Source: an uncultured Alphaproteobacteria bacterium (GTDB lineage: Bacteria > Pseudomonadota > Alphaproteobacteria > Micropepsales > Micropepsaceae). Taken from it: a stretch of DNA of 40,441 nucleotides. Location: contig CAIUCH010000017.1 of NCBI GenBank assembly GCA_903897605.1, positions 1 to 40,441 of the forward strand, given 5' to 3'. This document shows, in pieces, positions 1 to 40,441 of the stretch. The notes under the pieces were generated by a model. That model searched no databases. It saw only the letters and a program-made list of their open reading frames with translations, and was not told the DNA's origin. The position numbers and the translations under genes were made by a program. The number at the start of each line of letters is the position of its first letter. The stretch's first letter is position 1.

Positions 1-75
1 CCCGCCCTGCGAAAGCACAATCTCCGCCTCCCGCAGCTTGCCAATAACTTCCTCAGGCTGATGCCTGCGTCCCAT
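1..75 (-). CDS. IS3-family transposase OrfA, N-terminal fragment
   Basis: Twenty-five codons are visible, beginning MGRRHQPEEVIGKLREAEI and continuing off the left edge. The pattern R-x-x-x-P-E-E-V-I-x-K-L-R-E-x-E is the usual beginning of OrfA proteins of IS3-family elements, which supply the helix-turn-helix DNA-binding half of the OrfAB transposase made by frameshifting. The ATG at 73-75 is preceded by a strong Shine-Dalgarno sequence. The remainder, including the DDE catalytic OrfB, would lie to the left of the window. It is partial because of the window edge, not because of visible damage. Confidence 0.8.
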   Translation of the reverse strand, partial: MGRRHQPEEVIGKLREAEIVLSQGG

Positions 76-138
76 TCCAAATCTCCCTCCAAGGTTCCAA
101 TATGATAGTCCCTGGACCACTTGGAAGGGGGCAGATCA
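1..138 (-). mobile_element. IS3-family insertion sequence, cut by the window edge
   Basis: This is the 5' end of an insertion sequence read on the minus strand. The outer boundary is placed at 138 because, read on the minus strand, the sequence there begins TGATCTGCCCCC, resembling IS3-family termini that start with TG and carry a C-run. About 60 bp further in lies the start of an OrfA transposase with a good ribosome binding site (GGAGGGAG at 83-90). The rest of the element is outside the window, so its far end, target duplication and intactness cannot be judged. The boundary is inferred from the terminal pattern only. Confidence 0.75.
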
Positions 139-292
139 AGCGACAGTTCGCGCCGGCCAAATTGGACGAGCGGAATTCACGCCGCGCGAATGCCGCTTCA
201 ACCCTTGCCAGATGGGGCGCAACTTTCGTGCGCGGCATGGACAGGGGGTGTTCGCATTCCTATGTTCGGCCTTCCCACACTAAGGAGTCTTT

Positions 293-1825
293 ATGTCCGC
301 GCCCCGTCCCGCCCTGCTTTGCATCCTCGATGGCTGGGGCTGGCGCACGGACAAACGGGACAATGCCATCGCGGCGGCACGGACGCCCAATTATGCAAGC
401 CTGTTGAATGACTGTCCGCATGCGCTGTTGCAAACTTCGGGACGCGCCGTGGGATTGCCGCAAGGCCAGATGGGCAATTCCGAAGTCGGTCACATGAATA
501 TCGGCTCCGGCCGGATCGTGGCGCAGGATCTGCCGCGCATCGATGCGGCGATCGAGGATGGTTCTTTGGGGGCGCGGCCGGCGCTGCGCGTGTTGATTGA
601 AAAAGTGCGGACCGCAAAAGGCGCGGTACATCTGATGGGCCTATTGTCGCCGGGCGGCGTGCATTCGCACCAGGACCATATGGCGGCGCTGGTCCAAATC
701 CTGTCGCAAGCCGGCGTGCCGGTATTCGTGCATGCCTTTCTGGACGGCCGCGATACGCCGCCCAAAAGCGCGCGCGGCTTCATCGAGAAATTCCTTGACG
801 ACATCGAAGGCGCCGCCGGCGTGCGGATGGCAACCCTGTCGGGCCGCTATTACGCCATGGACCGTGATAAGCGCTGGGACCGGGTGCAAAAATCCTATGA
901 CGCAATGGTGGATGCAAATGCGCCACGCCACACGGATATTTTTGCGGCGCTGGATGCCTCCTATGCCGAGAATGTCACCGACGAATTCGTGATCCCGGTG
1001 GTGCTGGGCGATTATGCGGGCATGGGCGATGGCGATGCGATCCTGTTCGCCAATTTCCGCGCCGATCGCGCGCGAGAGATCTGTCTTTCATTGCTCGATG
1101 CCGGTTTTGAGGGCTTTGCGCGCGATCGCGTGGTGATGTTCAGCGCCGCTGTTGGCATGACCGAATATTCCGAGGAATTGGCCGCAATGATGACGGCGGT
1201 GTTCCCGCCCGAGGATGTGCGCGAGACCCTGGGCGAAGTGATGGCCGAGCATGGATTGAAACAGCTTCGCATTGCCGAGACGGAAAAATACGCCCATGTC
1301 ACATTCTTCCTGAATGGCGGGCGCGAGGAACCGTTCCCGGGCGAGGACCGCATCCTGGTTCCAAGCCCCAAAGTCTCCACCTACGATCACAAGCCGGAAA
1401 TGAGCGCCTATCAGGTGACGGACAGGCTGGTGGAAGCCATCGAAAGCGGCAAATACGACCTGATCGTCGCCAACTATGCCAATCCCGACATGGTCGGTCA
1501 CACCGGCATCATGCAGGCGGCGGTGAAGGCGGTGGACACGATCGACCAATGCCTGGGCCGCCTTCGGACCGCGATCGAGAAATCCCAAGGCGTCATGCTG
1601 CTGACCGCCGATCACGGCAATATCGAAATGATGAAAGATCCGGTAACCGGTGAGCCGCACACCGCTCATACACTTTTTGATGTTCCAATCATCGCGTTCA
1701 ATGCGCCGAAGGGAATGCAATTGGAAAATGGCCGTCTTGCCGATGTCGCGCCCACCATGCTGGCACTGATGGGCCTGGCGCAGCCCGGCCCCATGACCGG
1801 CCATTCTCTGTTGAGGAAAGGCTAG
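293..1825 (+). CDS. gpmI: 2,3-bisphosphoglycerate-independent phosphoglycerate mutase
   Basis: This cytoplasmic glycolytic enzyme interconverts 3- and 2-phosphoglycerate through a phosphoserine intermediate using two metal ions (Mn2+). The 510 residues match the usual family length. Visible family motifs are the N-terminal metal-binding D13 in LLCILDGWG, the active-site serine S63 in GQMGNSEVGHMNIGSGR, the Y-A-N-P-D-M-V-G-H-T block, and the C-terminal A-D-H-G-N and H-T-A-H-T metal ligands. The ATG follows AAGGAGT at 281-287. envC starts two bases after the stop, so the two genes are almost certainly co-transcribed, as gpmI (gpmM)-envC-yibQ are in gammaproteobacteria. Nothing looks damaged. 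Confidence 0.97.
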   Translation: MSAPRPALLCILDGWGWRTDKRDNAIAAARTPNYASLLNDCPHALLQTSGRAVGLPQGQMGNSEVGHMNIGSGRIVAQDLPRIDAAIEDGSLGARPALRVLIEKVRTAKGAVHLMGLLSPGGVHSHQDHMAALVQILSQAGVPVFVHAFLDGRDTPPKSARGFIEKFLDDIEGAAGVRMATLSGRYYAMDRDKRWDRVQKSYDAMVDANAPRHTDIFAALDASYAENVTDEFVIPVVLGDYAGMGDGDAILFANFRADRAREICLSLLDAGFEGFARDRVVMFSAAVGMTEYSEELAAMMTAVFPPEDVRETLGEVMAEHGLKQLRIAETEKYAHVTFFLNGGREEPFPGEDRILVPSPKVSTYDHKPEMSAYQVTDRLVEAIESGKYDLIVANYANPDMVGHTGIMQAAVKAVDTIDQCLGRLRTAIEKSQGVMLLTADHGNIEMMKDPVTGEPHTAHTLFDVPIIAFNAPKGMQLENGRLADVAPTMLALMGLAQPGPMTGHSLLRKG

Positions 1826-1827
1826 GA

Positions 1828-3138
1828 TTGCGCGGCAAGCTTCTTCTGCTGCTGACGATCGCGGCTTTGGCGCCGCCGGCGCTGGCTGCCGATCCGCCTT
1901 ATATGAAGGTGACGGTGCCGGTCGGCCCGACGCCCCGTCCGGTGCTGAAGGATGACGTCAAGCCCGCGCCCGATATTCCGCTCGATCTTTCCAAGGCTTT
2001 GCCCAGCAAGGCACTCAGTCAGCTTCCCTCCAGCGCCCAGCAGCTTGGTACGCTCAACGCCGAAATCGCCCATGACAAACCGGCGGTCGACAGCGCCAAG
2101 CAGAAAAGCGACCAGCTTTCCGCCGAAGCCAAAAGCCTGCGCCAGAAACTGATTGCGACCGCCGCCAGGATCGAAAGCCTGGAGCAGGAAACCGTCACTC
2201 TGGGCGACGAAATCGAAAAGTTGCAAAAGCAGGACGCGGAGCTGACCGCCGGATTCCAGCGCGACCGGATTTCGGTGACCAAGCTTTTGGCGATTCTGGA
2301 ACGGTTGCAGCATGACATGCCGCCCGCGCTGGCGGTCCGGCCGGACGACGCGCTGGCGGCCGCGCGCGGCTCCATGCTGGTGGGCGCCAGTTTGCCGCCG
2401 GTCTATGCCGAAGCCACCCGGCTGGCCCATCGCATCGATGCGCTGAAGGCGACCCGCATCGCTCTGATCAGGCGCCGTACCGAAGCATCCACCACCGCCA
2501 CCCAACTGACTTCGGCGCGGGCCGATCTGGAAACCCTCACCACCCAGAAGGAAGCCGAGGCGCAAGAGGCTGGCGGTGAATATGGCACGCTCAAATCCAA
2601 GCTGGCCGATATCGCCGCCAAGGCAGCGGATTTCCAGGCGCTGGTCGCTCGGGTGGCGGCGCTCAAGCATGCCGGGGGCAATGACGATGGCATCACCATC
2701 GTCACCGCCGCCAATTCCGGTTCCCTGGGACCTCTGTCCAAAGGTTCACTATTGACGCCCGTGGTCGGAACCATCGCCGCGCCCAGCGCCGAAACCGAGG
2801 AAAACAAAAGAAATCCTGGCCTTACCTATATTACCCGCGACAGCGCCCAGGTGATTGCGCCGTCCGATGGCCGGGTCCTGTTCGCCGGCCCTTACCATAA
2901 ATCTGGACAGGTCTTGATCCTGGAGATAACGACTGGATACGATCTGGTGTTGGCTGGACTCGGGCGTGTGACCGTAAAAGCGAATGACGAGGTGCTGGCG
3001 GGCGAACCGGTCGGCAGCATGCCCGTGGAAAGCGGATCACCAGCCGAACGGCTCTATTTCGAGTTGCGGCAAAACGGTCATGGGCTGGATCCAAGACCGT
3101 GGCTTGGCCCGGAAATGCGGAAGGCAAAGGGAACATGA
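1828..3138 (+). CDS. envC: EnvC-like murein hydrolase activator (degenerate LytM)
   Basis: This is an exported coiled-coil protein with a C-terminal M23/LytM domain, expected to activate cell-division amidases in the periplasm. The start is TTG at 1828, supported by GAGGAAAGG seven bases upstream and by a signal peptide that begins right after it (RGKLLLLLTIAALAPPALAA). Residues about 60-280 are rich in heptad-like charged helix, as in EnvC. The LytM part (about 335-430) lacks the metal ligands of active M23 enzymes: the usual H-x-G-x-D position reads NPGLTYITRD and the H-L-H motif is replaced by RLYFELR. By analogy with EnvC it should be a regulator, not a hydrolase. Its stop overlaps the ctpA start (ATGA at 3135-3138). 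Confidence 0.9.
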   Translation: MRGKLLLLLTIAALAPPALAADPPYMKVTVPVGPTPRPVLKDDVKPAPDIPLDLSKALPSKALSQLPSSAQQLGTLNAEIAHDKPAVDSAKQKSDQLSAEAKSLRQKLIATAARIESLEQETVTLGDEIEKLQKQDAELTAGFQRDRISVTKLLAILERLQHDMPPALAVRPDDALAAARGSMLVGASLPPVYAEATRLAHRIDALKATRIALIRRRTEASTTATQLTSARADLETLTTQKEAEAQEAGGEYGTLKSKLADIAAKAADFQALVARVAALKHAGGNDDGITIVTAANSGSLGPLSKGSLLTPVVGTIAAPSAETEENKRNPGLTYITRDSAQVIAPSDGRVLFAGPYHKSGQVLILEITTGYDLVLAGLGRVTVKANDEVLAGEPVGSMPVESGSPAERLYFELRQNGHGLDPRPWLGPEMRKAKGT

Positions 3139-4436
3139 AAAAAATTGCTTTGGTTGCCCTGGGCGGCGTCGCTGGCTTCGGCCTGGCGCTGGGATTGCTG
3201 CCGCAGGCGCTGGGCGCCAGTGACACGGGCGCCTATCGCCAGCTCGACCTGTTCTCAGACGCCTTCGAACGCGTGCGCGCCAATTATGTGCGACCGGTGC
3301 AGGATGGCGAACTGGTCAATGCCGCGATCCAGGGCATGGTCACCAGCCTGGATCCGCATTCCAGCTATATGGACTCCAAGTCCTATAACGACATGCAGAT
3401 CACCACCAAGGGGCAGTTTGGCGGCGTCGGCATCGAAGTGACGCAGGAAGACGGCCTCATCAAGGTGATCTCACCGATCGACGGCACACCCGCCGCCAAG
3501 GCCGGCATCAAGCCGGGCGACCGCATCGCCGGCATCGACGGCACCTCCATCGCCGGTCTGGCGCTTAATGACGCCATCGACAAGATGCGCGGCCCCGAAG
3601 GCTCGAAAGTCACGCTCACCATTCTACGCGAAGGCGAGAAGAAGCCTTTCGACGTGACTTTGCAGCGTGCCGTGGTGCAGGTGGACGCCGATACTTGGCG
3701 GCGCGAGGGCGACCTTGGTTATATCCGTCTGCCGGGCTTCAACGAGCAGACCGCCTCCGGACTTGAAAAGGCCGTGCGCGAGCTCAAGAAGCAGCCCGGG
3801 CCCGCGATCAAGGGTTACGTCATCGACTTGCGCAACAATCCGGGCGGGCTGCTGGATCAGGCAATCCAGGTCTCCGACGATCTTCTGACCGGCGGCGAAA
3901 TCGTCTCCACCCGCGGCCGCCATCCCGAAGACACCCAGCGCTATGATGCCAAGGGCGGCGACATCGCGGACGGCAAGCCGATCGTGGTTTTGATCAATGC
4001 CGGCACTGCCTCGGCGTCCGAAATCGTTGCCGGCGCGCTTCAAGATCACAAGCGCGCCACCATGGTAGGCATGACCAGCTTCGGCAAAGGCTCGGTGCAA
4101 ACCATTATTCCGCTGGGCGAAGGTGGCGGCGCGCTGCGTCTCACCACGGCGCGCTATTACACCCCGTCGGGCCATTCCATTCAGGCGCAGGGCATCATTC
4201 CTGATATCGCGGTGGCGCAGGGCGACGAAGCCAATGTTCCCAAGATCGCGCGGCCTTCGGAAGCCGACCTGCCGGGTCATCTGATCGGCGAGCCGGTGCC
4301 CAAGAAGGTGGTTGCCCCGGTGATTCAGCCCGTGCCTGGCAAGAAATATGACGACTTCCAGCTTTCCTATGCCGAAGATCTCCTGCATGGGAAAATGACG
4401 GTCGCCACCGCCGGAAAACCGGTAAAGGCGGATTAG
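3135..4436 (+). CDS. ctpA: C-terminal processing peptidase, S41 family (CtpA)
   Basis: A 433-residue exported serine protease with a PDZ domain that trims or degrades periplasmic substrates, often peptidoglycan hydrolases. The start chosen is the ATG overlapping the envC stop, which gives MKKIALVALGGVAGFGLALG, a good signal or anchor segment; an in-frame ATG at 3099 would add an unlikely leader. The order is signal, short helical region, PDZ (about 85-175, with GQFGGVGIEV and PAAKAGIKPGD) and the S41 core. The Ser-Lys dyad is visible: S295 in GTASASEIVAG and K318 in FGKGSVQ. A T-run and two copies of the dispersed repeat family follow the stop. Confidence 0.95.
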   Translation: MKKIALVALGGVAGFGLALGLLPQALGASDTGAYRQLDLFSDAFERVRANYVRPVQDGELVNAAIQGMVTSLDPHSSYMDSKSYNDMQITTKGQFGGVGIEVTQEDGLIKVISPIDGTPAAKAGIKPGDRIAGIDGTSIAGLALNDAIDKMRGPEGSKVTLTILREGEKKPFDVTLQRAVVQVDADTWRREGDLGYIRLPGFNEQTASGLEKAVRELKKQPGPAIKGYVIDLRNNPGGLLDQAIQVSDDLLTGGEIVSTRGRHPEDTQRYDAKGGDIADGKPIVVLINAGTASASEIVAGALQDHKRATMVGMTSFGKGSVQTIIPLGEGGGALRLTTARYYTPSGHSIQAQGIIPDIAVAQGDEANVPKIARPSEADLPGHLIGEPVPKKVVAPVIQPVPGKKYDDFQLSYAEDLLHGKMTVATAGKPVKAD

Positions 4437-4444
4437 TTTTTTTG

Positions 4445-4586
4445 CCCCCATCTGTGCGGCACGCGGGCAGCGAGGCCGAGCGACAAAACCTCCAGTGGAG
4501 GTTTTGTCGGCCGAGCGCTACCGCACGTTCGGTACGCTGGCGCTACCAAACTCCCCCGCCAAAGGCTTCGCCTTGCGGGGGAAGAA
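4445..4586 (+). repeat. Dispersed structured repeat, copy 1 (with nested hairpin)
   Basis: The unit starts eight bases after the ctpA stop, behind a T-run, with CCCCCATCTGTGCGG and ends with a GC hairpin (CCCCCGCC AAGGC TTC GCCTT GCGGGGG around 4553-4581). The 5' stem TGTGCGG pairs with CCGCAC at 4521-4526. Compared with copy 7 its loop carries about 40 extra bases holding a perfect 13-bp inverted repeat (4481-4493 with 4497-4509, loop AGT) flanked by direct repeats GGCCGAGCG (4474-4482 and 4509-4517). Outside that insert it is nearly identical to copy 7 over about 100 bp. Confidence 0.85.
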
Positions 4587-4639
4587 TGCCGGGACCAAGA
4601 CGCCCCAGCATTTGTTGAAGCCTGGTCGAGGCCCTTCGC

Positions 4640-4714
4640 CACCGCGCATGCGAAGCATGCTGGCGGGGGAGATGCCCGTAGCAACCTCTCGAGGTTTCGT
4701 AGGGCAGAGGGGGC
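4640..4714 (-). repeat. Dispersed structured repeat, copy 2 (inverted)
   Basis: This copy is in reverse orientation and stands back to back with copy 1. Read on the minus strand it has the boxes CCCCCTCTG, a first stem closing TGCCC/GGGCA around AACCTC-GA-GAGGTT, then CATCTCCCCCGCCA and a second hairpin GCATGC TTC GCATGC closed by GCGG. It is most similar to copy 3. The spacer 4587-4639 between the two copies shows no gene. Together with copy 1 it fills most of the 335-bp gap between ctpA and the next gene. Confidence 0.85.
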
Positions 4715-4771
4715 TTCGTTGGGCCGGCATTAACCCCCTCATAACCATATCCGGCGCTAAATCCAGGCATT

Positions 4772-5809
4772 ATGACGGCCTTGACCGCCCCTCCCATTTC
4801 CCGCGCCATGCGCGCTCTGGCGCTTGCCAGTGCGAGCGTATTTTGTCTGCTGGCTGCCGCCGCGCTCGGCATTACCGTATTGGGCAAAGTCCATCGCCCG
4901 GGAATTATGATGGACCTGCCGGTGCCATCCTTACCCAAACATATCTCCGCGCCGCTGGCCGCCGCCGAGCCAGCCACGCCGCCGGTGATGATCGACAAGG
5001 TCATTCTTGCGGGACGTGCGCTTGTCGCCGACCCCGCCTTGATCGAGAACAGCCCGCAAGGTCCCTTGCCCCGTATTGCCGATGATGGCCGCACGCCGAT
5101 GGCGGCTTATGCGGCGCCCGCGCTCAGCGGAAAATTTCGCATCGCCATCGTGGTCTCGGGCCTGGGCATCAGCGCCAAGGCAACGGCTGCCGCATTGGCC
5201 GGTCTGCCGGCCGGCGTGACGCTTGGCTTCGCCCCTTATGCAATGGACGTGCAGCGTTGGGTGTCGGAGGGGCGGCAATTGGGGCACGAAGCGCTCTTGG
5301 AACTGCCGATGGAGCCATTCGATTTCCCCGACAGCGATCCGGGGCCTCATACGCTGCGGTCCGGCGTGGATCGGGACAGCAACGGTCAAAGGCTGGAATG
5401 GGTGCTGTCGCGCTTCACCGGTTATGCCGGCGTCACCAATCTTCTGGGGCAACGGTTTTTGGCGGACGCCGACGCCTTGTCGCCCGCCATGACCCAATTG
5501 TCCCGCCGGGGGGTTTATTTCTATGACAATGGCGCGGTGGCGCAGTCCGTCGCGGCCGATGTCGCGAGCCGTTCCGGCACGGCCTTTGCCAAAGCCTCCG
5601 GGACCTTGGACGGCATTCAGACCGCATTGGAAATCGACAAGCAGCTCTCCAATCTGGAAGCGCAGGCGCGCGATCACGGCAGCGCCATCGGTTCGGGTTT
5701 TCTCTATCCCATCACCATCGAGCGCATCGCCGCCTGGTCGAAGACCCTCGAAAAACGGGGGTTTGTTCTCGTCCCTGTCTCCGCCATAGTAAGCCAGCCC
5801 CCAAAATAA
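4772..5809 (+). CDS. Divergent polysaccharide deacetylase family protein (YibQ-like)
   Basis: A 345-residue envelope protein with an N-terminal signal or anchor (residues about 13-38, RALALASASVFCLLAAAALG) and a C-terminal domain of the divergent polysaccharide deacetylase group (YibQ). Family-type blocks are FRIAIVVSGLGIS (IVVSGLG in place of the usual I-D-D-L-G), LELPMEPFDFP, GVTNLLGQRF and RRGVYFYDNG. Replacement of the D-D metal-binding pair by S-G suggests reduced or altered catalysis. The genomic position after envC and ctpA matches the envC-yibQ linkage seen elsewhere and points to a cell-wall role, but no substrate is known to me. The start ATG has only a weak upstream AGG. Confidence 0.85.
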   Translation: MTALTAPPISRAMRALALASASVFCLLAAAALGITVLGKVHRPGIMMDLPVPSLPKHISAPLAAAEPATPPVMIDKVILAGRALVADPALIENSPQGPLPRIADDGRTPMAAYAAPALSGKFRIAIVVSGLGISAKATAAALAGLPAGVTLGFAPYAMDVQRWVSEGRQLGHEALLELPMEPFDFPDSDPGPHTLRSGVDRDSNGQRLEWVLSRFTGYAGVTNLLGQRFLADADALSPAMTQLSRRGVYFYDNGAVAQSVAADVASRSGTAFAKASGTLDGIQTALEIDKQLSNLEAQARDHGSAIGSGFLYPITIERIAAWSKTLEKRGFVLVPVSAIVSQPPK

Positions 5810-5810
5810 G

Positions 5811-5910
5811 GGCGCGGATCTTTTGTCCGCCGGGTTCGTCGCGCGTGCTCACATGCTATACGCACGCTCCGCGCGACGCTCCTGCCCGACGAACAAAATC
5901 TCGCGCGCCC
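5811..5910. repeat. Long imperfect palindrome before rppH
   Basis: The 117-bp gap between the yibQ-like gene and rppH is mostly one imperfect inverted repeat. Matching blocks are GGCGCG (5811-5816) with CGCGCC (near 5904-5909), TTTTGT (5821-5826) with ACAAAA (5893-5898), CCGGG with CCCG, and a perfect 9-bp inner stem CGTCGCGCG (5837-5845) with CGCGCGACG (5870-5878). It lacks the C-boxes of the dispersed repeat family and no T-run follows. It could act as a transcription attenuator or RNA-processing site ahead of rppH; that is inference. Confidence 0.55.
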
Positions 5911-5926
5911 GAACAAAGGACGCTTC

Positions 5927-6406
5927 GTGTCTTTTTCTTCTCTCCCCTATCGGCCCGCGGTTGGCGTGATGTTGTTGAACCGCCAGGGCCTGATCTTTGT
6001 CGGCAAGCGCATCGACCAGACGGTCGAGGGCTGGCAAATGCCCCAGGGCGGCATCGACGAGGGCGAAGAGCCGCGCCAGGCTGTGTTGCGCGAACTCAAG
6101 GAAGAAGCCGGTACCGACAAGGCTGATATCATTGCCGAGATGGACGACTGGATCACCTACGATCTGCCGGCGCATCTGGTCGGCATCGCCTTTCACGGCA
6201 AGTATCGGGGTCAGCGGCAGAAATGGTTTGCCCTCCGATTCACCGGCGCCGACAGCGATATCGATCTGGACGCGCATGAGCCGGAATTCTCAACCTGGAA
6301 ATGGCTGTCGATCGAGGATCTTCCGCATGTGATCGTGCCGTTCAAGCGCGATTCCTATGCCAGGATCGTCACCGCCTTCCGCCATCTCGCAAGGCCGAAT
6401 CCATGA
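5927..6406 (+). CDS. rppH: RNA 5'-pyrophosphohydrolase (Nudix)
   Basis: This cytoplasmic Nudix hydrolase removes pyrophosphate from 5'-triphosphate RNA and so starts RNase E-dependent mRNA decay. The 159 residues match the family length. The Nudix box G-x5-E-x7-R-E-x-x-E-E-x-G lies at residues 41-63 (GGIDEGEEP, then REL, then KEEAG). The beginning (YRPAVGVMLLNRQGLIFVGKR) and the WQMPQGG and W-F-A-L-R-F segments are typical of RppH rather than other Nudix families. The start is GTG at 5927 behind AAAGGA at 5915-5920. Its stop overlaps the hydrolase start (ATGATG at 6403-6408). Confidence 0.95.
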   Translation: MSFSSLPYRPAVGVMLLNRQGLIFVGKRIDQTVEGWQMPQGGIDEGEEPRQAVLRELKEEAGTDKADIIAEMDDWITYDLPAHLVGIAFHGKYRGQRQKWFALRFTGADSDIDLDAHEPEFSTWKWLSIEDLPHVIVPFKRDSYARIVTAFRHLARPNP

Positions 6407-7164
6407 TGAAGAAGCCGCCCGTAATCATGATTCATGGCGGCTTTTGCGGACCCTGGGCGTGGGACAATTTTGCCGCCCGCTTTCGCGCGGCGGGATATGA
6501 GGTGACGACCCCGGCCTTGCGCCATCATGACGGCGGCAAGCCGGCTCAGGCGCTCGCGACCACCAGTCTGATCGACTATGCCGCCGATCTGGAAAGCCTG
6601 ATCGCTGCGATGAAGACGCCACCGATCCTGATCGGTCATTCGATGGGCGGGTTGCTGGCGCAGATGCTGGCGGCGCGGCAGGGCATCGCGGGCGCGATTC
6701 TGCTGGCGCCTTCGGCACCCTGGGGCGTGCCGCCTTCCACCTTGTTCGAAATCGGCACCGCGCAAACCATGATGTTACAGGTGGGATTCTGGACCGCGAT
6801 TCTTGAACCAAATTTCGACATCGCGTCCGCGCATTCGCTCGATCGCTTTCCCAAGGAGCAGCGCAAGCGGATTTTCGAACGCTTCCTTCCCGAATCCGGA
6901 CGCGCCACTTTCGAAGTGCTGCATTGGGGTCTCGATATGCGTCGTTCCAGCGAAGTGAATGCACGCAAAGTCCAATGCCCGATGCTGCTTCTGACCGGCA
7001 GCGCCGACCGCATCAGCCCGCCCGGCACGGTTGAACGCATAGCGGCGCTCTATAACGGCCGCGCCCGGTGCGAAATCGTGCCCGGCATGAGCCATTGGCT
7101 GATCAGCGAACCCGGCTGGGAAACCGTCTGCGACCGCTCGCTGGCCTGGTTGGACGCTCTCTAG
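6403..7164 (+). CDS. Alpha/beta hydrolase
   Basis: A 253-residue alpha/beta-fold hydrolase with no signal peptide, so probably cytoplasmic. The oxyanion motif is IHGGFCGPWAW (10-20), the nucleophile is S80 in GHSMGG, the acid is D202 in LTGSADRIS and the base is H231 in GMSHWLI. The start is ATG 6403 or 6406, overlapping the rppH stop, so translation is likely coupled. Proteins of this shape include esterases, lactonases and C-C hydrolases; the sequence does not allow a substrate to be named. Repeat copy 3 lies between its stop and the convergent flagellar operon. Confidence 0.85.
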   Translation: MMKKPPVIMIHGGFCGPWAWDNFAARFRAAGYEVTTPALRHHDGGKPAQALATTSLIDYAADLESLIAAMKTPPILIGHSMGGLLAQMLAARQGIAGAILLAPSAPWGVPPSTLFEIGTAQTMMLQVGFWTAILEPNFDIASAHSLDRFPKEQRKRIFERFLPESGRATFEVLHWGLDMRRSSEVNARKVQCPMLLLTGSADRISPPGTVERIAALYNGRARCEIVPGMSHWLISEPGWETVCDRSLAWLDAL

Positions 7165-7196
7165 AGAATCTCTGCCGAACCTTGGCCGGGACCGTT

Positions 7197-7274
7197 CTCC
7201 CCCGCGCATGCGAAGCATGCTGGTGGGGGAGATACCCGTAGCAACCTCTCGAGGTTGCGTAGGGAGAGGGGGTT
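7197..7274 (-). repeat. Dispersed structured repeat, copy 3
   Basis: Read on the minus strand it contains CCCCCTCTCCC, a first stem CCC-TAC-GCAACCTC-GA-GAGGTTGC-TAC-GGG with a symmetrical TAC/TAC internal loop, then ATCTCCCCC and a second hairpin GCATGC TTC GCATGC closed by GCGGGGG. It lies between the convergent hydrolase and AMIN/TPR genes and overlaps the stop codon of the latter (7273-7275) by two bases. In this position it could end transcription from both sides, though neither side shows a clean T-run. Confidence 0.85.
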
Positions 7275-10200
7275 AGTTGATCGCCACCACTTCGTGGCGC
7301 TTGCTGAAATCCTTCATGAAGGATTGCAGGGTATCCACCGAGGCGATCTTGGCGGCGGCGTCGCGGAAGGCCAGGCCGTGCATGTCGATCGGCTGCGATA
7401 ACACGGCAAAGGCACCTCCATCGGCGGTATTCTGCAGCTTGGGCGCAAAATGCTGACGCATCCGGTCGAGGCTGGTTTCATCACTGGCCAGGGAATAGGA
7501 CACCGCCATCCGCAACACCTGGCTGCGTTCGCCATCGGATAGCGGCACGGCATCGCTCCAGCGCGCGCCCAGCAATTCCTCGGCCTTCTGGCCGGACATC
7601 GCCCAATTACCCGATTCCCAATAAATATCGGCGCGCAGGCGGCTTGTGTCGGGTTGATCGTCCACTGCGATCAAGTCCAGCGCATTGTCCCATTGCTTCA
7701 GTTCGGCAAAAGCGCGGGCTTCCAGAATCAGCCGGGAATGACTGTCTTCGTTCGGCAGTCCGCTGATCTGAGAGCTATGCAAAACATCCACCGCCGATTG
7801 CGGCTTGTGGTCCAGCAGGTAGATGGCGGCCAGCTTGGTGGAGACTTGCGCCTTCGCCACTCCGTCAAGCCGCTTGTCCACCTGATAGGCCAGAAGATTG
7901 GCGGCCGGCCCCAGCAGATCCACCGCCACCAGCCGGTCCACCATGTGGCGGATCATTTCATCGCCAGCGGCGCCGATCGGCGTCAAATCGATATTGTCGT
8001 AGAACATCGCCAGGCTTTCGACCGGCGGCAGCTTGTCGGCGCCGCCCTTTATGTAAAGGTTGGCGAAGGCTGCGCGCATGTCATCCTGCGCGGCGCGGGC
8101 CCGGCTGTCGCCGGCGAAGTTCTGGGTGGCGATGCGCAAGCTCTTCAGGCCAGAGCGCCATTGATGCTGATCGAAATAGAGCGACGCCAGCCTGCGCAGG
8201 GTTTTCATTTCCAGCCCGTCGCCGCGCCAGCGGTATCTCAGACGCTCCAGCACCGCGATGGCCTGCTTGGGCGCGATGGCGTTCGCGGCCAGCGCCGCAT
8301 TGGTGTGAAAAAAGATCGCCTGGGCCGCGAGATGTTCGTCGCCACCATTTTCCACCGCCGCGAATTGCGCCGCGGCGGCGGAATAGCGATTCTCGGCCGC
8401 CGTGATACGGGCCCGGATGAGCTTTGCTTCCAGGGCATCGCGATTGCCAAGGTCCTTGGGCACCCGGTTCATCGCGACATCGGCCAGCTCCAGCCGCCCC
8501 ATTCCCAGCACGGCCTCGACATCGGCGAGGCGAACGCGGGCCTGCCAGTCGGGCTGATAGTGCTTCAAGACCGGCAGGGCCTGCCCCAGATAATTGTGCG
8601 CCGTGGTCCAGTTCTCCAGCGCCGCCTCGGTCAGGCCGCGCCACAGGGCGGCGTGGCGATCGGCGTCGAAGGACGGGCCTGCCAGGTCGTTATGGGCATC
8701 GCGATAGCGGCCCATCATGTAATCGGCGGCGGCGCGCATGGTGGCGAGTTGGACATCGCCGCGAAGAGCGGGATCGGCCGTCTGGATCAGATTGATCAAG
8801 CCCAGGGCTTCGGTGGCGAAACGATTGGCGAGATAGAATCGCGCCAGCACCAGGCGCGCCTTATTGGCGCGGCCGGCAGGCAGGCGCGCCACCGATTGGG
8901 TGAGGCGGCGCTCGGTGGCCAGGAACGATCCGCCGGTCAAGCTATTCCAATTCGCGAAGTCCAGAAAGCTGGGGCCGTTTTTTTCCGCCGCCATGGCCGC
9001 GGGCGTTTCCTCCACCGGCATGGTGAGCGGCGTGAGCGAGAGGCCGCCAGGCCGGGTGATGGTGACGCGGCCCAGCAAAACCGCGACCGAAAGATCGTCG
9101 GCATAAGGGGTGACCACCAGACCGCTGGCGGAAGGCAGTGCCGCGAATTCGGCATAGTCGCGTTCGGCGGGAATGGCGTGGCCGCTGCTGCCGGGAATGA
9201 CCGTCAAGATATCGCCCGTGACGGGATCGGTCAGCGACAAAGTCTGGTCGGCGCCGGGCAAAAGCGTGGTGAGCGAGGTACGCTTCGGGTCTTCCTGGTT
9301 GCGTGCAAAGGCGATGGGAGTGGGGGCGGTGCCCCCGCTTCCGATCGTGACGCTCAAATCCTGGCCGTTGCTGTCCACGGAAATCTGGGCGGGTTGTTTC
9401 AGGCCGACGCGCAAGGTCGAAATGCCGGACGCGAATGAAGCATCGACTTGGGCCGCGAAATCCCCCAGCTGCGCTTTCAACGCATTGGCGTCAAAGCTCG
9501 GCGCGTTCTCCAGCACCACCCAGGCGGTGAGGCCACGGACAAAGACGGCGTTGGCATGCGTGCCCGCGCCCTTGAAAGTCACGATGGCGCCATTCTTGGT
9601 CAGATGGCCGTCGGCGAACTGCGCGTTGGCCGCTGGCGCGATTGCCGCGGGCTGGATCGGCACGGCGGCGGTTTTGGCATCGGCAGGTTTGACGTCAGCC
9701 TTCGCCTCGGGCTTCGCCGGAGCCGGTGTTGGCGCCGCGGGTTTGTCCTTGGAGGCAAGCTGGTTCGCCGTGTCGGTAATGGCTTTCTCTTGACTGGCCG
9801 AGAGGCCGCTTTTCATCGCGGTGACTTGCGGCTTCGGAATTCCGGCCGGAGCATAGGCGTCCGCGTCGGTCTTGGGCGCAAGCACATCCAGCACGATCTT
9901 TGTGCCGTCCTTGAAATCGTGGAAACCGGAATCGCTGTCGGTCTCGAACTCGATCACGGTGGCATTGCCATCGATGTGCCAGGTGGCGTTCTTCACCCAG
10001 GGCGGCGCGAACCGGGCGATCGCCGAAAGGTCGGGTTTTGCCAATGCCTGAAAGCGCAGCGTGATTTTTCCGGCGCCCGGAAATGCCGAATAGGGAACGG
10101 TTTTCGGCCAGTCGAACACCAGCCTTGTGTAGTTGGAATAGACACCGGTGCGCAGCTTGATCTCGGGCAGGCTCGCCACATCCACCGGCTTGGCCTCCGG

Positions 10201-10596
10201 TTTGGGTGCTCCGGTCAGATCGGGCATCACGCCGGCAAAATTTTGCGGCGCCAGGTCGATCGCTGTCTGATTGTTCAGGGCGCTTTGATGCAGACGGACC
10301 GGTTGGGTCAATGCGAAGTGCAAGGTCTTGCCATCGGCGTCGGTGCGCCCGCTGGCGATGGCGCCGCCGGAGAGGGCGACAATCGCTTGCGGCGCCAAAC
10401 TCACCTTGCGGTCGAAGGCCAGCGTGAGGATGCCGCCCTGGGTGGTCGCGGTGACATGGGCGGCGGGCGCGAAACTGAAATTGAGACGGACGAAACCACT
10501 CTGGGGCACGGCCGCCACCGTGTCGGTGGCGTGCGCGGGCAGGCTGGGCAAAAGCGCCAGTCCGGCCAGGCCAAGAATGCGGGTACGGATCGCCAA
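7273..10596 (-). CDS. Large exported protein with AMIN-like and TPR-like regions
   Basis: A 1107-residue protein with a signal peptide (TRILGLAGLALLPSLPAHA). The start is TTG at 10594-10596 behind AAGGGG; no better ATG is near. Residues about 35-130 and 145-245 look like AMIN-type beta modules (for example RLNFSFAPAAHV and YSNYTRLVFDWPKTVPYS), and another lies near 330-430. A low-complexity Ala/Pro/Lys linker is near 285-325. From about 575 to the end the protein is alpha-helical with TPR-like A-x-x-x-L repeats. It is the last gene of the fliL-fliM-DUF6468-motE-like row, so a periplasmic role in the flagellar motor or its peptidoglycan anchoring is likely. That function is inferred from context and is not established. 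Confidence 0.8.
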   Translation of the reverse strand: MAIRTRILGLAGLALLPSLPAHATDTVAAVPQSGFVRLNFSFAPAAHVTATTQGGILTLAFDRKVSLAPQAIVALSGGAIASGRTDADGKTLHFALTQPVRLHQSALNNQTAIDLAPQNFAGVMPDLTGAPKPEAKPVDVASLPEIKLRTGVYSNYTRLVFDWPKTVPYSAFPGAGKITLRFQALAKPDLSAIARFAPPWVKNATWHIDGNATVIEFETDSDSGFHDFKDGTKIVLDVLAPKTDADAYAPAGIPKPQVTAMKSGLSASQEKAITDTANQLASKDKPAAPTPAPAKPEAKADVKPADAKTAAVPIQPAAIAPAANAQFADGHLTKNGAIVTFKGAGTHANAVFVRGLTAWVVLENAPSFDANALKAQLGDFAAQVDASFASGISTLRVGLKQPAQISVDSNGQDLSVTIGSGGTAPTPIAFARNQEDPKRTSLTTLLPGADQTLSLTDPVTGDILTVIPGSSGHAIPAERDYAEFAALPSASGLVVTPYADDLSVAVLLGRVTITRPGGLSLTPLTMPVEETPAAMAAEKNGPSFLDFANWNSLTGGSFLATERRLTQSVARLPAGRANKARLVLARFYLANRFATEALGLINLIQTADPALRGDVQLATMRAAADYMMGRYRDAHNDLAGPSFDADRHAALWRGLTEAALENWTTAHNYLGQALPVLKHYQPDWQARVRLADVEAVLGMGRLELADVAMNRVPKDLGNRDALEAKLIRARITAAENRYSAAAAQFAAVENGGDEHLAAQAIFFHTNAALAANAIAPKQAIAVLERLRYRWRGDGLEMKTLRRLASLYFDQHQWRSGLKSLRIATQNFAGDSRARAAQDDMRAAFANLYIKGGADKLPPVESLAMFYDNIDLTPIGAAGDEMIRHMVDRLVAVDLLGPAANLLAYQVDKRLDGVAKAQVSTKLAAIYLLDHKPQSAVDVLHSSQISGLPNEDSHSRLILEARAFAELKQWDNALDLIAVDDQPDTSRLRADIYWESGNWAMSGQKAEELLGARWSDAVPLSDGERSQVLRMAVSYSLASDETSLDRMRQHFAPKLQNTADGGAFAVLSQPIDMHGLAFRDAAAKIASVDTLQSFMKDFSKRHEVVAIN

Positions 10597-10655
10597 GCCT
10601 TTGAGCCCCTTAGACAGTCTGATTATGGGGTTCCCGGTATTAACCTTTGGTAAAC

Positions 10656-10686
10656 CGTGATTGAGCCCGACCAGGGCTCAATCACG
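10656..10686 (-). terminator. Perfect 13-bp hairpin after the motE-like gene
   Basis: A perfect inverted repeat CGTGATTGAGCCC (10656-10668) and GGGCTCAATCACG (10674-10686) with a five-base loop lies 17 bases past the motE-like stop and 60 bases before the AMIN/TPR gene start. On the minus strand it is followed by GTTTACC rather than a T-run, so it may be a partial terminator or mRNA-stabilising hairpin that lowers expression of the last gene compared with the flagellar genes upstream. Confidence 0.55.
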
Positions 10687-10702
10687 ATGAAGTTCGGTGT
10701 CC

Positions 10703-11476
10703 TTAGCCGCCCTTCGGTGCTGGAGCAGGCGTGGCCGGTTTGGCCGCTGCCGGTTGCACAGCCGCTGGTGCCGACGCCGCCGCGGTTGTGGCCGCTGGGG
10801 CCACCGGGATGGGGACTGCGGCCTGGCCGGGAGCGGCCGGCATCGCAGCGGCGGTTTCGCCACTGGTGACGGGCAAGGTCAGCTTGTTGGCCAGCTTGAC
10901 GGTGAGCTTTTGGGCCTGTTCCGGACTCATCGCCGCCAGCACCGGCGCCAACACGTCGGACTTCATCTCCGCCGCCACCGGCACCAGCACCTGCTCACTC
11001 AAGCTGTCGAAGATGCGGGCCGCGTCCTTGGGCTTCATCGCCGAATAGGTTTTCACCAGCGACGCCATTTGCTTTTCTTGCCCCGTGTCGCGCTGGCCCA
11101 GAAGAGTGGCGATCTGGGTTTGCAGGCTTTTCAGCTGCGCCACCTTGGCGTCGACGCGGGCTTCGGTCGCCGCCAGAATATTGGCCTGAATCTGAATCTG
11201 CGCTTCGCGGGCATCGAGTTCGCTGCGGCGCTTGGACAGGCTGGTCAGGATATCGGCTTCCGACGCGCTGGCGACTTGGGTGTCGGCATCGGCGAAATCC
11301 TTGTTGGCCGGCGCGGGCGGCGGCGCCAGCGCATCCGCCATGGCGGGCCGGTTGATCTCGGCATAGGCGTCGTGAACAAGGCCCGAGGTATTCAGCGCCA
11401 GCAGGCCCATGCCAACCACCACCACACTGGGCAGAAGCCGCAGCAAGCGGCGATTCTTTTTCGGCAACGATATCAT
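10703..11476 (-). CDS. MotE-like flagellar motor accessory protein
   Basis: A 257-residue protein with an N-terminal membrane or signal segment (about 14-36, LPSVVVVGMGLLALNTSG), a coiled coil (about 75-125, S-K-R-R-S-E-L-D-A-R-E through Q-I-A-T-L-L) and a MgtE-N/MotE-type helical domain (about 135-195, MKPKDAARIFDSL and LAPVLAAMSPEQA). An Ala/Pro-rich tail follows. In Sinorhizobium meliloti, MotE is the periplasmic chaperone of the motor protein MotC; this family assignment rests on the domain order and the flagellar neighbours. Its start overlaps the DUF6468 stop (11473-11476), indicating coupled translation. Confidence 0.82.
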   Translation of the reverse strand: MISLPKKNRRLLRLLPSVVVVGMGLLALNTSGLVHDAYAEINRPAMADALAPPPAPANKDFADADTQVASASEADILTSLSKRRSELDAREAQIQIQANILAATEARVDAKVAQLKSLQTQIATLLGQRDTGQEKQMASLVKTYSAMKPKDAARIFDSLSEQVLVPVAAEMKSDVLAPVLAAMSPEQAQKLTVKLANKLTLPVTSGETAAAMPAAPGQAAVPIPVAPAATTAAASAPAAVQPAAAKPATPAPAPKGG

Positions 11477-11874
11477 TGCGCGGATCTCATATTGTCGAGG
11501 CGGTTCATGATGCTGTTGGACGGCAAGGGAATGTCGGCCATCGGCACCGAGCGGGGCACGTTGGAAACGCCGCGTTCGATGCGGTCGGCAATACGTTCCG
11601 CCGAACCGGCCAGCACCGACAGCTCGTCGATGTGCAGGCGGGCACGCTTCAAACGCTCGTCCAGGGTGCCGGCGGCTTCACCGGCGGCGGATTTCAGGGC
11701 GCGCAAGCTGGCGCCCGCGCCGGCAATCGCCATGTTGAGTTCGCCAACCGTACGGCTGAGACCGTCCTGGCCCCTGCGAACCGCCGCCAGCCGGCGTTCC
11801 AGCAGGATGCAATAGCAAAGCGTGACGGCCAGCAAAATTTCCAGCGCGACTTCAACGTAAAAGGTCATTGTCAT
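11473..11874 (-). CDS. DUF6468 protein of the flagellar operon
   Basis: A 133-residue protein with one N-terminal membrane helix (about 6-25, YVEVALEILLAVTLCYCILL) followed by a long amphipathic, largely helical region. It resembles the DUF6468 proteins found between fliM and the motE-like gene in alphaproteobacterial flagellar clusters; no biochemical function is known to me. The ATG at 11874 follows GGAGACATAGCC, and another ATG two codons later is possible. It is 14 bases downstream of fliM and overlaps the motE-like start by four bases. Confidence 0.78.
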   Translation of the reverse strand: MTMTFYVEVALEILLAVTLCYCILLERRLAAVRRGQDGLSRTVGELNMAIAGAGASLRALKSAAGEAAGTLDERLKRARLHIDELSVLAGSAERIADRIERGVSNVPRSVPMADIPLPSNSIMNRLDNMRSAQ

Positions 11875-11888
11875 GGCTATGTCTCCGG

Positions 11889-12941
11889 CTAAAGCGCTTT
11901 GGAGGCGTCAGTTCGTTCGACGGCCGCGTCCACGCGCACCGCGACGGAAGATCCGACGCGGCCCATGCGGCCCGTCAGCAGCGGCACGCCGCGACAGCGC
12001 AGTTCGATCTTGGAATCCGGACCGGCGCCCAGCATGATGGTCTGGCCCACTTCCAGATTCATGATCCGATTCAGCGGCATCACCTGTTCGTCCAGGATGG
12101 CGTCGATGTCCACTTTGGTGGACCACAATTCGGTGGCCAGATGGCTTTCCCAGATCGAGTCGCGGCCGAATTTTTCGCCCATGAATTGCTGCAAAAGCAG
12201 CTTGCGAATGGGCTCCAAGGTGGCATAGGGCAAGAGCAATTCAGTGCGCCCGCCGCGGTCTTCCATGTCGATGCGCAGCTTGACCAGGATCGCGGCATTG
12301 GCGGGACGGGCGATCGCGGCGAAGCGCGGATTGGTTTCCAGGCGGTCGAGGGTGAAATTGACCGGCGCCAGCGGTTCGAAGGCGGCGCACATGTCCTGCA
12401 GGATGACTTCCACCATGCGCTGCACCAAAGTACGTTCGATGGTGGTGTAGGGCCGGCCTTCGATGCGCATGGCCGAGGAACCGCGGCGGCCGCCCAAAAG
12501 CACATCGACGATGGAATAGATCAGGTTGGAATCGACGGTGAAGAGACCGTAATTGTCCAATTCCTCGGCATGGAACACCGACAGGATCGCGGGTAGGGGA
12601 ATGGAGTTGAGATAATCGCCGAACCGGATCGAAGTGATCGAATCCAGGCTGACTTCGACATTGTCGGACGTGAAGTTGCGCAGCGAGGTCGTCATCAGCC
12701 GCACCAGGCGGTCGAAGACGATTTCCAGCATTGGCAAGCGTTCATAGGAGACCAGCGCCGAATTGATGATGGCGCGGACACCGGATTTGTCCTGCATCTG
12801 GTCGGAATTGACGTCGAAGCCCAGAAGCGAGTCGATTTCCTCCTGATTGAGAACGCGCTCGGCGCCGGGTCCGCCTTCCATTTGGAATTCCTCGACGGGG
12901 ATTTCCGTCGCGGCTTCCGGCGCGGGAGTTTCGTCAGCCAT
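11889..12941 (-). CDS. fliM: Flagellar motor switch protein FliM
   Basis: FliM forms the middle of the C-ring and binds phospho-CheY to reverse or stop rotation. The 350 residues contain the N-terminal CheY-binding peptide as VLNQEEIDSLLGF (about 30-42), a CheC-like middle domain with the LLGGRRG motif (FliG-binding GGxG region, about 148-154) and a C-terminal SpoA/FliN-like domain ending near VRVDAAVERTD. An acidic extension of about 28 residues precedes the CheY peptide. It follows fliL with a 69-base gap and lies in the same operon. Confidence 0.95.
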   Translation of the reverse strand: MADETPAPEAATEIPVEEFQMEGGPGAERVLNQEEIDSLLGFDVNSDQMQDKSGVRAIINSALVSYERLPMLEIVFDRLVRLMTTSLRNFTSDNVEVSLDSITSIRFGDYLNSIPLPAILSVFHAEELDNYGLFTVDSNLIYSIVDVLLGGRRGSSAMRIEGRPYTTIERTLVQRMVEVILQDMCAAFEPLAPVNFTLDRLETNPRFAAIARPANAAILVKLRIDMEDRGGRTELLLPYATLEPIRKLLLQQFMGEKFGRDSIWESHLATELWSTKVDIDAILDEQVMPLNRIMNLEVGQTIMLGAGPDSKIELRCRGVPLLTGRMGRVGSSVAVRVDAAVERTDASKAL

Positions 12942-13010
12942 GAATTAACCTGTCTAAAAATATTTGTTATCGCTCGCCCATACGCGGTTGCTATGGGCTC
13001 ACCGACGCTC

Positions 13011-13562
13011 TTACTGCACGATCATCTGTTTCAGGAGAACGTCGCGTACCTTGTAGGGCGCGGCGGCGGCATTGACCCGGCGCAGCAGCTCTTCCTTGAG
13101 CCTCAGCACGCCTTCCGAGCCCTTGAGATCGTCGATCCGCAATTCGCGCAGATAGGACTGGAACTGGTCCACCAGGCGCGGCATCAGCGCCGTCATGCCG
13201 GTTTTTTCCAGGTCGTTGTCCATTTCCAGCGACAGGGACAGTTTCAGATAGGCGGGCGTGCCGTCATTGCTCTGAATGTTGACCAGAATGTCGGGAACGT
13301 CGCTGAAAGCCACCTGGGGCGGGGTCAAGGGCGGCGCATCCGCCATCTTGGTCTTGTCCACGGCATGTGGTTTCAGCAGAAAGAAATAGGCGCCAGCGCC
13401 GCCGCCGCCCAACACAACAAGAAGCGCGGGCACCGCGATCATCAGGATTTTCTTGGAAAGGAATTTCTTGAAGCCTTTCTTGGGCGCTGCCTCGCCTTCA
13501 CCTTGGGCTTCGGCGTTTTCGCCATCGCCTTCGGAGTCGGCGCCTTTATTTTTCTTGGCCAT
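13011..13562 (-). CDS. fliL: Flagellar basal body-associated protein FliL
   Basis: FliL is a single-pass inner-membrane protein around the stator that supports torque. The 183 residues show a charged cytoplasmic head (residues 1-38, rich in K, E and G), one transmembrane helix (about 40-62, LMIAVPALLVVLGGGGAGAY) and a periplasmic domain with VNIQSNDGTPAYLKLSLSLE and the C-terminal VRDVLLKQMIVQ. The start ATG has upstream GCGGGACTTGAGGC. It is first in the minus-strand motor operon and diverges from flgF across 204 bp. I saw no clear promoter for this side. Confidence 0.93.
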   Translation of the reverse strand: MAKKNKGADSEGDGENAEAQGEGEAAPKKGFKKFLSKKILMIAVPALLVVLGGGGAGAYFFLLKPHAVDKTKMADAPPLTPPQVAFSDVPDILVNIQSNDGTPAYLKLSLSLEMDNDLEKTGMTALMPRLVDQFQSYLRELRIDDLKGSEGVLRLKEELLRRVNAAAAPYKVRDVLLKQMIVQ

Positions 13563-13712
13563 GCCTCAAGTCCCGCTCTCTTCGCCGGGCACGGTAAGCA
13601 AACGTGGTTAAGGAGCGGTTGAAATTGCCCAGGCCGGCGGCTTCGGCCCGGCAAGTTTTTCCGCACGTCCTCGGGGCGATGCATAAAACTCAATAAAACC
13701 GGCGTTTTTCCT

Positions 13713-13728
13713 TGGCACGGCGGCTGCA
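13713..13728 (+). promoter_or_regulatory. Sigma-54 promoter for flgFGAH
   Basis: The 16 bases TGGCACGGCGGCTGCA match the sigma-54 consensus TGGCACG-N4-TTGCA/T at all but one base. The invariant GG (13714-13715) and GC (13726-13727) are separated by the required 10 bases, which would place transcription start near 13739, about 28 bases before the flgF ATG. Sigma-54 control of middle flagellar genes is known in Caulobacter (with FlbD). An activator gene and its enhancer are not visible here. Confidence 0.8.
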
Positions 13729-13766
13729 CACTCTAGCGTTGCGGACCAGAAGGGATCTGCAGAGCC

Positions 13767-14516
13767 ATGGATAATTCACTTCTCGTTAGTCTTTCGCAGC
13801 AACTCGCGGCCTATCGCTCGATGGACGTGATCGCGAACAATGTCGCCAACGCCTCGACCCCCGGCTTCAAGCGGGAGACCGCCAAGTTCGAGGAATTCGT
13901 CACGCATGTGCAGCCGTCCGAGACCCAAACGGGTCCGCAAACGCTCAGCTTCGTGAAGGATGCCGGTGTGGTGCGCGATCTCAGCCAAGGTGAAATGACC
14001 ATCACCGGCGCGCCGCTCGACTTCGCCATCAATGGCAAGGGTTTTTTCGCGGTGCAGACGCCGGCCGGCATGCGCTACACCCGCGACGGCCATTTCAGCC
14101 TCGACCAGAACGGCCAGCTCGTCACCTCTGACGGCTATGCCGTGCAGGGCGATGGCGGCGCCATCACCATCACCCCCGATGACGGCAATATCAGCGTCGG
14201 CCCGGATGGCACGGTCAGCAGCATTCTCAACGGCGCTTCCAATCAGATCGGCAAGCTCCAGGTGATGGATTTCGCCAATGAGCGCGCCATGAACAAGGAA
14301 GGCGTCAATCTCTACAGCACCACCCAGGCGGCGACGCCCTCCACCGATGCCACCATCGCCCAGCGCATGCTGGAAGGCTCCAACGTCAAGCCGGTGATCG
14401 AAATCAGCCATATGGTCGAAGTGATGCGCGCCTATCAGGCGATCGCGTCGCTTTCGAATTCCCAGGAACAACTTATCCGCCAGGCGATCGACAAGCTTGG
14501 CAGCACGCCGAATTAG
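13767..14516 (+). CDS. flgF: Flagellar proximal rod protein FlgF
   Basis: FlgF forms part of the proximal rod of the flagellar basal body and is exported by the flagellar type III apparatus. The 249 residues carry the N-terminal rod motif NNVANASTPGFKRE (about 24-37), the central FlgE/F/G-type domain (DFAINGKGFFAVQT, YTRDGHFSLDQNGQLVT) and the C-terminal helix with MVEVMRAYQAIASL. The shorter length compared with FlgG and its position before flgG support FlgF. It is the first gene behind the sigma-54 promoter, with flgG 12 bases downstream. Confidence 0.95.
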   Translation: MDNSLLVSLSQQLAAYRSMDVIANNVANASTPGFKRETAKFEEFVTHVQPSETQTGPQTLSFVKDAGVVRDLSQGEMTITGAPLDFAINGKGFFAVQTPAGMRYTRDGHFSLDQNGQLVTSDGYAVQGDGGAITITPDDGNISVGPDGTVSSILNGASNQIGKLQVMDFANERAMNKEGVNLYSTTQAATPSTDATIAQRMLEGSNVKPVIEISHMVEVMRAYQAIASLSNSQEQLIRQAIDKLGSTPN

Positions 14517-14528
14517 GAGAACTGATCT

Positions 14529-15320
14529 ATGCGCGCTCTTTCCATCGCGTCGACGGGCATGGCCGCCCAGCAGACCAATGTCGAAACCATCGCCAACAAT
14601 CTGGCGAACATGAACACCACCGGCTTCAAACAGCAGCGGGCGGAGTTCCAGGATCTGCTGTACCAGAACATCCAGACCCCCGGCGCCCAGACATCGGACC
14701 AGGGCACTTATGCCCCCAACGGCATCCAGATCGGCGCCGGCGTTCGCACCGCCGCGATCTATCGCATCACCACCCAGGGCGATCTTCAGTCCACCGGCAA
14801 TCCTTATGACGTTGCGGTACAGGGCGCGGGCTATTTCCGCATCCAGCAGGCGGACGGCACCGACGCTTATACCCGTTCGGGCAATTTCTCGTTGTCGCCC
14901 CAGGGCCAGCTCATCACCCAGGACGGCCTGGTGGTTCAGCCCGGCATCGCCATTCCGCAGAACACGCTGAGCGTGGCGATCAATGCCCAGGGTCAGGTCA
15001 ACGCCATGGTGGCGGGCAATTCCACGCCCCAAACCGTCGGCCAGCTGGAACTGACCCGCTTTCCCAACGAAGCCGGCCTCAACGCCGTCGGCGGCAATCT
15101 CTATCTGGAAACCCCGGCGTCCGGTTCGCCCCAGGCCGGCGTGCCGGGCTCAACCGGCTACGGCACGGTGCAGCAGGGCTATCTGGAAACCTCGAACGTC
15201 AATTCGGTGGACGAGATCACCGCCCTGATCACGGCCCAGCGCGCCTATGAAATGAATTCCAAGGTGATCACCGCGGCCGATCACATGCTGCAGCAGACCG
15301 CTCAGCTGGCAGGTCAATGA
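14529..15320 (+). CDS. flgG: Flagellar distal rod protein FlgG
   Basis: FlgG builds the distal rod that crosses the peptidoglycan and outer membrane rings. The 263 residues match the family. Motifs are NNLANMNTTGFKQQRAEFQD (about 22-41), the FlgG-specific stretch Y-x-N-x-Q-x-P-G near 44-52, YTRSGNFSLSPQGQLITQDG and the C-terminal NVNSVDEITALITAQRAYE. AGGAGA overlapping the end of flgF provides the ribosome binding site. Its stop overlaps the flgA start (ATGA at 15317-15320). Confidence 0.97.
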   Translation: MRALSIASTGMAAQQTNVETIANNLANMNTTGFKQQRAEFQDLLYQNIQTPGAQTSDQGTYAPNGIQIGAGVRTAAIYRITTQGDLQSTGNPYDVAVQGAGYFRIQQADGTDAYTRSGNFSLSPQGQLITQDGLVVQPGIAIPQNTLSVAINAQGQVNAMVAGNSTPQTVGQLELTRFPNEAGLNAVGGNLYLETPASGSPQAGVPGSTGYGTVQQGYLETSNVNSVDEITALITAQRAYEMNSKVITAADHMLQQTAQLAGQ

Positions 15321-15817
15321 TGAACCGCAAGCTCGCATTCTCTCTGTTGTTCGTCGCGGCTCAAACCGTGACCGTTCCCGCCGCCGCCGATACCGGCGTT
15401 CGCATCGTGGTACCGGCGCACGATATCGCGCGCGGCGAAACCATCACCGACAGCGATCTCACTTATGCCACCGTGCCGGGCACCGCCCTGATGGCCGGCA
15501 CCGTCACCAATCTGGCGGCAGTCAAGAACATGGAAGCGCGCCGGATGCTGCATGCCGGTGAGGCCCTGCGCGCCGATGATGTGCGTCATCCCATCGTGGT
15601 GACCAGGGGCCAGACCGTCACCATGTTGTTCCACGCCCCGGGCGTCGAGTTGACGGCGATGGGTCGCTCCATGGGCGAAGGTGGCGTCGGCGACACCGTC
15701 ACTGTCCAGAACCCTTCTTCATTCCGCATGATCGTCGGCGTGGTCAGCGCGCCTGGCACTGTTGTCGCCACCGGCCCGGCCTCGCCTTCTCCATCCCAGC
15801 GCACTGCCCGCAACTAG
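15317..15817 (+). CDS. flgA: Flagellar P-ring chaperone FlgA
   Basis: FlgA is a periplasmic chaperone needed to assemble FlgI into the P ring. The 166 residues begin with a signal peptide (NRKLAFSLLFVAAQTVTVPAAA) and contain an SAF-type domain (VPAHDIARGETITDSDL, RRMLHAGEALRADDVR) and the C-terminal FlgA region (VTRGQTVTMLFHAPGVELTA, GDTVTVQNPSS). The start overlaps the flgG stop by four bases, so translation is coupled. The P-ring gene flgI itself is not in this window. Confidence 0.92.
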   Translation: MMNRKLAFSLLFVAAQTVTVPAAADTGVRIVVPAHDIARGETITDSDLTYATVPGTALMAGTVTNLAAVKNMEARRMLHAGEALRADDVRHPIVVTRGQTVTMLFHAPGVELTAMGRSMGEGGVGDTVTVQNPSSFRMIVGVVSAPGTVVATGPASPSPSQRTARN

Positions 15818-15827
15818 GATCTAAGCC

Positions 15828-16550
15828 ATGCATCGCCTGACAAAATTTTCGGCCATCACTGTCCTGGGTGCCGCACTGTGCGGTTGCTCGGCGCTGGACC
15901 GTATCGAGAATATCGGCGAGACGCCCAAGCTGGCAGCGGTAGGCAACCCCGCCGACAGTCAGATCGTGGCCGCCATTCCGGCCTTGCCGCCGATCAGCCA
16001 TGAAGGCAATTCACTGTGGCAGCCCGGCGCGAAAAGCTTTTTCCACGATCCGCGCGCCAATCATGTCGGCGATGTCATCACCGTCAATGTCTCGGTCGCG
16101 GATGCGGCCAAATTGCAGAACAGCACCACGCGTTCGCGCACAAATTCCGACAATGCCAACATGACCAATTTCTTCGGCCTGGAGAATGTGCTGCCCAAGG
16201 GAATCGACCCCACCAGCCTGGTGAAGATGGGATCGGATTCGTCCAATGTCGGATCGGGAGGCGTGAACCGGCAGGAAAGCATCAACATGACTTTGGCCGC
16301 GCTGGTCGCCCAGGTCTTGCCCAATGGCAATCTGGTGATCGATGGCCATCAGCAGGTTCGCGTCAACAACGAACTGCGCGACATGCGCGTCTCCGGCATC
16401 GTCCGCCGCGAGGACATCACCCAGGACAACACCGTCAATCTCACGCAGATCGCGGAAGCTCGCATTTCCTACGGCGGTCAGGGCTTGATCAATGATGTGC
16501 AGCAGCCGCGCTACGGCAGCCAGCTACTCGATGTAATTATGCCTTGGTAA
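15828..16550 (+). CDS. flgH: Flagellar L-ring lipoprotein FlgH
   Basis: FlgH forms the outer-membrane L ring. The 240 residues start with a lipoprotein signal ending in ALCGC, with C20 as the likely lipidated cysteine. The mature part contains the family blocks SLWQPGAKSFFHDPRANHVG, GDVITVNVSV, LPNGNLVIDGHQQVRVNNE and GIVRREDITQDNTV. It is the last gene of the flgFGAH operon; instead of flgI, repeat copy 4 follows directly, then dksA on the other strand. The flgI gene is presumably elsewhere in the genome. Confidence 0.96.
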   Translation: MHRLTKFSAITVLGAALCGCSALDRIENIGETPKLAAVGNPADSQIVAAIPALPPISHEGNSLWQPGAKSFFHDPRANHVGDVITVNVSVADAAKLQNSTTRSRTNSDNANMTNFFGLENVLPKGIDPTSLVKMGSDSSNVGSGGVNRQESINMTLAALVAQVLPNGNLVIDGHQQVRVNNELRDMRVSGIVRREDITQDNTVNLTQIAEARISYGGQGLINDVQQPRYGSQLLDVIMPW

Positions 16551-16552
16551 TC

Positions 16553-16628
16553 ACCCCCATCTGTCTCTTTCGCGCAAGCGCTCAGAGACATCTTCCCCCG
16601 CCAATGGCTTTGCCATGCGGGGAAAGAA
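16553..16628 (+). repeat. Dispersed structured repeat, copy 4
   Basis: The copy fills the gap between the convergent flgH and dksA stops. It reads ACCCCCATC, then a first stem TGTCTCT/AGAGACA with an inner GCGC-AA-GCGC hairpin, then CATCTTCCCCCGCC and a second hairpin ATGGC TTT GCCAT closed by GCGGGG, ending GAAAGAAAA. It shares its first stem exactly with copy 6. A role as a shared 3' end for both neighbours is likely; it does not carry a long T-run. Confidence 0.85.
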
Positions 16629-16644
16629 AATCGGTGATTTCGTT

Positions 16645-17061
16645 TTAATCGTCCCGGTAGACTTTTTCGCGGCGCTCGTGGCGTTCCTGGGCTTCGATGG
16701 ACAAGGTGGCGATGGGCCGCGCATCCAGGCGCTTGAGGGATATGGGTTCGCCGGTCTCTTCGCAGAAACCGTACGAGCCGTCTTCGATCCGGCGCAGCGC
16801 CGCGTCGATCTTGGCGATCAGCTTGCGCTGGCGGTCGCGGGTGCGCAGTTCCAGCTGCCGCTCGGCCTCGGTGGAGGCCCGGTCGGCGAGGTCGGCATGG
16901 GGAATGGTCTCGGCCTGGAGATTCTGGATGGTCTCGCGACTCTCCTTGAGGATCTCCTCTTTCCAGCTGTTCAGCTTGCGGCGGAAATACTCCCGCTGCT
17001 TCTCATTCATGAAGGGTTCATTTTCCTGCGGCCGGTAGTCGGCCGGGATCTGGATTCCCAT
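16645..17061 (-). CDS. dksA: DksA-family RNA polymerase-binding transcription factor
   Basis: DksA binds the RNA polymerase secondary channel and works with ppGpp. The 138 residues have the coiled-coil tip region, the conserved DRASTEAERQLELRTRDR segment, and the C-terminal zinc-finger region. Only one of the four expected zinc cysteines is present (YGFCEETGEPI, then ARPIATLSIEAQ), so the finger is degraded, as in several alphaproteobacterial DksA proteins. The ATG at 17061 is preferred because GGGAG lies five bases upstream; a GTG two codons earlier is possible. A perfect hairpin AAGACGCG/CGCGTCTT (17079-17099) lies just upstream in the leader. Confidence 0.93.
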   Translation of the reverse strand: MGIQIPADYRPQENEPFMNEKQREYFRRKLNSWKEEILKESRETIQNLQAETIPHADLADRASTEAERQLELRTRDRQRKLIAKIDAALRRIEDGSYGFCEETGEPISLKRLDARPIATLSIEAQERHERREKVYRDD

Positions 17062-17273
17062 GCGCACTCCCTAAACCAAAGACGCGGCTTTCGCGTCTTG
17101 TGGGCCGGGGTTATAGCCGCCGGTCCCAGGGCCAGCAATCGTTATCGCGAGTGGCCCGGAGTGATGCACATCTAAAGCAAATGTTTCAATATTCTGTATA
17201 TTTTCAATGGCTTATATGAAGGCGCGGTTTTGGGCGGCCGGGCCTTCAAACCTCCCGGCAACGGCCCCAGGTC

Positions 17274-17639
17274 CTATCGCGGTATCAGGACCGTCAGTGA
17301 GTCGGGGCCGAAGCGGTTGGCGCCGACCGTCCCGCGCGAGCAAAACCAGACCAGCAACAGGATCGGCCCGGCCAGCGGAACCAGCCCGATCCAGTACCAC
17401 CAGCCGGAGCGGTCGGTGTCATGCAGCCGGCGAACCAGGACCGAAAGCGTTGGCAGGAAATTGCCGATTGCAAATAGCGAAAAAGCCGCTTGCCCGATGC
17501 CAAACGGCCAAAGCACCAGGCAGACCAGGATGCCCAAGCACTGATAGAGGGCGAAGAACCAATATTCGGAGCGCGAAGCTCTTTCGGAAAATGTCGCATA
17601 ATTGGAATAACAAGACCGGATGGCTTGACCGAATGTCAC
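17274..17639 (-). CDS. DUF805 membrane protein
   Basis: A 121-residue inner-membrane protein of the DUF805 family, with three or four hydrophobic segments and the family blocks FGQAIRSCYSNYATFSERAS, RSEYWFF, VRRLHDTDRSGWW and PLAGPILLLVWFC. The start is the GTG at 17639: it overlaps the SQR stop as GTGA, is preceded by AAGGA, and begins VTFGQAIRSC, matching family N-termini. The overlap implies it is made together with the sulfide:quinone oxidoreductase. Its function is unknown. The 212-bp gap before dksA (17062-17273) holds the dksA leader hairpin and an AT-rich stretch near 17180-17215, and no gene. Confidence 0.85.
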   Translation of the reverse strand: MTFGQAIRSCYSNYATFSERASRSEYWFFALYQCLGILVCLVLWPFGIGQAAFSLFAIGNFLPTLSVLVRRLHDTDRSGWWYWIGLVPLAGPILLLVWFCSRGTVGANRFGPDSLTVLIPR

Positions 17640-18883
17640 GCCGCCGGTTCCTTGAACGCCGTATTGTGCTTGGGGAACCATTCATAGCCCTTGAGCATGT
17701 AATTCCAATACAGCATTGGCAGGAAGCTGGTCTTGATCCACCAGCTCAGCCAGCGCTGCTTGCCGGGATCCAGCACCGGCAAGGTCGGCGTGACTTTGCC
17801 GCCATAGATGAATTCAGCGATTATGGCTTTGCCATGGGCGGTGGTCAGCGGACACGAAGCGTAACCGTCATAACCGCTCTCGACCGCATCGCCGCGCATC
17901 AGCCTCAAAATATTCCGCACCACCACGGGCGACTGCTTGCGCACGGCGGCGGCGGTTTTGGAATTGGGCGTGCTGGCGACATCGCCCAGCGAGAATATGT
18001 TGGCGTAGCGCACATGCTGCATGGAATTCTGATTGACCTCGACCCAGCCGGCGGCATTGGCGAGTGGACTTGATTTGATCTCTTCCGGCGGCGATTGCGG
18101 CGGGGAAACATGCAGCATGTCATAGGGCACACTGATGCGCTGGCCCTGTTTGTCGCCGCCGGCAATCTCGAAGATCGCGGCCTTGGCCTTGGCATCGATC
18201 GCCACAAGATTGTGCTGATAGAATATCCGCACGCCGCGATCCTCGGCGATCTTGGCCAGATGGCGCGCGAAAAAGGGCACGCCAAAGATCACCGGCGCAT
18301 GGACATAGTAGGCGACATCGACCTTGTCGCGGATGCCGCGCCGCCGCAGATTGTCGATGGTCAGATAAACGATCTTCTGCGGCGCGCCGGGGCATTTGAA
18401 CGGCAGCGGCGGCTGGGTGAATACGGTCTTGTCACCAGGCTTGAGCGCCTTGATGCAGTCCCATGTGTAGGTGACGTGCTCGGACGAATAGTTGCTGCAC
18501 ACGCCGTCATGGCCAAGCGCTTCGGCCAGGCCATCAACTTTCGCCCAGTCCAGTTTCAGGCCGGTGCAGACCACAAGATAATCGTAGGTGAGCTTGTCGC
18601 CGGTTGAGAGTTCGACCGTATTGTTGCTCGGGTCGAATTTGCTCGCCTTTGCCTTGATGCGCGCAACGCCCGGCGGCACCAGGCTGTCGGTGGACCGGTG
18701 TGTCCGCGCCAAATCATAGACGCCGGCGCCGACCAAGGTGAAGGCGGGTTGATAATAATGCGTGTCGTTGGGCTCGATGATCGCGATGTCGGCGGTTCCG
18801 CGCCGCTTCAAGCTTGCCGCGACGGTGATCCCCGCCGCGCCCCCGCCCACGATCAAGATTTTGTGATGTGCCGCCCCTGCCAT
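17636..18883 (-). CDS. sqr: Sulfide:quinone oxidoreductase-like flavoprotein
   Basis: This 415-residue FAD enzyme is expected to oxidise sulfide at the membrane surface, pass electrons to quinone and release polysulfide or persulfide. The FAD-binding ILIVGGGAAGITVAASLKRR is at the N-terminus. Three cysteines sit in the contexts expected of SQR: C129 (DGVCSNYSS), C164 (FKCPGAPQK) and C344 (YASCPLTTAHGK). The C-terminal part is aromatic and basic (WWIKTSFLPMLYWNYMLKG), as in membrane-bound SQR. It belongs with the persulfide-dioxygenase-like gene and SqrR-type repressor at 19172-20416. Related NADH dehydrogenases lack the CPGAPQ and CPL cysteines, which is why I favour SQR. Confidence 0.88.
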   Translation of the reverse strand: MAGAAHHKILIVGGGAAGITVAASLKRRGTADIAIIEPNDTHYYQPAFTLVGAGVYDLARTHRSTDSLVPPGVARIKAKASKFDPSNNTVELSTGDKLTYDYLVVCTGLKLDWAKVDGLAEALGHDGVCSNYSSEHVTYTWDCIKALKPGDKTVFTQPPLPFKCPGAPQKIVYLTIDNLRRRGIRDKVDVAYYVHAPVIFGVPFFARHLAKIAEDRGVRIFYQHNLVAIDAKAKAAIFEIAGGDKQGQRISVPYDMLHVSPPQSPPEEIKSSPLANAAGWVEVNQNSMQHVRYANIFSLGDVASTPNSKTAAAVRKQSPVVVRNILRLMRGDAVESGYDGYASCPLTTAHGKAIIAEFIYGGKVTPTLPVLDPGKQRWLSWWIKTSFLPMLYWNYMLKGYEWFPKHNTAFKEPAA

Positions 18884-19171
18884 GATTGCGCCCCTGTTTT
18901 GAAAACCGGACTGAACTCATCGGCTAACCGGGCGTGACACTAGTGAAGTTACCGGCGAAGGGAAGGTGGGTCACGCTTCTGGGGATTTTGGCGGGGATTT
19001 TTCGGCTCCTGGCCTGAAGCATGTCACCAGTTCTAGTCTTCGCGCCGGCTGCTCACAAGAGTTTGATAATGCTCATTATTTTGGCGAGACGTCATTTGGG
19101 AAATCGATATCTTGTCCGCCCCCGACAGTTTTGGGTGTCGGCGCACGGCAGGCGAGATCAAAAGCCCGTCC
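18884..19171. other. 288-bp non-coding gap between sqr and the MBL gene
   Basis: No gene is seen. The gap must carry the sqr promoter if sqr is not read from the MBL gene. Two inverted repeats are visible: GCGTGAC (18932-18938) with GTCACGC (18970-18976), and the compact palindrome ATAATG-CT-CATTAT (19076-19089), which is AT-rich and operator-like. The latter differs in sequence from the TTAGAA/TTCTAA palindrome in front of the repressor, so whether the same regulator binds both is open. Confidence 0.5.
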
Positions 19172-20032
19172 CTAAAGTTTGTTGATTGGCAGCTTCAGAT
19201 AGACTTGGCCGTTGTCATCCTTGGGCGGCATATGGCCGGCTCGGATATTCACCTGCACCGCGGGCAGGATGAGAGCCGGCATCGCTAGGGTCTTGTCGCG
19301 CGCTTCGCGGGCCGCCACGAATTGCGCTTCACCGACGCCGTCATGGACATGAATGTTCTTGGCGCACTGATCGGCGACGGTCGTGCGCCAGGCGTAACTT
19401 CTCCGGCCTGGCGCCTTATAGTCGTGGCACATCCATAATGTGGTTTGGGGCGGCAGGGACAGGATGCGTTTGATGGAGCGGTACAGCGTAGGGGCGTCCC
19501 CACCCGGAAAGTCTGTCCGAGCGGTGCCGTAATCGGGCATGAACAAGGTATCGCCGACAAAGACATTGTCAGCGACCTTGTAGCTCACACAAGCGGGAGT
19601 ATGACCGGGGGTGTGCAGCACTTCGACCGTCAAGCCGCCGACCGCAAGGACGTCGCCGTCTTTCAGCAAATGGTCAAATGGCGCGCCGTCTCCAGCGACA
19701 TCCCTGGCGTTGAATATGGGTGCGAACACTTTTTGCACTTGGGCAATATGTTCCCCGATGGCGATTTTCGCGCCGGTGACATCCTTGAGATAGGCCGCCG
19801 CCGATAGATGGTCCGCATGGGCATGGGTTTCCAGAATCCATTCCACCCGCAGGCGCCGAGCTGCGGCAGCATCAAGCACGGCATCGGCCGATCGGGTCGA
19901 GGTCCGGGCGGATTTGGGATCATAGTCCAGCACCGGATCGATAATGACCGCCTGATGGCTTTGCGGGTCGCTCACCAGATACGTCACGGTGAATGTCTGC
20001 TCGTCGAAAAAGACTTGTATGTCGGGGGCCAT
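19172..20032 (-). CDS. MBL-fold persulfide dioxygenase-like enzyme
   Basis: A 286-residue metallo-beta-lactamase-fold enzyme resembling the ETHE1/Blh group, which oxidises glutathione persulfide to sulfite. Motifs are ETHAHADHLSA (H-x-H-x-D-H), VLHTPGHTPACVSY, VGDTLFMPDYGTARTDFPGG and WMCHDYK, supplying the usual single-iron ligands. The start ATG at 20032 follows GGAGAAAGCGC; a longer reading to 20146 would run through the promoter of the divergent repressor gene and is rejected. There is no rhodanese domain. It is divergent from the SqrR/BigR-type repressor, the arrangement seen in bigR-blh operons, and sqr lies downstream on the same strand. Confidence 0.87.
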   Translation of the reverse strand: MAPDIQVFFDEQTFTVTYLVSDPQSHQAVIIDPVLDYDPKSARTSTRSADAVLDAAAARRLRVEWILETHAHADHLSAAAYLKDVTGAKIAIGEHIAQVQKVFAPIFNARDVAGDGAPFDHLLKDGDVLAVGGLTVEVLHTPGHTPACVSYKVADNVFVGDTLFMPDYGTARTDFPGGDAPTLYRSIKRILSLPPQTTLWMCHDYKAPGRRSYAWRTTVADQCAKNIHVHDGVGEAQFVAAREARDKTLAMPALILPAVQVNIRAGHMPPKDDNGQVYLKLPINKL

Positions 20033-20052
20033 GCGCTTTCTCCAGCGTCCAG

Positions 20053-20080
20053 TTGACATTATATTAGAAGATTCTAAATT
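20053..20080 (+). promoter_or_regulatory. Sigma-70 promoter with embedded palindromic operator
   Basis: TTGACA (20053-20058) and TAAATT (20075-20080) are separated by 16 bases and would start transcription near 20087, just upstream of the GAAGGAA ribosome binding site of the repressor gene. Inside the spacer and -10 element lies the palindrome TTAGAA-GA-TTCTAA (20064-20077). An ArsR-type dimer bound here would block RNA polymerase, giving autorepression and probably control of the divergent MBL gene, whose start is only 69 bases away. Confidence 0.7.
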
Positions 20081-20101
20081 AGCAATACTGGAAGGAATTA
20101 T

Positions 20102-20416
20102 ATGGACGCCGCCACTCCCAAGAACCTCAAGGCGATGCGCAAGCATGCCGGCAACGCCGCCGCCCTAATGCGGGCGCTTTCCCATGAGGCGCGGCTGAGA
20201 GTGTTGTGCGATCTGGTGGGCGGTGAACGCACGGCTGGTGACTTGGTGCAACGCTCGGGCTTGAGCCAGTCGGCATTGTCCCAACATTTGTCCAAGCTGC
20301 GCGAGGAGGGGTTGGTGGCGACCCGCCGCGAGGCCCAATCCATCTACTATCGCATTGCCGATTCCGGCGCGGCCCGCGTTCTGGCCGTCTTGTATGAGAT
20401 TTATTGCAAAAGATAG
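20102..20416 (+). CDS. ArsR-family persulfide-responsive repressor (SqrR/BigR type)
   Basis: A 104-residue winged-helix repressor. The family core is LSHEARLRVLCDLV, then the recognition helix LSQSALSQHLSKLREEGLV and the wing RREAQSIYYRI. It has exactly two cysteines, C36 in the VLCDLV helix and C102 in the last helix (YEIYCKR). In SqrR and BigR a pair of cysteines at these two places forms a tetrasulfide bridge with persulfides; in Rhodobacter SqrR they are C41 and C107, with the same spacing of 66 residues. Arsenic-type metal-binding cysteines (C-x-C) are absent. Start ATG follows GAAGGAA. It should repress the divergent MBL gene and sqr until sulfide appears. Confidence 0.88.
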   Translation: MDAATPKNLKAMRKHAGNAAALMRALSHEARLRVLCDLVGGERTAGDLVQRSGLSQSALSQHLSKLREEGLVATRREAQSIYYRIADSGAARVLAVLYEIYCKR

Positions 20417-20456
20417 CTTTTCTGGCCTTCCATTATCGGAGTTTCTCCGAAACCCG

Positions 20457-20556
20457 CTGTAGCGGAGACAGGATTTGAACCTGTGACCTTCAGGTTATGA
20501 GCCTGACGAGGTGAGACGGCCCGGCCAGGGCCGCCGAACGGGCTGCTCCGCAACCC
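20457..20556 (-). pseudogene. Decayed second copy of the initiator tRNA gene
   Basis: Bases 20467-20510 are identical over 44 bases to 20730-20773 of the intact initiator tRNA gene, covering the anticodon arm, variable loop and T arm with the CAT anticodon. The D-arm region is broken by about 28 bases (20511-20538) that form a GC hairpin, after which CGGGCTGCTCC matches the 5' part of the tRNA again. The 3' end reads TACA instead of ACCA. It probably does not make a functional tRNA. It may be a decayed tandem duplicate or the scar of an integrated element. Confidence 0.7.
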
Positions 20557-20680
20557 AAGGGTCCCTCGGAGCTGGGCGCGCCTCAGGAATTCTTTGAAAG
20601 CCGCTGCCACGGAGGCATTAAAAAAGCCGGCTTGTTCGGTGTTGCCGAGACGCGATAAGGCCCCACGCTGTCGCTGGGGC

Positions 20681-20719
20681 AATAAAAAAGGCCCGGCCGT
20701 TGGGCCTGACCTTTTTTAT

Positions 20720-20720
<1 letters not shown>
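20681..20720 (-). terminator. Rho-independent terminator of the initiator tRNA
   Basis: A perfect 11-bp inverted repeat AATAAAAAAGG (20681-20691) and CCTTTTTTATT (20710-20720) encloses GGCCC/GGGCC. Read on the minus strand, a GC stem is followed by TTTTTTATT immediately after the tRNA CCA end. A second GC hairpin (GCCCCA/TGGGGC near 20659-20680) lies directly downstream. Confidence 0.88.
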
Positions 20721-20796
<76 letters not shown>

Positions 20797-20972
20797 TCAC
20801 GAGGTGGGGGGATATAGGCCAGCGGCAGTCCTCTGTCCACCCCCGGTTTGCCCGGCCTTTTTCCGGTTTTCCGGCGGATTTGCGCACGGTTTGGGCCACT
20901 TTAACCACCCCTCCCCTATAAGGTTCACGGCCTGCCGCGCCTTGCGCCAATGCAGCATCAGTTGGTGTCGAA

Positions 20973-21284
20973 ATGAGAAGCCTAATCGTAGCCTTGCTGA
21001 CCCTCGTTCCAGCCGCCGCTTTCGCGGATGGCGCGCGCACCGTCATCCAGCAGGGCCGCACCTTTCGTCCGGGCGAAATCACCATCAACCGCGGCGAAGC
21101 GGTGACCTTCACCAACAATGACGATTTCATCCACCAAATCTACGTCAACGGCGAAGGCTTCACGTTCGATACGGACGAGCGTGCGCCGGGGCAGAACGTT
21201 ACCGAAAACTTTACCCAGCCCGGCACCTTCGAGGTTCGCTGCCACATCCACCCCAAGATGAAGCTGGTGGTGCACGTTAAATAG
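20973..21284 (+). CDS. Small cupredoxin (plastocyanin/azurin-like)
   Basis: A 103-residue exported blue-copper-type protein. The signal peptide is RSLIVALLTLVPAAAFA. The cupredoxin fold region runs from TFRPGEITINRGEAVTFTNN to the C-terminus. Type 1 copper ligands are in order: H54 (DDFIHQIY), C90, H93 and M96 (RCHIHPKM). It would carry electrons in the periplasm; no redox partner is adjacent. Start ATG lacks a strong Shine-Dalgarno sequence. The 176-bp region between the tRNA gene and this start holds no other gene. Confidence 0.88.
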   Translation: MRSLIVALLTLVPAAAFADGARTVIQQGRTFRPGEITINRGEAVTFTNNDDFIHQIYVNGEGFTFDTDERAPGQNVTENFTQPGTFEVRCHIHPKMKLVVHVK

Positions 21285-21305
21285 CGGAAATTGCTCACTT
21301 TCCGC
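21284..21305 (+). terminator. Hairpin directly after the cupredoxin gene
   Basis: GCGGAAA (21284-21290) pairs perfectly with TTTCCGC (21299-21305) across an eight-base loop, beginning at the last base of the stop codon. The sequence after it is GACAATTTGCG, without a long T-run, so it is a weak terminator or an mRNA 3'-end hairpin. The histidine kinase gene begins 102 bases later. Confidence 0.4.
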
Positions 21306-21407
21306 GACAATTTGCGATGGCCAACCGGCGTATCCTTAAGCGGCCATCAACACTCCCCGGTTCAGAATTGAAGGCGAAGAACGCGCGCGGCGCGAACCGG
21401 GTCCGCA

Positions 21408-23261
21408 ATGTCGTTGGCGAAATATTCCATCGGCGCCAAGATCTTTGGCGCCTTCATCGCAATGGGCGCATTGATCGCACTCTTGGGCGCGGCGGGCTAT
21501 GGGGCGCTCACTTTCGCTGGCCAAATGACGATCACGACCTTCGATGGCCCCCTGATGGCCATCAACTATGCGCGCGCGGCCCAATCCGACTTCATTTCGC
21601 TGCAAATGGCGGAGCTGCGCTATGAGCGCGCCGATGCCAAGGGGCGCGAGGCAATCGCCGCGGAGATCACCGATCTTGCCTCCACCTTCGCCGACGATCT
21701 GGGTGTGGCGGAGCAAAGATCGCTGGCGGAAGACGAAAAACACCTGATCCGCCAGATCCGCCCGTTGGTGGCCCGTTGGCGCGCCATGCGTGCCGACAGC
21801 AATGTTGCCGCGCTGGAAAAGATCGACCAGGAAGTCGATGACAAATTCGATCTCCTGATCGAACTCAACACCGATCACAGCTTTATCGGCCGCCGGCAGG
21901 CGGTCACCAATGTCAATGATTACAAATATATCAGCGCCGGCGCCACGATCCTTGCGTTGTTGCTTGCCGGCGGCATTGCCTTGTTTCTCAAGAGCCGGAT
22001 CGTGCGACCGCTATCCGCTGCCGCCATGGTGGCCGATCGCATCGCCCGCGGCGAATTGCAGACGCCGATCCCGCCCGGCGGCGCGGACGAAACTGGCGCC
22101 TTGCTGCGATCCATGACGGTGATGCAGGACAATATCCGCGAAATGATGGCGCGTGAAACCAGGCTGCGCCGCTCGGCGGAGAGCCGGTTGTCGGACGCGC
22201 TGGAGACTTCGCGCGAAGGTGTCATTCTGGTCGCGTCGGATGGCGCGATCGCGCTGACCAACTGGCAGGTGCGCGAATTCTTTCCGGCCATCGCCGGCAA
22301 ACTGGTCAGCGGCACGGATTTCTCCGAAGCCTTGACCTTGATCCAGCGCCAACTCAACCCACGCGAGGAATTTGCGCTCGGCGCGTTTGGCCATACCGAA
22401 CTGGAACTGGCGAATGGCCGCTGGGTGCGCATGACGGCCAATGCCACTTCGGAGGGAGGCTCGATCATCTTCTTCTCCGACTTCACCGCCGTCAAAGAAC
22501 GTGAAGAGAATTTGCGCAAAGCCAAGCAGGAAGCCGAGGCCGCCAATGCCGCCAAGACGCGCTTCCTGGCCAATATGAGCCATGAATTGCGCACACCGCT
22601 CAACGCGATCATCGGCTTCTCGGAAATCATCAATGGCCAGATGTTCGGTGATTTGGGCAATGCCCGTTATCTCGATTATTCCGGCGACATATTACGTTCC
22701 GGCCGCCATCTGCTCGAGGTCATCAATTCCGTGCTCGATCTTTCCAAGAGCGAGGCTGGAAAGATGATCCTGGATATCCAAGACGTCGATATGCGCGAGA
22801 TATTGAAGGATTGCGCGACGATGATGACCGAACAGGCGGCGGAAGCCGGCCTGGAGTTCGCGGTGCGCGGCATCGAAACCGGTCTGCCGCTTCAGGGCGA
22901 TTGCGCCAAGCTGCGCCAGATCTTCCTTAATCTTCTCTCCAACGCGATCAAGTTCACCCCGCGCGGCGGCTATATCTGGGTCGAGGCGAAATATGCCGCA
23001 TCGGGGATTGCCGTGACGGTGGGCGACAGCGGCATCGGCATGTCGCCGGACGATGTCGCGGTGGCGCTGACGCCGTTCGGCCAGGTCGATAACCGGCTGG
23101 AGCGGCGCTATGAGGGCACTGGGCTGGGTCTGCCCTTGACCAAGGCCTTTGTCGAATTGCATGGCGGACATCTGACCTTCGACAGCGCGCGCGGCGCCGG
23201 CACGCGCGTGACCGTCAGTCTTCCGCTCGCCTTCGCGGTTGGTTTGGCCCAGGCCGGCTAG
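21408..23261 (+). CDS. Membrane sensor histidine kinase (PleC/DivJ-like core)
   Basis: A 617-residue kinase with transmembrane helix 1 (about 12-34), a periplasmic four-helix-type sensor (about 36-170), helix 2 (about 174-194), HAMP (195-250), a PAS-like domain (about 258-370, ALETSREGVILVASDGAIALTN) and the kinase core. The phosphorylated histidine is H392 in ANMSHELRTPLNAIIGFSEI. The N, G1 and G2 boxes are NLLSNAIKFTP, VGDSGIGMS and RRYEGTGLGLPLTKAF. The stretch FSEIINGQMFGDLG and the FGQVDN block resemble the PleC/DivJ/PdhS group that signals to DivK/PleD-type receivers. No receiver domain or response regulator gene is adjacent, so the partner is unknown. The stop shares the CTAG at 23258-23261 with the convergent gene. 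Confidence 0.9.
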   Translation: MSLAKYSIGAKIFGAFIAMGALIALLGAAGYGALTFAGQMTITTFDGPLMAINYARAAQSDFISLQMAELRYERADAKGREAIAAEITDLASTFADDLGVAEQRSLAEDEKHLIRQIRPLVARWRAMRADSNVAALEKIDQEVDDKFDLLIELNTDHSFIGRRQAVTNVNDYKYISAGATILALLLAGGIALFLKSRIVRPLSAAAMVADRIARGELQTPIPPGGADETGALLRSMTVMQDNIREMMARETRLRRSAESRLSDALETSREGVILVASDGAIALTNWQVREFFPAIAGKLVSGTDFSEALTLIQRQLNPREEFALGAFGHTELELANGRWVRMTANATSEGGSIIFFSDFTAVKEREENLRKAKQEAEAANAAKTRFLANMSHELRTPLNAIIGFSEIINGQMFGDLGNARYLDYSGDILRSGRHLLEVINSVLDLSKSEAGKMILDIQDVDMREILKDCATMMTEQAAEAGLEFAVRGIETGLPLQGDCAKLRQIFLNLLSNAIKFTPRGGYIWVEAKYAASGIAVTVGDSGIGMSPDDVAVALTPFGQVDNRLERRYEGTGLGLPLTKAFVELHGGHLTFDSARGAGTRVTVSLPLAFAVGLAQAG

Positions 23262-23806
23262 GCGCCAGGTCCAGCCCCCGTCTGCCGCTGTTGCTCGAAG
23301 CGCTTTGCGACATGCTCCCGCGCGGTCTGGATCGCCCGCACGAAATTCACCGGATCGGCGATCTCGGGCGTGGTGACGGCGTCGACGCCGGTGCCTTCGA
23401 TGCGAAGGGTGCCATATCCGAAAATGCGGCCCATCAGCGACTGATTGAGTTTGACGCCTTCGATATTGGGCAGGGCAATCTCGTTGGTGCGCATCGATAG
23501 CGCGCCATATTTCTCCACAAAACGATGACTGGTGACGCCAACCTCGGTGGTCCATTTGCGGACCATCATCCGCAGAAATGCAATGGTACCTAGAAGCAGC
23601 CACAGGACCAGCAGGGCGATGGTCCAGGTCAAGGGATTGCCAGTGTCCAGGAAATTGGCTTGCGGGCTCGCCCAACTCAACAGCGTCACCGTGAGGGCGG
23701 CGGGAATCAGAAGCTGGCACCAGGCCCACAGACTATAGAGCCAGTGGAACTGGGCGCGCGCGATGACGGTTTCGCCATCGCCTAGCGATTTGTCGATATA
23801 GGACAT
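23258..23806 (-). CDS. PH domain-containing membrane protein
   Basis: A 182-residue protein with two adjacent transmembrane helices (about 25-45 and 52-75, including LYSLWAWCQLLIPAALTVTL) followed by a bacterial PH domain (YdbS/bPH2-like, about 80-155: EVGVTSHRFVEKYGALSMRT, EIALPNIEGVKLNQSLMGRI, YGTLRIEGTG). The ATG at 23806 is preferred over an upstream GTG because GGGAG lies six bases before it. Its function is unknown. The last bases CTAG are shared with the stop of the convergent histidine kinase gene. Confidence 0.83.
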   Translation of the reverse strand: MSYIDKSLGDGETVIARAQFHWLYSLWAWCQLLIPAALTVTLLSWASPQANFLDTGNPLTWTIALLVLWLLLGTIAFLRMMVRKWTTEVGVTSHRFVEKYGALSMRTNEIALPNIEGVKLNQSLMGRIFGYGTLRIEGTGVDAVTTPEIADPVNFVRAIQTAREHVAKRFEQQRQTGAGPGA

Positions 23807-23937
23807 GCAATCTCCCACCCATGTGGAGCGGGATTTCTACGCGATTCTGACCCATCCGGCTAGCACCCGTGCGCGGAGGCGCACAATGAAACAAACCCGC
23901 GCGGATGCGCACAATGGATCAAGGATAAGAGCGCTTA

Positions 23938-26310
23938 CTAGCGTTCGTGGTCCGGGAGAAGCACTTCGCGCACGCCCTTATGATTGGGCGCGGAGATGAC
24001 ACCGTCCTGTTCCATTCGTTCGATCAGGCTGGCAGCGCGGTTATAGCCGATCTGCAGCCGGCGCTGGATGTAGGAGGTCGATGCTTTCTTGTCGCGCGCC
24101 ACCACCGCCAACGCCTTGTCATAAAGATCGTCGCCCGTTTCTCCGTTCCCAGCCATCAAGCCGGCATAGGGATCGTCGCCGTCCTCGTCGGATTCTTCCG
24201 TCACCGCATCGAGATATTCCGGCGAGCCCTGCGCCTTGAGAAAGCGCACCACATCCTCGACTTCATGATCGGAAACGAAGGGCCCGTGAACGCGCTGGAT
24301 GCGTCCGCCCGCCGCCATGTAAAGCATGTCGCCCTGGCCCAGCAATTGTTCGGCACCCTGCTCGCCCAGGATGGTGCGGCTGTCGATTTTCGAAGTGACC
24401 TGGAAGGAAATGCGGGTGGGGAAGTTCGCCTTGATGGTGCCGGTGATCACATCCACCGACGGGCGCTGGGTCGCGGCGATCAGATGAATGCCTGCCGCAC
24501 GCGCCATCTGGGCCAGGCGCTGTACCGCGCCCTCGATTTCTTTGCCTGAGACCATCATCAGGTCGGCGACTTCGTCCACCACCACGACGATGAATGGCAT
24601 GTGTTCGAGCTCGAGCATCTCGTCTTCATAGATCGGCTTGCCGGTCTCACGGTCGAAACCGGTCTGCACCGTGCGCTTCAGGGTCTCGCCTTTTTCCTTG
24701 GCCTTGCGGATCCGGTCGTTGAAGGCCTCGACGCCACGCACGCCCAGTTTGGACATTTTACGGTAGCGCTCTTCCATTTCGCGCACCGCCCATTTCAGGG
24801 CCACCACCGCCTTGCGCGGATCGGTGACGACGGGCGCCAGCAGATGCGGGATGCCGTCATAGACCGAAAGCTCCAACATCTTGGGATCGATCATGATCAG
24901 GCGGCATTGGTCCGGCGCCATGCGATAGAGCAGCGACAGGATCATGGTGTTGAGCCCCACCGACTTGCCCGAGCCGGTGGTGCCCGCCACCAGTAGATGA
25001 GGCATCTTGGCGAGATCGACCATCACCGGTTCGCCGCCGATGGTCTTGCCCAGCGCCAGGGTGAGCGGGGCGCGGACTTTCTCGTAATCGCTGGAGGCGA
25101 ACATCTCGCGCAGATACACGGTCTCACGGATGTGATTGGGAAGTTCAATGCCGATCACATTGCGGCCCGAGATCACCGCCACGCGGGCCGATACCGCCGA
25201 CATGGAACGCGCCACATCATCGGCCAGCGAAATCACCCGTGAGGATTTGACACCAGCCGCCGGTTCGAATTCATAAAGCGTCACCACAGGGCCTGGCCGC
25301 ACCGCGGTGATGCGGCCCTTGATGCCGAAATCCACCAGCACCGCTTCCAGCATGCGGGCATTTTCTTCCAGCGCATCGTCCGAGAGACCGTGATTGTCGG
25401 CTACCGGCGCGGGCTCCGCCAGAAGGCCCAACGCCGGCAATTGATATTCGCCGCTGGCCAAATTAAGTGCGGGCTGCTTGGAGCGCTTGGCGTTGACGAT
25501 TGCTTGCGGCCGCCGCGCTTCCTCGCGCTTGACGCGATTCTCGCGCCGCTCGGCCAGACGGGTCGCGGCCAGGGGTTCCGGCCGCACGTCCAGATGATAG
25601 CCGTCCGCGTCATCGGCATCATGATCCGGATCGCTGTCATAGCTGTCGTGATAATAGTCGTCGTCATGATGCGCTTCGGTGCGATTGAATTTCGGCACAC
25701 GGATTTTGCGACCCAACCACCACAGCGCTGCCGGAATATTCACGCTGGCGCGCGCCAACGGCATGAACCGAAGGCCGGTGGCGAGGAACGCCAGTGGCAG
25801 GCCTGCCAAGAACAAGAACAAAGGCAGCGCGATTCCGATCCAGGAATGGCCATAGACCTGGCCGGCATGTGCCGAAAGACCGCTGGCGGCGATGCCGATC
25901 ATCCCGCCCAGGCCGGCGGGCAGGCTGGACGGCGCCGGGAAGATGCCAAGCCCCGCCGCAATCGTCAGCGTGCCCAGCGGCCATGCCACCAGCCGCCACA
26001 TCGCGTGACGCAAGGTTTTGCCGGCAAGCGCGCGCAATCCCCAGAAAGCGGGCGGCGCCAGAAACGCCACTGCCGCGAAACCGAATGTCTGCAACAACAG
26101 ATCCGCCGCCACCGCACCTAGGGGGCCGAGCCAATTGGAAACCGCGCGGCCATTGGAGCTGTTAAGGCTGGCATCGTCGGCATGATGGGACAGCAGCGCC
26201 AGCATCGCGGCGCAGGCGGCGGCGAACAAAACCAGTCCCGCGCCGCGCAGCATCGCCATACGGGCGAGCCGGGCCAATGCAGCCCGCGCATCCGCCAGGG
26301 CATCGCTCAT
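23938..26310 (-). CDS. ftsK: DNA translocase FtsK
   Basis: FtsK anchors in the septum and pumps chromosome DNA to resolve termini and activate XerCD. About 790 residues: four or five N-terminal transmembrane helices (to about 190), a linker, and the motor. Walker A is [13 protein letters not shown] and Walker B is [14 protein letters not shown], followed by the C-terminal gamma winged helix ([27 protein letters not shown]). Start choice is uncertain: ATG 26310 has AAGGG upstream; ATG 26361 is possible; the ATG at 26376 lies inside repeat copy 5 and is unlikely. The linker contains an unusual run of His, Asp and Tyr (about 215-245, [20 protein letters not shown]). Confidence 0.95.
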
Positions 26311-26368
26311 GGCGCCGCCCTTGGCGCGGGGATGGTAGACGCCGCCGATCATCTGACTCATTTCTTTG

Positions 26369-26450
26369 ACCCCCATCTGTCTGCTACGGCCGCAAGCGGC
26401 CTAGCAGACATCTTCCCCCGTCATGGGCTTCGCCCAACGGGGGAAGAAAG
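26369..26450 (+). repeat. Dispersed structured repeat, copy 5
   Basis: The copy lies between the ftsK start and the dapC-like stop, both on the minus strand. It reads ACCCCCATC, a first stem TGTCTGC-TAC-GGCCGC-AA-GCGGCC-TA-GCAGACA (about 26377-26410), then TCTTCCCCCGTC and a second hairpin TGGGC TTC GCCCA closed by CGGGGG, ending GAAGAAAGTC. Its first stem shares almost no sequence with that of copies 4 and 6 but pairs equally well. Here it is upstream of ftsK, so it would be in the ftsK leader or promoter region. Confidence 0.85.
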
Positions 26451-26479
26451 TCTTGACCAAGACGATCTGCCCGAAGGCG

Positions 26480-27682
26480 TCACGGCGTTAGAAAATCATT
26501 CACCCTTTCGAGTGCGGTCATAATGGTTGATAAATCGCTAACAAGCGCGATCCGGACATAGGAAAAGCCAGGGTTTGACTGGGTTTTCCCAGAGTTAATT
26601 TCTCGGCCCATATAAGCGCCGGGGAGCACCTTGACCCCCTGCTCCCGCCATAGCCGCAGGGCTGTTTCCTCGCCATTGCCGTTGTTCAGCCAGAGGAAGA
26701 AGCCACCCGCCGGTTTGCGGAAGGCGGCCCGATTTCCCAACATGCGCTCCGCCACCGCCATTTTTTCGGCATAGGCGGCGCGGTTGGCGGCCACGTGATG
26801 TTCGTCGCGCCACGCCGCCGCCGAGGCGGCCAGAATGGGCCCCGGCATTTGCGGACCCGCCACATTGCGAAAGGCGCGAAAGCGGGCGATCAGCCCATCG
26901 TCACCGGCGACCATGCCGGAGCGCAATCCCGGCAGGCCTGAGCGTTTGGAAAGAGAATGAAAGGTGAGGAGCCGGCTGAAATCGCCCGCCTGTTTCCATC
27001 GCACCGGCAAGGCGCAGACCGGCGGCTGCTCGAAATAAATATCGGCATAGCATTCGTCGGCCAGCACGATGAAATCGTGACGCTCGGCCAGAGCGAATAA
27101 TTGGCGCCAATAGTCTTCACTTGCCGTGGCGCCTTCGGGATTGGAAGGCGAACAGATATAGACGGCGGCCAACCGTTCCAGAACCGATTCGGGCAGGCCG
27201 GCATAATCCGGCAGAAAACCGCTGGCCTCGGTGGCGGGCACGTAAAGCGGTTCGCTGCCAGCGCCGAGCGCGGCGGCGGCATAAACCTGGTAGAATGGAT
27301 TGGGCATGCCCACGATCGGCTTGCCGCCGGCCTTGATGCGCGGCAAGAGCGGAAACAGCACAGTGAAAAGGCCTTCGCGGGTGCCGTTCAGCGGCAGGAC
27401 ATTCTTGTCGGCATGGAAGGCGCCGTTCAGATCGAAACGCCGGTTGAGCCACCCGGCCGCCGCGTCACGCCAATCTTGCGTGCCGGTAATGGCGGGATAA
27501 TTTCCGAAACTCGCCGCTGCCTTCACCAATGCTTCCGTGACGAAGGTCGGCACCGTGCCGCTGGGGTCGCCGATGGAAAGATTGATCGGCGGCTTGCCGG
27601 GTTTCATGTCGCCCAGCAAATCGGCCAGCCGTGCGAACGGTCCCGGCGGCAATTGAGACATCAGCGTTTCGGTCACGGGCAT
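26480..27682 (-). CDS. dapC: PLP-dependent aminotransferase, DapC-like
   Basis: A 400-residue class I/II aminotransferase. Blocks are PPINLSIGDPSGTVP (about 31-45), Y-P-A-I-T-G-T near 77, LPLNGTREGLF, ADECYADIYFE and the PLP lysine in LSKRSGLPGLRSG (about 235-247). The S-L-S-K-R-S-G-x-P-G-x-R-S-G context is characteristic of succinyldiaminopimelate transaminase in proteobacteria, which makes N-succinyl-L,L-diaminopimelate for lysine and cell wall. asd, the enzyme of the same pathway, lies in this window at 32400. Other class I enzymes cannot be excluded. The start ATG lacks a strong Shine-Dalgarno sequence. Confidence 0.82.
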   Translation of the reverse strand: MPVTETLMSQLPPGPFARLADLLGDMKPGKPPINLSIGDPSGTVPTFVTEALVKAAASFGNYPAITGTQDWRDAAAGWLNRRFDLNGAFHADKNVLPLNGTREGLFTVLFPLLPRIKAGGKPIVGMPNPFYQVYAAAALGAGSEPLYVPATEASGFLPDYAGLPESVLERLAAVYICSPSNPEGATASEDYWRQLFALAERHDFIVLADECYADIYFEQPPVCALPVRWKQAGDFSRLLTFHSLSKRSGLPGLRSGMVAGDDGLIARFRAFRNVAGPQMPGPILAASAAAWRDEHHVAANRAAYAEKMAVAERMLGNRAAFRKPAGGFFLWLNNGNGEETALRLWREQGVKVLPGAYMGREINSGKTQSNPGFSYVRIALVSDLSTIMTALERVNDFLTP

Positions 27683-27737
27683 CCGGCGTAAAGCGACGCC
27701 CGCTTTCTAAGCGTTGCTTTCGTCCGCGCCAAGCCCT

Positions 27738-29048
27738 TCAGCCGTGCACGGTCTCGCCATGCAGATTGAAGTCCAGACCCTCGATCTCGACATCGCGCGA
27801 GACCCGCAGGCCGACGGTCAGGTCCAGCACTTTCAGGATCAGGAAGGTGACGATGGCGCAATACACAAAGGTCGCCGCGACGTCGTAGAATTGCAGCAGC
27901 ATCTGATGGAAATTGCCGTCATGCAGCCAGCCCTTGGCGCCGGGATTGATGGCATTGGAAGCAAATACGCCGGTCAGGATCGCACCCAGGGCACCGCCCA
28001 CGCCGTGCACGCCCCAGGCGTCCAGCGCGTCGTCATAGCCGATCAAGCGTTTCACCCATACCGCTGAGATGTAGCAAACCGAACCGGCGGCCAACCCGAT
28101 CAACAGCGCGCCGGCGGGATCGACGTAACCCGAAGCCGGCGTGATTGCCACCAGTCCCGCCACCGCGCCGGAAACCATGCCCAGCACCGAAGGTTTTTTG
28201 GCAATGATCCATTCGGCGGCGGTCCAGGCGATAGCGGCGGCTGCCGTGGCGATCTGTGTCGCGGCGGCGGCCATGCCCGCCATGGCGCCGGCCGTGACCG
28301 CCGAGCCCGCATTGAAACCGAACCAGCCCACCCAGAGAAGCGATGCGCCGATCACCGACAGCACCAGATTGTGCGGCGCCATGCTTTCGCTGCCCAGGCC
28401 GATGCGCTTGCCCAGCATCAGGCAGGTGACCAACGCGGCGGTGCCGGCATTCAGGTGCACCACCGTGCCACCGGCAAAATCCAGCGCACCCATCGCGCCC
28501 AGCCAGCCGCCACCCCAAACCCAATGCGCGATGGGGCAATAGACCAAGAGCAACCAGAGCGACATGAACCACATGAAGGCCGAGAATTTCATCCGGTCCG
28601 CCAGCGAGCCCGCGATCAGCGCCGGGGTGATGATCGCGAAGGTCATCTGGAAAAACATATAGACGGATTCCGGAATGGTCGCGGCCAGCGGATTGACCGC
28701 ATTGACGCCCATCTTGCCCAGCAGGAACTGATCGAAGCCGCCGATGAACTGATTGGCGGCGCTGTTGGTGTTGGTGGTGAAGGCCAGCGAATAGCCAATC
28801 AGCATCCACAGCACGGTGACGATGCAGGTGGCGCCGAAACTCTGCGCCAGGGTGGCCAGCACATTCTTCTTGCGCACCATGCCGCCATAGAACAGCGCCA
28901 GCCCGGGAACGGTCATCATCAGCACCAGCGCCGAGGAGGTCAGCATCCAGGCGGTGTCGCCGGAATCGAATTTGGGCGTGGCGGCCGAGGCGATAGTGGG
29001 GATCAGGGCCAGACCGATTGCCGTGCCCATCATCTTGAAGAATTTCAT
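27738..29048 (-). CDS. amtB: Ammonium transporter
   Basis: A 436-residue Amt-family channel with a cleavable signal (MKFFKMMGTAIGLALIPTIASA) and eleven membrane helices. Family motifs are MTVPGLALFYGGMVRKKNVL, FQMTFAIITPALIAGS, and the pore histidines in GGTVVHLNAGTAAL and WGVHGVGGALGA. The ATG at 29048 gives a proper signal peptide; a GTG 21 bases upstream is possible. A glnK gene, the usual partner, is not next to it. A weak sigma-54-like element (29101-29116) and an NtrC-like site (29230-29245) lie upstream, which would suit nitrogen-limited expression. Confidence 0.95.
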   Translation of the reverse strand: MKFFKMMGTAIGLALIPTIASAATPKFDSGDTAWMLTSSALVLMMTVPGLALFYGGMVRKKNVLATLAQSFGATCIVTVLWMLIGYSLAFTTNTNSAANQFIGGFDQFLLGKMGVNAVNPLAATIPESVYMFFQMTFAIITPALIAGSLADRMKFSAFMWFMSLWLLLVYCPIAHWVWGGGWLGAMGALDFAGGTVVHLNAGTAALVTCLMLGKRIGLGSESMAPHNLVLSVIGASLLWVGWFGFNAGSAVTAGAMAGMAAAATQIATAAAAIAWTAAEWIIAKKPSVLGMVSGAVAGLVAITPASGYVDPAGALLIGLAAGSVCYISAVWVKRLIGYDDALDAWGVHGVGGALGAILTGVFASNAINPGAKGWLHDGNFHQMLLQFYDVAATFVYCAIVTFLILKVLDLTVGLRVSRDVEIEGLDFNLHGETVHG

Positions 29049-29100
29049 TTGCCCCACGCTGCTGCTCACCCGAAGCCGAACAGCCGGGCCTTAATGACAT

Positions 29101-29116
29101 ATCAAGAAGCGTGCCG
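29101..29116 (-). promoter_or_regulatory. Possible sigma-54 promoter of amtB
   Basis: On the minus strand the 16 bases CGGCACGCTTCTTGAT have the GG at -24 and the spacing of a sigma-54 promoter, but the -12 GC reads GA, so the match is imperfect. About 115-130 bases further upstream, TGCAC-N7-GCGC (29230-29245) resembles an NtrC site (TGCAC-N7-GTGCA) with mismatches. Both fit nitrogen control of amtB; neither is decisive. Confidence 0.4.
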
Positions 29117-29293
29117 GTTGTGTGGCGGAAGCTAAGCGTTTGAATTTGCAGAGATTTTATTATTTTCATGGGCAAAATAGGCAAGCCGGCCCCGGCGCAA
29201 CGCATAAGAGTTAGGCAAATCTTCGCAGCTGCACAAAATTTGCGCTTTGCGAGACCTTTCCTTTTGCCGCCGGTTGCGGCTTAAGCCTAGACC

Positions 29294-30517
29294 ATGAAGC
29301 AGGTGGATGTGGTCATCAGCGGCGGCGGCATGGTCGGTCTCGCCCTGGCGCTGGCGCTGGGGCAGGGCGGTCTCAAGGTTCTTGTGGTGGATGTCCTAGC
29401 CCCCGCGACGACCGTGGCGCCGTCCTTCGACGGACGCGTTTCGGCATTGGCCTATGCCGCCGTGCGCATGATGCGGGCGCTGAAGGTGTGGCCCCATCTG
29501 GAACCGCAGGCCCAACCCATCCGCGAGATCTTGGTCAGCGATGGCGCGATCGGGCGCACCGCCTCGCCATTCTCGCTGCATTTCGATTCAGAGGAAGTCG
29601 GCGTCGACAGCCTTGGCCATATCGCGGAGAACCGGCACACCCGCGCCGCGCTTCATGCCGCCGTTGCGGCCGATACGAACATCAGCTTGATCGCACCTGC
29701 CTCGGTTAGCGCGCTGGCGGCAGAACCGGCGCGTGTCACGGTGCGGCTTTCCGACGGCAGTGAATTCAAGGCCGCGCTGGTGATCGCCGCCGAAGGCCGC
29801 GAATCTCAATTGCGGACGCAAATGGGAATCGGCGTGATCGGCTGGTCCTATCCCCAAACCGGCATCGTCGCCACGGTGCATCATGCCCGACCGCACAAGG
29901 GTGTGGCCTACGAACATTTCCTGCCTTCCGGCCCCTTCGCCATTCTGCCGATGACAGGCGATCGTTCCTCGCTGGTATGGACGGAAACCAAGGGCAAGGC
30001 GCCGGCGATGCTGGCGCTGGATGACGCGGATTTCGACGCCGAAGTGGCGGCCCGTTTTGGCGCGCATCTGGGTGACACCAAAGTGGTGGGATCGCGCTGG
30101 TCCTATCCCCTGAAATTCCATCTCGCCCGCGATTATGTGCGGCCGCGTTTCGCGCTGGCGGGCGATTGCGCCCATGGCATCCATCCCATCGCCGGGCAGG
30201 GATTGAATCTGGGCCTGAAAGATGCCGCCGCCTTGGCGGAGACCATTCTGGACGCGGCACGCCTGGGCCGCGACATCGGCGCCGTCGATGTGCTGAAACG
30301 CTATGAGCGCTGGCGGCGTTTCGATTCCTTCACCTTGGCTGCATCGACGGACGCGCTCAATCGCCTTTTCTCCAATGATATCGCGCCGCTGCGGCACTTG
30401 CGCGATTTGGGCTTGGGGATGGTCGATGCCTTTGGGCCGGCTCGCCGATTCTTCATGCGCCATGCGGGCGGCGATATCGGCAAGTTGCCCCGCCTGATGA
30501 AGGGCGAAGCGGCCTAG
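29294..30517 (+). CDS. UbiH/Coq6-family FAD-dependent hydroxylase
   Basis: A 407-residue flavoprotein monooxygenase of the ubiquinone-ring hydroxylase group. The FAD dinucleotide-binding motif is VVISGGGMVGLALALAL (about 7-23), the middle blocks are AENRHTRAALHAA and VIAAEGRESQLR (the D-G motif reads E-G), and the ribityl-binding motif is ALAGDCAHGIHPIAGQGLNLG (residues about 288-308). Alphaproteobacteria often use one broad hydroxylase (UbiL/UbiM type) instead of UbiF, UbiH and UbiI, so I leave the symbol open. The stop shares CTAG (30514-30517) with the convergent gene. Confidence 0.85.
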   Translation: MKQVDVVISGGGMVGLALALALGQGGLKVLVVDVLAPATTVAPSFDGRVSALAYAAVRMMRALKVWPHLEPQAQPIREILVSDGAIGRTASPFSLHFDSEEVGVDSLGHIAENRHTRAALHAAVAADTNISLIAPASVSALAAEPARVTVRLSDGSEFKAALVIAAEGRESQLRTQMGIGVIGWSYPQTGIVATVHHARPHKGVAYEHFLPSGPFAILPMTGDRSSLVWTETKGKAPAMLALDDADFDAEVAARFGAHLGDTKVVGSRWSYPLKFHLARDYVRPRFALAGDCAHGIHPIAGQGLNLGLKDAAALAETILDAARLGRDIGAVDVLKRYERWRRFDSFTLAASTDALNRLFSNDIAPLRHLRDLGLGMVDAFGPARRFFMRHAGGDIGKLPRLMKGEAA

Positions 30518-30921
30518 TTGCGTCTGCGCCAGCGCTGCGAGGCGCGCTCGCGCGCCGACAGGGGCTCCCGGGTTTCGCGTCCCGCCAGGGCTTGCGGCAA
30601 TTCGGCATAAAAGCGCCGCGCGATGGCGCCGATGCGGTTCGCCCGCGCCTCTTCCGCTTCGTCGCGGGTAGGAAATATCTGTGTCTCGAACAGATATTGC
30701 ACGCTGCCGCCCACCGTTACCTCGGTCACGGATTCGACCTGTTCCTCGGCCGCCGAAAGCGCGTGGCGGATGTGAGCGTTGGGGTCGGCCTTGTCCATTT
30801 CCTGTTGTTTGATGCGCGCCACATTCTGCGCGTCAAAACGCTTCAGCGCCGGCAAGCCGAAGCGGTACAGCAGAATGCAGACCAACACGAAGCCGCAGGC
30901 CCAGAAGACATTTTCAAGCAT
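30514..30921 (-). CDS. Conserved small membrane protein of unknown function
   Basis: A 135-residue protein with one N-terminal transmembrane helix (about 4-22, NVFWACGFVLVCILLYRFG), then a charged helical region, a central beta-like stretch (TEVTVGGSVQYLFETQIFP, preceded by a helix) and an Arg-rich tail (RASQRWRRRN). I do not recognise the family. It is the last gene of the minus-strand run from asd, separated from zapE by repeat copy 6, and its stop overlaps that of ubiH head to head. Nothing in it suggests an enzyme. Confidence 0.7.
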   Translation of the reverse strand: MLENVFWACGFVLVCILLYRFGLPALKRFDAQNVARIKQQEMDKADPNAHIRHALSAAEEQVESVTEVTVGGSVQYLFETQIFPTRDEAEEARANRIGAIARRFYAELPQALAGRETREPLSARERASQRWRRRN

Positions 30922-30932
30922 GAGGTTTTTTT

Positions 30933-32075
30933 CTACCCCCCACTGTCTCTTTCGCGCAAGCGCTCAGAGACATCTCCCCCCGCCAGGGCTTCGCCCGCGG
31001 GTGGAGAAATTCCGTGACCTAGACGTAAATAGTCGTCGCTTTGCATCTCGGCAAGGCGCGAGGCGGTGCGGCGGAAGGCATCGGCGCCATCCCCCATGGG
31101 ATAAAGCCGGTCGGGGTCCGCTTCGGCGGAGCAGATGAGTTTTACCCCCTGGTCGTAAAGCGTATCGATCAGAAGCACCAAGCGCCGCGCCGCGTCGCGT
31201 CGTTCGGGATCGAGAACGGGAATATGATCGATCAGTATGGTGTGGAACTGTCGGGCGATCTCCAGATAATCCGCCGCCGCCAGGGGTTTTTCGCACAGGT
31301 CGGCGAAGGAAAAGCGCGCCACGCCACGTGCCGCTTGCGGCACCAGCAAGATACGTCCGAATACCGTCAGGCGCGCGGGTTTGCCATGATCGCAATCGGT
31401 CAGCCGCCGCCAGGCCGCGTTCATCGCCGCATCCGTCTGCGGCGCCAGCGGCGTCAGATACACCGGATGGCCGGAAAACCGGTGCAGCCGGAAATCGGTG
31501 GGCCCGTCCAGTTCCAGCACATCCAGGCGCTCTTCGATCAAGGCAATGAAAGGCAGAAACAGTTGGCGGTTGAGCCCGCCCTCATAGAGCCGTGCCGGCG
31601 CCACATTGCTGGTCGCCACGATCACGGTGCCCGCCGCCAGCAAATATTCGAACAGCCGCCCCAGGATCATCGCATCGGCGACATCGGTAACCTGGAATTC
31701 GTCGAAGCAGAGAAGCCTGGCGCTTTGCGCCAGCGCCCGCGCCACGACGGAAATGGGGTCTGCGACATCGGCGGTGGCGCGTTCGACGTGCAGCCTGGCA
31801 TGAACATCGGTCATGAAGGCGTTGAAATGTACTCGCTGCTTGGGCGCGATCGCGGCTTCCAGGAAGAACATATCCATCAGCATGGATTTGCCCCGGCCAA
31901 CATCGCCCCAGAGATAGAGGCCGCGCGGCGGTTCTTTTTTGGTGAAGAGGGAGAAACTGCGGGGGCGATACTTGGCCAGAAGGCGAGCCAACCCATTGAG
32001 CTTTTCCGCCGCCGCTTGCTGCGCGGCATCAGACCTAAGCGCGCCATCGGCAAGCGCATGACGATAGCGCGTCAT
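30933..32075 (-). CDS. zapE: Cell division protein ZapE (AFG1-family ATPase)
   Basis: A 380-residue ATPase that acts at the Z ring in gammaproteobacteria. Walker A is GLYLWGDVGRGKSMLMDMFF and Walker B is LLCFDEFQVTDVADAM; other family blocks are VHFNAFMTDVHARLH, TSNVAPARLY and FRRTASRLAEMQS near the C-terminus. ATG 32075 (MTRYRHALADG) is the natural start. Homologues usually end soon after the M-Q-S-x-x-Y-L motif; here the last ~25 residues (about 356-380, GHGISPPAGEALAGGDVSER and on) and the stop are encoded by repeat copy 6. The gene sits 37 bases after the DUF1330 gene. Confidence 0.92.
   Translation of the reverse strand: MTRYRHALADGALRSDAAQQAAAEKLNGLARLLAKYRPRSFSLFTKKEPPRGLYLWGDVGRGKSMLMDMFFLEAAIAPKQRVHFNAFMTDVHARLHVERATADVADPISVVARALAQSARLLCFDEFQVTDVADAMILGRLFEYLLAAGTVIVATSNVAPARLYEGGLNRQLFLPFIALIEERLDVLELDGPTDFRLHRFSGHPVYLTPLAPQTDAAMNAAWRRLTDCDHGKPARLTVFGRILLVPQAARGVARFSFADLCEKPLAAADYLEIARQFHTILIDHIPVLDPERRDAARRLVLLIDTLYDQGVKLICSAEADPDRLYPMGDGADAFRRTASRLAEMQSDDYLRLGHGISPPAGEALAGGDVSERLRERDSGG
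30935..31009 (+). repeat. Dispersed structured repeat, copy 6 (inside the zapE 3' end)
   Basis: The copy begins after a T-run (30926-30932) with ACCCCCCACTG, has the first stem TGTCTCT/AGAGACA identical to copy 4, then CATCTCCCCCCGCC and a second hairpin GGGC TTC GCCC closed by GCGGG, and ends GGAGAAAT. It lies on the strand opposite to zapE and overlaps the end of its reading frame, supplying its C-terminal codons and TAG stop. Confidence 0.85.
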
Positions 32076-32112
32076 CAGCACGGCCACGGCTCCCCAGGCG
32101 TGGTGCGAGATC

Positions 32113-32400
32113 TCACGCGCCTTCCACCACCAGGATTTCGCCCACACTCGCCTTGCGGCGAAATTCCGCTGCGGCCTGATATTCCGGCGAGCGGTAGCAG
32201 GCGAGCGCGATATCAAGGCTTTCGAATTCGATCACCACATTGCGGCCACGGCCGGGACCCTCAACCGCCTCGGACCGTCCGCCGCGCACCAGGAATTTGG
32301 CGTCATATTTCCGATAGGCCGGTGTCGCGGCGGCAACATAGGATTTGTAGGTTTCCGCGTCCGCGACATCGATGCGCGCGATCCAATAGCCCTTCGGCAT
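32113..32400 (-). CDS. DUF1330 family protein
   Basis: A 95-residue protein with a ferredoxin-like alpha/beta-barrel fold of the DUF1330 family. Typical blocks are KGYWIARIDVADAETYKSYV at the start, AKFLVRGGRSEAVEG, RNVVIEFESLDIALACYRSP and YQAAAEFRRKAS. The biochemical role of the family is not settled. The start ATG overlaps the asd stop by one base (TGATG, 32398-32402), so translation is coupled to asd, and zapE follows after 37 bases. Confidence 0.87.
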   Translation of the reverse strand: MPKGYWIARIDVADAETYKSYVAAATPAYRKYDAKFLVRGGRSEAVEGPGRGRNVVIEFESLDIALACYRSPEYQAAAEFRRKASVGEILVVEGA

Positions 32401-33419
32401 CAAGCGGCCTTGATCAGTTTGCGGTTGATCAGACATTCGGCGATCTGAACGGCATTCAGCGCCGCGCCTTTGCGCAAATTGTCCGAGACGATCCAGAGTG
32501 ACAGGCCATTTTCCACGGTGGGATCCTTGCGGATGCGGCTGACATAGGTGGCATCCTCGCCGGCACATTCGAGGGGTGTCGCATAGCCGCCATCTTCGCG
32601 CTTGTCGACCACCAGAACACCCGGCGCCTCGCGCAATATCGCGCGCGCCCTTTCAGCGGTGATGGGCTTCTCGAACTCCAAGGTTACGGACTCGCTATGG
32701 CTGACAAAAACCGGAACACGCACGCAGGTGGCGGTGACCTGGATGTTGGGATCCAGAATCTTCTGGGTCTCCACCATCATCTTCCATTCTTCCTTGGTAT
32801 AGCCGGAATCGAGGAAGACATCGATTTGCGGAATGACGTTGAAGGCGATCTGTTTGGGAAATTTCTCGATTTCGACGGCGTCGGCGACGAATACGGCGCG
32901 GGTTTGGCGGAAAAGCTCATCCATCGCGTCCTTGCCGGCGCCGGAGACCGATTGGTAGGTGGAGACCACCACCCGTTTGATCGTGGCGTAATCGTGCAAC
33001 GGCTTCAGCGCCACCACCAGCTGGATGGTCGAGCAATTGGGATTGGCGACGATACCCTTCTTGATGTTGTGAAGCGCGTCGGCATTCACTTCCGGCACCA
33101 CCAGCGGCACTTGGCGGTCCATCCGCCAGGCGCTGGAATTGTCGATCACGATGGCGCCCTGGGCCGCGATTTTGGGCGACCATTCCTTGGATGTCGCGCC
33201 GCCTGCCGACATCAGGCAGATGTCGGTGCCTTTGAAGTCGAAATAATCCAAGGCCTTGATCTTCAGTGTGTGATCGCCGAACGAAACTTCGGTGCCGATC
33301 GAGCGGGTGGAAGCCAGCGCCACCACTTCGCTGATGGGAAATTCGCGCTCCGCCAGCACCGCCAGCATCTCACGCCCGACATTGCCGGTGGCGCCCACCA
33401 CCGCGACTTTATAAGCCAT
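32400..33419 (-). CDS. asd: Aspartate-semialdehyde dehydrogenase
   Basis: This NADPH enzyme reduces aspartyl phosphate to aspartate semialdehyde, the branch point to lysine/diaminopimelate, threonine and methionine. The 339 residues show the nucleotide-binding VAVVGATGNVGREML, the catalytic C129 in VANPNCSTIQLV, S-G-A-G-K near residue 169, and the C-terminal block NGLSLWIVSDNLRKGAALNA. ATG 33419 is chosen because MAYKVAVVG begins the fold and GAGGAGAGGG lies upstream; an in-frame extension to 33548 would be unusual. It heads asd-DUF1330-zapE on the minus strand. Confidence 0.96.
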   Translation of the reverse strand: MAYKVAVVGATGNVGREMLAVLAEREFPISEVVALASTRSIGTEVSFGDHTLKIKALDYFDFKGTDICLMSAGGATSKEWSPKIAAQGAIVIDNSSAWRMDRQVPLVVPEVNADALHNIKKGIVANPNCSTIQLVVALKPLHDYATIKRVVVSTYQSVSGAGKDAMDELFRQTRAVFVADAVEIEKFPKQIAFNVIPQIDVFLDSGYTKEEWKMMVETQKILDPNIQVTATCVRVPVFVSHSESVTLEFEKPITAERARAILREAPGVLVVDKREDGGYATPLECAGEDATYVSRIRKDPTVENGLSLWIVSDNLRKGAALNAVQIAECLINRKLIKAA

Positions 33420-33529
33420 GCCCAACCCTCTCCTCGGCAGCGGAACTGCCGCGCGCGGGGCACAGATACTAAAAAGGGGCCGTGCATGAAAGGGCGGTGA
33501 GAAAAGAGCCTTTTTGGGGGGGTATCGCC

Positions 33530-33850
33530 CTACTCGCCGGGATGCCATTTGAGACGGAGCATGGCGCCATCTGCGCCCACGCCGCCGCTCACCGAAGGCA
33601 GGAAGCTCGAGGAGTCCGGGTGGGTGGAAAAGACGTCCATGCGTCCGTCCTTGATCCCCAAATTCCGGGCGGCCTCATCGGCGTAATTCATCGCATAGGG
33701 CGCAGGATGATCATCGTAAACGATCTTGGGCGCGCAGGGATATTGCAGGGCGCTTGAGAGATGATCCTGGTTTGGGACAGACCTGGCGAGGGCCGGAGTT
33801 CCACAGCTCACCCCCAATAGCCCGATCAAAAGAAGGATATTTGTTCTCAT
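33530..33850 (-). CDS. Small secreted protein of unknown function
   Basis: A 106-residue protein with a signal peptide (RTNILLLIGLLGVSCGTPALA). The mature part is about 85 residues with one further cysteine, several His/Asp/Tyr residues (IVYDDHPAPYAMNYADEAAR) and a Ser/Gly-rich stretch (SSSFLPSVSGGVGADG). I do not recognise a family. ATG 33850 is chosen over a longer frame because only it gives a signal peptide. It diverges from the secreted gene at 34010. The gap to asd (33420-33529) contains a loose AAAAAGG/CCTTTTT inverted repeat (33472-33515) that could serve as terminator. Confidence 0.65.
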   Translation of the reverse strand: MRTNILLLIGLLGVSCGTPALARSVPNQDHLSSALQYPCAPKIVYDDHPAPYAMNYADEAARNLGIKDGRMDVFSTHPDSSSFLPSVSGGVGADGAMLRLKWHPGE

Positions 33851-34009
33851 ATCGCCGGATTCCGGCAAGGTTACGGAAAGGAAACGCGATGCAGCGCTTG
33901 TCGTTGCACGGCATTTTTGTGTTCGAGTAAGGATCTTCTGGAAAGATCGGTACACAGACCATAGGATCCGGTCCGGCTTCGGGCGGGCGCCAAGGCGAGA
34001 AAGCAAGCG

Positions 34010-34594
34010 ATGAAAAAAACCTTCCGGGCCGGCGCCTGTGCCACCCTTTTGTGTTTCACCGGCGCTACCCTGGCTGAAGCCAGGGGTTTGGCCTGCGCCA
34101 CCGAGTCCGAGATTTCCGCGATCCAGATCTCCGCCGTGCAGCAGGAGTTTACGGATGCGGCGCTTGCCTGCGGTTCGCATGAAACCGAGCTGTTCAACCG
34201 TTTTCAAACCCTATTCAACAGGGAATTGCGCCGCTCCGATGCGCGGATGCTGTCCATGTTCAAGCGGCTTTATGGCACCTCCAAGGGCAATGCCGCATAT
34301 GATTCCTACAAGACGCGCGCCATCGCGCATGCCGAGCAGCGCCGCACCGTGCCAGGCGCGGCGGCGGATTTCTGCAAGGCCGCCGACATCGTGTTCGCGG
34401 CGGCCCTGGCGCCCGACAAGCCGGTGCTGGAGGACTTTGTCGCCGGCGTGCCGGTCCGGGAGAACAATCCGATCAACGCGTGCGAAGTGAAGGTATCGTT
34501 GACCTTGCAGGGTGTCGCCGCCGGTTCTGCCATTGAGCCAAAGGCGCGGCCTGCGTTGCCGGGCGATCCGCCCAATCCGAATTTGTTTCCGTAG
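34010..34594 (+). CDS. Secreted protein of unknown function
   Basis: A 194-residue protein with a signal peptide (KKTFRAGACATLLCFTGATLAEA). The mature region is largely helical with four cysteines (in LACATES, ALACGSH, ADFCKAA and INACEVK), which could form two disulfides, and it ends in a Pro-rich tail (ARPALPGDPPNPNLFP). I recognise no family. The ATG follows AAAGCAAGCG, a weak ribosome binding site. Repeat copy 7 and a strong bidirectional terminator lie downstream. The 159-bp divergent gap to the other secreted gene should contain both promoters; I saw no confident match. Confidence 0.7.
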   Translation: MKKTFRAGACATLLCFTGATLAEARGLACATESEISAIQISAVQQEFTDAALACGSHETELFNRFQTLFNRELRRSDARMLSMFKRLYGTSKGNAAYDSYKTRAIAHAEQRRTVPGAAADFCKAADIVFAAALAPDKPVLEDFVAGVPVRENNPINACEVKVSLTLQGVAAGSAIEPKARPALPGDPPNPNLFP

Positions 34595-34604
34595 TTTTTT
34601 TTTG

Positions 34605-34707
34605 CCCCCATCTGTGCGGCACGCGGGCAAGCCCGCTACCGCACGTTCGGTACGCTGTCGCTACCGAACTCCCCCGCCAAAGGCTTCGCCTTGCGGGGGA
34701 AGAAAGT
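34605..34707 (+). repeat. Dispersed structured repeat, copy 7
   Basis: The copy begins ten bases after a TAG stop, behind nine T's, with CCCCCATC, then the first stem GTGCGG-CAC-GCGGGC-AA-GCCCGC-TAC-CGCAC, an extra hairpin TACCG/CGGTA, and the second hairpin AAGGC TTC GCCTT closed by CGCC/GCGG with C and G runs, ending GAAGAAAGTC. It is nearly identical to copy 1 except that it lacks the inserted hairpin. The same context, TAG followed by a T-run, precedes both. Confidence 0.87.
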
Positions 34708-34746
34708 CTGAGTGTTCGTTTGTTTGATCTAGTGTGATCGCATAAG

Positions 34747-34778
34747 AAAAAGGGCCGGTCTTTCGACCGGCCCTTTTT
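34747..34778. terminator. Bidirectional rho-independent terminator
   Basis: A perfect 14-bp inverted repeat, AAAAAGGGCCGGTC (34747-34760) and GACCGGCCCTTTTT (34765-34778), has a four-base loop TTTC. It has a T-run on each strand and lies between the convergent secreted-protein gene and ompA-like gene, 19 bases past the latter's stop. Confidence 0.92.
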
Positions 34779-34797
34779 GCTTCAGATGGAGGCTTTA

Positions 34798-35871
34798 TCA
34801 GCCGCCGAGGTCGATGACCGCGCGGCGGTTCTTCGGCTCACGAACGCTCGGGCCGGTTGGCACCATCGGATCGTGGAAGGACTTGCCTTCAATCGCGATG
34901 GCGTCGGCGCCCAAGCCTTGACGGACCATTTCTTCCTTGACCGTCGTGGCGCGGCGCACCGAAAGCACCTGATTGTACTTGTCCGTGCCCATCGTGTCGG
35001 TGTGGCCAGTGACCATGATCCGCACCGAGCCAAGCGTCTTGGCGGCGGCGACGGCCTGGGTCACGGTCGACTGAGCTTCCGCCGTCAGATCCGACTTATC
35101 GAAGTCGAAGAAGACGATATAGGTCTTCGCCGGCGGCGGGGGAGGCGGCGGCGGGGGAGGCGGCGGCGGGGGAGGCGGCGGCGGAGGCGGCGGTGGCGGA
35201 GGCGGAGGCGGAGGCGGAGGAGGCGGCGGGGGAGGCGGCGGTGTCATGAACCACCGGAAGCCGACCATCACTGCATTTTCCGTCAAGCTGCCGACATGGA
35301 TCGGCGTGAGCGCGGTAAAGGACGAAGCATAGGTCGCGTCGTTCTGATTGCCGCGATAGCGGTAATCGACGAACAGATCGACATCGGGCGACAGCGAATA
35401 GGCGATACCCGCGATGCCCTGATATTCGAGTGAGAGGTGCGAGCCCTTGGCATAATCCAAGCCCGGCGTCGTCCAATGGATGCGGGCTTCGCCGCCGCCG
35501 ATACCGCCGCCCAATGACAGTTTCCACTGGTCGCCCAGCGGAATGTCATAAACGAAGTTGAACATGTCGCTGGTAACGCTGGAGGAACCGGCGAAACCGG
35601 CGGTGCTGGCATCATGCGAGGTGTAGCCCAGCTCGTTTTCAATGCGGAATCCCGACGCCCAGGAATAACCAAAGGCGCCGACAACGATACCGCTGTCGCT
35701 GTTGTTCATCTTGACGACGTTGGTCGGGAAGGGGGCCGAACGCGCATTGACCGAGGGCATTTCGTCATAGCCGCCACCCAGACCCAGGTACCAACCTTCG
35801 GTGGCGGCATGCGCCGGAGCGCTCAAAGCCATCGCCGCGACGCCGGCCAAGGCCAACATGCGAATTCTCAT
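34798..35871 (-). CDS. OmpA-family outer membrane protein with 37-proline linker
   Basis: A 357-residue outer membrane protein. After the signal peptide (RIRMLALAGVAAMALSAPAHA) comes an eight-strand OmpA-type barrel (about 25-208, GWYLGLGGGYDEMP to NAVMVGFRWFM), then 37 uninterrupted prolines (211-247), then a peptidoglycan-binding OmpA domain (about 250-350). That domain has FFDFDKSDLTAEAQ and GHTDTMGTDKYNQVLSVRR, with the Asp and Arg that hold diaminopimelate. It ties outer membrane to cell wall. ATG 35871 follows GAGGG; a GTG five codons upstream is possible. The 228-bp upstream gap to btaB (35872-36099) holds no gene. Confidence 0.93.
   Translation of the reverse strand: MRIRMLALAGVAAMALSAPAHAATEGWYLGLGGGYDEMPSVNARSAPFPTNVVKMNNSDSGIVVGAFGYSWASGFRIENELGYTSHDASTAGFAGSSSVTSDMFNFVYDIPLGDQWKLSLGGGIGGGEARIHWTTPGLDYAKGSHLSLEYQGIAGIAYSLSPDVDLFVDYRYRGNQNDATYASSFTALTPIHVGSLTENAVMVGFRWFMTPPPPPPPPPPPPPPPPPPPPPPPPPPPPPPPPPPPPPAKTYIVFFDFDKSDLTAEAQSTVTQAVAAAKTLGSVRIMVTGHTDTMGTDKYNQVLSVRRATTVKEEMVRQGLGADAIAIEGKSFHDPMVPTGPSVREPKNRRAVIDLGG
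35131..35241 (-). repeat. CCN-repeat tract coding 37 prolines
   Basis: The 111-bp tract consists only of CCN codons on the minus strand. On the plus strand it begins with three exact tandem copies of the 15-mer CGGCGGCGGGGGAGG (35131-35175) and continues with degenerate CGG/AGG triplets. All units are multiples of three, so slippage would change linker length without breaking the frame. Confidence 0.95.
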
Positions 35872-36099
35872 TATTTCTACCCTCACTTAAAGAAAACCGA
35901 CGGGCAGGAATCCCCCACGCCGAATGCGCTTAAACCCTATGTTCGGCTTATAACGGCGATCACGCTAAAAGTCTCCACCGCTAATGTTATTTAGGCGCGG
36001 ATTGCCGCCTTGTTTTCAAGGTTTTACCGGAGACATGTGGTCGCTCTGCCACAGAATCTGGGGGAACGCATCCCAAGGTACATTTCGGCTTTGGACAAT

Positions 36100-36750
36100 T
36101 CACAGTTTGGAAGTTGTAAAAATAAAGGCGTAGCGCCCGGTCAGCAAGGTCAGGCTGCCCCTGTTGCAAGTAACCCCTTCAAGTTCTGCAAGAAATTCGA
36201 CGCGCGGCGATACGTGGAATAACCGTAGCCAGGTTCGCATGACCCGTTTCGCCAAGCCACCAAACCCGCTTAGGTCGCCAAAATCCACCACATGCAGGCG
36301 GCCCGCCGCAGACAGGGCGGCAAAGCCCGCCGCCAGTGCCGCGCGCCAATCCGGAATCATCGAAAGACTGTAGGAAAAAAGCACATTTTCGAAGGTTTCG
36401 ACGCCAAATTGCGCTGGCGAGAGATGCTCTGCCAAGCCCTGCGCCAAGGTGATGCGGTGCTCCAGGCCGGCTCGCCGTACCGCCGCGCGGGCGGTTTCCA
36501 GCATCGCGGCCGAGGCGTCGAGGCCATAGAGCCGGGTCTGCGGGTAAACCCGCGCGATGGCGATCAGATTGCGGGCCGTGCCGCAGCCGACCTCCAACAG
36601 GTTGGCGCTGGGACCAAGCGCCAGGTTGCGGATCAGTCTATCGCGTCCAAAAAGATAATATTTTCTAGTGAAGTCATAGACATGGCGCTGGCGCTGATAG
36701 ATCCGGTCCATCAACCCGGCATGGGTTTCAGCAAAGAGGGCGGCGCGCAT
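36100..36750 (-). CDS. btaB: BtaB-like methyltransferase of betaine-lipid synthesis
   Basis: A 216-residue SAM-dependent methyltransferase. Motif I is NLLEVGCGTARNLIAIAR and the acidic loop after it is YGLDASAAML; later blocks are VLFSYSLSMIPDW and GRLHVVDFGDLSG. The beginning (MDRIYQRQRHVYDFTRKYYLFGRD) matches BtaB proteins, which methylate diacylglycerylhomoserine three times to give DGTS. ATG 36750 is preferred because GGAGGG lies ten bases upstream; it overlaps the end of btaA by 23 bases, showing tight coupling. The position next to BtaA is the strongest argument for this function. Confidence 0.9.
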   Translation of the reverse strand: MRAALFAETHAGLMDRIYQRQRHVYDFTRKYYLFGRDRLIRNLALGPSANLLEVGCGTARNLIAIARVYPQTRLYGLDASAAMLETARAAVRRAGLEHRITLAQGLAEHLSPAQFGVETFENVLFSYSLSMIPDWRAALAAGFAALSAAGRLHVVDFGDLSGFGGLAKRVMRTWLRLFHVSPRVEFLAELEGVTCNRGSLTLLTGRYAFIFTTSKL

Positions 36751-37957
36751 AGATGTGAAACCCTCCATAGATCGAAGAACGGTCCTGCGCGTGCAGCACC
36801 CGGCTCTGCCATTCGTAATAAAGCCAGGGGGCGAGCAGTTCGGGTGCGAGCTTTTGGGAAAGAGGGCTCGCTTCTCCCGCCGTGCGGAAAATCACCCGGG
36901 CATCGCTCGAATGCGCTGTGCGATCGATCTCGCTCCATAAGGCACCCAGCTGGGCCGGGCTCATCCAATCTTGCGCGTCCAAAAGCACGAAGCGGTCCAA
37001 CGACTGGGGCGGCTGGGCCTTGAGGAAATCCAGCAGCGAGGCGTGATGCACCGACACGGTGGAGACCCGCGCTTTCAATGCCGCATAATTTTCCGCCTTC
37101 AGATAATCGGGCACCGCTTCGCGGCTTTCCAGATCGTAACCGCGGCCAAAAGCCTGCCAGGCGAAATAATTGTCGCGAATGGGAAAGTCGCAGGCCAAGC
37201 GCTCCACCCGCTCGCGCAATATGCTGACGGGATCGCCGTTGCCGGACGATACCAGCGCGTCATATTGCGCCGGCGGAATTCCAAGCGCGTAAAGTGACAA
37301 GGGCGACTTGGTGATCAGCCGTACCGGCACGCTATCGAACAGGGGCGCCACCACCTGGTCGAACAGCTCGCGCTGTTCGCGCGGTGTCTTGGCACCCAAA
37401 AGATCTTCCAGATTCTTCCCGTGCAGCCGGGCTACGCCATGCAGCAGGCCGATGAAACGGCCCAGAAGTCCATGGCGATAGAGATTGCGCGCGAACATTT
37501 CGATGCGCCGGCGTGGCCGCGGTGCGCCGTATGTGGCTTGCCAATAGGCCCGGGTTTGCGGATCCAGCCGGTCACGAATATGGGTATCGAAAGCGGCGAG
37601 GTTGGCGGGATCGGATGCTTCGCCGAAGAAGCGGAAAAAACTCTCGTGATCGGGAAACTGCTCCAGCGCCGCGAGCTTCAGCTTTGTCAGCGCGACATGA
37701 TGGGGATTGAGATCCAGCGCCATGATTTTCGCCGGCGCGGCGGTGAGATAGTTCAGGACGTTGCAGCCGCCGGAAGCAATGGTGACAATCCTGTGATGGG
37801 GCTGAAGCTCCAGCGCATCCAAATCGACGCTGGGATCTTCCCAAATCTGGTTATAGACAAAGCCCTGAAACATCAGGGTAAAGAGCCGCTCCAGCATGCC
37901 GCGCGAGGTGGCGGGGGCGGCTTGGTGGGCAGCCCGTTCCAGAAGGAGGTTGGCCAT
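36728..37957 (-). CDS. btaA: BtaA: SAM:diacylglycerol 3-amino-3-carboxypropyltransferase
   Basis: A 409-residue DUF3419 protein. BtaA moves the 3-amino-3-carboxypropyl group of S-adenosylmethionine onto diacylglycerol to form diacylglycerylhomoserine, the first step to the phosphorus-free membrane lipid DGTS. Family blocks are GFVYNQIWEDPSVDLDAL (about 32-49), VTIASGGCNVLNYLTAAPAK, IMALDLNPHHVALTKLKLAAL and a C-terminal GGFHIYARRPL. The ATG has GGAAAGG upstream. In Rhodobacter and Sinorhizobium these genes respond to phosphate limitation through PhoB; I could not find a convincing Pho box here, but a 32-bp tandem repeat lies 44 bases upstream. Confidence 0.93.
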   Translation of the reverse strand: MANLLLERAAHQAAPATSRGMLERLFTLMFQGFVYNQIWEDPSVDLDALELQPHHRIVTIASGGCNVLNYLTAAPAKIMALDLNPHHVALTKLKLAALEQFPDHESFFRFFGEASDPANLAAFDTHIRDRLDPQTRAYWQATYGAPRPRRRIEMFARNLYRHGLLGRFIGLLHGVARLHGKNLEDLLGAKTPREQRELFDQVVAPLFDSVPVRLITKSPLSLYALGIPPAQYDALVSSGNGDPVSILRERVERLACDFPIRDNYFAWQAFGRGYDLESREAVPDYLKAENYAALKARVSTVSVHHASLLDFLKAQPPQSLDRFVLLDAQDWMSPAQLGALWSEIDRTAHSSDARVIFRTAGEASPLSQKLAPELLAPWLYYEWQSRVLHAQDRSSIYGGFHIYARRPLC

Positions 37958-38000
37958 GTCGTGCCTTTCCGTGATCGCGGGCCTTCGGTGCCCGATCTGG

Positions 38001-38087
38001 TCGCGCCAGCTCTCGCTGACACTTTATTTGGGTCGCTCCGGCTATTGCCGACGCTTTATGCTAATCGCTCCGGCTATTGCCGACGCT
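38001..38087. repeat. 32-bp tandem repeat between btaA and tesB
   Basis: Two copies share 23 identical bases beginning TCGCTCCGGCTATTGCC and ending GACGCT (38033-38055 and 38065-38087), spaced exactly 32 bp. A third, degenerate copy in the same phase precedes them (38001-38032, about 21 of 32 positions matching). The array fills the divergent region between the btaA start (37957) and tesB start (38169) and is not coding in any supported gene. Period 32 is three helical turns, so repeated sites would lie on one face of the DNA. Confidence 0.75.
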
Positions 38088-38168
38088 CCTGTGAATCACT
38101 TAGGTGAAGGGCATAGGGCAATTGCATGACGGATTGGCGAAGGCGCCAAAGCGTGATTGGTTTGGACC

Positions 38169-39044
38169 ATGAACGAAGCTGGCAAAACGGCATTGACCGA
38201 AGTGATAGGTCTTCTCGATCTCGAACAGATCGAGGAAAATATCTTTCGTGGTGTCAGTCCCAAGGCGCGCACGCAGCGCGTGTTTGGCGGCCAGGTGCTG
38301 GGGCAGGCGCTGGCGGCGGCAATCCGCACGGTCGAGCCGTCGCGGCTCTGTCATTCGCTTCACGCGTATTTCTTGCGGCCCGGCGATCCCAGGATTCCCA
38401 TTCTGTATGAAGTAGATCGCGCCCGCGATGGCAAGAGCTTCACCGCCCGCCGGGTGGTGGCGATCCAGCATGGCGCGCAGATCTTCAATCTCGCGGCGTC
38501 ATTTCAAACCGTCGAGTCGGGATTTGATCACCAATTCGAAATGCCGAAAGTCCCGCCACCCGAAGCGCTGGAAGATGCCGCCAGCGCTTTGATGCGGCGA
38601 ACCGAGCAATTTCCCGAACATTTTCGCGAATGGATCGCGCGGGCGCGCCCGTTTGAAACGCGGCCGGTCATTCTCGATGGTCCCGCCGACCGGCCGCCGC
38701 GCCCGCCCTTCAACAATGTCTGGTTCCGCGCCGCCGGACCGGTGCCGGACGATATCCGTCAGCGCCAGATTCTGCTTGCCTATGTTTCCGACATGACCTT
38801 GCTGGATACCTCGCTGTTGCCCCACGGCAAGAGCTTCTTTTCGGCGGTGCAGATGGCAAGCATCGATCATGCGATGTGGTTTCATCGCGATGCCGGGCTG
38901 GACGACTGGCTGCTTTATTCCCAGGACAGCCCTTCGGCCAGCGGAGCGCGCGGTTTTAATCGGGGCTTGATCTTTACCCGCGACGGCATGCTGGTCGCGT
39001 CGGTGGCGCAAGAAGGACTGATCCGGCCGCGACAGGGCCAGTAA
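38169..39044 (+). CDS. tesB: Acyl-CoA thioesterase II
   Basis: A 291-residue double hot-dog thioesterase that hydrolyses medium- and long-chain acyl-CoA. Family blocks are IFRGVSPKARTQRVFGGQVL (about 21-40), LHAYFLRPGDPRIPI, DRARDGKSFTARRV, LAYVSDMTLLDTSLLPHG and MASIDHAMWFHR; the conserved Asp, Thr/Ser and Gln of TesB sit in the D-M-T, S-I-D-H-A and A-Q-E-G-L regions. ATG 38169 is used; an in-frame upstream start at 38157 adds four residues. The ribosome binding site is weak. It diverges from btaA across the 32-bp repeat array. Its stop and the convergent tadE stop lie in one small hairpin (39041-39065). Confidence 0.93.
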   Translation: MNEAGKTALTEVIGLLDLEQIEENIFRGVSPKARTQRVFGGQVLGQALAAAIRTVEPSRLCHSLHAYFLRPGDPRIPILYEVDRARDGKSFTARRVVAIQHGAQIFNLAASFQTVESGFDHQFEMPKVPPPEALEDAASALMRRTEQFPEHFREWIARARPFETRPVILDGPADRPPRPPFNNVWFRAAGPVPDDIRQRQILLAYVSDMTLLDTSLLPHGKSFFSAVQMASIDHAMWFHRDAGLDDWLLYSQDSPSASGARGFNRGLIFTRDGMLVASVAQEGLIRPRQGQ

Positions 39045-39050
39045 CCGGCA

Positions 39051-39617
39051 TCAGCAGCCGGTCACGACTCCGGTAAGTGGAATTTGCGGCACGCGCCGCG
39101 GCTTGGAATAGAATTCACTCTTCCAATTCGCCGTGCTGAGAAGGTAGTGGAACGGCGAGCTGTAGCTGTAGGTGATGCTGGCCCAGATGACACTGCCGCC
39201 GCCGCCCGCCGTAATCAGGCCCGCGGGCATCGGGCTGGGCGGTGCCGTGGCCTTGGTGCCGCCTTGTGTGCAACTCCAGGCGACTTTGGGATTTTGACCC
39301 GCGCCGCCATCGATCAGGCTGGTGATGGTGATCTGTGCCTGAGGGCGCGGATTGCCGACGGTCGCCTTGCAATAGGGATAAAGGATCTCGCTGAGCGCGC
39401 TGTACACATTGGTCATGTCGCCATTGGCGACCGTGCTTTCCTGTGCGATCAGGTCAGCCGCGGTCGAAGCCATGTTGGTGACGTCGGCGCGCTGCACCAG
39501 GGCTTGTGACAATTCCACCAGGCCCAGCAGCATCGAGATCATGATCGGCAGAATGAAAGCGAACTCGACCGCCGCCAGACCCTGCTGATTCTTCCACAGA
39601 CGGAATTTTGTTTTCAT
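39051..39617 (-). CDS. TadE-like pilus assembly protein (second)
   Basis: A 188-residue protein of the TadE/TadG-like group, inserted in the membrane by one N-terminal helix and made of pseudopilin-like outer domain. The signature is GLAAVEFAFILPIMISMLLG (about 14-33), followed by VELSQALVQRADVTNMAS. The C-terminus ends V-V-T-G-C, with cysteine as the last residue. ATG 39617 is used; a TTG at 39635 is possible. It follows the other TadE-like gene with a gap of 11 bases and likely shares its transcript. The rest of a tad locus is not visible. Confidence 0.85.
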   Translation of the reverse strand: MKTKFRLWKNQQGLAAVEFAFILPIMISMLLGLVELSQALVQRADVTNMASTAADLIAQESTVANGDMTNVYSALSEILYPYCKATVGNPRPQAQITITSLIDGGAGQNPKVAWSCTQGGTKATAPPSPMPAGLITAGGGGSVIWASITYSYSSPFHYLLSTANWKSEFYSKPRRVPQIPLTGVVTGC

Positions 39618-39628
39618 GGAAAGCCTCG

Positions 39629-40252
39629 TCAACAACCTGCGACGCCGTTGTTGAATGGTTCATTGCGGAATGCGGAGGTGCCGGCGAGAGTGTGAACACT
39701 GCCGCCGGCAGTGTCCGCGAAGGTCCAGGTGCCGCCCATCAATCCGTTCAGACCCGGAAGCCAGATCGGAAAGGGATAGGTTGCGCGCACCAGCACCACA
39801 TCGCAGGCATTGCCAGAGTTATAAGTGCCGCCCGCGCCCATGGCGCCGAAATTGCCGCCGCCGTTGAATCCCGCCGCGAAGGGCGTGACCGTTACCTGCA
39901 GCTTGCTGCAATCCATCAAGGGCGTGACACCGCAGCAGACTTGACCGTTGAACCAGAGTTGCTGGCTGTTGGCGGCGTTGCCGTAATTGCCTGGCGTGGC
40001 GCCACCGACGCATTGTGCGGCGGCGGCGGTGTTGATGCTCTGGGCCTGGCCGGTGCGGATCAAGCGCGCCGCCTGGGTGACGGCATTTTGCAGCGCGAAT
40101 TGCCCGAAGATCATGATGCCCAGCTGCAAGATGCCGAGCATGAGGGTAAAGAAGATCGGCGCCACAAAGGCGAATTCCATCGCCGCGGACCCGTCGGTTC
40201 CACGGGTGCGAAGGCGCTGAAGGAAATTGCAAGATCGCTGTGTCTGACGCAT
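39629..40252 (-). CDS. TadE-like pilus assembly protein (first)
   Basis: A 207-residue TadE/TadG-like protein. The signature DGSAAMEFAFVAPIFFTLML is at about 20-39, followed by GILQLGIMIFGQFALQNAVTQAARLIRTGQ, and the outer domain is rich in Gly, Asn and Ala with cysteines (QVCCGVTPLMDC, NACDVV). The last residue is cysteine (GVAGC), as in its neighbour. ATG 40252 gives a normal N-terminal basic segment (RQTQRSCNFLQRLRTRG); an extension to 40396 would run into the insertion sequence and is rejected. Such pairs usually work with tad/flp pilus genes in adhesion. Confidence 0.85.
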   Translation of the reverse strand: MRQTQRSCNFLQRLRTRGTDGSAAMEFAFVAPIFFTLMLGILQLGIMIFGQFALQNAVTQAARLIRTGQAQSINTAAAAQCVGGATPGNYGNAANSQQLWFNGQVCCGVTPLMDCSKLQVTVTPFAAGFNGGGNFGAMGAGGTYNSGNACDVVLVRATYPFPIWLPGLNGLMGGTWTFADTAGGSVHTLAGTSAFRNEPFNNGVAGC

Positions 40253-40350
40253 GGCGGCGTTAAGCCTCCTGTAACACGCGCTTTTACCGCGAAGTCCGCG
40301 CTGTCCGCCGTCAGGGCCTGTGGCCCAGATTTGAGGTTGTGACTTAAGGA

Positions 40351-40401
40351 GGGTTTTGGTCTCGTCGTAGTGACGAAGGAACGAAGATGAGACCAAAACC
40401 C
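40351..40401 (+). promoter_or_regulatory. Hairpin covering the transposase start codon
   Basis: GGGTTTTGGTCTC (40351-40363) is perfectly complementary to GAGACCAAAACCC (40389-40401), and one more A-T pair extends it to 14 bp. The ATG (40387-40389) runs into the 3' arm. Between the arms a smaller stem CGTC/GACG and the ribosome binding site (GAAGGAACGAAG) are found. Transcripts entering from outside would fold and hide the start, as known for IS10 and IS50. Confidence 0.65.
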
Positions 40402-40441
40402 TTGAGCGCCAAGAAGCCTGCAGAGCAGGTGGTGAAGGACA
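40387..40441 (+). CDS. IS3-family transposase OrfA, N-terminal fragment
   Basis: Eighteen codons are visible: MRPKPLSAKKPAEQVVKD, after which the window ends. OrfA proteins of one IS3-family group begin in this way, with A-E-Q-V-V-K-D-I-R-R-A before the S-A-E-E-K-I-R-I-V helix-turn-helix; the latter is outside the window. The ATG follows AAGGAACGAAG. Partial because of the window edge. Confidence 0.75.
   Translation, partial: MRPKPLSAKKPAEQVVKD

Follow-up and report, generated by a model that had tools for sequence, protein, structure and literature searches.

The genes considered here lie in a window of 40,441 nucleotides, the whole stretch of DNA that was analysed, from an uncultured alphaproteobacterium of the family Micropepsaceae. 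The open reading frame list of this window places them where an earlier note on the same DNA had put them. A repressor gene, arsR, diverges from pdo, which encodes an MBL protein; sqr comes next and then a DUF805 gene, both on the pdo strand. The features are as follows.

20102 to 20416, plus strand: arsR, encoding a predicted SqrR/BigR/HlyU-type repressor of 104 residues with C36 and C102 (open reading frame, profile and structure-chain matches)
20061 to 20080, no strand assigned: proposed operator with its core ATTAG-N6-CTAAA at 20063 to 20078, overlapping a promoter-like site on each strand
19172 to 20032, minus strand: pdo, encoding a persulfide-dioxygenase-like MBL protein of 286 residues with its ATG at 20032 (open reading frame, profiles)
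17636 to 18883, minus strand: sqr, encoding a putative human-SQOR-like (type II) sulfide:quinone oxidoreductase of 415 residues (open reading frame, structure-chain match)
17274 to 17639, minus strand: gene for a DUF805 membrane protein of 121 residues with a GTG start (open reading frame, Pfam), the start overlapping the sqr stop at 17636 to 17639
20459 to 20510, minus strand: partial tRNA-Met copy, 52 nt matching its 3' two-thirds at 96%, sitting where relatives have rhodanese and tauE genes
20720 to 20796, minus strand: tRNA-Met, which with dksA borders the module-bearing stretch

The MBL protein matches Pfam Lactamase_B and its best NCBIfam model is Blh (378.6 bits, below the cut-off of 625). 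This match is limited to positions 141 to 423 of the 423 in the model and the N-terminal sulfurtransferase part is therefore absent from the protein. It scores 362.9 bits against PDB 4ysk, an entry itself named beta-lactamase domain protein which we take to be a PDO, and 81.9 bits against human ETHE1, and the HxHxDH motif reads HAHADH in the translation. These closest matches, together with the motif, identify it as a putative persulfide dioxygenase (ETHE1/PDO).

The sqr product matches Pfam Pyr_redox_2 and scores 363.9 bits against human SQOR, which is presumably a type II SQR, with FCSD and other SQR entries at no more than 75.3 bits. NADH-dehydrogenase-like entries reach 28.5 bits, one entry called NADH oxidase 36.7 and AIFM2 46.2. 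The match to an NCBIfam type III selenoprotein model, at 225.9 bits, falls short of that model's cut-off (525). The protein has cysteines at positions 106, 129, 143, 164 and 344. Three typical cysteines had been claimed for it; the comparison with human SQOR covers and bears out two of these, C164 and C344, which align with cysteines there, and C129 lies opposite a glycine. The scores and the two retained cysteines point to a type II enzyme. Of the 69 sqr places sampled from 96 family, 385 class and 398 phylum genomes, 47 have pdo next to sqr.

The repressor matches Pfam HTH_5 and its best specific NCBIfam model is BigR. The score of 92.8 bits lies below the equivalog cut-off of 155, and the protein was therefore filed as BigR/SqrR-like and not as BigR. 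Among solved structures, HlyU, BigR, YgaV and two entries that we take to be SqrR (PDB 13ct and 6o8l, themselves labelled ArsR family) score 74.7 to 86.1 bits and NolR 70.5; all further structures score 45.4 bits or less, including CmtR-type Rv1994c (42.1), SmtB (39.1), NmtR (37.6) and CzrA (25.4). In alignments with the PDB chains C36 and C102, the only cysteines in the translation, each fall opposite a cysteine in HlyU, BigR and the presumed SqrR chain, so that both the C41 and C107 positions of SqrR are occupied by cysteine. Their spacing of 66 residues is the same as that of C41 and C107 (excerpt of PMC9774590), as had been claimed. Of 19 ArsR homologues from divergent arsR//pdo pairs in the bacterium's family, 18 retain both cysteines and one (L070) is without the second; the spacing is 66 in 16 of the 19. 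The scores thus support the assignment to SqrR/BigR/HlyU-type repressors.

The pattern ATTAG-N6-CTAAW occurs with at most one mismatch in all 19 arsR//pdo gaps of the family and exactly in 17, against at most one gap exact and at most three within one mismatch in 200 shuffles, although the pattern was derived from the very gaps counted and the count is no independent test. When the window site is left out of its construction, a weight matrix gives that site 34.2 bits, compared with 10.9 for the next non-overlapping site in the window. The operator candidate is an inverted repeat over the repressor's own predicted promoter; on either strand it coincides in part with a promoter-like site, so that both predicted promoters are covered. 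Three gammaproteobacterial arsR//pdo gaps are without this operator, differing from it by two to four mismatches. A regulon sought by whole-genome pattern search was uninterpretable (70 matches, against 311 for a reversed control).

Together these data make it very probable that the cluster detects toxic hydrogen sulfide and disposes of it by oxidation, and we put the probability that it is a sulfide/persulfide detoxification module of the bigR or sqr-pdo kind at roughly 0.85. The SqrR-type defence module proposed earlier thus stands in its repressor type, PDO-like enzyme, SQR, divergent layout and conserved operator, but not in its DUF805 link. From homologues, we infer the sensing chemistry, the enzyme activities and repression as follows. 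Without sulfane sulfur, an ArsR dimer would sit on the ATTAG-N6-CTAA site, covering the -10 regions of both promoters and repressing arsR and pdo. Persulfides or polysulfides would bridge C36 and C102, upon which the repressor would release the DNA and PDO would be made; should transcription continue across the 288 nt that separate pdo from sqr, SQR and the DUF805 protein would be made as well. SQR would oxidise sulfide into the quinone pool, yielding persulfide, and PDO would oxidise persulfide to sulfite. Control of sqr by ArsR would rest on this read-through because the operator scan found no operator ahead of sqr in the window, nor in L009, L010 or L011.

It is a serious possibility, if short of an even chance, that the regulated unit consists of sensor and PDO, with SQR-DUF805 lying next to it under a separate promoter and outside the control of the repressor. 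The operator-free gap would fit this, as would one relative (G073) with sqr-DUF805 at the same site in the absence of arsR-pdo, and in 17 of the 19 arsR//pdo pairs of the family the stretch examined contains no sqr. On the other hand, pdo and sqr share a strand on which the gap contains no terminator-like site, and the gene order is kept in two relatives (G000 and G033) and, as far as its contig reaches, in a third (G036). An sqr of 69% identity (L013) also has an exact operator-like site shortly upstream, the one such case among 69 sqr upstream stretches and a count made without a shuffle control.

The DUF805 protein (Pfam match of 91.9 bits) raises a separate question. The fusion of the sqr stop to its start as GTGA at 17636 to 17639 was confirmed, and an overlap of four bases is found in all four clade members (GTGA twice, ATGA twice), whose SQRs are about 81% identical to the window protein. 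Because of this overlap, coupling of sqr and DUF805 is possible inside the clade. The longest DUF805 open reading frame begins further upstream, at 17681 within sqr, the 121 residues being counted from the GTG. It had been claimed that the overlap links the DUF805 family to sulfide oxidation, and such a general link was rejected on a survey of 69 sqr places and on the locus of a fifth relative. DUF805 lies beside sqr in four of the 69 places, and these represent one inherited locus in one species cluster, not a linkage recurring across lineages. The fifth relative (G032) has DUF805 at the same site but no sqr; it falls inside the sqr-bearing clade with a support of 83, which is not strong, in a tree from which G082 was left out as only 200 residues were covered; a history in which DUF805 came first and sqr joined it later is possible as well. 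That DUF805, at least in this clade, is nevertheless a functional partner of SQR, acting as membrane anchor, in access to quinone or in the export of sulfur, is unlikely, and it is decidedly unlikely that, in this clade only, it has come to serve a stand-alone type II SQR as a subunit or accessory coupled to it in translation. The conserved overlap and a reading frame intact in all five genomes with DUF805 at this site speak for a partner. Against it, besides the sqr-less relative, DUF805 is absent from all 65 sqr places outside the clade within the stretches examined (for 48 of the 69 places the flank viewed was about 1.5 kb at most, and contig ends cut short some of the wider stretches) and occurs in 64 of 96 family genomes against five of 96 for sqr. 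It is likewise absent from the eight stretches examined around the sqr genes that most resemble those of the clade (62 to 71% identity). The structure model is weak (mean pLDDT of 68.4, seven sequences). No paper in the literature library searched contains both DUF805 and sulfide; an excerpt of PMC3597751, a correlation table with DUF805, does not mention sulfide. For this site the likeliest reading is that DUF805 is a passenger at clade level. Were it a coupled subunit or accessory of SQR, this would offer a first clue to function in a widespread membrane family; as it is, the link looks like local history, and a single start/stop overlap is unsafe for inferring function.

It is highly improbable that the repressor senses metals or peroxide, as the broad 'metalloregulator ArsR/SmtB' subfamily model (86.5 bits, cut-off 55) and the ability of oxidants to drive disulfides in related repressors (excerpts of PMC10451225 and PMC5823870) might suggest, since solved metal sensors score far lower, the SqrR-type pair are its sole cysteines, its C-terminal 25 residues contain no histidine and arsR adjoins pdo in 19 of 30 family PDO loci examined.

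The detoxification module may be set against the operon usual in the family. In all 18 other arsR//pdo pairs of the family, arsR is followed by a gene for a TauE-type sulfite exporter, and 15 of them also have a YgaP-like rhodanese gene. Neither is found in the window, which therefore reads, on gene content, as a bigR-type operon that has been truncated and has gained an sqr, and it is in this absence that the module is, as the earlier note had it, compact. The family-wide operon (arsR-rhodanese-tauE//pdo) and an sqr appear to have met between tRNA-Met and dksA, the window lineage afterwards losing rhodanese and tauE. The eight stretches around the sqr genes of 62 to 71% identity all lack a close pdo or arsR, one (L012) having a distant MBL-fold relative of 32% identity, and the window sqr therefore did not obviously arrive in an old trio. 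The idea that two tRNA copies bracket the module as an element was rejected because the partial copy sits between tRNA-Met and arsR, with a 22-nt piece of it confined to the two copies; this piece has no further match in the window at up to three mismatches.

Among the closest known systems is the Agrobacterium and Xylella bigR operon, which comprises BigR, Blh and a TauE-related exporter. According to an excerpt of PMC5823870, BigR has two cysteines 66 residues apart (C42 and C108), as in the window ArsR, the operon includes an ETHE1/PDO-type enzyme and the repressor binds on the -10 region. The window's relatives resemble it in carrying TauE beside arsR, whereas the window itself has no TauE, has sqr and DUF805 added and has a PDO without the N-terminal sulfurtransferase part of Blh. 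The site deduced for SqrR, ATTC-N8-GAAT, has the same 16-bp geometry as the window operator (PMC9774250, in part), although the half-site is ATTC and not ATTAG. The targets of SqrR in Rhodobacter capsulatus include sqr (excerpt of PMC9995734), unlike the window operator, which faces arsR and pdo. In pdo-sqr-tauE of Acinetobacter baumannii (FisR) and cst of Staphylococcus aureus (CstR), pdo and sqr are under a persulfide sensor (parts of PMC7315123 and PMC9995734), but FisR and CstR belong to regulator families other than that of the window ArsR. For the SqrR-like sensor, ATTAG-N6-CTAAW provides a clean, testable candidate operator, and the locus suggests that sulfide defence is regulated in an alphaproteobacterial family that has been little studied.

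The genome to which the window belongs comprises 2.79 Mb in 60 contigs, the window being contig C17. The sulfide/persulfide module described by the earlier note lies here between dksA and a tRNA-Met gene; its DUF805, sqr and pdo genes are read from the minus strand, its arsR from the plus strand:

16645-17067, minus strand, dksA reading frame
GTG 17639, minus strand, start codon chosen for DUF805
ATG 18883, minus strand, start codon chosen for sqr
ATG 20032, minus strand, start codon chosen for pdo
ATG 20102, plus strand, start codon chosen for arsR
20720-20796, minus strand, tRNA-Met

The observation was correctly described in that note, including the GTGA overlap between sqr and DUF805, which is obtained with GTG 17639 as the DUF805 start. 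A small cupredoxin gene of the plastocyanin/azurin family (20973-21284) adjoins the tRNA-Met.

The identity of the enzymes is supported by comparison with solved structures. For the MBL protein the scores were 362.9 bits against PDB 4ysk and 81.9 against human ETHE1. The flavoprotein, whose placement among NADH dehydrogenases would have counted against the note's reading, matched human SQOR over almost its full length with 363.9 bits, as against at most 28.5 bits for NADH-dehydrogenase-like entries, 36.7 for one entry named NADH oxidase and 46.2 for AIFM2; judged by score rather than by a tree, it is an SQR. Its C129, C143, C164 and C344 all have counterparts in six SQRs compared.

The repressor was compared with solved structures by phmmer. 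HlyU entries and one named transcriptional activator came first (86.1 to 80.0 bits), followed by BigR (78.7), two entries labelled ArsR family that we take to be R. capsulatus SqrR (76.4 and 76.3), YgaV (74.7) and NolR (70.5). The next-ranked structure, Rv0081, reached 45.4 bits, and metal-sensor-type structures scored 42.1 (CmtR-type Rv1994c), 39.1 (SmtB), 37.6 (NmtR) and 25.4 (CzrA). The NCBIfam BigR model was the best match, yet fell under its cut-off. The cysteines of HlyU and BigR, and likewise those of the presumed SqrR chain, align with C36 and C102. Among the 19 divergent arsR//pdo pairs of the Micropepsaceae, the window's included, the cysteine pair is complete in 18 repressors, with a spacing of 66 in 16 and of 67 or 68 in two; the sole exception, at locus L070, is without the second cysteine.

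The arsR-pdo gap of the window measures 69 nt. The pattern ATTAG-N6-CTAAW was present in all 19 family gaps at no more than one mismatch and exactly in 17, while 200 rounds of dinucleotide shuffling gave maxima of 3 and 1 respectively; since the pattern was derived from these same gaps, the shuffles control for chance and are not an independent test. It was not found in three gammaproteobacterial pairs (4, 4 and 2 mismatches in L014, L015 and L018). The predicted operator of the window (20061-20080) overlaps one promoter-like site on each strand. The deduced SqrR site is quoted in PMC9774250 as ATTC-N8-GAAT, which has the 16-bp geometry in common with the family pattern, and BigR is stated to bind the -10 region of its own operon (PMC5823870). 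In the window's own genome, G000, two neighbouring ATTAG-N6-CTAAT-like sites (C13:68161-68196; L151:2162-2197) lie directly before another ArsR-family-like gene, which is without cysteines (L151:1825-2154).

PDO occurs in 30 of the 96 family genomes, which are also those of the order, at 32 places, and a divergent arsR was present at 19 of 30 fetched loci. SQR is rare, being present in five of the 96 at E 1e-60; four of the five, the window's included, are close at 81% identity and one is distant at 45%. All 18 of the other pairs carry a TauE homologue after arsR, and 15 of them a YgaP-like rhodanese as well; neither was found after the window arsR, though elsewhere in this genome, on other contigs, there are two TauE-family genes. 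This arsR has behind it a 52-nt stretch that repeats the 3' two-thirds of the tRNA-Met close by (20459-20510 against 20722-20773, 96%, 211 nt apart), and ARAGORN calls a tRNA-Met at both. The copy stands at the position that rhodanese and tauE occupy in relatives and resembles the scar left by an integration or a deletion. The relative G033 keeps both arms, arsR-rhodanese-tauE in one direction and pdo-sqr-DUF805 in the other. As far as the comparison of gene orders tells, the module would be compact because its rhodanese and exporter were lost. Besides tauE and rhodanese, the stretch of G033 from tRNA-Met to arsR (L009:1861-4541) holds a gene for a DUF308 membrane protein and another, of 160 aa, with no Pfam match, and the length from tRNA-Met to dksA differs across the genus.

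dksA was found in 64 of the 69 genomes of the genus. The site holds arsR//pdo-sqr-DUF805 in G000 and G033, pdo-sqr-DUF805 up to the contig end in G036, and sqr-DUF805 only in G073. Twenty further dksA stretches, from G032 and 19 genomes without the sqr locus, some of them cut short by contig ends, contained no arsR, pdo or sqr of the module kind; tRNA-Met was present in 17, and one, that of G032, has DUF805 by itself. A tree of FlgF, FlgG, FlgA, FlgH and DksA groups G032 with G033, G073 and G036 (support 83), so that loss of sqr from G032 with retention of DUF805 is weakly favoured. In many of the twenty dksA stretches the small cupredoxin gene also lies beside a HAMP/PAS histidine kinase, sometimes in two copies.

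The four-base sqr/DUF805 overlap is kept in all four clade members (GTGA twice, ATGA twice). A survey of sqr returned 74 rows, of which five were wider repeats (L154-L158 of L072-L076), leaving 69 places that may include one organism under two names. DUF805 was seen at 4 of these, a close PDO at 47, ArsR at 14 and all of ArsR, PDO and SQR at 13, in two of which, L017 and L022, the ArsR lacks the SqrR-type pair of cysteines; the counts are lower bounds because at 48 places the flank covered was no longer than about 1.5 kb. Within that coverage no DUF805-sqr link was found outside the clade, and the general statement tying DUF805 to sulfide oxidation is unsupported. The closest sqr genes outside the clade (62-71%) had no DUF805, close PDO or ArsR in any of eight stretches, among them L012, with a distant MBL-fold relative (32%), and L159, a broken sqr close to a contig end. 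Of the 385 genomes sampled from the class, 51 have sqr and at least 128 have DUF805.

No operator was found before sqr in the window or in three relatives (L009, L010 and L011). One of 69 upstream stretches, scanned without shuffle control, has an exact operator-like site shortly upstream of an sqr of 69% identity (L013), and it is therefore plausible from the sequence that such an sqr is controlled by this SqrR/BigR-like kind of repressor. A small cytochrome-c gene precedes that sqr (L013:705-1113), with the site in between.

The sulfide reading of the earlier note is very likely right, and the module is another case of an already known kind of system.
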